Below are positions 1-44,761 of a stretch of DNA of 44,761 bases, piece after piece. The position numbers and the translations under genes are program-made. Each line of letters opens with the position of its first letter. The stretch's first letter is position 1. The stretch is from Sporichthyaceae bacterium (GTDB taxonomy: Bacteria; Actinomycetota; Actinomycetes; Sporichthyales; Sporichthyaceae). The notes beneath the pieces are model-generated. The model ran no database searches. It saw nothing but the letters and a program-made list of their open reading frames with translations, and was not told the origin of the DNA. The stretch is from assembly GCA_036493475.1 (NCBI GenBank), contig DASXPS010000197.1:1-44761 (forward strand). Direction: 5' to 3'.

Positions 1-259
<259 letters not shown>

Positions 260-263
<4 letters not shown>

Positions 264-1882
264 GCCGACCGGCCTCCGTTCGCCGACTGCCCGACCGCTT
301 CGGAAACGGGCAGGGTCCAGTGGACCACGGAGCCCACCGCATCCGCCGGCCGGTCGGTGTCCAGCCAGATACGGCCGCCGTGGTACTCGACGATCTTTTT
401 GCACATCGACAGGCCGATGCCGGTGCCCGTGTACTGGTCCTTGGGGTGCAGCCGCTGGAAGATCACGAACACGCGCTCGGCGTATTCCGGGTCGATGCCG
501 ATGCCGTTGTCGCTGCAGGTGAAGTGCCAGAACTCACCCTCGCGGGCCGCGCGCAGCTGCACCCGGGGCGACCGGCCGGGCGCGCGGAACTTGATGGCAT
601 TGCCGATCAGGTTCTGGAACATCTGGGTCAGCAGGGTCTCGTCGCCGGGCACCTCGGGTAGCTCGCCGATGTCCACCACGGCCCGGGCCTGCTGCCGGGC
701 GGCGGCCAGCGCGGTCAGAGCCCGGCCGGCGGCCTGCTCGGTATCGACCACGGTCATGCCCTCGGAGGTGCGCCCGACACGGGAGAACGCCAACAGGTCG
801 TTGATCAACTGCTGCATGCGCTTGGAGCCGTCGACCGCGAACTCGATGTACTGGTCCGCCTTCTCGTCCAACCGACCCGAGTAACGGCGCTGCAACATCT
901 GGCAGAAGCTGGCCACCTTGCGCAGCGGCTCCTGCAGGTCGTGGGAGGCGACGTAGGCGAACTGTTCCAGCTCGTCGTTGGATCGGCGTAGGTCGGTGGC
1001 CTGCTGCTGCAGTTCCTCTGCCTGCTGCTGCAGTTCCTCTGCCTGCTGCGCCAACTCCAGGGCCTGCGCGCGCACCTCGTGCTCGGCCACCCGGGAGGCG
1101 GCCAGCGCGGCGACGATGCCGACCCGCATCGATTCCACGTCGTGGCCCAGGTTCTGGATCTCCCTGGGACCGGCCACCTCGACCCGGTGGTCGAACTCGC
1201 CGTCCGCGACCACTCGAGTCTCGGCGGCGAGACGGTCGATCGGCCGCAGCACCAACCGCCGCAGCGCTAGCCAGAGCGCCACTCCGGCCAGCACGATCAA
1301 TGCGAACGCGGAGAGGGTCAGCTCCCGCGTCCGGCGCAGGCCGGTGTTCACGTTGTGTCGGGCCGTCGCCCGCTCGGCGGCGATCTCGTTGGTCAGCCCT
1401 GTCAGCGCGGTGCGCAGCGCATCGAAACGGGCCTTGCCCAGGTCCTGGTTCAACGACAACGGCTGGTTCTTCGGCACCGCCTTCACCGCCGCGAGGGTGG
1501 GATCGGCGAAGTCGGTATGCCAGGCCCGGCCGGCCGCGGCCACCTCGTCCAATGCCCGGCTGATGCCCGGTCGGGGCAGCACGCGCCGGATCTCCGCGTC
1601 CGCGGCGATCACGCCCTGCCGGCCCTGGGTGTACGGCGTCAACAGGCTCTGGTCCCGGGTCAGCAGATAGCCGCGCAGCCCGGTCTCCTGATCCAGCCAA
1701 CCGCCGGTCAGGTCCGCGGCCGAGGCACGGGCGGGGGAGAAGTGGTCGGTCAACTCACCGGTGTCTTGGTCCAGGCGATGCACCGCGCTGAACGTGATCA
1801 CGGCGCCGATGGCCACGAAAAGCGCGGCGAGAGAGAGCATCAACCGCAGGCGCGCCCGCAGCGTGTCGAACCGCTGGTTCAC
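260..1882 (-). CDS. Membrane sensor histidine kinase (CHASE3-HAMP-coiled coil-HisKA-HATPase)
   Basis: This 540-residue kinase has a TM helix at about 12-33. An extracytoplasmic CHASE3-like domain follows (about 40-185; motif [16 protein letters not shown]), then a second TM at about 188-207 and a HAMP segment (208-262). A coiled coil with repeated AEELQQQ heptads runs to about 305. HisKA has the phospho-accepting His314 in [10 protein letters not shown]. The ATPase domain has the N box ([10 protein letters not shown]), the G1 box (DNGIGI), and a [18 protein letters not shown] stretch. This is the family that phosphorylates small Rcp1-type receivers. The GTG start overlaps the stop of the upstream phosphatase gene (GTGA) and its own stop overlaps the receiver gene (ATGA), so the three form one operon. 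The signal sensed is unknown. Confidence 0.93.
999..1040. repeat. Perfect 21-bp tandem duplication encoding one coiled-coil heptad
   Basis: Two identical 21-bp units (999-1019 and 1020-1040) are followed by a diverged third unit. On the coding (minus) strand they encode AEELQQQ twice, exactly one heptad each. They lie in the signalling helix between HAMP and HisKA of the kinase. An in-frame 21-bp change keeps the coiled-coil register, so copy-number change here would lengthen the helix by two turns without breaking the kinase. Confidence 0.85.
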
Positions 1883-3063
1883 GAGGGCTCCGACGGCCTG
1901 CCGGTGAGCACCACCAGGGCCAGATCATCGGTCAAGGGACCGCCGTTGAGTTCGATCACCTGACCGATCAGCGCGTCGGTCCACTCGTCCGGATCGGGCG
2001 TGGCGGCGTGCTGCGCGAGCAGGAGTTCCACCAGCGCCTCCATGCCCAGCCGCTCACGAGTGTCCGGCGTCGCGGTGCCCTCGAAGATGCCGTCGGTCAT
2101 CAGCACCAACTCCCAGCGCGGTGGCAGGGCGATTTCTTCCGCGGCCCACACGTAGTCATCCAGTACGCCCAGCGGTACGCCCCCTCGCTGTTGCGAACCG
2201 GCGCCACCCAGCACCAGGGGCGGCGGGTGGCCGGCCAGGTACACCCGCGCGCTCCCGTGATCGCTCGCGATGCGCACCATGCACACGCTGGCGAAGATGA
2301 AATCCTCGGCGCGCTCGTGCCCGAGTACCTCGTCCAGTAGCGGCAGGATCGTTTTCTCGTCGATGCCGGCCAGCACCAGCGTCCGCCAGGCCACCCGCAG
2401 GCAGACGCCGAGCGCCGCCTCATCCGGGCCGTGTCCGCTGACGTCGCCGATCATGGCGTAGACGGTGCCGTCCGGGCATTGCACGACGTCGTAGAAATCG
2501 CCGCCGAGCAACGCGCGATCCCGGCCGGGTCGGTAGCGGGCGACCACCTGTATCGAGTCGTCGCGGGTGATCGCCACCGGCAACAGGCCGCGCTCGAGTC
2601 GGGCGTTCTCCGTGGCGCGGGCGCGCGAATCGGCCAGCTCCCGCGCCGTGTCCTGCGTCGTTCGCCGTTGCAGCGCATGGCGAATGGTGCGGGAGAGCAG
2701 TTCCGGCTCCAGTTGGGCCTTCGTCAGATAGTCCTGGGCACCGTGTGCCACCGCGTCGACGCCGCGGGCCTGATCGGTGAATCCGGTCAGCACGATCACC
2801 GCCGCCCGGGGCGCGGCGGCCAGCACCGCGTCCAACCCGGAGAACTGCGCGGCATCGGGCAACTGCAGATCGAGCAGGACGCACCGGGTGTCCGGGGTCA
2901 ATTTCGGTTTGGCCTCGGCGATGGTCTGCACCCAGGTGAGGTCGACCTGCGAACCGGCCTCCTCGAGCATCTCCCGCACCAACATGGCGTCGCCGGGGTC
3001 GTCCTCGATCAGCAGCACCCGCAGCGCGCGCTCGGAGGGGGTGCTCACCCGCTGATTCTCCAC
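1879..3063 (-). CDS. Response regulator with PP2C-type (RsbU/SpoIIE) serine phosphatase output
   Basis: Of 394 residues, the first ~130 form a receiver domain: acidic pair in LIEDDPGD, phospho-acceptor Asp65 in CVLLDLQLPD, and the T/K switch in VLTGFTD and DYLTKAQL. A helical linker (about 130-160) leads to a PP2C/SpoIIE domain with metal-binding motifs GGDFYD (187-192), IGDVSGHG (205-212), an MTDGIFE-type motif and a terminal LTDDLALVVL. Such proteins dephosphorylate an anti-anti-sigma factor (STAS domain) and thereby control an alternative sigma factor. No STAS or anti-sigma gene is in the window, so the target is elsewhere. A GTG start with GGGG upstream is used. It is the first gene of the phosphatase-kinase-receiver operon. 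Confidence 0.92.
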   Translation of the reverse strand: MENQRVSTPSERALRVLLIEDDPGDAMLVREMLEEAGSQVDLTWVQTIAEAKPKLTPDTRCVLLDLQLPDAAQFSGLDAVLAAAPRAAVIVLTGFTDQARGVDAVAHGAQDYLTKAQLEPELLSRTIRHALQRRTTQDTARELADSRARATENARLERGLLPVAITRDDSIQVVARYRPGRDRALLGGDFYDVVQCPDGTVYAMIGDVSGHGPDEAALGVCLRVAWRTLVLAGIDEKTILPLLDEVLGHERAEDFIFASVCMVRIASDHGSARVYLAGHPPPLVLGGAGSQQRGGVPLGVLDDYVWAAEEIALPPRWELVLMTDGIFEGTATPDTRERLGMEALVELLLAQHAATPDPDEWTDALIGQVIELNGGPLTDDLALVVLTGRPSEPS

Positions 3064-3230
3064 GGAACCCCGCTATCCGGCAGTCGACCTCGTCCCCGGA
3101 TGCAATCAAGGTCACCCGGGCGGTTCGCAGGCGGGGTGCCGTCCCGACCGGGTGTGTGCGCCGGCGGGGAAGATGTGGCGGGTCCAGAATGGGCCACGCA
3201 CGCCCGAGGAGTGCTGGGGGTCGACGTCCG

Positions 3231-4469
3231 GTGGCGGTGTACATCTACAGCGGGCGGCGCGAGGCGGCCCGCACGGTAATCGGTGCCGAGTTGGTGCTGC
3301 TGCGTCGGTGGACGCGCGACGTCGATCGGTCGGCGACCTATTCCGGGCTGTATCCGGCCGAGGAGGAATCGCCGGCCCGACTGGCGGTCGTCCTCACCGG
3401 GGATGACGACCTGGAGTTTCATCGACGCTGGTTCGCCCCCGCGGTGACGGTGCAGCAGAAGTTTGATCGTTACCTGGACGACCGGGCCGGGGTGGACCTG
3501 GCGGGGGAGCCGTTCCGGCTGGTCGACGTCAGCATGCCGGGGGAGTCGCCCTGGCGGGCGTACACGCGACGCGGCGAACGTGGGCGGCCCGCGCCGGTCG
3601 AGCCGTACGCGCACTATCCCGGTCGGGAGCATCTGCCCAGCGCGCTGGCCGGCCCGGGTTCGCGCCGAATCATGACGGTCTTGGTGATCGCCGCCGTGGC
3701 CATCGTGCTGGTGGCTGCGCTGGCATCCCGTCCGGCCGCGGCGCTGGGCGTGCTGCCCGGGTTCGCCTGGATGGCGTACCTGCGCCGCGAGGACCGGGTA
3801 CGCCCGGAGTCGCCCGCGGTGCTCACCCGGGCGGCGCTGCTCGGCGTGCTGGCGACCGCGCCGATCGTGGTGGTGGAAGCCGTGCTCTCGGTGGCGGCGC
3901 CGGACACATTGAGTGTGGCCGGCGCGGTGTTCGCGGCGTTCGTGGTGGCCGGGGTGGTGGAGGAGACCGGCAAGGCGCTGTGCCTGCGCTCGTTCCGGTG
4001 GAATCCGGAGTTCGACGAGCGCTTCGACGGCATCGTCTACGCGGGCTGGATCGGGTTGGGGTTCGCGGTCGTGGAGAACGTGCTCTACCTGGCCGGCGCG
4101 CCGACCTCCGGTGCCTACGTCATGACCTTCGTGACCCGCGCGGTGCTCGCGGTGCCCAATCACGCGATCTGGGCCGGGCTGTCCGGCTACGCGGTGATGC
4201 GCAAGCGCTTCGACGGCAAGGGCGCCGGGTTGATCGGGGGACTGCTGCCCGCGATCCTGCTGCACGGGCTGTACGACGTCGGTCCGTTCCTGGCGCTCGC
4301 CCTGGCCCACCAGCACCACGCGTCGGTCGGGGTGCAGGCATTGTTGTCCGCCGGACTGCCGGTTGCGGTCACCGTCACCGGGATGAGCATGATCCGCGAC
4401 CGGGCGCGGCGGGCATTGCGCGCGGATGCCGCCGAGGCGGCCCGCTTTACCGCCGCCGCGACGGACTGA
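3231..4469 (+). CDS. PrsW-family intramembrane metalloprotease with N-terminal soluble extension
   Basis: From the GTG at 3231 the protein has 412 residues. The C-terminal 260 residues carry about eight hydrophobic helices and the PrsW signature: EETGK (244-248), FDGIVYAG (265-272), AVVENVLY (279-286), then NHAIWAGLSG (His311) and LLHGLYD (His345). The conserved Glu and His residues are the expected metal-binding and catalytic groups. Family members cleave membrane anti-sigma factors or are CAAX-protease relatives. The first ~145 residues are soluble and unlike the short N-terminus of classical PrsW. The start is chosen because a G-rich stretch (3216-3220) precedes it and the reading frame further upstream looks non-coding. 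Being beside an RsbU-type module, it may belong to the same stress response, but that is inference. Confidence 0.82.
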   Translation: MAVYIYSGRREAARTVIGAELVLLRRWTRDVDRSATYSGLYPAEEESPARLAVVLTGDDDLEFHRRWFAPAVTVQQKFDRYLDDRAGVDLAGEPFRLVDVSMPGESPWRAYTRRGERGRPAPVEPYAHYPGREHLPSALAGPGSRRIMTVLVIAAVAIVLVAALASRPAAALGVLPGFAWMAYLRREDRVRPESPAVLTRAALLGVLATAPIVVVEAVLSVAAPDTLSVAGAVFAAFVVAGVVEETGKALCLRSFRWNPEFDERFDGIVYAGWIGLGFAVVENVLYLAGAPTSGAYVMTFVTRAVLAVPNHAIWAGLSGYAVMRKRFDGKGAGLIGGLLPAILLHGLYDVGPFLALALAHQHHASVGVQALLSAGLPVAVTVTGMSMIRDRARRALRADAAEAARFTAAATD

Positions 4470-4471
4470 CG

Positions 4472-5275
4472 TCAGGCCGCGCGGACCAGGTGCACGTCGC
4501 CGCTGCCGGTGCGCGCCCGAATGGTGATCGCCCGGGCGCCGGCCGCCGGGGATGGTTCCACCGGCAGGTCCGAGTGCAATTGCCCGGAGCCGGTGGTCAC
4601 GTCCAGCTTGGCGGCCACCCCGGCGGGCACGCCGAGGGTGAATCCACCGGAGCCGGCGGCCACGTCCACGTCGCCGTGCACCGCGCCCACCGACACGGAA
4701 CCGGAGCCCGCGCGGGAGTGCAGGGCGCCGCGCACCACGGCGGCATCCAGCGAACCAGTGCCGAAGCCGCAGTGCAGCCCGCCGGCCACCTCGCCGAACC
4801 GCGCGGATCCGGATCCGGCCCGCACCTGAACCGAACCCTGCACGGCATCCGCGCTGCTCTCCCCGCTGCCGTAACGCAGTCGCAGGTCGCCGTCCACGGT
4901 GGCCAGCCGGACGGTGGCGGAGCCGGTGGCCACGTCCGCGCGGCCGCACCGTCCGGTGACGGTGATGTCGGCGTCCACGCTGGTCAGCTTCAGTGCGGTG
5001 CCGTGTGGGACCTCGACCACGATGTCGACGCTGTCCTTGCGGCGGCCACCGAGCAGGTCGGGCAGGCCACCCTGGCGCGGGCCGAGCACGGACAACGTGT
5101 GGCCCTGCAACTCGACGCTGAACCGCTCCAGGGCATCCCCCTGGCCGCGCGGGGTGAGTCGAACGATCGCCTCCGCGGCGTCGTCGCGGGTGTGCACGGT
5201 GAGACTGCCGCGGCCGAGGCGGACGACGAGGTCAATCGGTGCGGTGAGCGGGAACGTGGTGACGGGCGATGCCAT
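4472..5275 (-). CDS. DUF4097-family beta-repeat protein
   Basis: This 267-residue protein lacks a signal peptide or TM helix. It is built from short alternating beta strands with repeated GSGS, GDVDV and GSGQLHSD-type turns, as in the DUF4097 (putative adhesin) right-handed beta family. The ATG at 5275 is preceded by GAGGAGT. It lies 21 bp downstream of the ribbon-helix-helix gene, in the same operon. Its stop is 2 bp from that of the convergent PrsW gene. Molecular function is not known for the family; in actinobacteria it commonly follows a small DNA-binding protein gene. No catalytic motif is visible. Confidence 0.75.
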   Translation of the reverse strand: MASPVTTFPLTAPIDLVVRLGRGSLTVHTRDDAAEAIVRLTPRGQGDALERFSVELQGHTLSVLGPRQGGLPDLLGGRRKDSVDIVVEVPHGTALKLTSVDADITVTGRCGRADVATGSATVRLATVDGDLRLRYGSGESSADAVQGSVQVRAGSGSARFGEVAGGLHCGFGTGSLDAAVVRGALHSRAGSGSVSVGAVHGDVDVAAGSGGFTLGVPAGVAAKLDVTTGSGQLHSDLPVEPSPAAGARAITIRARTGSGDVHLVRAA

Positions 5276-5296
5276 GTCGGACTCCTCGATCGTGAG

Positions 5297-5788
5297 TTAG
5301 CCGTTGATCCAGCCGGTGATGCGGCCGCCGGTCACCCGGCGGGCAATCGCCTCGGGGCCGGACAGGGCACGCCCGGCGGCGCGCAGGAACCAGGTGTTCA
5401 CCGAGATGGACTCGGCGCGGGCGGCCTGCTCGATCTGCGTTTTTAGTGCCTCGGGCAGTCGTAGCGAGATCCGGGCGGAGTGCTCGGCGTCCTCGCCGGG
5501 CGCGGTCACCGGACCGCCCGGGTTGAGGTCGGCGGCCTCGGTGCGGACCTCGATGTGCAGGTCCTGGCCGTCGGTGCGCACCGCGACGGCCGGGGCCCCG
5601 GGGAGATCGAGCAGGGCGGCGGTGATCTCATCCGCGGCCGCCGATACCGCGGTCAGCACGGCCAGGCGAACCGCCGGATCGGCCGCGGCGGCCAACGCCG
5701 TGGCGGTGGCCCGGACGCGCTCGTCGCCCAGCGCCGCGGCGGCGGCAAGTTGATCCTGGACCTGTATGACGTACGGTTGCACCTGCAT
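5297..5788 (-). CDS. Ribbon-helix-helix (HicB/Arc-type) DNA-binding protein
   Basis: Of 163 residues, the last ~60 contain ARISLRLPEALKTQIEQAARAESISVNTWFLRAAGRAL. This has the strand-helix-helix pattern of Arc/MetJ/HicB regulators. The N-terminal 90 residues are helical with a beta segment (AVAVRTDGQDLHIEVRTE) and have no recognised domain. No toxin gene is adjacent, so an antitoxin role is doubtful; a transcription factor that controls itself and the downstream DUF4097 gene fits better. The ATG at 5788 has no Shine-Dalgarno, and a promoter placed directly over the start suggests a leaderless mRNA. The palindrome immediately upstream is the probable operator. Confidence 0.78.
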   Translation of the reverse strand: MQVQPYVIQVQDQLAAAAALGDERVRATATALAAAADPAVRLAVLTAVSAAADEITAALLDLPGAPAVAVRTDGQDLHIEVRTEAADLNPGGPVTAPGEDAEHSARISLRLPEALKTQIEQAARAESISVNTWFLRAAGRALSGPEAIARRVTGGRITGWING

Positions 5789-5823
5789 GACATCATTGTG
5801 ACGTCATGATGATGTCTCCGCAA
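5789..5823 (-). promoter_or_regulatory. Palindromic operator over a leaderless promoter
   Basis: Arms GACATCAT (5789-5796) and ATGATGTC (5809-5816) are perfect inverted repeats around a central palindrome TGACGTCA (5799-5806). All share one centre at 5802.5. On the minus strand a TTGCGG -35 (5823-5818) lies 17 bp from a CACAAT -10 (5800-5795), which ends 6 bp before the ATG of the RHH gene. That geometry places transcription start at the ATG itself. A protein bound to the palindrome would cover both promoter elements, the standard layout for autorepression by a ribbon-helix-helix dimer or tetramer. It also lies 38 bp from the divergent P450 start. Confidence 0.7.
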
Positions 5824-5853
5824 CCACTTTGACCTCGTTGTAGCTTTCCGGCT

Positions 5854-7110
5854 GTGACGGACATCAGCCGGGAGCGCCCGTACGACGAGATCGATCTGTC
5901 CAGCCGCAAGTTCTGGGCGCAGCCCGCCGCGGTGCGCGAGGAGAGCTTCGCGACGTTGCGCGAGCAGCGGCCGCTGAGCTGGCACCCGCCGGTAGAGGAT
6001 GCCCTGCTGGTGGACGAGGACGACCCCGGCTTCTGGACCGTGGTCCGGCACGCGGACATCGTGGAGGTCAGCCGTCGGCACGACGTGTTCGTGTCCGGTC
6101 AGGGCGTGATCTTCGAGAACGCGCCGGAGATGCTGTTGGAGACCTCCCAGTCGTTCCTGGCCACCGACCCGCCGCGGCACACCAAGCTGCGCAAGCTGGT
6201 CAGCGCCGCCTTTACGCCCCGTCAGATCTCCCGCATCTCCGAGCAGATCGAGGGCCGCGCGAAGCAGGCGGTGGCCCGGCTCGCGGCAGCGGGCAGCGGC
6301 GCCGACTTCGTGCGCGAATGCGCCGGGCCGCTGCCGCAGTGGGTGTTCTGCGACATGGTCGGCGTCGGCGAGCAGGAGCGCGAGGAGGTCGCCGAGGCGG
6401 CCGCCGCGCTGGTGTCCTGGGCGGACCCGATCTACCTGGGCGACCGCGACCCGCTCGACGTGATGTTCGAGGCGCAGCTGGTGTTGTTGCGCCACGCGTT
6501 GGCGTTGGCCGAGGACCGGCGCAGCAAGCCGACCGGTGACCTGATGAGCGCGCTGGTGGCCGCCGAGGTAGGCGGCGAGACCCTGCTGGACGAGGAGATC
6601 GGCGCATTCTTCACGCTGCTCTCGGTGGCCGCCAATGACACCACCCGGCAGACCATGAGTCACGCGGTGCACGCGCTGACCAAATACCCGGAACAGCGGG
6701 CCTGGCTGGCGGCCGACTTCGACGCGCGCATCGACCACGCCATCGAGGAGTTCGTGCGCTGGGCCACCCCGGTGATGACCTTCCGGCGCACCGCGGTGGC
6801 GGACGTCGAGGTGCACGGCATCACGGTGCACGAGGGCGAAAAGGTGGTGATGATGTACCCGTCCGGGAACTGGGACACCGACGTGTTCACCGACCCGGCG
6901 GCCTTCGACCTGTCCCGCCACCCGAACCCACACGTCTCCTTCGGCGGTGGCGGCGTGCACTTCTGCCTGGGCGCACAGTTGGCCCGCACCCAGCTTCGCG
7001 CGGTGTTCCGAGAGCTGTTCAGCCAACTCCCGGACCTTGCGGCAGGCGACCCCGATTACCTCACCGGCAACTTCATCCACGTGGTGCGCACGCTGCCGGT
7101 CACCTTCTGA
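5854..7110 (+). CDS. Cytochrome P450
   Basis: This is a soluble 418-residue P450 of the bacterial three-component class. Visible motifs are the helix-I AANDTT (259-264), helix-K ExxR (Glu299-Arg302), and the heme loop FGGGGVHFCLG with Cys371 as axial ligand. The ATDPPRHTKLRKLVSAAFTPR stretch is the conserved helix-C region. The general pattern is close to actinobacterial P450s that oxidise steroid or fatty side chains. The substrate cannot be read from the sequence. A GTG at 5854 is the first start consistent with the family; TAGCTT 7 nt before it could be a -10 for a leaderless transcript. No ferredoxin is adjacent. The downstream thiolase and nitroreductase are on the same strand. Confidence 0.9.
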   Translation: MTDISRERPYDEIDLSSRKFWAQPAAVREESFATLREQRPLSWHPPVEDALLVDEDDPGFWTVVRHADIVEVSRRHDVFVSGQGVIFENAPEMLLETSQSFLATDPPRHTKLRKLVSAAFTPRQISRISEQIEGRAKQAVARLAAAGSGADFVRECAGPLPQWVFCDMVGVGEQEREEVAEAAAALVSWADPIYLGDRDPLDVMFEAQLVLLRHALALAEDRRSKPTGDLMSALVAAEVGGETLLDEEIGAFFTLLSVAANDTTRQTMSHAVHALTKYPEQRAWLAADFDARIDHAIEEFVRWATPVMTFRRTAVADVEVHGITVHEGEKVVMMYPSGNWDTDVFTDPAAFDLSRHPNPHVSFGGGGVHFCLGAQLARTQLRAVFRELFSQLPDLAAGDPDYLTGNFIHVVRTLPVTF

Positions 7111-7201
7111 ACCCTTTTCGTCGGTAGGTGCCAACGCCTGCCCGCAAGTTCGTCCGCCCGGGACATCCCGACCGCGGCGTGACCTCAGGCACGATGGCGA
7201 C

Positions 7202-8389
7202 ATGACCGGCGTTTCCATCATCGGGACGGGGATGACCCCGTTCGGCAAGTTCGATTCCGCGACGGTCCGCTCACTGGCCACCTCGGCGGTGTCCGAGGCA
7301 CTGGCCGACGCGGGCGTGGGCACCGACGCCGTTGGCGCCGTGTTCTTCGCCAACGCCGTGGCCGGCTTGATCACCGGCCAGGAGATGATCCGCGGCCAGC
7401 AGGCGCTGCGGCATACCGGCCTGCTGGGCGTGCCGATCGTCAACGTGGAGAACGCCTGCGCCTCGGCCTCCACCGCGTTTTCCTTGGCGGTGAGCGCGGT
7501 GGCGTCCGGCTCGGTGGACGTGGCGCTGGCGGTGGGCGCGGAGAAGATGACTCACCCGGACTCCCAGCGTGCCTTCGACGCCATCGGCACCGCGGTGGAT
7601 CTGGAGGCGCTGGCCGATCTGCAGGCCCAATTCGGTGCCGGGGGCGCACGGAAGTCGTTCTTCATGGATCTCTACGCGAACCTGACCCGCGCCTACATGG
7701 AGGCCTCCGGGGCCACCGCGGAGGATTTCGCGCAGATCGCGGTGAAGAGCCACGACCACGCGTCGCTGAACCCGAAGGCACAGTTCCGCCGGCCCGTCAC
7801 GGTGACCGAGGTACTCGCCAGTCGGATGATTTCCGACCCATTGACCCTGCTGATGTGCTCACCGGTGGGCAACGGCGCCGCAGCGGTCCTGGTTGCCTCC
7901 GCGGACTACGCCCGTCACCTCGGGGTGCAGGGCGTTTCGGTGCGGGCGAGCGTGCTGCTATCCGGCACCGATCGCGCCGCGGGTGAACCCAACGCGGTGG
8001 AACGCGCCGCGCGCAGGGCCTATGACGTCGCGGGTGTCGGCCCGGCCGAGGTCGACGTGGTCGAGGTGCACGACGCCGCGGCGTCCGCGGAACTCATTGC
8101 CTACGAGGACCTGGGCCTGTGCGAACGCGGTGCGGGTCCGAAGCTCTTGGCCTCCGGGGAGACCCGACTCGGTGGTCGGCATGTGGTCAACCCCAGCGGG
8201 GGCCTGCTGTCCAGGGGCCACCCGATCGGTGCGACCGGCTGCGCGCAACTCGTCGAACTGGCCGATCAGTTGCGCGGGCGGTGCGGGGACCGGCAGGTCA
8301 CCGGGGCCCGCATTGCCCTGGCGGAGAATGCGGGCGGATTCCTGTCCGCCGACAACGCCGCCACCGTGGTCACCGTGCTGTCCGTCTGA
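7202..8389 (+). CDS. SCP2-type thiolase / lipid-transfer protein-like acyltransferase
   Basis: This 395-residue thiolase-fold protein has the reactive cysteine Cys86 in VENACASAS. The SCP2-thiolase hallmarks are VVEVHDAAASAE and SGGLLSRGHPIGATG, with the HDAA and GHP histidines, instead of the CNGGG end of classical thiolases. In actinobacteria such proteins act in retro-thiolysis or aldol cleavage of sterol and branched side chains, often with a partner DUF35 protein. No DUF35 gene is seen here. The start is ATG 7202, 91 bp after the P450 stop; the reading frame is open far upstream but only this start gives the family N-terminus (VSIIGTGMTPFG). Confidence 0.87.
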   Translation: MTGVSIIGTGMTPFGKFDSATVRSLATSAVSEALADAGVGTDAVGAVFFANAVAGLITGQEMIRGQQALRHTGLLGVPIVNVENACASASTAFSLAVSAVASGSVDVALAVGAEKMTHPDSQRAFDAIGTAVDLEALADLQAQFGAGGARKSFFMDLYANLTRAYMEASGATAEDFAQIAVKSHDHASLNPKAQFRRPVTVTEVLASRMISDPLTLLMCSPVGNGAAAVLVASADYARHLGVQGVSVRASVLLSGTDRAAGEPNAVERAARRAYDVAGVGPAEVDVVEVHDAAASAELIAYEDLGLCERGAGPKLLASGETRLGGRHVVNPSGGLLSRGHPIGATGCAQLVELADQLRGRCGDRQVTGARIALAENAGGFLSADNAATVVTVLSV

Positions 8390-8400
8390 GGAGGATTTCC

Positions 8401-9186
8401 GTGGAGTTCAAGCAGGTCATCGGGAACCGCCGCACCATCCGCTTCTTCGAACCCCACAAGCCGGTGGAACGGGCGAAGATCCAGACCATCCTCGAGGCGG
8501 CCAACCGCTGCTCGCGTTCGGTGAACGCCGACTACGCCAAGGCCGTGGTGTGCTACCGCGACGAGATGGACCCCGAGGTGCTGCAGGCGCTGAAGACCCC
8601 AACGGCCACGGTGCAGTTCGACCTGGCCCCGGTGGCCATCTTCTGGTTCGGTGACACCGAGTTCCACGTCGGCGCGCAGGCCCGGCTCAAGGAGCTGTTC
8701 GACCTCGGGGCGCTGGCCCCCACCCACGGCTGGTCGCACAACTACGTGGACGAGGTGGCCTATCCGCAGGTGGTCAAGCCGATCGCAGACGACCCGGTGC
8801 TCGGACCCTGGATGGTCAACGTGGAGACCGGACTGGCAATGTGCCAGGCGATGTTGGCCGCGGTCGACGAGGGGTTGGGGGTGGCGCTGTCCGGCTATAA
8901 CGTCGACGCGGTCAAGGAACTACTCAAGGTCCCGGACACCTGGATCCCCATGTGGGCCATGCTGGTCGGCTACTCCGCGGAGGGCGACGGCGGCGGCCAA
9001 CGCCCCCGCGCGCCGCTGTCCGCGAACTACTTCGAGGGTCACGTCGGCAACCCGTTCAACGAGGACCCGGCGGTCACCGAGACGTTGCAGCAGGCCGGGA
9101 TGATCCAGCCCGGTATGCACGGCCGCGAGGCGCAGCGCCGCCAGGAGCTCCGGGAACTCGCCGACCGCTTCGGACTGCCGTTGTGA
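8401..9186 (+). CDS. Nitroreductase-family flavoprotein
   Basis: The protein is 261 residues. The N-terminal VIGNRRTIRFFEPHKPVERAKIQTILEAANRC is the FMN-phosphate-binding R-R-x-I/V-R-x-F motif of the nitroreductase family. A central ETGLAMCQAMLAAVDEGLGVALSGY segment is the second conserved FMN region. The family uses NAD(P)H and FMN to reduce nitro, quinone or enone groups, or as dehydrogenases. The GTG start at 8401 follows GAGGAGG, 11 bp after the thiolase stop, so it is in the same operon. Length is somewhat above the usual ~200-220, with an extra C-terminal helix (GMHGREAQRRQELRELADRF). The substrate is unknown. Confidence 0.82.
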   Translation: MEFKQVIGNRRTIRFFEPHKPVERAKIQTILEAANRCSRSVNADYAKAVVCYRDEMDPEVLQALKTPTATVQFDLAPVAIFWFGDTEFHVGAQARLKELFDLGALAPTHGWSHNYVDEVAYPQVVKPIADDPVLGPWMVNVETGLAMCQAMLAAVDEGLGVALSGYNVDAVKELLKVPDTWIPMWAMLVGYSAEGDGGGQRPRAPLSANYFEGHVGNPFNEDPAVTETLQQAGMIQPGMHGREAQRRQELRELADRFGLPL

Positions 9187-9539
9187 CCGTTGCCGAACTG
9201 AAGCAGCACGCGCGGGTGCGCACCTGGTTCGCCGGCGCGCACCACGACGAGCTACCCGAGACCGATCAGGTGCGCTACCTGGAGGCGTTGGACGGATTCC
9301 TGACCGGCGTCGGCAAGCATCCCGACGAGATGGTCGCGTTTTGCTATCTGAAAAAGAGGGCCACCGGCGAGCGATTCCTGTCGCGGCAGCGCCGCGTCGA
9401 GGTCAACGAGATGATCGACGCCTGGGTGCAGACCAACGACTGGATCGGCAAGGATGCCGTGCGGATGGCGAACGTGATTCGCGGCTTCCTCATCCATAAC
9501 GGGGTGCTGATCCAAGGCCGCGCCTGGACCAGGGGTTAG
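9183..9539 (+). CDS. Small conserved-looking protein of unknown function
   Basis: This 118-residue cytoplasmic protein overlaps the nitroreductase stop by 4 nt (GTGA), which argues for a real, translationally coupled gene. It is mostly helical, with charged and aromatic residues and no signal peptide or TM helix. Notable segments are RVRTWFAGAHHDELPETDQVR, FCYLKKRATGERFLSRQRR and VRGFLIHNGVLIQGRAWTRG-like C-terminus. I do not recognise a domain. One His-His pair and several Asp/Glu are present but no clear metal motif. Its operon suggests a helper of the P450/thiolase/nitroreductase pathway. Confidence 0.7.
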   Translation: MTVAELKQHARVRTWFAGAHHDELPETDQVRYLEALDGFLTGVGKHPDEMVAFCYLKKRATGERFLSRQRRVEVNEMIDAWVQTNDWIGKDAVRMANVIRGFLIHNGVLIQGRAWTRG

Positions 9540-9547
9540 GGCATGTC

Positions 9548-10333
9548 CTAGTTCCCGAACGAGCCGTGCCGGCCGGCGCCGCGGGCAAACTGCGCGGCGC
9601 CGCTTCGACTCTGCCCGGAGCGCAGCACCGCCAGACCGCCGATGGCCTCGTTGTCCAACGCCGCGGCGTAGTCCAGATTCGCTTGCGCATACGCGGAATC
9701 CCGGTCGGCGCGCGCACATTCCTGCGGGAACGCGGCGATCTCCCGGGCCAACTGCAGGGCGGCACCCAGCGTCTGCCCGCGGGGGACCACCCGGTCCACC
9801 AGCCCGATGCGCAACGCCTCCTGCGCGTCCACCGGGCGGCCGGTGAGGATCAGGTCCATCGCCCGGCCCTGCCCGATCAGCCGCGGTAGCCGCACCGTGC
9901 CGCCGTCGATCAACGGCACCCCCCACCGCCGGCAGAAGACCCCGAAGATGGCGTCCTCCGCGGCCACCCGTAGGTCGCACCAGATGGCCAGTTCCAGGCC
10001 ACCCGCGACCGCGTAGCCCTCGACCGCGGCGATCGTGGGCTTGCCGGGGATCTGTCGGCTCGGGCCCATCGGGCCGGGCTCGCCGGGGCCGAGGGCATCC
10101 AGCGCGCCGGGCTCGCCGCCGGTCTCGGCGAAGGACTGCAGGTCGTAGCCGGCACAGAAGCAGCCCTCCCGACCGGTGAACACCGCGGCGTGCACGGCGT
10201 CGTCGGCGTCGACGGCGGCGAACGCCTCGCGCAGCCCGGCCGCGGTGGCCGGGTCGACCGCGTTGCGACGCTCAGGTCGGTTGATCGCGACGACCGCGAC
10301 CGGGGGTGTGATCTCCAGCTGCACGGAATCCAT
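9548..10333 (-). CDS. Enoyl-CoA hydratase/isomerase (crotonase) family protein
   Basis: The 261-residue crotonase fold shows the oxyanion-hole segment [28 protein letters not shown], and [29 protein letters not shown]. In rat enoyl-CoA hydratase the two catalytic glutamates lie in the GGxELA and FGxPE motifs. Here the first Glu is kept, but the FGxPE segment reads FGVFCRRWG, so the second acid is missing. The protein may therefore be an isomerase, a dehydrating or decarboxylating crotonase, or hydrolase rather than a normal hydratase. The ATG at 10333 has GGGAGGG upstream. It is divergent from the acyl-CoA ligase with only 18 bp between start codons. Confidence 0.87.
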
Positions 10334-10351
10334 GGGAGTACCCTCCCGGGC
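10334..10351. promoter_or_regulatory. 18-bp divergent gap holding ribosome-binding sites for both genes
   Basis: The gap contains GGGAG (10334-10338) and its reverse complement CTCCC (10343-10347) around TACC. The symmetric element gives a good Shine-Dalgarno for the minus-strand crotonase and a weaker, more distant one for the GTG of the ligase. There is no room for two promoters, so transcription of each gene must start inside the coding region of the other. The element could also be read as a short operator. Confidence 0.5.
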
Positions 10352-11896
10352 GTGCGGGACTTCGGCGAGATCGTGCGCACCGCGGCCGCGCGGCACCCGG
10401 ACCGCGTCGCGGTCACCTGCCTGCGCGTCGACCAGAGCTACGCCGACCTGCACCACCGCGGCTGCCGGTTGGCGAACGCGCTCGCCGGGTTGGGCGTGCA
10501 ACGCGGCGACCGGGTGGCGCTGCTCGGGGTGAACTCAGCGTGGACCGTGGAGCAGGCCGCCGGGGTGGCCATGGGCGGGTACGTCCGCGCCGCGCTCTAC
10601 AGCCATCAGACCGCGGAGGTCAACGCCTACCTGGTGGACCTGGTCGACGCGGTGGCGCTGATCGTGCAGGCGCCGTACGCCGCGGAGCTGCTGGCCCGCC
10701 GGGCACAAATGCCGACGCTGCGTCACATCATCGTGTACGACGGCGAAGCGCCGCCCGGCGCGGTGGACTACGAGGAACTGCTGGCCAAGGCGGAGGACGC
10801 CGATCCGCTGGTGCGCACGCAGGCCGGCGACCCGCATGTGATCCGGTTCAGCGCGGGCACCACCGGGCGGCCCAAGGGTGTGTTGCACACCGTCGAGGCA
10901 TGGTTGCGCAGCGACGACGAGTACCGCTGGGTGACCCCGCAGTTGGACGAGAACGATGTGTACCTGGCGGTCGGTCAGCTCACCCATGCGGCGGCGGTGT
11001 TTCTGTGGCCAATGTTGCAGGTCGGCGCGCGCATCGTGGTGGTGCCCAGCTTCGATCCCGCGGCGGTGTTGGCCGACATCGAACTCCAGCGGGCCACGTT
11101 CACGCTGATGGTGCCCACCATGATCCAAGCGCTGGTGAACCACCCGGACGCGCGAACGCGCGACCTGTCCAGCCTGCGCTGCCTGAACTACGCGGCCGCG
11201 CCGATCTCCGGGGCCACGGTGGCCGCGGCGCTGGAGGTGTTCGGCCCGGTGTTGTATCAGATGTACGCGCAGTCCGAGGCCTGGCCGATCACCATGCTGC
11301 TGCCGCACCAGCACCGAGACCGGCCCACCTCGGTCGGCCGGGCCACCCCGAACAACGTGCTGTTCATCGTCGACGACGACGGCAATCCGGTGCCCGCCGG
11401 GAACGTCGGAGAGATCGCGGTGCGCGGCCCGGCGCGGATGTGGGAACTGTGGAAAGAAACCGACGCCACCGCCGCCCGCACCCTGCCCGACGGCAGTTGG
11501 CTGACCCGCGACGTGGGCCGGCTGGACGACGAGGGGTTCCTGTACCTGGTCGACCGCAAGGACGACCTGATCATCTCCGGCGGCTACAACATCTGGCCCG
11601 CCCAACTGGAGCAGGCCATCACTGCGCATCCGTTGGTCGCGGACGTTTGCGTGGTGGGCGCTCCGCACGAGCGGTGGGGAGAGACTCCGGTCGCGGTGGT
11701 GGTGCCGCTGGCCGGCGCCACCATCGATGCGCAGGAGATCATCGAGTTGTCCCGGGGCGCGGCCGGGTCGGTGCACAAGGTCACTGCGGTTGAGTTCGTC
11801 GAAGCGCTGCCCCGCTCCGGATTGGGCAAGGTGCTGCGCCGCGAGGTACGGGAACGGTTCTGGGCGGATCGGTCGGAGCGGCTGGGCGGCGTGTGA
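10352..11896 (+). CDS. AMP-dependent acyl-CoA synthetase/ligase
   Basis: The protein is 514 residues. It has the ANL-superfamily P-loop-like motif [16 protein letters not shown], the A5-type [12 protein letters not shown], the A7/A8 segment [41 protein letters not shown], and the catalytic lysine in [14 protein letters not shown]. It makes an acyl-AMP and then an acyl-CoA. The QSE in place of the usual YGxTE shows divergence in the adenylate/acyl pocket. Start is the GTG at 10352 ([21 protein letters not shown]), the standard N-terminus for the family. The downstream MDMPI/SCP2-type gene begins 10 bp after its stop. Substrate is not determinable; the context suggests aliphatic or alicyclic acids. 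Confidence 0.9.
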
Positions 11897-11906
11897 GGAG
11901 GCCCCG

Positions 11907-12734
11907 ATGAGCAACGTGACGGAGCAGACTGTGGTGCGCACGGCGGGCGCGGCTGCCGCGATGCTGCGCGCGGTGGACGACCCGAGCAGGGCGGCGGTCG
12001 GCGGCTGGAATATCGGTGAGCTGGCCGTGCACATGCTGCACGTGCTCGACTTCGAGCTCGGTCGGGCGCGACGCGAGCCGATCGCCGACGTCGCCGATTT
12101 CGACGCGCTGGGCCGGTACACCGTCAGCTACGTGGCGGACGCGCCGGTCAAGGACCCCCACCAGCTCGCCGGGCGCATCGAGGCCGCCGCAGCGGAGTAC
12201 GCCGCGCTCACCGTCGGCCGGGATCCGGAGGAGCTCTACGACTGGCTGGGCGGCACCAAGCTGCCGCTGCGCACCCTGCATGGGCACGTCGTCAGCGAGC
12301 TGTCCGTGCACACCGTGGACGTGGCCAGGGCGTTGGGTCGCTCGCACACCGTGCCCGCCGACGCCGCACTGGCCGCGCTGGAGGACTTCGTGGTGCCGCT
12401 GGTCAACGCGGTGGGCGCGTCGGGTTCCTTCGGCGGGCCGACCGCGTTCGTGCACGCCGAGGCCGGTCGGGGCTTCCGGGCCTGTTATGAGGTGCGGCTG
12501 ACCGGCGGCAGCGGTCCACGCCACTTCCTGATCAACGACGGTGCATTGCACATTCACGACCCGGACCCGGCCCGGCGGGTGGACTGCAAGGTCGCCGCCG
12601 ACCCGGCGGTATTGCTGTTGGTGATGTGGGGCCGAGCCAGTCAGTGGCCCGCGGTGGCCCGCTTCAAGCTGCGCGCATGGGGCCGCAAGCCGTGGCTGGC
12701 GATGAAGTTGGCCTCGCTGATCCGCACCCCGTAG
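11907..12734 (+). CDS. Maleylpyruvate isomerase-family (MDMPI_N) protein with SCP2-like C-terminus
   Basis: The protein is 275 residues. The N-terminal half is a DinB/MDMPI helical bundle: WNIGELAVHMLHVLDFELG and HGHVVSELSVHTVDVARALG contain the spaced histidines that bind the metal in mycothiol-dependent members. The C-terminal ~90 residues (YEVRLTGG..HFLINDGALHIHDPDPARRVDCKVAADPAVLLLVMWGRASQW) look like the SCP2 sterol-binding fold usual in this family. Metal-dependent mycothiol transferases and isomerases belong here, and many members are uncharacterised. ATG 11907 follows GAGGAGG. It is co-transcribed with the ligase. Its stop TAG directly abuts the stop of the convergent PucR gene. Confidence 0.82.
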   Translation: MSNVTEQTVVRTAGAAAAMLRAVDDPSRAAVGGWNIGELAVHMLHVLDFELGRARREPIADVADFDALGRYTVSYVADAPVKDPHQLAGRIEAAAAEYAALTVGRDPEELYDWLGGTKLPLRTLHGHVVSELSVHTVDVARALGRSHTVPADAALAALEDFVVPLVNAVGASGSFGGPTAFVHAEAGRGFRACYEVRLTGGSGPRHFLINDGALHIHDPDPARRVDCKVAADPAVLLLVMWGRASQWPAVARFKLRAWGRKPWLAMKLASLIRTP

Positions 12735-13970
12735 CTACCTGCCCGGAACTGCCCGCAGTACCGGGGTACCCACCCAATGGCACACCCGCAGTGCCAACTC
12801 GATGTCGTCGCGGTGCTCCTCCAAGGGCCGGCCCAACGCCTCCTCGGCGCGCTTGACCCGGTACTGGATGGTGTTCTTGTGCAGGTGCTGCTCGCGTGCG
12901 GTGCTGGTGAAGCTGCGGTTGCCCAGGAACAGCAACAAGGTCTCGCGCAGCCGCTCCATGCCGTCGTCGGCCGCGCCGAGCCCGCCGAGCGTGGCCTGCA
13001 CCCACACCGCGAGCTGAGTGCGGTCGGCGCACATCAACGCCACCGGCCCGACCGCCGACCAGGCGGTCACCGCACGCCGTCGATGCGCGTCGGCGAACTC
13101 GGCGACCCCGCGCGCGGCGATGGCCTGACGGTGTGTCAGGGCGAAGCCGTCCGGACCGGCCGCCGGGTCGCCCAGCGCCAGGCGCATTGAACTCTCGGTG
13201 CTGCACGGCCAGCTCGGCCGGACCAGGTTCCGCTGCGGGAACCAGACGGCCACGGTGTTCGCGTGCACCGGCACCACCAGCGCTGCGCGCGGTGCGCCCA
13301 GGTGCTCGGCCAGCCGGGTGACCTCCCGCTCCAACCCCGACGCGTCGATGAGCGCGCCGTCGTCGGACCAGAACACCCCGCCCACATGCGGTCCGTCCAG
13401 CGCGTAGCCGAGGATCCGCTCGGCCTCGGCCAGGTCCACCGGACCGCCGTCCAGCACGGCCACGATCTGCGCGGCTCGGGCTGCTGCCCGGTTCTGCACC
13501 CACACATCGCGTTCGGCCTGGTAGGCCTCCATGACGTCCTCGGAGGTGCGGTCCACGTACGCGAAGGTGACCTCGGACAGCAACGTCGCGGTGGCCGCGG
13601 CGCCGTCCGCGTCCGGAGCCAGCCGAGCGATCTCGGCCATCGCCAGCTGGTGGTACTGGGCCTGGCCGACCCGATAGGCGCGCAGCAGAACGGCCATCGG
13701 GATGTTGCGCCGGGCGAGTAGCCGCGCGTAGGTCAGGGCGCCACCGGGTGCCGGGGTATCGGCGGGCAGCGGACCGTCGCGCAGGGTGCCGGTGAGTTGG
13801 TCGACGTTCTCCGCCACGCTCAGGTAGAGCGCGTCGATGAGTTCGCTGTCCTCGGCCAGGGCCGGTTCCATGGCCAGGATGCGGTCGGTCAGTGCTTTGG
13901 ACACCGTCGCGGTATCCGGCACGAGCGTGGCGGCGATCGACGCCAACAGATCCGCCGGGCGAGAGTCCAC
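12735..13970 (-). CDS. PucR/CdaR-type transcriptional regulator
   Basis: The protein is 411 residues. The N-terminal ~170 residues are a helical RsbRD-like region. A GGDEF-like/CdaR central segment (about 170-320) follows. The C-terminus has the PucR helix-turn-helix (HTH_30): LLLFLGNRSFTSTAREQHLHKNTIQYRVKRAEEALGRPL. These regulators usually act on the neighbouring catabolic gene, here the divergent hydroxylase-reductase fusion 83 bp away. Start is a GTG at 13970 without a clear Shine-Dalgarno, so the exact start is less certain. Confidence 0.87.
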   Translation of the reverse strand: MDSRPADLLASIAATLVPDTATVSKALTDRILAMEPALAEDSELIDALYLSVAENVDQLTGTLRDGPLPADTPAPGGALTYARLLARRNIPMAVLLRAYRVGQAQYHQLAMAEIARLAPDADGAAATATLLSEVTFAYVDRTSEDVMEAYQAERDVWVQNRAAARAAQIVAVLDGGPVDLAEAERILGYALDGPHVGGVFWSDDGALIDASGLEREVTRLAEHLGAPRAALVVPVHANTVAVWFPQRNLVRPSWPCSTESSMRLALGDPAAGPDGFALTHRQAIAARGVAEFADAHRRRAVTAWSAVGPVALMCADRTQLAVWVQATLGGLGAADDGMERLRETLLLFLGNRSFTSTAREQHLHKNTIQYRVKRAEEALGRPLEEHRDDIELALRVCHWVGTPVLRAVPGR

Positions 13971-14053
13971 CGCCGGACGCTACTGCGGATGCGCCGGCGC
14001 CCAAAAGGGGCCAGAATCGCCCGGGAGTCCATACCCGCTGCCGAGGGGCCTCG

Positions 14054-15898
14054 ATGACGATCACCGCGAATCCGTCCGTGCGCCAGGTGCTCGCACAGGT
14101 CACTCGCGACCCGCGGTACCCGCAGGTGGCTCGCAAACCGCTGCTGTCCTGGCCGCACATTGCGGTGGTGGTCGGTGCCTACAGCGCGTTCGGCCTGGCC
14201 ACCTGGGGCTACCTGACGGATCACCTTCCGTTTCTGGTGATGCTGGTGATCAACCAGGCGGCGATCTACGCCAGCTTCACCCCGTTGCACGACGCGGTGC
14301 ACAACTCGGCCTCGTCCAACCAGCGATTGAACGATCTGATCGGCACGGTGTCCGCGTTCCTGTTGCTGCCCGGCATCAGCACCACCGTCTACCGGATCCT
14401 GCACATGGAGCACCACCGGTGGGTCGGCGACAAGCGCAAGGACCCGGACCTGCTGCTGGTCGAGGCGCCGCGGCCGGTGCTGCCGTTCGTGCTGATGGGC
14501 CCGGAGTGGATCTGGACCTGGTTCTACTTCACCCGGCTGTGGCGCACGCGCCCCAAGCGGGAGATTGCCCTGTTCGTGTGGGCGCTGGTCGTCTACGTCG
14601 GCCTGCAGGCCGCCTTCCTGATCTCCCCGTACCGGATGGACTTCATCCTGGTCTGGCTGATCCCGCAGAAGCTGGGCATGTTGATCCTGGCCTACACGTT
14701 CGCGCACGTGCAGCACCCGCACGACTCCAACTGGCAGAACGCGCCGTTCCAGTCCACGGTGGTGCTGCGCGGCACCGCGGTGGGCAAGGTCTACTGGCTG
14801 GGCCAGACCGACCACTGCGTCCACCACGCCCTGCCGCACATCCCGTTCCACAAGTACCAGCGCGTGTGGGACCTCGGTGGCGGCGTGCTGCGCAACCAGG
14901 GCATCCCCGTCCGCGGGCTGTTCCGCGGGCCGACGGACCTCGGCTTCCCGCGCACACCGTATGCGACGGTGCGTCAGGTGCGGGTCGTTGAGGCCCGCGC
15001 CGTGGGCACCGGAGTGCGCACGTTCGTGTTCGAGGGCGTCGATGGCCCGTTGCCGCTGTTCACCCCCGGCTCGCACGTGGACGTGCACCTGCCCAGCGGC
15101 CGGGTGCGCCAGTACTCGCTGTGCAACGCCCCGGACAGCACCTACCGGATCGCGGTGAAGGTCGACCCGAACGGGCGTGGCGGGTCGTTGGAGGTACACG
15201 AGGCGCTGACCGTGGGCACCGAGCTGACCATCTCCGAACCCCGCAACAACTTCGAGCTGGCCGATGCCGGCCGCTACCTGCTGGTGGCCGGCGGCATCGG
15301 GGCCACCCCACTGCTGTCCATGGCCCACGACCTATACGCCGCGGGAGCGGAGTTCACCCTGCATGTGGTCGCCGGGGACGCGGCGAGCGTGCCGTTCGGC
15401 GACGAGCTCGCGAGTCTGCCGTTCGCCGACCGGGTGCGCGTGCACCTGGGCCGGGCGGACTTCGACCCGGCCACCGAGCTGGGCGGCTGGGGCGGCGGGG
15501 CCGAGCTGTATCTGTGCGGCCCGAACGGCTTCATGGACTGGGTGTCCGGGCAGGCCACCGCACAGGGCTGGCCGCTGGACACCGTGCACCGCGAGTCGTT
15601 CGCCGCGCCGGTGGTGGACACCACGCACAGCGAGCCGTTCGAGGTGGAGCTGGCTCGTACCGGCATCACGTTCACCGTGCCCGCGGACAAGCAGATCCTC
15701 GACGTGCTCGCGGAGCGCGAGGTCGAGGTGCCGTGGTCCTGCTCGCAGGGTGTGTGCGGCTCCTGCATCACCTCGGTGGTGTCCGGTGACATCGAGCACC
15801 GGGACGCGGTGCTCTCGGTGCAGGACCGGGCGGCGAACACCAAGATGGCGCTGTGTGTGTCGCGCGCCAAGTGCGGGACGATCGTGCTCGATCTCTGA
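14054..15898 (+). CDS. Membrane fatty-acid desaturase/hydroxylase fused to flavin-[2Fe-2S] reductase
   Basis: The 614-residue protein is one chain with two enzymes. Residues 30-295 form a membrane di-iron hydroxylase/desaturase domain with histidine boxes HDAVH (79-83), HMEHH (117-121) and HCVHH (254-258), plus HVQHPH (218-223). Residues 305-610 are a class IA-type oxygenase reductase: flavin motif RQYSLCN (352-358), nucleotide motif GGIGATPLLSM (413-423), CGP (488-490), and a C-terminal plant-type cluster with Cys563, Cys568, Cys571 and Cys601. In XylM/XylA or AlkB systems these are separate proteins. The fusion should carry electrons from NAD(P)H through flavin and [2Fe-2S] to the di-iron site with no extra partner. 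The ATG at 14054 has GAGGGG upstream. The substrate is unknown. Confidence 0.9.
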   Translation: MTITANPSVRQVLAQVTRDPRYPQVARKPLLSWPHIAVVVGAYSAFGLATWGYLTDHLPFLVMLVINQAAIYASFTPLHDAVHNSASSNQRLNDLIGTVSAFLLLPGISTTVYRILHMEHHRWVGDKRKDPDLLLVEAPRPVLPFVLMGPEWIWTWFYFTRLWRTRPKREIALFVWALVVYVGLQAAFLISPYRMDFILVWLIPQKLGMLILAYTFAHVQHPHDSNWQNAPFQSTVVLRGTAVGKVYWLGQTDHCVHHALPHIPFHKYQRVWDLGGGVLRNQGIPVRGLFRGPTDLGFPRTPYATVRQVRVVEARAVGTGVRTFVFEGVDGPLPLFTPGSHVDVHLPSGRVRQYSLCNAPDSTYRIAVKVDPNGRGGSLEVHEALTVGTELTISEPRNNFELADAGRYLLVAGGIGATPLLSMAHDLYAAGAEFTLHVVAGDAASVPFGDELASLPFADRVRVHLGRADFDPATELGGWGGGAELYLCGPNGFMDWVSGQATAQGWPLDTVHRESFAAPVVDTTHSEPFEVELARTGITFTVPADKQILDVLAEREVEVPWSCSQGVCGSCITSVVSGDIEHRDAVLSVQDRAANTKMALCVSRAKCGTIVLDL

Positions 15899-15905
15899 CG
15901 GCCAG

Positions 15906-16805
15906 TCACACCAGTGCAGCCCGGATCGCGGCGCTCACCGGACGCGCGTCGCGGTCGCGCAGCAGGATCAGGTAGTGGTTGGTGTCCGGCACTTCTTGCA
16001 CCACCAATTGGGGGGCCGCGGCGAGCGCCGCGTCCCGAATCGGCGCGGGCAGCAACGGCCGGTCCTCGTCCAGCAGACCGCGCGGCGCCCACAGCAACGT
16101 CGCCGGACACTTCAGGGCGGCCAACGAGCCCGCCGCGCTGTCGCCGTCCAACAAGTCCCGGCCGTCGGCCCGTACCGCCTCGCCGTTGACCCGGGAGCGG
16201 ATGACATCCGCGTTCGGGTCGAGGTCGTAGTCGACGTAATCACTGACGTCGTCGCTCCACTTGTCGGGCCCACCCAGCGCCGGGTGCGCCTGCCAGAACT
16301 CGTGGTAGGCCGCGCGCGATTCGAACGTCATGGACAGCCGAGCCAGCGCCGGCCCGAGGATCGCCGCGAGCAGGTCGTCGGCACTGATGCCCTCCGGGCG
16401 AGGGAGCGGCGGGCCGCCGTCCACCAGCACTGCGGCGCTGACCCGGTCCGGGGCCAGGGCCGCGAATCGGGTGGTGACGTACCCGCCCATGGAGTGCCCG
16501 GCCACCACCGCGTTCGGCACGTCGCAGAAATCCAACAGTGCCAACACATCCGCGGCGTGTGCGGCCATGCCGAACGGGCCGGTGATGCCCGAGGAGGCAC
16601 CGCGGCCGCGTAGGTCCGGGGCCAGCACGGTGACGTCCTCGCCGAGAGCCCGCACCACCGGGGCCCAGGAGCGGTGCGAGCCGGTGATGCCGTGCACGGC
16701 CACCACCACCGGGGCGCCCGCGCCGGGATCCGGTCCGGCCACGCCGACGTGCAGGGTGCCGCCGGCAACTCCGACATCGAGGGTGCGGTGGAACGGATGC
16801 GACAT
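15906..16805 (-). CDS. Alpha/beta hydrolase
   Basis: The protein is 299 residues with the canonical fold. VVAVHGITGSHRSW holds the oxyanion HG motif. VVAGHSMGGY is the nucleophile elbow with the catalytic serine. APDLRGRGAS is the conserved strand-4 region. PATLLWAPRGLLDEDRP carries the likely acidic residue, and EVPDTNHYLILL the catalytic histidine. ATG 16805 is preceded by CGGAG. It lies 17 bp downstream of the TetR gene, so the two form an operon. An esterase or lactonase supplying acids to the divergent acyl-CoA operon is plausible but not shown. Confidence 0.86.
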   Translation of the reverse strand: MSHPFHRTLDVGVAGGTLHVGVAGPDPGAGAPVVVAVHGITGSHRSWAPVVRALGEDVTVLAPDLRGRGASSGITGPFGMAAHAADVLALLDFCDVPNAVVAGHSMGGYVTTRFAALAPDRVSAAVLVDGGPPLPRPEGISADDLLAAILGPALARLSMTFESRAAYHEFWQAHPALGGPDKWSDDVSDYVDYDLDPNADVIRSRVNGEAVRADGRDLLDGDSAAGSLAALKCPATLLWAPRGLLDEDRPLLPAPIRDAALAAAPQLVVQEVPDTNHYLILLRDRDARPVSAAIRAALV

Positions 16806-16822
16806 CGGCGTCTCCGTATGGG

Positions 16823-17419
16823 TCAGGGCCTGAGGCCGGCGGTCAAAGATGCGGCGATCTGCTCGCCCAGTTGCTCCGGGGTGGCGGGGCCGCTGGGCCG
16901 GTACCACTTGTAAGTCCAGTTGATCGCACCCAGTCCGGCGTTCACCCAGATCTTCGGCTCGACGCCGCCGAGTGCATCGGGGTGCTCCGCGAGATGCGCT
17001 CGCACGGTCTGGATGAACAGATCCTCGAACATCCTGCGCCGGGACAGCAGCGCGGGCTGCAGATCAACGGGCAACTCGTGCTCCTCCTCGAAGCAGACCT
17101 TGAGCAGCGCGGCGTTGCGGCAGGTGTAGACCACCCGCGCGGCGATCAAATCGCGGATCGCGCTCAGTGGGTCCGGTGCGGCGGCGATGACCCGGCGGGC
17201 GCCGTCCAGGCTCTCGTCCAGCACCGCGGCATAGATGTGGACGAGCAGTTTCTCCTTGCTCCCGAAGTAGTGGTACAGGGTCGGCTTGGACAGTCCGACC
17301 GCGCCCGCGATCTCGTTCATCGAGGTGGCCCGGAAGCCCTGCCTGCTGAACATGTCGATGGCCACGTCCACGATCCGCGCGCGCTGCGCGTCCGCCCGTG
17401 CCGTCGCAGTCCCGGTCAT
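16823..17419 (-). CDS. TetR/AcrR-family transcriptional regulator
   Basis: The protein is 198 residues. The N-terminal helix-turn-helix is ARIVDVAIDMFSRQGFRATSMNEIAGAVGLSKPTLYHYFGSKEKLLVHIY. The C-terminal ligand domain ends with WVNAGLGAINWTYKWYRPSG. ATG 17419 follows GAGGGGTGGGG; an alternative in-frame ATG at 17440 would lie inside a probable operator and is rejected. It is divergent from the branched-chain-type acyl-CoA operon, in the same relation as Mycobacterium Rv2506 to its leucine-catabolism genes, so an acyl-CoA-responsive repressor of that operon is the best inference. Confidence 0.88.
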   Translation of the reverse strand: MTGTATARADAQRARIVDVAIDMFSRQGFRATSMNEIAGAVGLSKPTLYHYFGSKEKLLVHIYAAVLDESLDGARRVIAAAPDPLSAIRDLIAARVVYTCRNAALLKVCFEEEHELPVDLQPALLSRRRMFEDLFIQTVRAHLAEHPDALGGVEPKIWVNAGLGAINWTYKWYRPSGPATPEQLGEQIAASLTAGLRP

Positions 17420-17432
17420 GCCCCACCCCTCG

Positions 17433-17452
17433 TTGCGCATGTCATCCGCAAT
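17433..17452. promoter_or_regulatory. Putative TetR operator copy 1
   Basis: This copy is an inverted version of the site at 17491-17510. On the minus strand it reads ATTGCGGATGACATGCGCAA against ATTGCGCATGACATGCGTTC for copy 2. The core is CGCATG-T-CATCCG on the plus strand, a 13-bp palindrome with one mismatch. It lies just upstream of the TetR start. Confidence 0.6.
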
Positions 17453-17490
17453 ACGGCGTTGTCCGGCGTCTGGACGCACGACAAGCGCAT

Positions 17491-17510
17491 ATTGCGCATG
17501 ACATGCGTTC
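17491..17510. promoter_or_regulatory. Putative TetR operator copy 2
   Basis: The core at 17495-17507 is a perfect palindrome CGCATG-A-CATGCG. Copy 1 lies 58 bp away in opposite orientation. Two copies between divergent tetR and ACAD genes are what a local TetR repressor would use. Binding is not shown. Confidence 0.6.
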
Positions 17511-17524
17511 AGCAGGGGGCCGAT

Positions 17525-17575
17525 TTGACGGAGATGTACCCGCGCAGTCTATTCTCGACCTACCGGTCGGTCGAG
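17525..17575 (+). promoter_or_regulatory. Promoter with an overlapping 22-bp palindrome upstream of the acyl-CoA operon
   Basis: TTGACG (17525-17530) and TATTCT (17550-17555), 19 bp apart, resemble -35 and -10 elements. Starting at the end of the -10, 17554-17575 is a 22-bp palindrome with arms CTCGACC and GGTCGAG around ACCGGT; only one symmetric position pair mismatches. It would sit at the transcription start, a classic repressor position. The inner ACC-ACCGGT-GGT pattern resembles TetR operators upstream of actinobacterial fatty-acid genes (family knowledge, not a database match). Confidence 0.6.
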
Positions 17576-17590
17576 TTTCGGAGTGCCGAG

Positions 17591-18736
17591 ATGACTTTCG
17601 AGCTGAGCCCTGAGCACGTCGCCTTCCAGGAAACCTGTCGTGCGTTCACCGATCGGGAGATTCGCCCGCTGGTGCACGAGGCGGAGACCACCGGCACGTT
17701 CCCCGTCGAGTTGATGAAGCGCCTGGGCGCGGCGGGCCTGCTCGGCCTGTGCACCCCGGAGGAGCACGGCGGTGTCGAGGGGGACAGTCTGGCGGTGGCG
17801 CTGCTGTCCGAGGAGTTGGCCCGGGCCAGCGGCGGCATTGCCATCACTCCGCTGGTCAGCGCCTACATGGCGGGCCCGCACCTGGTCCGCCACGGCAGCG
17901 CCGCGCAGCAGGCGCGCTGGCTGGCCCCGCTCGCGCACGGTGAGGCCATCTGCGCGATCGCGGTCACCGAGCCGGGCGCCGGCTCCGACGTGGCCGGCCT
18001 GGGCAGCACCGCGAAGCCGACCGCCAACGGCGGCTGGGTGCTCAACGGCCGCAAGATGTTCATCACCAACGCCGGCATCGCCGACGTGATCATCATCGCC
18101 GCACGTACCGACGTGACCGACCGCCACCACGGCGTGACGCTGTTCGTGGTGGAGAAGAACACACCCGGGCTGTCCTTCGGGGCGCCGTTGAAGAAGATGG
18201 GCTGGCACTCCTCGGACACCCGCGAGGTGCTGTTGGACGACGTGGTGGTGGGCCCGCAGGACGTGCTCGGCACGCAGGGCCGCGGCTTCCAGCAGATCAT
18301 GGAGGGCTTCCAGCTGGAGCGGGTTTCCCTTGCCGCTATGGCTATCGGGCACGCCGCGGAATGTCTGGACCTGGCCCGCGCCTACGTCAGCGAGCGAGAG
18401 GTTTTCGGCGCCCCCCTGACCCAGCTGCAGACCATCCGGCACAAGATCGGCGTGATGGATCTCGAGGTGGCCGCCGCGCGGCTGATGGTGTATCAGGCCG
18501 CCACTCGGTTGGACGCCGACCACCCGGTGGCGCTGAAAACCGTCGCGCAAGCCAAGTACTTCGCCGCCGTGGTGGCCAACAAGGTCGTGGACGACGCCAT
18601 GCAGTTGTTCGGCGGAGCCGGCTACCTGGAGGAGACCGGCATCTCCATGCACTACCGCGACGCGCGCATCCTGCGCATCGGTGGCGGCACGGACGAGATC
18701 CAGCTGGAGATCCTCACCAAGGGCCTGGCCCCGTGA
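17591..18736 (+). CDS. Acyl-CoA dehydrogenase, isovaleryl-CoA dehydrogenase type
   Basis: The protein is 381 residues with full ACAD architecture: CAIAVTEPGAGSDVAG (FAD/substrate), FITNAG, and RQ-like QTIRHKIGVMDLEV. The SCAD/MCAD catalytic Glu in YEGT is absent: the motif is RIGGGTDEIQ, as in isovaleryl-CoA dehydrogenase (IGAGTSE). Instead Glu243 in FQLERV aligns with the helix-G base of that enzyme. It should oxidise a short branched acyl-CoA to the 2-enoyl-CoA and pass electrons to ETF. ATG 17591 has GGAG upstream. It is the first gene of a five-gene operon and overlaps the next by 4 nt. Confidence 0.88.
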   Translation: MTFELSPEHVAFQETCRAFTDREIRPLVHEAETTGTFPVELMKRLGAAGLLGLCTPEEHGGVEGDSLAVALLSEELARASGGIAITPLVSAYMAGPHLVRHGSAAQQARWLAPLAHGEAICAIAVTEPGAGSDVAGLGSTAKPTANGGWVLNGRKMFITNAGIADVIIIAARTDVTDRHHGVTLFVVEKNTPGLSFGAPLKKMGWHSSDTREVLLDDVVVGPQDVLGTQGRGFQQIMEGFQLERVSLAAMAIGHAAECLDLARAYVSEREVFGAPLTQLQTIRHKIGVMDLEVAAARLMVYQAATRLDADHPVALKTVAQAKYFAAVVANKVVDDAMQLFGGAGYLEETGISMHYRDARILRIGGGTDEIQLEILTKGLAP

Positions 18737-20244
18737 CAGCTCCCACGCTGCCGGAGATTGCGGCGTGGGCGCGGGCGGGATCGGACGGGTCGCGCTGGCC
18801 GAGCAAGATGGCGGTGCGCGACCGGTTGGCGTTGCTCTACGACCCCGGCACGTTCGTCGAGGACGGGCTGCTGGCCGCCGCGGAGGGCGACGATCGACTG
18901 CCCGCCGACGGGGTCATCTGCGGCGTGGGCCGGGTGCACGGTCGCAAGGTGGCGGTGATCGCGCACGACTTCACCGTCAAGGCCGGGTCCTGGGGCGCAC
19001 GCACGTGTGAGAAGCAGATCCGGTTGCTGGAGCGGGCCGATCGCGACCTGCTGCCGGTGGTGCACCTGGTGGACAGTGCCGGTGGCCGGCTCACCGACCA
19101 GATGGGGTTCTTCCCCGGCCGACGCGGCGCCTCGGCGATTTTCCACCTACAGGTGCGGCTGTCCGGCCGGGTGCCGCAACTGTGCATCCTGCACGGCCCG
19201 TCCGCGGCCGGCGGCGCGTATCAGCCGGCGTTCTGCGACTGGGTCGGCATGGTCCAGGGCAACGGCTCGATGTACCTGGCCAGCCCCCGGGTCGCGGAGA
19301 AGGTGACCGGCGAGATCACCACGCTGGAGGAGATGGGCGGTGCGCTCATGCACGCCTCCGTTTCCGGGTGCGGTGATGAGGTGTTCGGCTCGGACATCGA
19401 GGCGCTCGGCGCGCTGCGGTTGCTGTTGTCCTACCTGCCCGACGACTTCCGTTCCGCGCCGGTGCCGGCGCCCTCCGTGCCGCCCGAGCATCGACTTGCC
19501 GAAGGCATGGTGCCGGCGGACCCCAACGCCGCCTACGACGTGCGCGACGTCATCGAGGGCGTGGTGGACAGCGGGTCGTTCTTCGAGATCAAGGCCCGTT
19601 GGGCCGAGGAGATCGTGGTCGGCCTGGCTCGGCTGGACGGCCGGGTGATCGGGATCGTGGCCAACCAGCCGAAGGTGCGCAGCGGCGCGATCTTCGTCGA
19701 CTCCGCGGACAAGGCGGCGCGGTTCATCACCCTGTGCGACGCGTACAACATCCCACTGCTGTTCCTGCACGACGTGCCGGGCTTCATGGTCGGCGTCGCG
19801 GTGGAACGCGCGGGCATCATCCGGCACGGCGCCAAGATGATCGTCGCGATGTCCTCCGCCGAGGTGCCGAAGATGAGCGTGGTGTTGCGCAAGGCTTACG
19901 CGGCCGGGTACTACGCGATGTGTGCCCCGGGGTTCGCCCCACGTGCCACGCTCGGCCTGCCGACCGCCATGATCGGACCCATGGCAGCCGAGGCCTCGGT
20001 GAATGCGGTGTACGCGAACAAGATCGCCGCGATCGCCGACCCGGCGGAGCGGGCGGCGTTCATCGCGGCCCGCATCGTGGAACAACAGGCGGATATCAAC
20101 CTGCTGCGGATGGGAAGTGAGTTGGTGGTGGACACGGTGGTGGAGCCGGGGGACCTGCGCGCGGAGTTGATCGCGCGCTTCGCCGACGCCGACGGCTGGA
20201 CCCGCGAGGCCGGCCGGCGCCATCACCACATCAGCCCGGTCTGA
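18733..20244 (+). CDS. Acyl-CoA carboxylase, carboxyltransferase (beta) subunit
   Basis: The protein is 503 residues with two crotonase-like halves. HDFTVKAGSWGARTCEKQIRLLERA and VDSAGGRLTDQMGFFPG belong to the N-half acyl-CoA site. HDVPGFMVGVAVERAGIIRHGAKMI belongs to the C-half biotin site. It transfers CO2 from carboxybiotin on the alpha subunit (21521-23242) to an acyl- or enoyl-CoA. The specificity region reads RKAYAAGYYAMC, different from the AYGGAYDVM of propionyl-CoA carboxylases and from classical methylcrotonyl enzymes, so the substrate is open. GTG 18733 overlaps the ACAD stop (GTGA). Confidence 0.88.
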   Translation: MTAPTLPEIAAWARAGSDGSRWPSKMAVRDRLALLYDPGTFVEDGLLAAAEGDDRLPADGVICGVGRVHGRKVAVIAHDFTVKAGSWGARTCEKQIRLLERADRDLLPVVHLVDSAGGRLTDQMGFFPGRRGASAIFHLQVRLSGRVPQLCILHGPSAAGGAYQPAFCDWVGMVQGNGSMYLASPRVAEKVTGEITTLEEMGGALMHASVSGCGDEVFGSDIEALGALRLLLSYLPDDFRSAPVPAPSVPPEHRLAEGMVPADPNAAYDVRDVIEGVVDSGSFFEIKARWAEEIVVGLARLDGRVIGIVANQPKVRSGAIFVDSADKAARFITLCDAYNIPLLFLHDVPGFMVGVAVERAGIIRHGAKMIVAMSSAEVPKMSVVLRKAYAAGYYAMCAPGFAPRATLGLPTAMIGPMAAEASVNAVYANKIAAIADPAERAAFIAARIVEQQADINLLRMGSELVVDTVVEPGDLRAELIARFADADGWTREAGRRHHHISPV

Positions 20245-20249
20245 GCGCC

Positions 20250-20705
20250 GTGACCGGCCTGTATTTCGAGGACTGCCCGGTCGGGTTCACGGTGGAACAC
20301 GCCACCCGCCGCACGGTGACCGAGACGGACAACGTCCTGTTCACCACGATGACCATGAACCCGGCGCCGCTGCACCTGGACCACGACTATGCCTCGCGCA
20401 CCGAGTTCGGCCGCCCGCTGGTGAACTCCATGTTCACCCTCGCGCTGGTGGTCGGGCTGTCCGTGCAGGGACTCACCCAGGGCACCGTGGTTGCCCAATT
20501 GGGCGTCAGCGAGGCGGTGTTCCCCAACCCGGTCTTCCAGGGGGACACCATCTCGGTGACCTCCGAGGTGACCATGGCCCGGGAGTCCAAGTCCCGACCG
20601 GAGGTCGGAGTGCTGGAGATCGCGCATGTCGGGGTGAACCAACGCCGTGAGGTCGTGTGCCGGTGCAAGCGCACCGTGCTGATGTATCGACGGGGGAACG
20701 GCTGA
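20250..20705 (+). CDS. MaoC-family hydratase
   Basis: This 151-residue single hotdog domain contains NPAPLHLDHDYASRTEFGRPLVNSMFT, a variant of the hydratase-2 motif with the catalytic Asp/His (LHLDHDYA). It adds water to a 2-enoyl-CoA. In the mycobacterial leucine cluster the equivalent gene (Rv2499c) is an itaconyl-/methylglutaconyl-CoA hydratase beside the CitE-like lyase; this gene has the same neighbour. GTG 20250 lies 5 bp after the carboxylase stop and the next gene starts directly at its own stop. Confidence 0.82.
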   Translation: MTGLYFEDCPVGFTVEHATRRTVTETDNVLFTTMTMNPAPLHLDHDYASRTEFGRPLVNSMFTLALVVGLSVQGLTQGTVVAQLGVSEAVFPNPVFQGDTISVTSEVTMARESKSRPEVGVLEIAHVGVNQRREVVCRCKRTVLMYRRGNG

Positions 20706-21524
20706 ATGCGCAGCCTGCTGTTCGTCCCCGGCAACCGCGTGGAGCTGCTGGCCAAGGTCGGCCGGTCCGCGCCGGATGCCGTGGCGGTGGACCTGGAGGA
20801 CGCCATCCCGGCGGACGGCAAGGACGCCGCGCGCGAGGAGGTCACCGCCGCCCTGCGCGCGGGTCGACCGGAGTTCGGCGGGCTGTTGCTGGTGCGCATC
20901 AACGCCGTGGGTAGCGAGCACCACGAGGCGGACGTGGCCGCGTGTGCGGGGTTGATCGGCGCCGGCGAGTTGGACGGCGTGGTGTTGCCCAAGTACGAAG
21001 CCGTCGCCCAACTGACCCAGCTACAGGCCGCGCTGCCGGGCGGCAGCCACATCATGGTCGGGGTGGAGAACGCCCTCGGCGTGGCTGATGCCCGCCCCCT
21101 GCTCGCCGCCGAACCCCAGTCGGTGTACTTCGGTTCCGACGACTTCGTCGCCGACCTCGGCGGGCGGCGTACGGCCGCCGGCACCGAGGTGCTGTACGCC
21201 CGCAGCGCGGTGCTGCTGGCCGCGACCCTGGCCGGGGTACCCGCCCTCGACCAGGCAGTCGTCGCGGTGCGCGACGAGGACACGTTCCGCTGCGACGCGA
21301 ACGTCGGTCGGAACCTGGGCTACGGCGGCAAGATCTGCCTGCACCCCACGCAGGTGGCCATCGCGCATGAGGTGTTCACCCCGGACGCCGCGGCGGTGGC
21401 GCACGCGCACGCGGTACTGGCCGCCGCCACCCACGGCGTGGGCATGGTCGACGGGGTGATGGTCGACGCGGTGCACGTGCGCATGGCCCGTGACGTGCTG
21501 AGCCGGGCCGGGGAACTGCGATGA
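20706..21524 (+). CDS. CitE-like CoA-ester lyase (HpcH/HpaI family)
   Basis: The protein is 272 residues, matching the ~270 of CitE-like lyases. RSLLFVPGNRVELLAKVGRSAPDAVAVDLEDAIP has the Mg2+/substrate Arg and the acidic LED. VGVENALGV holds the catalytic Glu region, and YFGSDDFVADLGG the second acidic site. Stand-alone CitE homologues such as Mycobacterium Rv2498c cleave HMG-CoA and citramalyl-CoA. Placed after a dehydrogenase, carboxylase and hydratase, this enzyme fits the last, C-C-cleaving step giving acetyl-CoA plus a keto acid. Start overlaps nothing but abuts the MaoC stop; its end overlaps accA-type gene by 4 nt. Confidence 0.87.
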   Translation: MRSLLFVPGNRVELLAKVGRSAPDAVAVDLEDAIPADGKDAAREEVTAALRAGRPEFGGLLLVRINAVGSEHHEADVAACAGLIGAGELDGVVLPKYEAVAQLTQLQAALPGGSHIMVGVENALGVADARPLLAAEPQSVYFGSDDFVADLGGRRTAAGTEVLYARSAVLLAATLAGVPALDQAVVAVRDEDTFRCDANVGRNLGYGGKICLHPTQVAIAHEVFTPDAAAVAHAHAVLAAATHGVGMVDGVMVDAVHVRMARDVLSRAGELR

Positions 21525-23242
21525 GGCTGACCGACGAGCCCGGCCGACCGCTGCGCTCGGTGCTGGTCGCCAACCGCGGCGAGATCGCGGTGCGCATCCT
21601 GCGGGCCGCCGCGGATGCCGGGATGCGCGGCGTGGCCATCCACACCCCGCCCGATGCCGGCGCCCTGCACGTGCGCCGCGCCGTGGAGTCGGTCGCGATC
21701 GAGGACTACCTGGACATCGACGCGGTGGTCGACTCCGCGCTGCGGGCCGGCGTCGAGGCAGTGCACCCCGGCTACGGCTTTCTCGCCGAGAACGCCGAGG
21801 CCGCCGCCGCGGTGACCGCCGCGGGTTTGGTGTGGATCGGCCCCCCGGCGCCGGTGATTGCCGCTCTGGGCGACAAACTGACGGCCCGTCGGATCGCCCG
21901 GTCCGTCGGGGCGCCGCTCACCGCGGGCACCGATGCCATTGACGACATCGCTGCGGTGGAAAACTTCGTCGCCGAGCACGGGCTGCCCGTGCTGCTGAAA
22001 GCCGCGTTCGGCGGCGGCGGGCGCGGGATGCGCGTGGTGCGCGAGGCGGCCGCTATTTCGGAGGCGTTCGCCGCGGCGAGCCGGGAGGCGGCAGCCGCGT
22101 TCGGTCGCGGCACCGTCTACGTGGAGCGACTGCTGGAGGGTGCCCGGCACGTCGAGGTGCAGGTGCTCGCCGACGACCACGGCACCGTGCTGGTCATCGG
22201 CCTGCGGGACTGCTCGGTGCAGCGGCGCAACCAGAAACTGGTCGAAGAAGCACCGGCCCCGTCGTTGCCGGACGGCGTTCGGGATCGCCTGGTCTCCTCC
22301 GCGCGGGCCATCTGTGTGGCCGCGGGCTACCGCGGTGCGGGCACGGTGGAGTACCTGGTCGGCCCCCACGGTGAGGTGTCCTTCCTCGAGGTGAACACCC
22401 GGCTGCAGGTGGAGCACCCGGTCACCGAGGAGACCACCGGCGTGGACCTGGTCGCCGAGCAGTTCCGGATCGCCGCGGGTGCCCGGTTGGTGTCGGCGCA
22501 GGACCCGGTCTCGCACGGCCACGCCATCGAGTTCCGCCTGGTCGCGGAGGACCCGCATGCCGGCTTCGTCCCCGCCCCCGGCACGGTCACCGCGCTGCGG
22601 TTGCCCAGCGGTCCGGGGGTGCGCTGGGACGGGGGAGTGGAGGCCGGGGACACGGTCGAGGGCCGCTACGACTCCATGTTCGGCAAGCTGATCGTGTCCG
22701 GTCCGGACCGGCCGAGCGCGCTGCGCCGGGCCCGTCGGGCGCTGGCCGAGTTCGAGGTGGCGGGGGTGCCCACGCCGATCGCCTTCTACCGCTGGCTACT
22801 GGACCACCCGGGTTTCGCCGGCCCGGACTTCGCGGTGCACAACCGCTGGGTCGAGGCGGTCATTGCCGACCTGCCCAAACCCGAGGTCCCGCTCGATCGC
22901 ATCGTCGTCCGCGTCGGCCGGCGCAGCATGCCGGTCGACCTGCCCGGTCTGGCCACCCTCGGCGAGCGTGCCGCCGAGGTCGCGGCCACCCTGCGCGGGG
23001 CCGGTGACGCCGGCCCCGCCGATTCGTTGGTGCTGGCCCCGATGCAGGGCACCATCGTCAGCGTCGCGGTCAAGGAGGGTGACGTCGTCGCCCCGGGCGA
23101 CCTGATCGCGGTGCTCGAAGCGATGAAGATGCAGAACCCGGTCACCGCGGCCGTGGCGGGGACCATCACCGACCTCCGCGTCAGCGTCGGCGACACTGTC
23201 ACTCACCGCCAACACCTGTGCGAAGTCCTCGAGCAGGTCTAG
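21521..23242 (+). CDS. Acyl-CoA carboxylase alpha subunit (biotin carboxylase + biotin carrier)
   Basis: The protein is 573 residues. Biotin carboxylase spans about 8-450: VLVANRGEIAVRILRAA, ATP-grasp glycine loop AAFGGGGRGMRVV, and EVNTRLQVEHPVTEETTGVDL. The C-terminal biotinyl domain carries the biotin lysine Lys536 in EAMKM. The linker is short (about 50 residues), so the BT domain of methylcrotonyl-type alpha subunits (~650 residues) is missing; length is closer to AccA2/AccA3 types. It works with the beta subunit at 18733-20244. Its TAG stop is part of CTAG, which is also the stop of the convergent TetR gene. Confidence 0.9.
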   Translation: MRLTDEPGRPLRSVLVANRGEIAVRILRAAADAGMRGVAIHTPPDAGALHVRRAVESVAIEDYLDIDAVVDSALRAGVEAVHPGYGFLAENAEAAAAVTAAGLVWIGPPAPVIAALGDKLTARRIARSVGAPLTAGTDAIDDIAAVENFVAEHGLPVLLKAAFGGGGRGMRVVREAAAISEAFAAASREAAAAFGRGTVYVERLLEGARHVEVQVLADDHGTVLVIGLRDCSVQRRNQKLVEEAPAPSLPDGVRDRLVSSARAICVAAGYRGAGTVEYLVGPHGEVSFLEVNTRLQVEHPVTEETTGVDLVAEQFRIAAGARLVSAQDPVSHGHAIEFRLVAEDPHAGFVPAPGTVTALRLPSGPGVRWDGGVEAGDTVEGRYDSMFGKLIVSGPDRPSALRRARRALAEFEVAGVPTPIAFYRWLLDHPGFAGPDFAVHNRWVEAVIADLPKPEVPLDRIVVRVGRRSMPVDLPGLATLGERAAEVAATLRGAGDAGPADSLVLAPMQGTIVSVAVKEGDVVAPGDLIAVLEAMKMQNPVTAAVAGTITDLRVSVGDTVTHRQHLCEVLEQV

Positions 23243-23835
23243 CCCAGGGCCGCCTCGATCAGCCAGCCGACGTCGGCGGCGGTCTGCTCCGGGGTGCCGC
23301 TCGGCTGCATCATGTGACTGAGCGTCAGGCGGACCAGGTTCTCGATGATCATGGCCAGCCGGTCGGCGGTAACCGGGATGGGGTAGCCGTGCTCGGTGAT
23401 CACCGTGCCGAGGAAGCCGGTGGCGTTGGCGATGAGGTCGGCGGAGTCGGTGGTGAGCAGGGGGAGCAGGTCGCTGCCGCCGGTGTGCGCCGATTCGAAA
23501 ATGGCGTGCACCAACGGGTTGGCCACCGAGGTCTCCAACGCGCCGCGGCAGGCGGCCTGCAGCGCCGGGCCGAGCTCGGATTGCGCGGTCATCCGGTCGC
23601 GCACGATCTCCAGGAACCGGGCCAGCTCGCGGTCCACCAGCGCCTGGGCGATCTGTGGCTTGGAGCCGAGTTCGTTGTAGACGGTCTGCCGGCTGACCCC
23701 GACCACCTCGGCGATCTTCGCCATGGTGACCGCGGTCCATCCGGACTCGGTGGTGATCGCCGCGGCCGCGTCCAGCAACCGCTCGTGCAGCAGCGTCGCC
23801 ACGGTTTGGTGGAAGTCCGGTTGCGCGGCGGTCAT
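23239..23835 (-). CDS. TetR-family regulator of the alkB operon (AlkU/AlkX-like)
   Basis: The protein is 198 residues. The helix-turn-helix is [51 protein letters not shown]. The C-terminal domain is helical. A TetR gene directly after the two rubredoxin genes is the well-known layout of actinobacterial alkB clusters (Rhodococcus alkB1/alkB2), where the regulator responds to alkane metabolites. ATG 23835 overlaps the second rubredoxin stop (ATGA). The probable operator is the inverted repeat upstream of alkB. Confidence 0.88.
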
Positions 23836-24005
23836 GCCGGGGTGACCTCGACCATCGCGAAGTCGGCCTTCGCGGCGCCGCAGTCCGGGCAGGACCAGTC
23901 GTCGGAGAGGTCCTCCCAACGGGTGCCCGGCGCGATGCCCTCCTCGGGCCAGCCCTCGGCCTCGTCGTACTCGAACCCGCACACCGCGCAACGCCAGATC
24001 TTCAC
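23832..24005 (-). CDS. rubA2: Rubredoxin, AlkG2-type
   Basis: The 57-residue protein has two knuckles, CAVCG (Cys6, Cys9) and CPDCG (Cys39, Cys42), which bind one iron. [20 protein letters not shown] is the standard rubredoxin core. The second knuckle is followed by AAKADF with no inserted Arg, as in AlkG2-type rubredoxins that pass electrons to AlkB. The GTG start overlaps the stop of the first rubredoxin (GTGA). The rubredoxin reductase gene normally needed is not in the window. Confidence 0.92.
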
Positions 24006-24166
24006 GAGCCGACCTCCTGGAAGTCCTGTGCCTCGCGCACGCCGCAGTCGGGGCAGCACCAGTCGGGATCGATCGCGCTCAGCGGCGTCCCCGGCTTCCA
24101 GCCCTCCCGGACAGCGCCTTTCTCCTCGTCGTAGACGTAACCACATCCGGGGCAGCGGAACTTCAT
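24002..24166 (-). CDS. rubA1: Rubredoxin, AlkG1-type
   Basis: The 54-residue protein has CPGCG (Cys5, Cys8) and CPDCG (Cys38, Cys41). An Arg follows the second CxxCG (CGVREAQDF), the feature reported for AlkG1-type rubredoxins, which did not replace AlkG2 types in electron transfer to AlkB. The ATG overlaps the alkB stop (ATGA). Having one of each type is usual in actinobacterial alkB operons. Confidence 0.92.
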
Positions 24167-25350
24167 CCGATGCTCGCTGCGGCCGTCGTGGCGTAGCGGC
24201 GCAGCAGCTGCTCGCGCTTGCGTGGCTGCAGGTTCGCCAGCGTGACGTCGCCGTTGTAGTGGGCCAGCACCCGGTGGTCCATCACCCGGCGCCACAAGGG
24301 CGGGACGGTGGCCAGCAGGATCATCCCGGCGTACCCGGTGGGTAGCACCGGGGCGGACTCGAAGTCGCGCAGTGCCTGATAGCGCCGGGTCGGGTTGGCG
24401 TGGTGATCACTGTGCCGCTGCAGGTGGTAGAGCAGCACGTTCGTGCCGATGTTGTTCGAGTTCCACGAGTGCCGCGGCGCCACCCGCTCGTAGCGGCCGG
24501 AGGCGGTGCGCCCGCGCAGCATGCCGTAATGCTCGAGATAGTTGACGACCTCCAACAGCCAGAAGCCGAACACGGCCTGCGCCAGCAGGTAAGGCAGGAT
24601 CCCCGGCCCGAAGGCAACCGTGACGCCGACCCAGAGCACCAGCGACATGGCCCAGGCGTTGAGCACGTCGTTGGTGGGGGAGAACGTGCGCTGCCGGCAG
24701 CGAGCCAACCGCTCGCGCTCCAGGTGCCACGCGCTGCGCACGCCGCCGGCCACGCTCCGCGGCAGGAACGCCCACAGGCTCTCGCCCAACCGCGAGCTGG
24801 CCGGGTCCTCGGGCGTCGCCACCCGCACGTGGTGCCCGCGGTTGTGCTCGATGAAGAAGTGGCCGTACCAGCTCTGGGCGAGGGCGACGCGGGCATACCA
24901 GCGCTCGTGCTCCTCCTTCTTGTGCCCGAGTTCGTGCGCGGTGTTGATGGCAACGCCACCGACCACACCGAGGCTGGACGCGATGCCGATCTTGTCGACC
25001 ACGGACAACGAGCCGCGGCTCAGCATCCAGGCGCCCCAGACGAACACGGCGACCTGGAACGGCAGATAGAGGTAGGTCAGCCAGCGGTAGTAGCGATCCG
25101 CCTCCAGCGACGGGACCATCTCCTCCGGTGGGTTGTTCGGATCGGTCGGCACGATGACATCGGCCAGCGGCACCACGACGAACAGGAACAACGGCCCGGA
25201 GAACCAGAACACGCTCCACCCGGTGGCGGCGACCAGCCCCCAACCGAGCAGCGGCAGGCCGGGGATCAACGCCCCGAGCAGCCACAGGTACCGCTTGCCG
25301 TCCCGCCACGCCAGGCTCGCGTTCGGCGCGGGGATTGTCGTTGCACTCAC
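24163..25350 (-). CDS. alkB: Alkane 1-monooxygenase
   Basis: The 395-residue integral membrane di-iron enzyme hydroxylates n-alkanes at the terminal carbon. Histidine boxes are HELGH (139-143), EHNRGHH (168-174) and LQRHSDHH (310-317), with the AlkB signature NYLEHYG (270-276). About six TM helices precede and follow the boxes. The GTG at 25350 is chosen because AAGGGAG lies 6-7 bp upstream and it gives the usual N-terminus. It heads a four-gene operon alkB-rubA1-rubA2-tetR in which every junction is a 4-nt overlap. Electrons come from rubredoxin. Confidence 0.95.
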
Positions 25351-25370
25351 CGCAGGCTCCCTTCTGGTCG

Positions 25371-25411
25371 ACTTGACACAAAAGTACAAGATGTCAAGTA
25401 ACTTTACAAGA
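25371..25411. promoter_or_regulatory. Inverted and direct repeats between alkB and the divergent ACAD operon
   Basis: ACTTGACA (25371-25378) and TGTCAAGT (25392-25399) form a perfect 8-bp inverted repeat with a 13-bp spacer. Each arm contains TTGACA, a consensus -35, one on each strand. TACAAGA occurs twice, at 25385-25391 and 25405-25411, 20 bp apart. The stretch is much more AT-rich than its surroundings. It is the likely binding site for the alkB-operon TetR and may control both directions. Confidence 0.65.
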
Positions 25412-25480
25412 GCTATGTGAATGTAAACCGGCGGGCCCGTCTAGGTTTGACAGGATCCGGCGGATCGCGGAGGTTCTGGC

Positions 25481-26671
25481 ATGAGTGAGCGCGCGGTGCG
25501 CACCCCCGAGGTGTCCGACGAGGACTTCGAGGCCATCCGGCTGCTGGTCCGGGACTTCGTGCGCAACCGGGTGATGCCGCGCGAGCAAGAGATCATGGAC
25601 ACCGACGCGGTACCCGAGGACCTGCGCAAGCAGGCTGCGGAGATGGGCCTGTTCGGCTACACGATTCCGGAGCAGTGGGGCGGGCTCGGGCTGGACGTGG
25701 TGCAGGACGCCGAGCTGGCCATGGAGCTGGGCTACAGCTCCGTCGCCGTACGTTCCATGTTCGGCACCAACAACGGCATCGCCGGGAAGGTACTGGTCAA
25801 TTTCGGTACCCCGGAACAGAAGGGTGCCTGGTTGGCCCGGCTGGCCTCCGGTGATGTGGTCGCCTCCTTCGCGCTCACCGAACCCGGCGCCGGCTCCAAC
25901 CCGGCCGGGCTGCGCACCCGTGCCCAACGCGACGGCGACGACTGGGTGATCAACGGGCAGAAGCGGTTCATCACCAACGCGCCGCTGGCCGGGCTGTTCG
26001 TGGTGTTCGCCCGCACTCGACCGGCCGACGAGACCGGCACCGGCATCGCGGTGTTCCTGGTGCCCGCCGATACGCCCGGCGTCGAGGTCGGGCCCAAGGA
26101 CAAGAAGATGGGACAGGAGGGCGCCTGGACCGCGGATGTCTCGTTCACCGACGTACGGGTGCCCGCAGGTGCACTGGTCGGCGCCGACGAGGAGGCCGGC
26201 TACCGCGCCGCGATGACCTCACTGGCCGCCGGCCGCATTCACGTGGCCGCCTTCGCCGTGGGCATCGCGCAGCGGGCGCTGGACGAATCTGTCGGCTACG
26301 CCGCGGTGGCCACCCAAGGTGGCGTCCCGATCGGGGATTTCCAGTTGGTGCAGGCGATGATCGCCGACCAGCAGACCGGGGTGATGGCCGGGCGCGCGAT
26401 GGTCCGCGAGGCGGCCCGGGCGTACGCCGACGGCTCGGACACCCGCATCGGCCCCTCGGCGGCGAAGTTGTTCTGCACCGAGATGGTGGGCAAGGTCGCC
26501 GACCTGGCCGTGCAGGTGCACGGGGGTAGCGGGTACATGCGCGACGTGCCGGTGGAGCGCATCTACCGCGAGGTTAGGTTGTTGCGGCTCTACGAGGGCA
26601 CCAGCGAGATCCAGCGGTTGATCATCGGCGGCGGGCTGGTGCGCGCGGCGCAGCGGCGCGCCCGCGGCTGA
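25481..26671 (+). CDS. Acyl-CoA dehydrogenase (straight-chain type)
   Basis: The protein is 396 residues with [26 protein letters not shown], and a C-terminal [15 protein letters not shown]. The catalytic Glu of the SCAD/MCAD group is present as Glu372, in contrast to the other dehydrogenase in this window. ATG 25481 has GGAGG 7 bp upstream. It is divergent from alkB, so it may be co-regulated with alkane oxidation, and heads an operon with an SDR, thiolase and MaoC: a nearly complete beta-oxidation set. Confidence 0.9.
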
Positions 26672-26685
26672 GGCAAGGAGTGGAC

Positions 26686-27432
26686 ATGGGACAGCCGTTG
26701 TTGGCCGGCCGCACGGCCGTGGTCACCGGCGCCGCGCAGGGCATCGGCTACGCCATCGCGGAGTTGTTCGCGGCCGAGGGCGCCCGGGTGGTGCTCGGCG
26801 ACCTCAACGGCGATGCAGTGGAGTTGGCCGCCAAGCAACTCGGTGGCCCCGAGGTGGCCCGCGGGCTGCGCTGTGACGTGACGCAGTCCGCCGAGGTCGA
26901 CGCGTTGGTGGCCGCCGCGGTCGAGGCCTTCGGATCGGTGGACGTGATGGTGAACAACGCGGGCATCACCCGCGACGCCACCATGCGCACGATGACCGAG
27001 GAGCAGTTCGACCAGGTCATCGACGTGCACCTGAAGGGCACCTGGAACGGCACCCGAGCCGCGTCGGCGATCATGCGCCGGCAGCAGCGCGGCGCGATCG
27101 TGAACATCTCCTCGATGTCCGGCAAGGTCGGCATGGTCGGGCAGACCAACTACTCCGCGGCCAAGGCCGGGATCGTCGGGTTGTCCAAGGCCGCGGCCAA
27201 GGAGATGGCGCACCACGGGGTGCGGGTCAACGTCATCCAACCCGGCCTGATCCGCTCGGCGATGACCGAGGCGCTGCCCCAGCACATCTGGGACCAAAAG
27301 GTTTCCGAGATTCCCCTGCAACGGGTGGGGGAGCCCAGCGACATCGCGTCGGTGGCGCTGTTCCTGGCCAGCGATCTGTCGTCGTACATGACCGGCACCG
27401 TGCTCGAGGTGTCCGGCGGACGGTTCATGTGA
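26686..27432 (+). CDS. Short-chain dehydrogenase/reductase (3-oxoacyl/3-hydroxyacyl-CoA type)
   Basis: The protein is 248 residues. The cofactor motif TGAAQGIG, the NNAG motif ([12 protein letters not shown]), and the Ser-Tyr-Lys triad ([23 protein letters not shown]) are all intact. The FabG-like pattern and D-to-Asn D-L-N after beta2 (LGDLNGD) suggest NAD(H)-linked 3-hydroxyacyl oxidation. ATG 26686 is used since AAGGAG ends 5 bp before it; an in-frame GTG at 26680 overlaps that ribosome-binding site. It is the second gene of the operon. Confidence 0.88.
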
Positions 27433-27447
27433 GAAGGAGTGTTCGGC

Positions 27448-28656
27448 GTGCGTGATGTGGTGATCTGCGAGCCGGTGCGTACGCCGATCGGGCGCTTCGG
27501 TGGTTCGTTCAAATCCCTGACCGCGGCTTCGTTGGGCGAGATCGTGTTGCGCGGTCTGCTCGAGCGCACCGGAGTGGATCCGGCCGCGATTGACGACGTG
27601 GTGCTCGGGCACTGCTATCCGAGCGCCGAGGCGCCGGCCATCGGCCGGGTCGTCGCGTTGGACGCCGGGCTGCCGATCACCGTCCCCGGCATGCAGCTCG
27701 ACCGCCGCTGCGGCTCGGGCCTGCAGTCCGTGCTGCAGGCCGGCATGCAGGTGGCCACCGGTGTCAACGACGTGGTGGTGGCCGGCGGCGCGGAGAGCAT
27801 GAGCAACGCGATTTTCTACGCCACCGACATGCGGTGGGGCGTGAGGACTCCGGCGGTCAGTCTGCACGACGCCCTGGCCCGCGGGCGGGCCACGGCGGGC
27901 GGGCGTGATTACCCCGTCCCCGGCGGCATGTTGGAGACCGCGGAGAACCTGCGTCGGGAGTACCGCATCCCCCGCGCGGAACAGGACGAACTCGCGGTGC
28001 GCTCACACCAGCGCGCCGTGGCCGCGCAGCAATCCGGGGTGTTCGACGAGGAGATCGTGCCCGTGCCCGTGCCCGGCAAGGGCGGCCCGACGGTGGTCAC
28101 CCTCGACGAGCACCCGCGGGCGGACACGACGACGGAATCACTGGCCAAGTTGCGTCCGGTACTGGGCAAACAGGACCCCGAGGCCACCGTGACCGCAGGC
28201 AATGCCAGCGGGCAGAACGACGCCGCGGCCGTGTGCCTGGTCACCCACCCGCAGCGGGCCGTGGAACTCGGGCTGCGCCCGTTGGTGCGGCTGGTGTCCT
28301 GGGGCGTCGGCGGCGTGGAGCCGTCCCGGATGGGCATCGGCCCGGTGCCGGCCACCGCGGCGGCGTTGGACCGCGCCGGGTTGAAACTCGCCGACATCGA
28401 CCTGATCGAACTCAATGAAGCGTTTGCCGCGCAGGTGCTCGCCGTCACTCGGGAGTGGGGACTGGCGGCGAGCGACTTCGACCGGCTCAACGTGCACGGC
28501 TCGGGCATCTCGCTGGGCCACCCGGTGGGCGCCACCGGCACCCGGATCCTGACCACGCTGGCCCGGGAAATGGCGCGCCGCGAGGTCCGCTACGGACTGG
28601 AAACCATGTGCATCGGCGGCGGACAGGGCCTGGCGGCAATCTTCGAGCGTGTGTGA
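27448..28656 (+). CDS. Acetyl-CoA acyltransferase (thiolase)
   Basis: The 402-residue classical degradative thiolase has the acyl-accepting Cys88 in DRRCGSGLQS, the NEAFAAQ motif, GHPVGATG with the catalytic His, and the second Cys in MCIGGGQG. It cleaves 3-ketoacyl-CoA to acetyl-CoA. GTG 27448 is preferred over the GTG at 27439 because AAGGAG ends at 27439. It overlaps the MaoC gene by 1 nt (TGATG). Confidence 0.92.
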   Translation: MRDVVICEPVRTPIGRFGGSFKSLTAASLGEIVLRGLLERTGVDPAAIDDVVLGHCYPSAEAPAIGRVVALDAGLPITVPGMQLDRRCGSGLQSVLQAGMQVATGVNDVVVAGGAESMSNAIFYATDMRWGVRTPAVSLHDALARGRATAGGRDYPVPGGMLETAENLRREYRIPRAEQDELAVRSHQRAVAAQQSGVFDEEIVPVPVPGKGGPTVVTLDEHPRADTTTESLAKLRPVLGKQDPEATVTAGNASGQNDAAAVCLVTHPQRAVELGLRPLVRLVSWGVGGVEPSRMGIGPVPATAAALDRAGLKLADIDLIELNEAFAAQVLAVTREWGLAASDFDRLNVHGSGISLGHPVGATGTRILTTLAREMARREVRYGLETMCIGGGQGLAAIFERV

Positions 28657-29108
28657 TGCACGCCTTCGCCTCGCTGGAGGAAGTGGCGGAGGCGGTGGGC
28701 CACACGTTCGGGCCCACCGAGGGGTTCATGGTTGACCAGGACTGCATCGCCGGGTTCGCCGGCGCCACGCAGGACAATCAGTGGATCCACGTCGATGTGG
28801 CCCGGGCGGCGGATGGCCCGTTCGGGACCACGATCGCGCACGGCTTCCTGACGTTGTCGCTGATCCCATACTTCGCCCAGCAGTTGTACTCGCTGGATTT
28901 CGCCACAGCCCGAATCAACTACGGCCTGAACAAGGTCCGGTTCCCCTCGATCGTGCCGGTGGGATCAGCGCTGCACGGCTCGGCAACGGTGCTCGACCTG
29001 ACCCGGCAACAGACCGGCTCGTTGCTGACCATGCGCTATGTGGTGCAGGTGGCGGGTGCGGCCAAGCCGGCGTGCATCGCGGAAACGTTGACCTTCCTGC
29101 CGCGGTAG
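28656..29108 (+). CDS. MaoC-family enoyl-CoA hydratase
   Basis: This 150-residue single hotdog domain has the catalytic Asp/His motif FAGATQDNQWIHVDVARAADGPFGTTIAHGFLTLSL, the standard R-specific hydratase (hydratase 2) signature. Its ATG shares one base with the thiolase stop. With the ACAD, SDR and thiolase it completes a beta-oxidation spiral of R-stereochemistry. End of the operon is here; the next gene has its own upstream element. Confidence 0.9.
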   Translation: MHAFASLEEVAEAVGHTFGPTEGFMVDQDCIAGFAGATQDNQWIHVDVARAADGPFGTTIAHGFLTLSLIPYFAQQLYSLDFATARINYGLNKVRFPSIVPVGSALHGSATVLDLTRQQTGSLLTMRYVVQVAGAAKPACIAETLTFLPR

Positions 29109-29124
29109 GCACGCACTCGCCGCG

Positions 29125-29160
29125 CACTGCAAAGCCACTGCAACCCGGCCGGCGCACGGT
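29125..29160 (+). promoter_or_regulatory. SARP-type direct repeat and -10-like element, copy A
   Basis: CACTGCAA is repeated at 29125-29132 and 29136-29143, exactly 11 bp apart. SARP proteins bind such 11-bp-phased repeats on one face of DNA in place of a -35. CACGGT (29155-29160) lies 10 bp after the second CTGCAAN heptamer. The same layout, CTGCAA x2 at 11 bp then CACGCT at 10 bp, recurs at 32751-32784 on the other side of the SARP gene. Confidence 0.65.
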
Positions 29161-29183
29161 AGCCGCGGACTGAGGAGGAACGA

Positions 29184-29564
29184 ATGGCTGCTGCGGTGGA
29201 CCGGTTCCTGGCGGCGGTGGAGAACGCCACGATTCCCGACTGCGACGTGTGGTCCATCGACGCGGTACTGGATGCCACCGTGCCGAATTGGCGTTTCCAC
29301 CGTCGCGGTCCCGCGGAGATCCGCCGCGAGTACGCGCGCTGGTTCGCCGACAAGGGCACCTTCGAGGACCTGCGACGCTGGCCGATCGACGGCGGCGAGG
29401 TGGTCGGCTACCTGCTGTCCTGGACCGAGCAGGGCATGCCGCATGCGGCGCACCATTTGCACGTGCTGGCTATCGACGGTGGTCGGATCGCGCGGGACAC
29501 GGTCATCTGCGGCGGCCGCTGGCCGGCGGCGCTGCTGGCCGAGATGGAAGCCGCGGACGACTGA
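29184..29564 (+). CDS. SnoaL-like/NTF2-fold protein
   Basis: The 126-residue protein has the cone-shaped NTF2-like pattern: an N-terminal helix, a DATVPNWRFHRRGPAEIRREYARWF segment, and closing strands GGEVVGYLLSW, HHLHVLAIDGGRIARDTVIC. Family members are small-molecule isomerases, cyclases, hydrolases or binding proteins. His and Arg residues face the expected pocket but the reaction cannot be named. ATG 29184 follows GAGGAGGA. It is a single gene convergent with the SARP regulator and carries the direct repeat upstream. Confidence 0.75.
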   Translation: MAAAVDRFLAAVENATIPDCDVWSIDAVLDATVPNWRFHRRGPAEIRREYARWFADKGTFEDLRRWPIDGGEVVGYLLSWTEQGMPHAAHHLHVLAIDGGRIARDTVICGGRWPAALLAEMEAADD

Positions 29565-29579
29565 GTCGAACGGCGACCC

Positions 29580-32500
29580 TCAGCAGGCGCCGCGCCGCCA
29601 CTGCGCGGCCTGCTGAGCGACGTGCGCCAACGCCAGCGCACTGCGCTCGCCACAGTCGGCCGCCAGTCGGCGGCCCGAGGCCTCTGCCCGATCGACCCAG
29701 TCGGTAACGCGGAGATCGGCGCCGGCATCACCGACCCACCACCATGCCTCAATGGCCACCGTGCGTTCGATCTCGGCGAGGTCGGCAGCGATCTTGTCGA
29801 GGTCGATCGGCACACCCAGTCGGCGCCGGGCCCGGGCCGCGAGCAGCCGCGCCGGTGCGGCGTATCGCGGCACCCCGAGCGCTTCGGCATGCTCGGCCAA
29901 TTTTCCGGCCAGGTCGGCCGCCTGCTCGAACGAATCGGTCAGCAACGCCAACCGGGCGCGGAGCAACCGCGACTTCAACGCCAAGCGCCAGCCGAACACC
30001 AGGGTCGCCGTGGCCTGCGCATCCGCCCGCCGCAACCACGCCGCGGCGCCGTCGGGATCCCCGGCGGTGAGCCGTTCGTCGGCGAGGTCCTGCAGGGCCG
30101 CGATCTGCACGTCGGCGGTCCGTTCCGATTCGACCAGGGCCAGTGCCGTTCGGTGCGCTTCGACGCCCTCGTCGATCGCGCCGATGTTGCGCAGCACCCA
30201 GCCGGAGAAGTTCACCCCACGGCCGCCGAACCGCGGCATGTCGCGCCGCTCCACCTCCTCGGTGTACCGGGCCAACGCCGCCAAGGCCTCGGCCGGGCGC
30301 CCGGCCAGGGCCTGCGCGTGCCCACTGAACAACAGCGCGTGCAACGTCGCCGCGGTGTGCTCCACGGCGCCGTGCGAGGCCGCCGGCCGCATCAGCGTCA
30401 GCGCCTCGTCGACGCGGCTCTGATGGGCCCTCAGAATGCCGAGCCAGGCCGAGGCGGTGATCCGGTCCCGCCCCGTCGCGGCGGCCAGCGCAGCGATCAG
30501 CCGGTGCTCTGCCTCGCCCAGTTCACCGCGGGCGTGCAGGGTCCGACCCCCGACCATCAGACAACGCACCCGTACCGCCGGGTCGGCCGCGGTCAGCTCA
30601 CCGGCGCGGGCGTAGGAGATCGCGAGGTCGAAATCGCGGTCGAAATACGCCGCCCAGGCGCCGACCTCCTGCGCGTCGATGCCATCGGCCTGCGCCGCCT
30701 CGACGTCCGCCAGCGCGTCGGCGTAGCGGCCCCGCCGGGTCCGCACGTGGGCCCGCGCCCGCCGCGCCTCACCGTGCGGGTGCAACTGCAGCGCCTCGTC
30801 CAACAACCGTTCGGCCGTGGCGTGGTCGAATCGCTCCCCGGCCCGCGATGCGGCCACCACCAACGAGCGCGCAGCCAACGGTCGGTCGCCGCCCAGCCGC
30901 GCGTGCTCGGCCAACGTCAGCGGGTCGGCGTCCGGGCGCCCGGCCATTGCTCGCCCGGCCTCCCGGTGCAGCAGCGCGACCCGGCCCGCTGTCGCGTCGG
31001 CGGTCAGCGCCCCCCGCACCAACTCGTGTCGGAACCGGAACTGCCCGCCATCCTCGATCAGCAGTCCCCGCCGGGCCGCGAGCTCGGCATGGTCCAGCAT
31101 GGTCAGCGAGCTCGACCCGAGGATCGTGGCCAACAGGTCGACGTCCAGGCGCGGGCCGAGCACCGCGGCCGCGCGCAGTGCATCACCGGCCGGGCCCAGT
31201 TCCGCGCAGCGCGCCGACACTGCCACGACCAGCGAGGCGGGTACTTCGCCGGGCGGTGCGGCCATCAGCTCGGACAGGAACAACGGGTGGCCGCCGGAGC
31301 GGGCGTGCAGTTCCTCGGCCCGCGCGACACCCACCAGTTGGGCGGTCGCGTCCGCGTCGAACGGACCGAGCTCGATTGTCGCGGTAGCGGGCAACTCCTC
31401 GCCCTCGCCGGTACGGGCAGCGGCCACCACCAACAACCCCAACCGCCGACGCACCAGGAACCGCAACCAGTCCGCGAGCGCCGATCCCGCCAGGTGCACG
31501 TCATCGAGAACCAGCAGCACCCGGCCCCGGGCGGGCAGCCGGGCGAGCACGCCGGCCAACGCGGTGTACAGCACCGCCGGACCGACCTCTCGGTTGGCCA
31601 ACAGCGGTTCCGTCGAGGCCCCGCCCAGCGTCGGGTCCAGCATTGGCGAGAGCATCGACTGATCCGACCCGAGTGCCTCCGCAGCCCGGGCCGGGGGCAG
31701 CCGGCGCAGCTCTTCGCCCAGCGCGACCAGCACCGCGTCCAGCGGAGCCGACCGTTCCAACCGGCCACACGCCGCGGCCAGCACCGCGTCACCCGCGGCC
31801 CGCCGACGGGTCACGAAGGCTTGCAGCAGGGTGGTCTTGCCGATTCCCGCTTCGCCGATCACCGTCACCAGCTCGGTGTCCGCAGTGCCGCGGGCTGCCA
31901 ACTCGTCCAGCCGCGCCAACTCCGCCCGTCGGCCGACCGGCACCGCGCGCTCGCTCCGGCCGGTGGTTGGGGTGGCGGCCTGTTCGCCGCGCAGGATTGC
32001 CACGTGCAGTGCGGCGGTCTCCGCGGCCGGCTCCGCACCCAACTCATCGACCAACCGGTCGCGCAGCCGTGCGTACGCAGCCAACGCCTCACCCGGCCGA
32101 CGGGCCGCCATCTGAGCCCGCATCAGCAGCCGCACGGCATGCTCGTCGAACGGCTCCGCCGCCACGTCCGCGTCCAGGATCGCTACGGCGTCCAGACCGT
32201 GCCCGGCCGCGACCAGTGCGCCGGCCGCCGTTTGTCGGGCCCGTCGCACGGTGCGCTGCACCGCGGCCACCTCTGTCTGCGCCCAGTTGCCCGGCAGATC
32301 GAGCGTTGTGGGTCGGCCGCGGACCAGCGCCAGCGCGATCCGGGCGGTGGCCACCGCGCCGGCCGGGTTGCCCGCCGCGGCCCGTCTCTCGGTTTCCGCG
32401 ACCACGGCGTCCAGCTCGTCGAGGTCGAGCCAGTCGTAGGCCAACCGGTAGCTGCCGTCGCCGTGCTGCACCCGGTCGGTGCCGATGCGGCGGCGGATGC

Positions 32501-32708
32501 GACTTGCCAGCACCGCGACCTGGTCGCTCGGGTTCGTCGGCGGTGTCGTCGGCCACAGCGCTTCGACGATGACGTCGGTTCGCACCCCCACCCCGCGACC
32601 CAGGGCGAGCAGGGCAAGTAGCTGGCGGGCCTTGCGGCTGCCGAGATCGGCGAGATCGACGCCGTCGACAGCGAAGGCCCCCAGTAGCCGCACGGTCAGC
32701 GTCGCCAC
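29580..32708 (-). CDS. SARP-family regulator with ATPase and helical-repeat domains (AfsR-like)
   Basis: The protein is 1042 residues. The N-terminal winged helix (about 1-95; RLLGAFAVDG, SRKARQLLALLAL) and the BTAD domain (about 97-245; ending EPAAETAALHVAILRGEQ) define a SARP. An NTPase follows, with Walker A GEAGIGKT (285-292) and Walker B LLVLDDVH. The last ~450 residues are helical TPR/LuxR-large-type repeats with no C-terminal LuxR HTH. Such regulators recruit RNA polymerase at direct repeats that replace the -35; the ATPase gates activity on a ligand. GTG 32708 is chosen since it gives the standard TLTVRLLG start; a TTG at 32756 would overlap the direct repeat. No biosynthetic cluster is adjacent, so it may regulate its two flanking small genes. 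Confidence 0.88.
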   Translation of the reverse strand: MATLTVRLLGAFAVDGVDLADLGSRKARQLLALLALGRGVGVRTDVIVEALWPTTPPTNPSDQVAVLASRIRRRIGTDRVQHGDGSYRLAYDWLDLDELDAVVAETERRAAAGNPAGAVATARIALALVRGRPTTLDLPGNWAQTEVAAVQRTVRRARQTAAGALVAAGHGLDAVAILDADVAAEPFDEHAVRLLMRAQMAARRPGEALAAYARLRDRLVDELGAEPAAETAALHVAILRGEQAATPTTGRSERAVPVGRRAELARLDELAARGTADTELVTVIGEAGIGKTTLLQAFVTRRRAAGDAVLAAACGRLERSAPLDAVLVALGEELRRLPPARAAEALGSDQSMLSPMLDPTLGGASTEPLLANREVGPAVLYTALAGVLARLPARGRVLLVLDDVHLAGSALADWLRFLVRRRLGLLVVAAARTGEGEELPATATIELGPFDADATAQLVGVARAEELHARSGGHPLFLSELMAAPPGEVPASLVVAVSARCAELGPAGDALRAAAVLGPRLDVDLLATILGSSSLTMLDHAELAARRGLLIEDGGQFRFRHELVRGALTADATAGRVALLHREAGRAMAGRPDADPLTLAEHARLGGDRPLAARSLVVAASRAGERFDHATAERLLDEALQLHPHGEARRARAHVRTRRGRYADALADVEAAQADGIDAQEVGAWAAYFDRDFDLAISYARAGELTAADPAVRVRCLMVGGRTLHARGELGEAEHRLIAALAAATGRDRITASAWLGILRAHQSRVDEALTLMRPAASHGAVEHTAATLHALLFSGHAQALAGRPAEALAALARYTEEVERRDMPRFGGRGVNFSGWVLRNIGAIDEGVEAHRTALALVESERTADVQIAALQDLADERLTAGDPDGAAAWLRRADAQATATLVFGWRLALKSRLLRARLALLTDSFEQAADLAGKLAEHAEALGVPRYAAPARLLAARARRRLGVPIDLDKIAADLAEIERTVAIEAWWWVGDAGADLRVTDWVDRAEASGRRLAADCGERSALALAHVAQQAAQWRRGAC

Positions 32709-32750
32709 GAGCCAGATCCAACCGCCGCCGGCACCCAACGCGCCACTGAT

Positions 32751-32784
32751 CTGCAAGCCGGCTGCAAACCCGTAGGGCCACGCT
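32751..32784 (+). promoter_or_regulatory. SARP-type direct repeat and -10-like element, copy B
   Basis: CTGCAA occurs at 32751-32756 and 32762-32767, 11 bp apart, followed 10 bp after the second heptamer by CACGCT (32779-32784). The spacing equals that of copy A. The site lies between the SARP start and the divergent cupin gene and could serve cupin activation and SARP autoregulation. Confidence 0.65.
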
Positions 32785-32822
32785 CGTCGATGTCACCCGA
32801 ACATTGACCCGAGGAGCACACC

Positions 32823-33176
32823 ATGAGCACCGCCGAGCAGCGCAACTTCTCCACTCCCGACGAGACGCGCGCCTTCGAACGCGGCGCGTTGGACCTGATG
32901 AAGATCGCGGGCAGCGAAATCGGTCGACTCACCCTGCAGCCGGGCTGGCGCTGGTCGGACCACGTCAAGCCGCTCGCGGGCACCGAGCTGTGCGAGGCCC
33001 CGCACTTCCAGTACCACGTCCAGGGCACGCTGCGGATCCGGATGCACGACGGCAGCGAGTTCGATGCCGTGGCCGGCGACGTCACCGCTTTGCCGCACGG
33101 ACACGACGCCTGGGTGGTGGGTGAGGAGCCCGTCGTGGTCGTGGATTGGTGGGGCGCGAGCAATTACGCGAAATGA
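32823..33176 (+). CDS. Small cupin-domain protein
   Basis: This 117-residue single beta-barrel has LTLQPGWRWSDHVKP, APHFQYHVQGTLRIRMHDGSEFDAVAGDVTALPHGHDAWV. Conserved turns G-T-L and G-D-V-x-x-x-P-x-G-H mark both cupin motifs. Histidines at the usual metal positions are partly kept. Small cupins act as isomerases, dioxygenases, or ligand sensors; none can be assigned. ATG 32823 follows GAGGAG. It is divergent from the SARP gene with direct-repeat copy B upstream. Confidence 0.82.
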   Translation: MSTAEQRNFSTPDETRAFERGALDLMKIAGSEIGRLTLQPGWRWSDHVKPLAGTELCEAPHFQYHVQGTLRIRMHDGSEFDAVAGDVTALPHGHDAWVVGEEPVVVVDWWGASNYAK

Positions 33177-33185
33177 GCGGTAACA

Positions 33186-33202
33186 GTCCGCCTTCGGCGA
33201 AC
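33186..33202. terminator. Weak hairpin between convergent cupin and LLM genes
   Basis: GTCCGCC (33186-33192) pairs with GGCGAAC (33196-33202) around TTC, with one mismatch. It lies in the 42-bp convergent gap and could end transcription from both sides. No U-tract is present, so the call is tentative. Confidence 0.3.
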
Positions 33203-33218
33203 GCCCGGCGCATCCCGA

Positions 33219-34229
33219 TCAGCCGGCGAACGCTGCGGTGATCTTGCGCGCGGAGGGATCGGCCAGCGGCGGCAGCGTGTACAGGCTGATCCGGTCGCAC
33301 AGGCCGTCGTAGCGTTCCCGGGCCTTGCGTGCCGCCTCCTCCCAGGTGTCCGCGACCACGGCGAACTCGGGCACCAACTCGTCGGGCACCGCGCGCAGCA
33401 AACCCGCCTGGTCGCCGTTGGCCATCAGTTCATGCAGCCGGTCGTTGAGCGCCCCGTAGCCGTGCAGTTCCAACGGCGGGCGGTAGGTCCGGGTGGAGCC
33501 GTAGAAGGCCAACTGAGTACGGATGTATTCATCCATCCGCCGGCCCTCCTCGCCCTGCCCGACCAGGGTGAGTACCTGCGCGCTGACCGTGAAATCTGCC
33601 CGATCGCGGCCCGCCCTGCACAGACCTGCGTCTATCTCCGGCAGGGCCACCTCGCGCAGGTACCGGGCGCTGTGGAACGGGTGGATGTGCACCCCGTCCG
33701 CCACCTCGCCGGACATGCGCAACGCGACGGGGTTGACCGCCGCGAGGTAGGTGGGCGGCGGCGCGAACTGGATCGGGCCGGGGTTGAAGAAGTCGGGCAG
33801 CATGTCCAGGCGGTAGTGCTCGCCGCGGAATTTGAGCGGTGCATCGCCCTGGAAGGCGGCGTACATCTGACGCAACGCCAGAACCTGTTCGCGCAGCTTG
33901 GCCAATGGCGTGGCGAACGGCACCGAGAAGCGCCGCTCGTTGTGCCGTTTCACCTGCGTGCCCAGGCCCAGAATGAAGCGGCCGCGGCTGGCCCGCTGCA
34001 GTTCCCAGGCGGTCAGGGCGGTGACCATTGGGCTGCGCACGAACGCCAGCGCGACCGCCGTGCCGATGTCGATGCGGCTGGTCGCCTGCGCGGCGGTGGC
34101 GCACGACAGAAAGGGATTGCCGGCGACCTCGGTGGTCCACGCGCCGTCGAAGCCGGCGTCCTCGGCCAGCCGCACCGTGGTGGCCGCATCCTCCAGAACC
34201 GGGTTCACCAGCAACAGGTCGAGCTTCAC
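33219..34229 (-). CDS. LLM-class F420-dependent oxidoreductase
   Basis: This 336-residue TIM-barrel of the bacterial luciferase-like superfamily has DAGFDGAWTTEVAGNPFLSCATAAQATSRIDIGTAVALAFVRSPMVTA, the strand-3/helix-3 region with the non-prolyl peptide that holds the deazaflavin, and RGRFILGLGTQVKRHNERRF. The residues follow the actinobacterial F420 subgroup. It probably carries out a hydride transfer on an alcohol, enone or acyl-CoA. GTG 34229 follows GGAGG by 8 bp, 16 bp after the carboxyltransferase stop, so it is the last gene of the diiron/carboxylase operon. Confidence 0.85.
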   Translation of the reverse strand: MKLDLLLVNPVLEDAATTVRLAEDAGFDGAWTTEVAGNPFLSCATAAQATSRIDIGTAVALAFVRSPMVTALTAWELQRASRGRFILGLGTQVKRHNERRFSVPFATPLAKLREQVLALRQMYAAFQGDAPLKFRGEHYRLDMLPDFFNPGPIQFAPPPTYLAAVNPVALRMSGEVADGVHIHPFHSARYLREVALPEIDAGLCRAGRDRADFTVSAQVLTLVGQGEEGRRMDEYIRTQLAFYGSTRTYRPPLELHGYGALNDRLHELMANGDQAGLLRAVPDELVPEFAVVADTWEEAARKARERYDGLCDRISLYTLPPLADPSARKITAAFAG

Positions 34230-34245
34230 GTGAGCGACCTCCGCC

Positions 34246-35784
34246 TCAGACCGGGTAGATGCCGTTGCGGCGCTCGGCCGGAAGGGCCGGCCGGCGGGAG
34301 TAGGCGGTGAACCGGACGATGAGGTCGTCGCGCAACCGGGCACCGGACACGACTTCCTCGACGGAGTTCTCCGAGGCGACCCGGAACACATCGATGTTCG
34401 CCTCGTACTCGACCCGTTTGGCGTCGATGAACGCGGCGCGCTCCACTTCGTCCTCGATAGCCACGATCCGGTTGTAGTGGATCGCGTTGACGGCCGCGGC
34501 CGGCCCCATCAGCGCCGGCTTCGCGGTGGCCAGCGCCAACACGGCGTCCGGCGCCGTCGGGCTGCCGGACATGGCCAGATAGCCGCCGCCGTAGGCCTTT
34601 CGGACCAGCACCGAGATGCGGGGGACCCGGGCCTGGCAGACGGCGAAGAGCATCTTGGCACCGTGCCGGATGATCCCCTGGCGCTCCACCTCGGCCCCGA
34701 CCATGTAGCCGGCGTTGTCGCACAGGAACAGTAGGGGCACGTTGAACGCGTTGCAGATCCAGATGAAGCGCGCCGCCTTGTCCGAGGAATCGGCGAACAG
34801 CACGCCGGCCTTGTGCAGCGACTGGTTGGCGAGGATGCCCACCGAACGCCCGCCCAGGCGGGCGAATCCGCAGACAAGTTCGCGGGCGAACAGTTCCTTG
34901 TAGGGGAAGAACGTGCCCTCATCGACGATCGCGTCGATGAGCTCCTCGACGTCGAAGGGCACCGCTTCGTGGGTCGGCACGATCTCCTCGATCGACCGGC
35001 CCGCGGTGGCCGGCCACCCGGTGACCGCCGGCGGTTGCTGCTCCCAGGAGGACGGTAGGTAGGACAGCCAGACGCGCAGCGCCGCGATCGCCTCGGCGTC
35101 GCTGTCCACCAGCATGTCGCCGAGCCCCGAGTCGCGGCAGTGCATCTCCGCGCCGCCCATCTCCTCCATGCTCACCTGCTCCCCGGTGACCATCTCGGCC
35201 AGTCGGGGCGACCCGATGTACGCGGTGGCATGACCGCGCACCATCACCACGAAGTCGCACAGCCCCGGCACATAGGCCGAACCGGCGGGCGATGGGCCGA
35301 ACAGCGCGCAGACCTGGGGCACCCGCCCGGAGAACTGCACCAGGTTGTAGAAGATGTTGCCCCACGCGTGCCGGCCGGCGTAGCTGTCGAACTGCTCGTC
35401 GATGCGGGCCCCGGCCGCGTCGACCAGATACAGGATCGGGACGCCGATGGCGTCGGCCCGCTGTTGCAGGTGGGTGATCTTCTCGAAGGTGCGCCGCCCC
35501 CAGGTGCCCGCTTTCACCGTGTAGTCGTTGGCGATCACCGCCACCGGCCGTCCGTCGACGTGGCCCATGCAGGTGACCACCGCGTCGCCGGCCAGTCCCT
35601 CCTCGGACCGGGCGAGCAGGCCGTCCTCGAAGTACGGCTCGTCGTCGAGCAGCAGGGCGAGGCGATCACGCACCAGCAGTCGCCCCGCGGCCACGTGCTT
35701 GGCGCGGGCCGTTTCCGACCCGCCGAGGCGGGCCGTCGCGAGCCGATCGGCCAGTTCCGCGTGGACGTCGCGTTCGGTGGTCAC
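34246..35784 (-). CDS. Acyl-CoA carboxylase, carboxyltransferase (beta) subunit
   Basis: The 512-residue protein has the two crotonase-like halves: NDYTVKAGTWGRRTFEKITHLQQRADAIGVPILYLVDAAGARIDEQ, then FLCDNAGYMVGAEVERQGIIRHGAKMLF for the biotin site. The region equivalent to the propionyl-CoA carboxylase AYGGAYD motif is RKAYGGGYLAMSGSP, with Leu where a specificity Asp sits in PccB, so an acyl chain larger than propionyl is likely. GTG 35784 overlaps the alpha-subunit stop (GTGA). It shares only the family fold with the other beta subunit in this window and is not a recent duplicate. Confidence 0.9.
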   Translation of the reverse strand: MTTERDVHAELADRLATARLGGSETARAKHVAAGRLLVRDRLALLLDDEPYFEDGLLARSEEGLAGDAVVTCMGHVDGRPVAVIANDYTVKAGTWGRRTFEKITHLQQRADAIGVPILYLVDAAGARIDEQFDSYAGRHAWGNIFYNLVQFSGRVPQVCALFGPSPAGSAYVPGLCDFVVMVRGHATAYIGSPRLAEMVTGEQVSMEEMGGAEMHCRDSGLGDMLVDSDAEAIAALRVWLSYLPSSWEQQPPAVTGWPATAGRSIEEIVPTHEAVPFDVEELIDAIVDEGTFFPYKELFARELVCGFARLGGRSVGILANQSLHKAGVLFADSSDKAARFIWICNAFNVPLLFLCDNAGYMVGAEVERQGIIRHGAKMLFAVCQARVPRISVLVRKAYGGGYLAMSGSPTAPDAVLALATAKPALMGPAAAVNAIHYNRIVAIEDEVERAAFIDAKRVEYEANIDVFRVASENSVEEVVSGARLRDDLIVRFTAYSRRPALPAERRNGIYPV

Positions 35785-37568
35785 CGCGCCTCCTCGGTGG
35801 TGTCGCCGTCGCCGATCAGCACGACGACCTCGTCGGCGCGCACCGCCTGCCCTGGCGTCACGGCAACCTCGAGCACGGTGCCGGCGCGTTCGGCGGTGAG
35901 CGTCGACTCCATCTTCATTGCCTCGATCACGCACACCGGTTGGTCGACCACCACCCGGTCACCGACCTCCACCAGCACCTTGACGATGCGCCCTTGCATG
36001 GGGCTGATGACGGTGCCCGAGGACCCGCGTGAGCCGGCGGACTTGGTCCCACGCCGTCCGCTCGGCGGCGCACTCGCCGCCACACCGCGCTGCGCTGCGG
36101 CCTCGACGGCGTTGGTGAAACGGGGCACGGTGTACCACCGTCCGCCCACCTCAACCTCGGCGGCGGGGCACGGTGGGCCGGCCGCCGGTGCGGCCTGCGG
36201 GACGACGACGCCGGCCAGGTCGAGCCGCTCCTCGACCCAGCGGGTGGAATGCCGCGCGGCGCGAAAGTCGGCGTGGGCGAGGATCGCGAGATGGGCGGGG
36301 ATGGTGGTGGCGATGCCCTGGATCTTCGTCTCACCCAGCGCCCGGACCATGCGCGCGATGGCCGTTGTGCGGTCTGCTCCGCACACCACCAGCTTGCCCA
36401 CCAGGTTGTCGTAGAACGGTGGGACCTCGTCGCCCGCCTGGTAACCCGCGTCCCACCGCACACCGGGCCCACCGGCCGCGACCAGTGCGGTGATCGTGCC
36501 GGGGGAGGGCAGGAACCTTCCCCCGGTGGGGTCTTCGGCGTTGATCCGGCACTCGATGGCGTGCCCTCGACAGGCGACTTCGGCCTGGGTGAGGCGCAAC
36601 GGTTCCCCGGCCGCCACCCGCAACTGCTCGACCACCAGGTCGATGCCGGTGGTCAGCTCGGTGACCGGGTGCTCGACCTGCAACCGGGTGTTCATCTCGA
36701 GAAACCAGAAATCCCCGGGCGGGTCGTAGAGGAACTCCACCGTCCCTGCGTTGATGTAGCCGCATGCCCGGGCCACCCGCACGGCCGCCTCGCCCATGGC
36801 CCGGCGCAGGTCGTCGGGGAAGTCCGGGGCCGGCGCCTCCTCCACCAACTTCTGGTGGCGGCGCTGGGCCGAGCAGTCGCGCTCGCCCAACCACAGGTAG
36901 TTGCCGTGCGCGTCGGCGAGGATCTGCATCTCGACGTGGCGCGGCCAGGTCAGGTACTTCTCGACGTAGCATTCGGCCCGCCCGAAACCCGCCAGCGCCT
37001 CCGAGCGCGCGGATTTGAAGGCGGCGGGCACCTCCTCGGGGGAACGCACCACCCGAATTCCCCGGCCACCCCCGCCGAAGGCCGCCTTGATCGCCACCGG
37101 CCAGCCGCACTGCTCACCGAAGGCGACGACCTGGTCGGCGCAGGTCAAGACCTCGGTGGTGCCCGGCACGCCGGCCACGCCGGCCTTCTCCGCGGCGATG
37201 CGGGAGGACACCTTGTCGCCCATGATCTCGATGGCCGCGGGCGGCGGCCCGACGAACACGACTCCGGCGGCGGTGATCGCCCGGGCGAAATCGGCGTTCT
37301 CCGAGAAGAACCCGTAGCCGGGATGCAGGGCCTCGGCGCCGGACCGCGCCAGCGCATCCAGCACGGCCGCGGTGTTCAGGTAGGACTCGGCCGCGGTCTG
37401 TCCACCCAGGGCATACCGTTCGTCGGCCAGTCGCACGTGCAGAGAATCGGCATCCACGTCGGAATGGACGGCCACGGTGGCGATACCGAGTTCCCGGCAG
37501 GCGCGGATCACCCGGACGGCAATCTCGCCCCGGTTGGCGACCAACACCTTCGAGAACGGCCTGTGCAC
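35781..37568 (-). CDS. Acyl-CoA carboxylase alpha subunit (biotin carboxylase + biotin carrier)
   Basis: The protein is 595 residues. Biotin carboxylase spans about 5-450: KVLVANRGEIAVRVIRACRELG, AAFGGGGRGIRVV, and EMNTRLQVEHPVTELTTGIDL. The biotinyl domain carries Lys552 in EAMKMES. Length fits AccA2/AccA3-type subunits with no BT domain. GTG 37568 lies 6 bp after the ferredoxin stop. It charges biotin with CO2 at the cost of ATP and hands it to the beta subunit encoded next. Confidence 0.93.
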   Translation of the reverse strand: MHRPFSKVLVANRGEIAVRVIRACRELGIATVAVHSDVDADSLHVRLADERYALGGQTAAESYLNTAAVLDALARSGAEALHPGYGFFSENADFARAITAAGVVFVGPPPAAIEIMGDKVSSRIAAEKAGVAGVPGTTEVLTCADQVVAFGEQCGWPVAIKAAFGGGGRGIRVVRSPEEVPAAFKSARSEALAGFGRAECYVEKYLTWPRHVEMQILADAHGNYLWLGERDCSAQRRHQKLVEEAPAPDFPDDLRRAMGEAAVRVARACGYINAGTVEFLYDPPGDFWFLEMNTRLQVEHPVTELTTGIDLVVEQLRVAAGEPLRLTQAEVACRGHAIECRINAEDPTGGRFLPSPGTITALVAAGGPGVRWDAGYQAGDEVPPFYDNLVGKLVVCGADRTTAIARMVRALGETKIQGIATTIPAHLAILAHADFRAARHSTRWVEERLDLAGVVVPQAAPAAGPPCPAAEVEVGGRWYTVPRFTNAVEAAAQRGVAASAPPSGRRGTKSAGSRGSSGTVISPMQGRIVKVLVEVGDRVVVDQPVCVIEAMKMESTLTAERAGTVLEVAVTPGQAVRADEVVVLIGDGDTTEEAR

Positions 37569-37574
37569 CGCCGC

Positions 37575-37859
37575 TCAGCCCCGGCCCTTCGCCCAGGCCT
37601 GCAGATCCTTGATCTTCATGTAGCCGCCGGATCCCGCGATGAAGCCCAGCTTCCGCGCATCGTGGATGGCGTCCACCGGGCACACGGGCACGCACAGTCC
37701 GCAGTCGATGCACTTCTCCAGTTCGATCACCACGCGACCCATGAAGTCGTCCGGGACCTGCTCTATGGCCTCGACCTTGCCCGGACACGCCGGCACGCAG
37801 GCACCGCACCCGATGCAGGTTTCGTCGACATAGAAATGGCCGGGACGACCGGACGCCAC
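37575..37859 (-). CDS. Two-cluster ferredoxin (2x[4Fe-4S])
   Basis: The protein is 94 residues with CIGCGACVPACPG and CIDCGLCVPVCPVDA, each a full CxxCxxCxxxCP motif for a [4Fe-4S] cluster. A ~35-residue tail ends GGYMKIKDLQAWAKGRG. It is a low-potential electron carrier. Its position 3 bp after the SCP2-like gene and behind the diiron gene makes it the likely electron donor to the diiron protein. A ferredoxin reductase is not encoded in the operon. GTG start at 37859. Confidence 0.92.
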   Translation of the reverse strand: MASGRPGHFYVDETCIGCGACVPACPGKVEAIEQVPDDFMGRVVIELEKCIDCGLCVPVCPVDAIHDARKLGFIAGSGGYMKIKDLQAWAKGRG

Positions 37860-37862
37860 CGG

Positions 37863-38330
37863 TCAGCGGCTTTCGGGGAAGATCGTCGATATCTCCGCCG
37901 AGGCGTTGAAGAACTCCTGCAGGCTTTGGTTGAACCGGAAGAACAGGTCCCGCCGCAGGGGATCCTCGGACCAGGCGCGCATTGGGGTCCCCGGCAGGCT
38001 CAACCGGTTCAGCGAGTGCTCGAGGTCCGGTCGTCCATTACCCGCCGCGACGTTCTCGATCATCTCCTGCCAAATGTCCAGGTCGGCCTCCAGCACGAAA
38101 TCTGCGCGGTCCACCTCCTCGTCGTCGACCTCGTCGACCCTGGTGACCGAGAACTCCTCGAAGGTGACCTGGAAGTGCCGGGCACCGCCGTGCGGGGTCG
38201 CCTCGAAAACAGTGAACTGGGCAACGCAATCGATGGTTCCGGTCCGCATGTGCAGGTCTCGTTGCTGATCCATGAGCTTGCCGAGAACCTCGAACCATTC
38301 GACGGACGGGAAGCCGACGGCCGCCGCCAT
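37863..38330 (-). CDS. SCP2-like (sterol carrier fold) small protein
   Basis: The protein is 155 residues. FPSVEWFEVLGKLM at the N-terminus, then DCVAQFTVFE..HFQVTFEEFSV strands and ADFVLEADLDIWQEMIENVAAGNGRPDLEHSLNRLSLPG, match the SCP2 fold, which binds hydrophobic ligands. No catalytic motif is seen. The ATG shares one base with the stop of the diiron gene (TGATG), so the two are made together. It may present a lipid-like substrate to the diiron enzyme. A GTG 3 bp upstream is an alternative start. The fold call is from pattern only. Confidence 0.6.
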   Translation of the reverse strand: MAAAVGFPSVEWFEVLGKLMDQQRDLHMRTGTIDCVAQFTVFEATPHGGARHFQVTFEEFSVTRVDEVDDEEVDRADFVLEADLDIWQEMIENVAAGNGRPDLEHSLNRLSLPGTPMRAWSEDPLRRDLFFRFNQSLQEFFNASAEISTIFPESR

Positions 38331-39514
38331 CACGACCGCCCGGGCAGGTTCTCCGGGATTCCGCAGCGGTCCCGCCGGTTGAAGCCGGCCCGATCGCAGC
38401 GTTGCAGGTACTCCTCGCGCAGCGTGGTCCACAGGAAGCCCACGCCGTCCATGCCCTCGTCAATGTCCTTGAGACTGCCGCCCATGAGCACCGCAACGGG
38501 CTCCAGCAGGCAGGGATCGACGAACGAGGTGAGCAGGATGTTCTCGCCCAGGTCCGCGAACCTGTGCATGCGCTCCATGGCGGCCGCGGGGTCGGGGTGG
38601 TTCTCCAGGTAGCTCTTCAATTCCAGGGTTCCGTAGGCGACGTGGCGAGCTTCGTCCTGCATGCAGCGGCGGAAGATCTCCCGGTCGGTGTGCGTCTTGG
38701 CCAGGAATTCCCCGGCGCGGAAGATGGAGAGCACGAAGCCCTCGCCGAGCACGTTCAGGAAATACGTGCCCGAGGTGTGCGTGGGTGCCTCCAGGATGGC
38801 CTTGAGCGACCACTCGAAGGCCGGGCTGGCGTGCAGCAGGCCCCCACCGCCGGCCAGCGCCCGCTTGCGGAACACCTCGGTGTGCCGGGCCTCGTCCATC
38901 ATCTGGCTGACGAGGAAGTTCTTCACTTCGTAGTAGTCGGCCGGGATCTTGTGGATCCACCGCGACGGGAAGTCACCGGCGACGAATTCGACCTCGGTGA
39001 GGAATGTGGAGAACTGGCACATGGCCATCTCCAGCTCTTCGGACGCCGGCTCCAGCTCGGCCCACGGAATGTCCGTCGTCGAGTTCCACTGCCGGGCCTT
39101 CGCCTCTTCGTAGAGGGTCGTGACGTTGTCGGCCCACACCTCGTACTTCTCGAGCAGCGTGTACTCCTCGATGACCGGCATCCGGTCTGCATACGGCTTG
39201 CGGACCGAGCCCCGGGGCGAGAGGTTCCGGCACTCGGCAACGTCGGGAATGGTCCCGTAGGCCTTGGACCGGTTGATGTCGTTGAAGGTCAGACCGCGGG
39301 GCGACGGCTTGGCCCGGGTGCCCCAATGGGCGTCCTCGGTGTTGGTCCAGTGCAGCGAGTACGAGCCCCGCTCGAGCCGATCGAGGTTCTCCTGGAGCAC
39401 GTCGCCCCACACCTGACGATGGGCTTCGAAGGTTGCGTTCCATTCCTCAAACGCTGCTTCCTCGAGATCGGCCGCGGCGGGGGGCGCCTGGACGTTCTCC
39501 AGCGAACTGAGCAT
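38330..39514 (-). CDS. Ferritin-like diiron oxygenase/desaturase
   Basis: The 394-residue soluble, helical protein has two copies of DEARH. A full carboxylate-bridged ligand set can be read: Glu176, Glu208/His211 (first DEARH, 207-211) and Glu258, Glu288/His291 (second, 287-291), with 32- and 30-residue spacings. This is the ExnDExRH duplication of bacterial multicomponent monooxygenase alpha subunits and of acyl-ACP desaturases. The N-terminal ~100 residues (WTNTEDAHWGTRAKPSPRGLTFND) are not familiar. No beta, gamma or effector subunit is present. ATG 39514 has AAGGGG upstream. It is first gene of the operon with the SCP2-like protein and ferredoxin. Substrate unknown; ribonucleotide reductase R2 is rejected since its Tyr and EExxH pattern is absent. 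Confidence 0.78.
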   Translation of the reverse strand: MLSSLENVQAPPAAADLEEAAFEEWNATFEAHRQVWGDVLQENLDRLERGSYSLHWTNTEDAHWGTRAKPSPRGLTFNDINRSKAYGTIPDVAECRNLSPRGSVRKPYADRMPVIEEYTLLEKYEVWADNVTTLYEEAKARQWNSTTDIPWAELEPASEELEMAMCQFSTFLTEVEFVAGDFPSRWIHKIPADYYEVKNFLVSQMMDEARHTEVFRKRALAGGGGLLHASPAFEWSLKAILEAPTHTSGTYFLNVLGEGFVLSIFRAGEFLAKTHTDREIFRRCMQDEARHVAYGTLELKSYLENHPDPAAAMERMHRFADLGENILLTSFVDPCLLEPVAVLMGGSLKDIDEGMDGVGFLWTTLREEYLQRCDRAGFNRRDRCGIPENLPGRS

Positions 39515-40139
39515 GTCTCGTCCCCTTCGGGTGGACCGCACGCCATTGGTGCGGCTGATTCGATCAGGTCGCAGCGGCGTGCGGAAGAGATCTGCCCGGC
39601 GTACCGGGGAACCCGGTCTGGTGAGCGGACCTGACGGGCCCTACATTGGGGGCGGCAAAGGTGGTCCGAGACTCCTCGACGATCACCCCTCGCCCGTTCA
39701 GGACCGCGCTCCGCCAAGCGAGCGGACGGTAAGACCGACGGACCTCCGGGGCAGCCTGCGGGTTGGCCCACAGCCCGGGCGGTCAGATAAAGAGGATCCC
39801 GGTGTGGCCCTCGCAGTTGCGGCCACAGAGCGACTTAGGGTGGGGCATTTGCTTCGCCAATGGCGTCTAAGATTCGCATTCGCGAATTGTTGAATTAGCC
39901 GCCGGTCCGCCGCTTGGCGCGGCAAACCCACCGCTCAGCGATGTCCGTTATGCGCGGGATTGCACAGGTGGATTCTCTTCAACAAACGTTAAGGATCGGC
40001 CGTCCGAAGTAGTCCCGGGTGGTTAGAATTTTAAGGCCATGTCCACTAAGTCGCCCGTTCCGGACCCGTCAGGTTCCGAAGCGGTTCGCGGCGAACGATG
40101 CCGGTGTTCTCGACATCCGGCGCGAAGGGGAGCCTCTAT
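39515..40139. other. 625-bp divergent regulatory gap with no credible gene
   Basis: No convincing coding frame is seen on either strand. The part nearest the diiron gene (39515-39780) is GC-rich and featureless. From about 39840 to 40035 the base composition falls and repeats appear: TGTGGCC (39803-39809) against GGCCACA (39821-39827); CGCCA-A-TGGCG (39855-39865); TTCGCGAA (39879-39886); and GTTCG-CGG-CGAAC (40084-40096). TAGAAT (40024-40029) may be a -10 for the Mo-hydroxylase operon, without a clear -35. The long leader (about 100 nt) of that operon could hold post-transcriptional control; I see no known riboswitch. Confidence 0.5.
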
Positions 40140-42656
40140 ATGTCGCCCCAACCGCAATCTGGCACTAACTCCTTACCTAACGCGTCCCACAACGCTGTGG
40201 ACACAAGCGCGCTCATGTCCCGTTCCACTGCTTTCGGTACGACTGCCCCGAACGGTGCTGCCGGTCTCCCCCGTCGGCGCTTCGTCGGTTACGTGCTCGC
40301 GGGCTCGACGCTGGTCGTGGCCGGCCGGTACGTCGTCGACCCCGACAACGCGGCGGCGGCGGACGGTTCCGCAGCTGCGCTGCGCAATGGCAACGGCACC
40401 GCTGTTGCCGACAACAAGATCCCGGCCGACAGCGGCGCGTCCCCCATCCCGAGCAACGACGAGCCGGCCGACGACTACGACTTCATGGACTTCATGCGGG
40501 AGCAGACCCGTGCGGTCACGCCGCTGCTGACTCTGGAGATGAAGCCCGACGGTCGCGTCCACTTCGACATGCCCCGCGTTGAGGTTGGGCAGAGCGTGGA
40601 ATCCGGTGTCGCGCAAATCATCGCCGACCAGATGGAGATCGCCTACGACCAGGTCGACGTCACCCTGTCCAAGGCCCGCTTTGACCTGATGGACGCACAG
40701 CTCACCGGTGGGTCCTCGTCGCTCTACTCGCTGTGGGAGCCCCTGCGTGAGCTGAGTGAGCTCACTCGGCAGCGGCTGATCGGTGCTGCGGCGAAGCAGT
40801 GGAACACCTCGCCGAAGAACCTGCGTACCAACGGCGAGGGCTTCGTGCTCGGCCCGAAGGGCCAGCGCGCGAGCTACGGCTCGCTGGTGAACATTGCCGC
40901 GTCCGCGCAGAACCAGTTCGTCGGCACCCTGCTCAACGCGGCTCTCGGCCCGCCCAAGGGCGGCTGGATCGGCAAGTCCGTGCCCCGTAAGGACATCCGC
41001 GAGATCGTCACCGGGCAGAAGCAGTTCGCGATGGACCTGGATATTCCGGGTGCGCTGCCCACCATGATGTGTCGGCCCCCGACATTCAACGGGACGATCA
41101 ACAAGGTCAACAACATGGACCAGGTGAAGGCCATGCCTGGTGTCCAGGACGTCGCGGTCTGCCAAGGGACGCACCAGTCCCAGGTCGTGGCGGTACGGGC
41201 GAACACCTTCGGCCAGTGCATCGACGCCGTTCGCGCGCTCGATGTCGACTGGAACGTCGGCAGCACGGGCCCGGTGAACAGCGACGACATCATGTCGAAG
41301 GTCGCCGCGGTGGGTCTGCCGATGGAGCCGGCACTGCCGGGTTCCGAGGTGTACGAGAACAGCTACACGTTCCAGTACCGCGTTTCCGGGCCGCTGGAGC
41401 CGAACAGTGCGGTCGCGGACGTCCGCGAGGACTCGGCCGAGATCTGGGCGGCGTCGAAGATTCCGGGTACCCCGCTGGCGATGACGGCGGAATACCTGAA
41501 CCTGCCGCTGGACAAGGTCACCCTCAACGTGATCTATGGCGGCGGCTCGTTCGGCACCACGCTGCACGGTGACCGCATCATGGAAGCCGTGTACGCGTCG
41601 AAGGCCATCGGCAAGCCGGTGCGGCTCATGTGGCACCGCACCGACCAGGTCCGGTTCGGCCGTGCGCACCCCGGTTCGGTCTCCCACGTGCGGGCGACGA
41701 AGGTCGGCAACAGCGTCACCAGCTACACCCAGTGGCACGGCTCCGGCTGCTGCGACTTCACCCACAGCGCCGGTGACATCATCACCGGTCGGATGATGAA
41801 GAAGGACCCGAGTCACTACTGGGGCAACACCTCGGTGACCGACTGGTTCTACCAAATCGTCACCTCGGTCCCGTACAACTTCGGGCCCACCCGGACCGCC
41901 CTCACCGAGGCGTTCACGTACGACTTCCTGCCCACCGGGCCGGTGCGTAACGTGTACTCCCCCGACGTCGCGGTTGCTCGTGAACTGCTCGTCGAGGACC
42001 TCGCCGAGGCGTTCGGCATGGACGGCTACCAGTTCCGGCGCGCGTTCGCCAAGAACCCGAGCATGGTTGCCGCGCTCGACGCGGTTGCCAAGCGCGGCGA
42101 CTGGGGTCGCACGATGCCCAAGGGCACCGCGCAGGCCATCGCCATCCACGGCGAGTACAAGTGCCAGCTGGCCTGCTTGATGGAGATCGACTACCGGCCG
42201 GCGACGATCGCGAAGAAGAAGGCCATGGGCGGGATCGGCCCGCGCATCACCAAGGCGATCTTCGCGGGCGCCATGGGCATCCCGGTCAACCCGGACGCGT
42301 GCAAGGCCCAGTTCATGGGCGGCATGATGGACGGCATCGCATCGGCGTTCGCCGAGGCGTTGGACTACCAGGATGGTCTGCCCCTCCAGGGTGCTTGGGA
42401 CGACTACGGTTGGACCCGTCAGTGGGACACCCCGTTCGAGTCCGACTACATCGTCATCGACGATGGCAGCCTGGTGCCCAGTGGTACTGGTGAGACGGGC
42501 AACGGTGCCGGCTACGCCGCCGCCGCGATCGCCCTGCAGAAGGCGCTCGGCAAGAAGATCACCGAACTGCCGGTGTTCTTCCGGCAACAGCAGTTCACGC
42601 CGATCCCGAAGTCGCCTTCGATTCCGCAGAGCCCCACCAAGGCCCTTCCCATCTGA
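40140..42656 (+). CDS. Tat-exported molybdenum hydroxylase large subunit (IorB-like)
   Basis: This 838-residue protein is the molybdopterin-binding subunit of the xanthine oxidase family, isoquinoline-1-oxidoreductase beta type. RRRFVGYVLAGSTLVVAG (45-62) is a twin-arginine signal, so the folded enzyme acts outside the cytoplasm. YGGGSFGTTLHGDRIMEAV resembles the IorB GGGFGRR...D segment. WHRTDQVRFGRAHP aligns with SREDDIxxxxYRP. GTGETG holds the catalytic Glu785. ATG 40140 is used since AAGGGGAG lies 7 bp upstream. Codons end in C or G but GGT, CGT and GTT are more frequent than in neighbours, which suggests high expression. It oxidises an aldehyde or N-heterocycle; which one is not readable. 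Confidence 0.88.
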   Translation: MSPQPQSGTNSLPNASHNAVDTSALMSRSTAFGTTAPNGAAGLPRRRFVGYVLAGSTLVVAGRYVVDPDNAAAADGSAAALRNGNGTAVADNKIPADSGASPIPSNDEPADDYDFMDFMREQTRAVTPLLTLEMKPDGRVHFDMPRVEVGQSVESGVAQIIADQMEIAYDQVDVTLSKARFDLMDAQLTGGSSSLYSLWEPLRELSELTRQRLIGAAAKQWNTSPKNLRTNGEGFVLGPKGQRASYGSLVNIAASAQNQFVGTLLNAALGPPKGGWIGKSVPRKDIREIVTGQKQFAMDLDIPGALPTMMCRPPTFNGTINKVNNMDQVKAMPGVQDVAVCQGTHQSQVVAVRANTFGQCIDAVRALDVDWNVGSTGPVNSDDIMSKVAAVGLPMEPALPGSEVYENSYTFQYRVSGPLEPNSAVADVREDSAEIWAASKIPGTPLAMTAEYLNLPLDKVTLNVIYGGGSFGTTLHGDRIMEAVYASKAIGKPVRLMWHRTDQVRFGRAHPGSVSHVRATKVGNSVTSYTQWHGSGCCDFTHSAGDIITGRMMKKDPSHYWGNTSVTDWFYQIVTSVPYNFGPTRTALTEAFTYDFLPTGPVRNVYSPDVAVARELLVEDLAEAFGMDGYQFRRAFAKNPSMVAALDAVAKRGDWGRTMPKGTAQAIAIHGEYKCQLACLMEIDYRPATIAKKKAMGGIGPRITKAIFAGAMGIPVNPDACKAQFMGGMMDGIASAFAEALDYQDGLPLQGAWDDYGWTRQWDTPFESDYIVIDDGSLVPSGTGETGNGAGYAAAAIALQKALGKKITELPVFFRQQQFTPIPKSPSIPQSPTKALPI

Positions 42657-42687
42657 CCTGACCTTCTGAAAACGAAAGGAGTTCTCC

Positions 42688-43161
42688 GTGTCTAACCACT
42701 CGTTCATCCTGAACGGCAAGAAGGTCAGCGTCGACGTCGAGGATGACGTCCGCCTGCTCTGGGTTCTGCGTGACATCCTGAAGGTTCGTGGTCCGAAGTA
42801 CGGTTGCGCTATCAATGAGTGCAAGGCCTGTACGTCGCACCTCAACGGCAAGGCCTTCACGCCGTGCTCCGTCTCGATCAAGTACATCAAGCCGCACGAC
42901 CACGTCACGACGATCGAGGGCTTGGCCGACACCCACAAGGGCGCGGGTCTTCACCCGGTGCAGGAAGCCTGGATGAAGCACTCAGTCCCGCAGTGCGGGT
43001 ACTGCCAGCCCGGCCAGATCATGGCCGCGTCCGCCCTGATCGCGAAGAAGAAGGGCAAGAAGATCACCGACAACGATCTCGACGGGATCCGCAACGTCTG
43101 TCGGTGCAACACCTACCCGCGTATCCGCGAAGCCATCAAGGATGCCTCGCAGCACATGTAG
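42688..43161 (+). CDS. [2Fe-2S] subunit of the molybdenum hydroxylase (IorA-like)
   Basis: The 157-residue protein has the plant-type cluster (Cys40, Cys45, Cys48, Cys60) followed by the helical second cluster (Cys103, Cys106, Cys138, Cys140; QCGYCQPGQ and VCRCNTYPRIREAI). Position 46 is Lys (CKAC) where the family normally has Gly (CGAC). It has no signal peptide and is presumably carried out with the Tat-bearing large subunit. GTG 42688 follows AAAGGAG, 31 bp after the large-subunit stop. FAD-binding, cytochrome c and MoCo-insertion (XdhC) genes are not in the window. Confidence 0.92.
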   Translation: MSNHSFILNGKKVSVDVEDDVRLLWVLRDILKVRGPKYGCAINECKACTSHLNGKAFTPCSVSIKYIKPHDHVTTIEGLADTHKGAGLHPVQEAWMKHSVPQCGYCQPGQIMAASALIAKKKGKKITDNDLDGIRNVCRCNTYPRIREAIKDASQHM

Positions 43162-43204
43162 GTAGGTAGTTGTTGGGTGGTTCACCCAACATCAGCGACA
43201 CAAC

Positions 43205-43238
43205 GAGGGCCCGACCGGTCACCACCGGTCGGGCCCTC
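43205..43238 (+). terminator. Strong hairpin terminator
   Basis: A perfect 15-bp stem (43205-43219 with 43224-43238; GAGGGCCCGACCGGT and its complement) encloses the 4-nt loop CACC. It lies 43 bp after the small-subunit stop. There is no U-run, as is common for strong actinobacterial hairpins. Confidence 0.85.
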
Positions 43239-43370
43239 ACTCCGTGCGGGAGACTCGTCTTGTCGGGATCCCCGGGTTAGCCTTCTCCAACAACGACCCG
43301 GTTTGCACCATTTGTGACTGGGCTAGACATACTTTGGTGGTTCAGGTAGGCGGACGAAAGGCAGTGAGCA

Positions 43371-44477
43371 ATGGCGGCGATCCCTCCGCACGACCGGGCA
43401 GGCGCGGCGGTGAAGCGCACCGCGCTGGGTGCAGTGAAGGTCACGGCCACCGGCGCCACCATTGCGTTCGTTATTGCCAGCACGGCAGTGCCGGCCTTCG
43501 CTGAGCAGATCCCGGGGAAATGCTCCGAGGCGCTCGGGCGCGTGACCTGTGTCTACAACGACCCCACCGTCGCCGATTACGTGCTGCACGTCCCGGCCGG
43601 GGTGAGCGACGTGAGCATCGAGGCGCACGGCGCGGCAGGCGGTGACGGCGGCACCGTCAACTCCAAGGTTCCGGCTCCCAAGGGCGGGCTCGGCGGGTAC
43701 GCCGCGGCCACCTTCCCGGTCCACCCCAGTGAGGTCCTGCACGTTCTGGTGGGTGGGCGCGGCCGGAGCGCGGACGGCACGAAACCCGGTGTGGGCGGAC
43801 GCAACGGTGGTGGCGGCGGCGGCGGCGGCGCCGCCGGCGGTGGGGGCGGCGGTGGCGCCTCCAGCGTCCGGATCAAGTTGCCCGGCGAGGACCCCCGCAT
43901 CATCGTGGCCGGTGGCGGTGGTGGCGCCGGTGGTGCCATGGCCTCGACGGCCGTCTCGCAGGCGGGTGGCGGTGCCGGTGGCGGCGACCGTGGCGACGAT
44001 GGGCAGGGTGACTTCTTCGGCCAGGGCGGCGAGGGGGCATGCGGACCCTCGGGCGGGGCCGGCCTGGGAACCCTGCTCGGTTTGGACGGTCACAGCGGCT
44101 ACGACGCGAACTGGGGCGGCGGCGGCGGCGAGGGTGGCTATGGCGCCTCGACGACCATCAAGCACTCGGGCACCTGGGCCGGCGGCCCGACCGGCGCCGG
44201 CGGCGGTGGCGCCGGGTATGCCGGTGGCAGCGGCGGTGCGGCGGGGGCGACCGTCGGTGGTGGCGGCGGCGGGGGCAGCGGGATGGTTGCCACGTCCGCG
44301 CTGGCGCCGACCGTCGCGCGGTTCGGCTCGTCCACCTTGCTGCTGGGTAAGGGCTCGGTCGACGACGGCGTGGTCATCATCCACTACCGGCTCCCGCTCA
44401 CTGGTGGGCACAGCCGGTCTGCGCCCAGTCCTGCGGTTCGGCACGACCTTGCGACATCCAATGAGCAACACGGGTAG
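43371..44477 (+). CDS. Secreted glycine-rich protein
   Basis: The 368-residue protein has a long Sec-type signal ending VPAFA (cleavage after about Ala44). The first mature part has CSEALGRVTC (Cys51, Cys60), a likely disulfide, then YVLHVPAGVSDVSIEAHGAAGGDGG, the start of the bacterial Gly_rich (PF12810-like) domain. Poly-Gly tracts at about residues 140-165, 180-215 and 245-300 alternate with short hydrophobic strands (VRIKLPG, RIIVAGG, VVIIHYRL). It is probably a cell-surface or matrix protein. It is not a PE_PGRS protein, as the PE domain is absent. ATG 43371 has AAAGG upstream. It is transcribed alone between two terminators. Confidence 0.85.
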   Translation: MAAIPPHDRAGAAVKRTALGAVKVTATGATIAFVIASTAVPAFAEQIPGKCSEALGRVTCVYNDPTVADYVLHVPAGVSDVSIEAHGAAGGDGGTVNSKVPAPKGGLGGYAAATFPVHPSEVLHVLVGGRGRSADGTKPGVGGRNGGGGGGGGAAGGGGGGGASSVRIKLPGEDPRIIVAGGGGGAGGAMASTAVSQAGGGAGGGDRGDDGQGDFFGQGGEGACGPSGGAGLGTLLGLDGHSGYDANWGGGGGEGGYGASTTIKHSGTWAGGPTGAGGGGAGYAGGSGGAAGATVGGGGGGGSGMVATSALAPTVARFGSSTLLLGKGSVDDGVVIIHYRLPLTGGHSRSAPSPAVRHDLATSNEQHG

Positions 44478-44497
44478 TTCCTGACGACAGACCCTGA

Positions 44498-44526
44498 GGT
44501 CCGCCCGGCATCGCGCCGGGCGGGCC
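44498..44526 (+). terminator. Hairpin terminator after the glycine-rich gene
   Basis: GGTCCGCCCGGC (44498-44509) pairs with GCCGGGCGGGCC (44515-44526) around ATCGC, with one G-T wobble in a 12-bp stem. It begins 20 bp after the stop codon. Confidence 0.8.
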
Positions 44527-44543
44527 TGTCCATCGTGCTCAGC

Positions 44544-44761
44544 ATGGCCGCAAAGAATCAGAACATTGCGTTCCTGGTCGCCCTCGCGTTCGCGGTCGCG
44601 GCGCCGGCCAGGCCGGAGCGGAGAAGGCAAGCGTGCACTGAGGTTCAGCCTCGCGTCGTCCTGACGCCACCGTGCCTGAAAGGCGGCCCGCGCAGTCTGC
44701 GGCAAGCTGAGACAAATTTAACAACGACCGTTCGTCGCACGATCAGCGGTGATGCGGCGGG
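44544..44761 (+). CDS. Possible start of a small secreted protein, cut by window edge
   Basis: An ATG at 44544 opens a frame with no stop to the window end (72 codons). It begins AKNQNIAFLVALAFAVAAPA, which is signal-peptide-like, but the next part (RRRQACTEVQPRVV) does not resemble a known domain. There is no clear ribosome-binding site. It may be non-coding; the other strand also shows nothing better. Confidence 0.2.
   Translation, partial: MAAKNQNIAFLVALAFAVAAPARPERRRQACTEVQPRVVLTPPCLKGGPRSLRQAETNLTTTVRRTISGDAA

Follow-up and report, generated by a model that had tools for sequence, protein, structure and literature searches.

A single reading frame in the stretch of DNA analysed here (the window, 44,761 nucleotides) encodes a 614-residue protein in which a membrane di-iron oxygenase domain is followed by a complete reductase of the phthalate-dioxygenase-reductase (PDR) class, and this fusion is conserved in genomes of two phyla. 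We hold with moderate confidence that the protein is a self-sufficient membrane di-iron monooxygenase, which would likely hydroxylate hydrophobic alkyl or isoprenoid substrates at the terminal methyl group. The original prediction, made from the letters of the DNA, was of a one-chain membrane di-iron enzyme with a built-in NAD(P)H reductase, in which three histidine boxes are followed in the same frame by flavin, nucleotide and [2Fe-2S] domains. Pfam, motifs and a match to the PDR structure 2pia bear this out, and the frame begins and ends exactly where it had been placed (Table 1).

The gene is one open reading frame on the forward strand, from an ATG at 14054 to a stop codon ending at 15898, without an internal stop, and the protein start MTITANPSVRQVL is the same in the family homologues. 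Pfam together with phmmer searches against the PDB gives the domain order oxygenase, flavin, NAD, [2Fe-2S]. A frameshift near residue 300 had been named in advance as a possible source of a false fusion; no break was found there. Third-position GC lies between 0.86 and 1.0 along the entire gene and is continuous across the junction, and over residues 271-330 two close homologues differ mainly at third codon positions, as in the rest of the gene. Moreover, the same full-length frame is present in 14 gene copies from 11 genomes. Conservation of the frame in distant genomes and the continuous junction statistics for practical purposes exclude that an assembly or sequencing artefact joined two genes; we found no point in favour of such an artefact and regard its probability as negligible.

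Table 1. Features of the fused gene and of its surroundings in the window
Feature	Position	Strand	Basis
Fused gene: membrane di-iron oxygenase domain and PDR-type reductase, 614 aa	14054..15898	+	Frame, Pfam, PDB phmmer, conserved start
Di-iron membrane domain, residues 1-300, FA_desaturase fold, AlkB-like	14054..14953	+	Pfam; model pLDDT 90.8; AlkB Z 15.6
His box 1, H79-DAV-H83	14288..14302	+	His invariant in 46 sequences
His box 2, H117-ME-H120-H121	14402..14416	+	Invariant His
H221, ninth invariant histidine	14714..14716	+	46-sequence alignment
His box 3, H254-CV-H257-H258	14813..14827	+	Invariant His
Flavin-binding domain, about residues 304-400 (RQYS, GRGGS)	14963..15253	+	PDB match, motifs, structural alignment
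NAD(P)H-binding domain, about residues 401-518 (GGIGATP, CGP)	15254..15607	+	PDB match, motifs, structural alignment
C-terminal [2Fe-2S] plant-type ferredoxin domain, about residues 527-614 (C563, C568, C571, C601)	15632..15895	+	Pfam Fer2; motif
Divergent PucR-type regulator	12735..13970	-	Pfam HTH_30
Context: cytochrome P450 near CYP268A2 and CYP124 (methyl-branched lipid omega-hydroxylases)	5854..7110	+	PDB 6bld, E 2.8e-175
Context: AMP-forming acyl-CoA ligase (true start inside frame)	10190..11896	+	Annotation
Context: convergent alpha/beta hydrolase	15906..16907	-	Annotation
Context: TetR regulator, completes alkB-rubA-rubB-tetR cluster	23239..23835	-	Sequence
Context: rubredoxin 2	23832..24005	-	Sequence
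Context: rubredoxin 1, downstream of alkB	24002..24166	-	Sequence
Context: canonical AlkB alkane 1-monooxygenase	24163..25389	-	PDB 8f6t, E 3e-140; AlkB motifs

The N-terminal half has the features of a class III membrane di-iron oxygenase (FA_desaturase superfamily): three histidine boxes, a Pfam FA_desaturase match over residues 60-286 (E 3.6e-23), a fold match to AlkB and a weaker one to SCD1. Nine histidines (79, 83, 117, 120, 121, 221, 254, 257 and 258) are invariant across 46 fused and unfused relatives. The predicted model of residues 1-300 (pLDDT 90.8) aligned with the AlkB structures 8f6t and 8sbb at Z about 15.5 (best Z 15.6, rmsd 4.2, 260 residues aligned) and with SCD1 at Z about 7; the best matches, above AlkB, were 8xks_K and 8xqw_M, subunits of chloroplast FtsHi motor complexes (Z 20.4 and 19.4), and the top four matches stood well above unrelated entries. 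Membership in AlkB itself was rejected, although the fold is common to both: the AlkB motifs HELGHK, EHxxGHH and NYxEHYG, which the AlkB at 24163-25389 does contain, are absent from the fused protein, BLASTP of the di-iron half against that AlkB gave a best E of 0.47 with no detectable sequence similarity, and PDB sequence searches with the fused protein returned no AlkB match. A profile search of the PDB with the di-iron half found no sequence match. By the ligand set, a hydroxylase and a desaturase of this class cannot be told apart.

The reductase half is, judged by its sequence, of the PDR type, as in the CYP116B P450s. Residues 322-614 align end to end with phthalate dioxygenase reductase 2pia (phmmer against the PDB, E 6.4e-60), structural alignment of 2pia with this half gave Z 28.7 at 38-39% identity, and the reductase parts of the CYP116B P450s 6laa and 6kbh were matched as well. 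Both the order of flavin, NAD and C-terminal [2Fe-2S] domains and the four-cysteine motif C563-x4-C568-x2-C571-x29-C601 are those of the PDR class. Pfam Fer2 covers residues 533-606 (E 6.3e-13); the middle of the protein lies below the Pfam cut-offs for FAD_binding_6 and NAD_binding_1 and carries the motifs RQYS (residue 352), GRGGS (374), GGIGATP (413) and CGP (488). In a tree of C-terminal halves, the fused reductases group with stand-alone PDRs, apart from PaaE-type reductases (100/100). The further claim, that the pair of domains equals XylM and XylA or their relatives, is not supported. XylA carries its [2Fe-2S] ferredoxin domain at the N-terminus, ahead of the FAD and NAD domains; set against this generally known order, a XylA-type reductase was rejected, the ferredoxin domain of the fused protein lying after the NAD domain.

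The same domain order was sought in other genomes, as had been proposed together with the original prediction, and was found. All five genomes examined of the window's family, from two genera, encode the full-length fused protein (6 copies, 61-65% identity), as do 6/7 genomes of one Pseudomonadota order (8 copies, about 40% identity over the full length). Outside the family, no fusion was found among 394 genomes of the window's class and, outside the order, none among 289 genomes of the same Pseudomonadota class. In 396 genomes sampled from the window's phylum, a profile of the di-iron half identified no additional fused member. A pattern-based scan of genome contigs with the whole protein yielded only loci that contain a PDR but no fused di-iron domain, and none of 1362 matches in plasmid records covered 80% of the fused-protein query. 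The tested PDR-type fusions, six from the window's family and L094 from the Pseudomonadota order, form one clade in the tree of di-iron halves (96/96) and one clade inside the PDRs in the tree of reductase halves (96/90), with the caution that L094 is placed on a long branch. Being a single clade in both trees, they point to a single fusion, with later inheritance or transfer of the gene.

A second fusion joins a related di-iron domain to a different, PaaE-like reductase. It is present in 24 copies in 301 genomes of the family of Nocardia rhizosphaerihabitans, the species of the genome behind L084 (loci L093, L103-L115, L117, L118 and L121-L128). In the tree these reductases cluster with a stand-alone reductase of the window's own genome, apart from all PDRs, and the di-iron half, too, has stand-alone relatives. 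The simplest reading would be that one di-iron group was fused independently at least twice. That two reductase classes have been joined, apparently separately, to the same di-iron group suggests that selection favours the fusion. We found no description of the PaaE-type family in the open-licence literature searched.

Genes related to the divergent pucR of the window adjoin the fusion in two sister genomes and adjoin PaaE-type fusions as well. In two sister genomes the fusion adjoins menaquinone-reductase-like and nuo genes. Within the Pseudomonadota order, one paralogue lies beside genes for a CYP153A terminal alkane hydroxylase (PDB 7ant, E 3e-206; also 3rwl, CYP153A7), a choline-dehydrogenase-like GMC oxidoreductase, an MMPL transporter and a DUF1329 protein, and in one locus an aldehyde dehydrogenase gene abuts it; the other paralogue follows a tetR gene. 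One PaaE-type fusion is followed by genes for an acyltransferase, an acyl-CoA ligase, a GMC oxidoreductase and an aldehyde dehydrogenase, with a pucR gene nearby. The CYP153, GMC alcohol dehydrogenase, aldehyde dehydrogenase and acyl-CoA ligase neighbours, joined in the window by a complete alkB-rubredoxin cluster, suggest an NAD(P)H-driven self-sufficient hydroxylase that would act on alkyl or isoprenoid substrates.

A complete canonical alkB-rubredoxin-rubredoxin-tetR cluster (23239-25389, -) lies 8 kb from the fusion. Of the five family genomes, all encode the fusion but a single one was found to have AlkB, and the AlkB neighbourhood is therefore not a conserved link. Between 16871 and 23242 (+), genes for an acyl-CoA dehydrogenase, a carboxyltransferase, a MaoC protein, an HpcH/HpaI lyase and a biotin carboxylase stand in series in what looks like a leucine/isovalerate (methylcrotonyl-CoA) degradation cluster. 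In the small Pseudomonadota order, a cluster encoding CYP153A, GMC oxidoreductase, MMPL, DUF1329 and YCF48-like proteins recurs beside the fusion (L135, L155-L158).

In the proposed mechanism, NAD(P)H would reduce the flavin of the C-terminal half, probably FMN as in PDR, from which electrons would pass singly to the C-terminal [2Fe-2S] cluster. This cluster would dock to the membrane domain from the cytoplasmic side and reduce the nine-histidine di-iron centre, which would then activate O2 and hydroxylate a C-H bond, most likely at the terminal methyl group of an alkyl or isoprenoid substrate. The product may feed successive alcohol, aldehyde, acid and acyl-CoA steps. The monooxygenase reading is based on the nine invariant histidines, the AlkB-like fold, the full collinear PDR module, the conserved fusion and the catabolic neighbours, on the AlkB, two rubredoxins, CYP124-like P450 and acyl-CoA ligase encoded in the window, and on the published precedent of an active AlkB-ferredoxin-reductase fusion. 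The unconserved AlkB linkage, the menaquinone-reductase-like and nuo neighbours in two sister genomes, the identity of the nearest named profile, CrtR, though matched far below its cut-off, and a ligand set that desaturases share count against it.

Alternatively, the same electron chain could serve a self-sufficient desaturase that dehydrogenates a fatty acyl or lipid chain and so adjusts the lipids of the membrane. The Pfam family is FA_desaturase, 8xks_K and 8xqw_M outscore AlkB as fold matches, and every family genome has the gene, as expected of a housekeeping lipid gene. However, the fold is common to hydroxylases and desaturases, and the patchy wider distribution (one family, one order), the duplication, the adjoining pucR and the alcohol and aldehyde dehydrogenase neighbours in a distant order fit catabolism better, so that we consider a desaturase unlikely. 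A CrtR-like carotenoid or terpenoid ring hydroxylase with its own reductase seems to us quite improbable: CrtR (NF045688) is the sole named oxygenase profile of this fold that all 28 fused proteins scanned matched, and it is the nearest one to the di-iron half (E 2.1e-26), but the window's protein reaches 92.7 bits against a membership cut-off of 475, CrtR has no fused reductase, and no carotenoid gene was recognised among the Pfam-annotated neighbours.

It is also conceivable that the reductase half mainly serves other oxygenases, the fusion being a mere membrane anchor, given that PDR-type modules serve many oxygenases and that the same genome has further reductases of this kind. Against this, all nine di-iron histidines are invariant, which argues that the oxygenase half is under selection, and the joining of one di-iron group to two different reductase classes, apparently in independent events, speaks for electron transfer within the molecule; we judge an anchor role to be very improbable.

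The self-sufficient membrane di-iron design is already known from fused AlkB, from which the present case differs in the oxygenase lineage, the reductase class and the domain order. XylM and XylA, a membrane di-iron oxygenase and an NADH reductase that together would resemble the fused protein in function, are two proteins rather than one chain. A three-domain alkane monooxygenase, ferr_ferrR_AlkB, was reportedly described by Nie in 2014 and by Williams in 2021/2022. It likewise carries a membrane di-iron oxygenase, a ferredoxin and a ferredoxin reductase on one polypeptide, but its electron-transfer domains are N-terminal and its oxygenase is AlkB, whereas the window's protein has PDR-type domains at the C-terminus and an oxygenase that by sequence is not AlkB. 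Passages in the literature describe such a ferredoxin-ferredoxin reductase-AlkB fusion as active (PMC8918992) and cite it as needing only NADH (PMC12903215); an AlkB with an N-terminal oxidoreductase domain, borne on an ICE, is another fusion of the AlkB kind (PMC12903215). In the open-licence papers searched we found no prior description of the architecture reported here, and of the novelty implied by the original prediction the particular fusion stands, the one-chain idea having been anticipated by the AlkB fusion. A better P450 parallel than P450-BM3, to which the original prediction likened the protein, is CYP116B (type IV self-sufficient P450s), in which the oxygenase also comes first and the same PDR-type module is C-terminal, but the oxygenase is a soluble haem P450 instead of a membrane di-iron domain. 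As for the separate parts, 2pia is a stand-alone enzyme for a separate Rieske oxygenase, and AlkB uses rubredoxin.

A 2022 review (PMC8918992), with reference to Sperling and Heinz 2001, restates in one passage that fusions of a desaturase to a ferredoxin had not been found. The fusion reported here and its PaaE-type counterpart both belong to the desaturase superfamily and carry a fused ferredoxin-reductase. Use and study of membrane di-iron oxygenases are hampered by electron partners that are separate and in many cases unknown, and a one-chain form that occurs in nature and is not of the AlkB lineage would offer a ready enzyme for tests of di-iron electron transfer and for biocatalysis. We tentatively suggest that these proteins, with their C-terminal PDR module, may constitute a family of self-sufficient membrane di-iron hydroxylases distinct from AlkB and hitherto undescribed, accompanied by an independently evolved PaaE-type sister, and that both could open new catabolic routes for hydrocarbons or isoprenoids.
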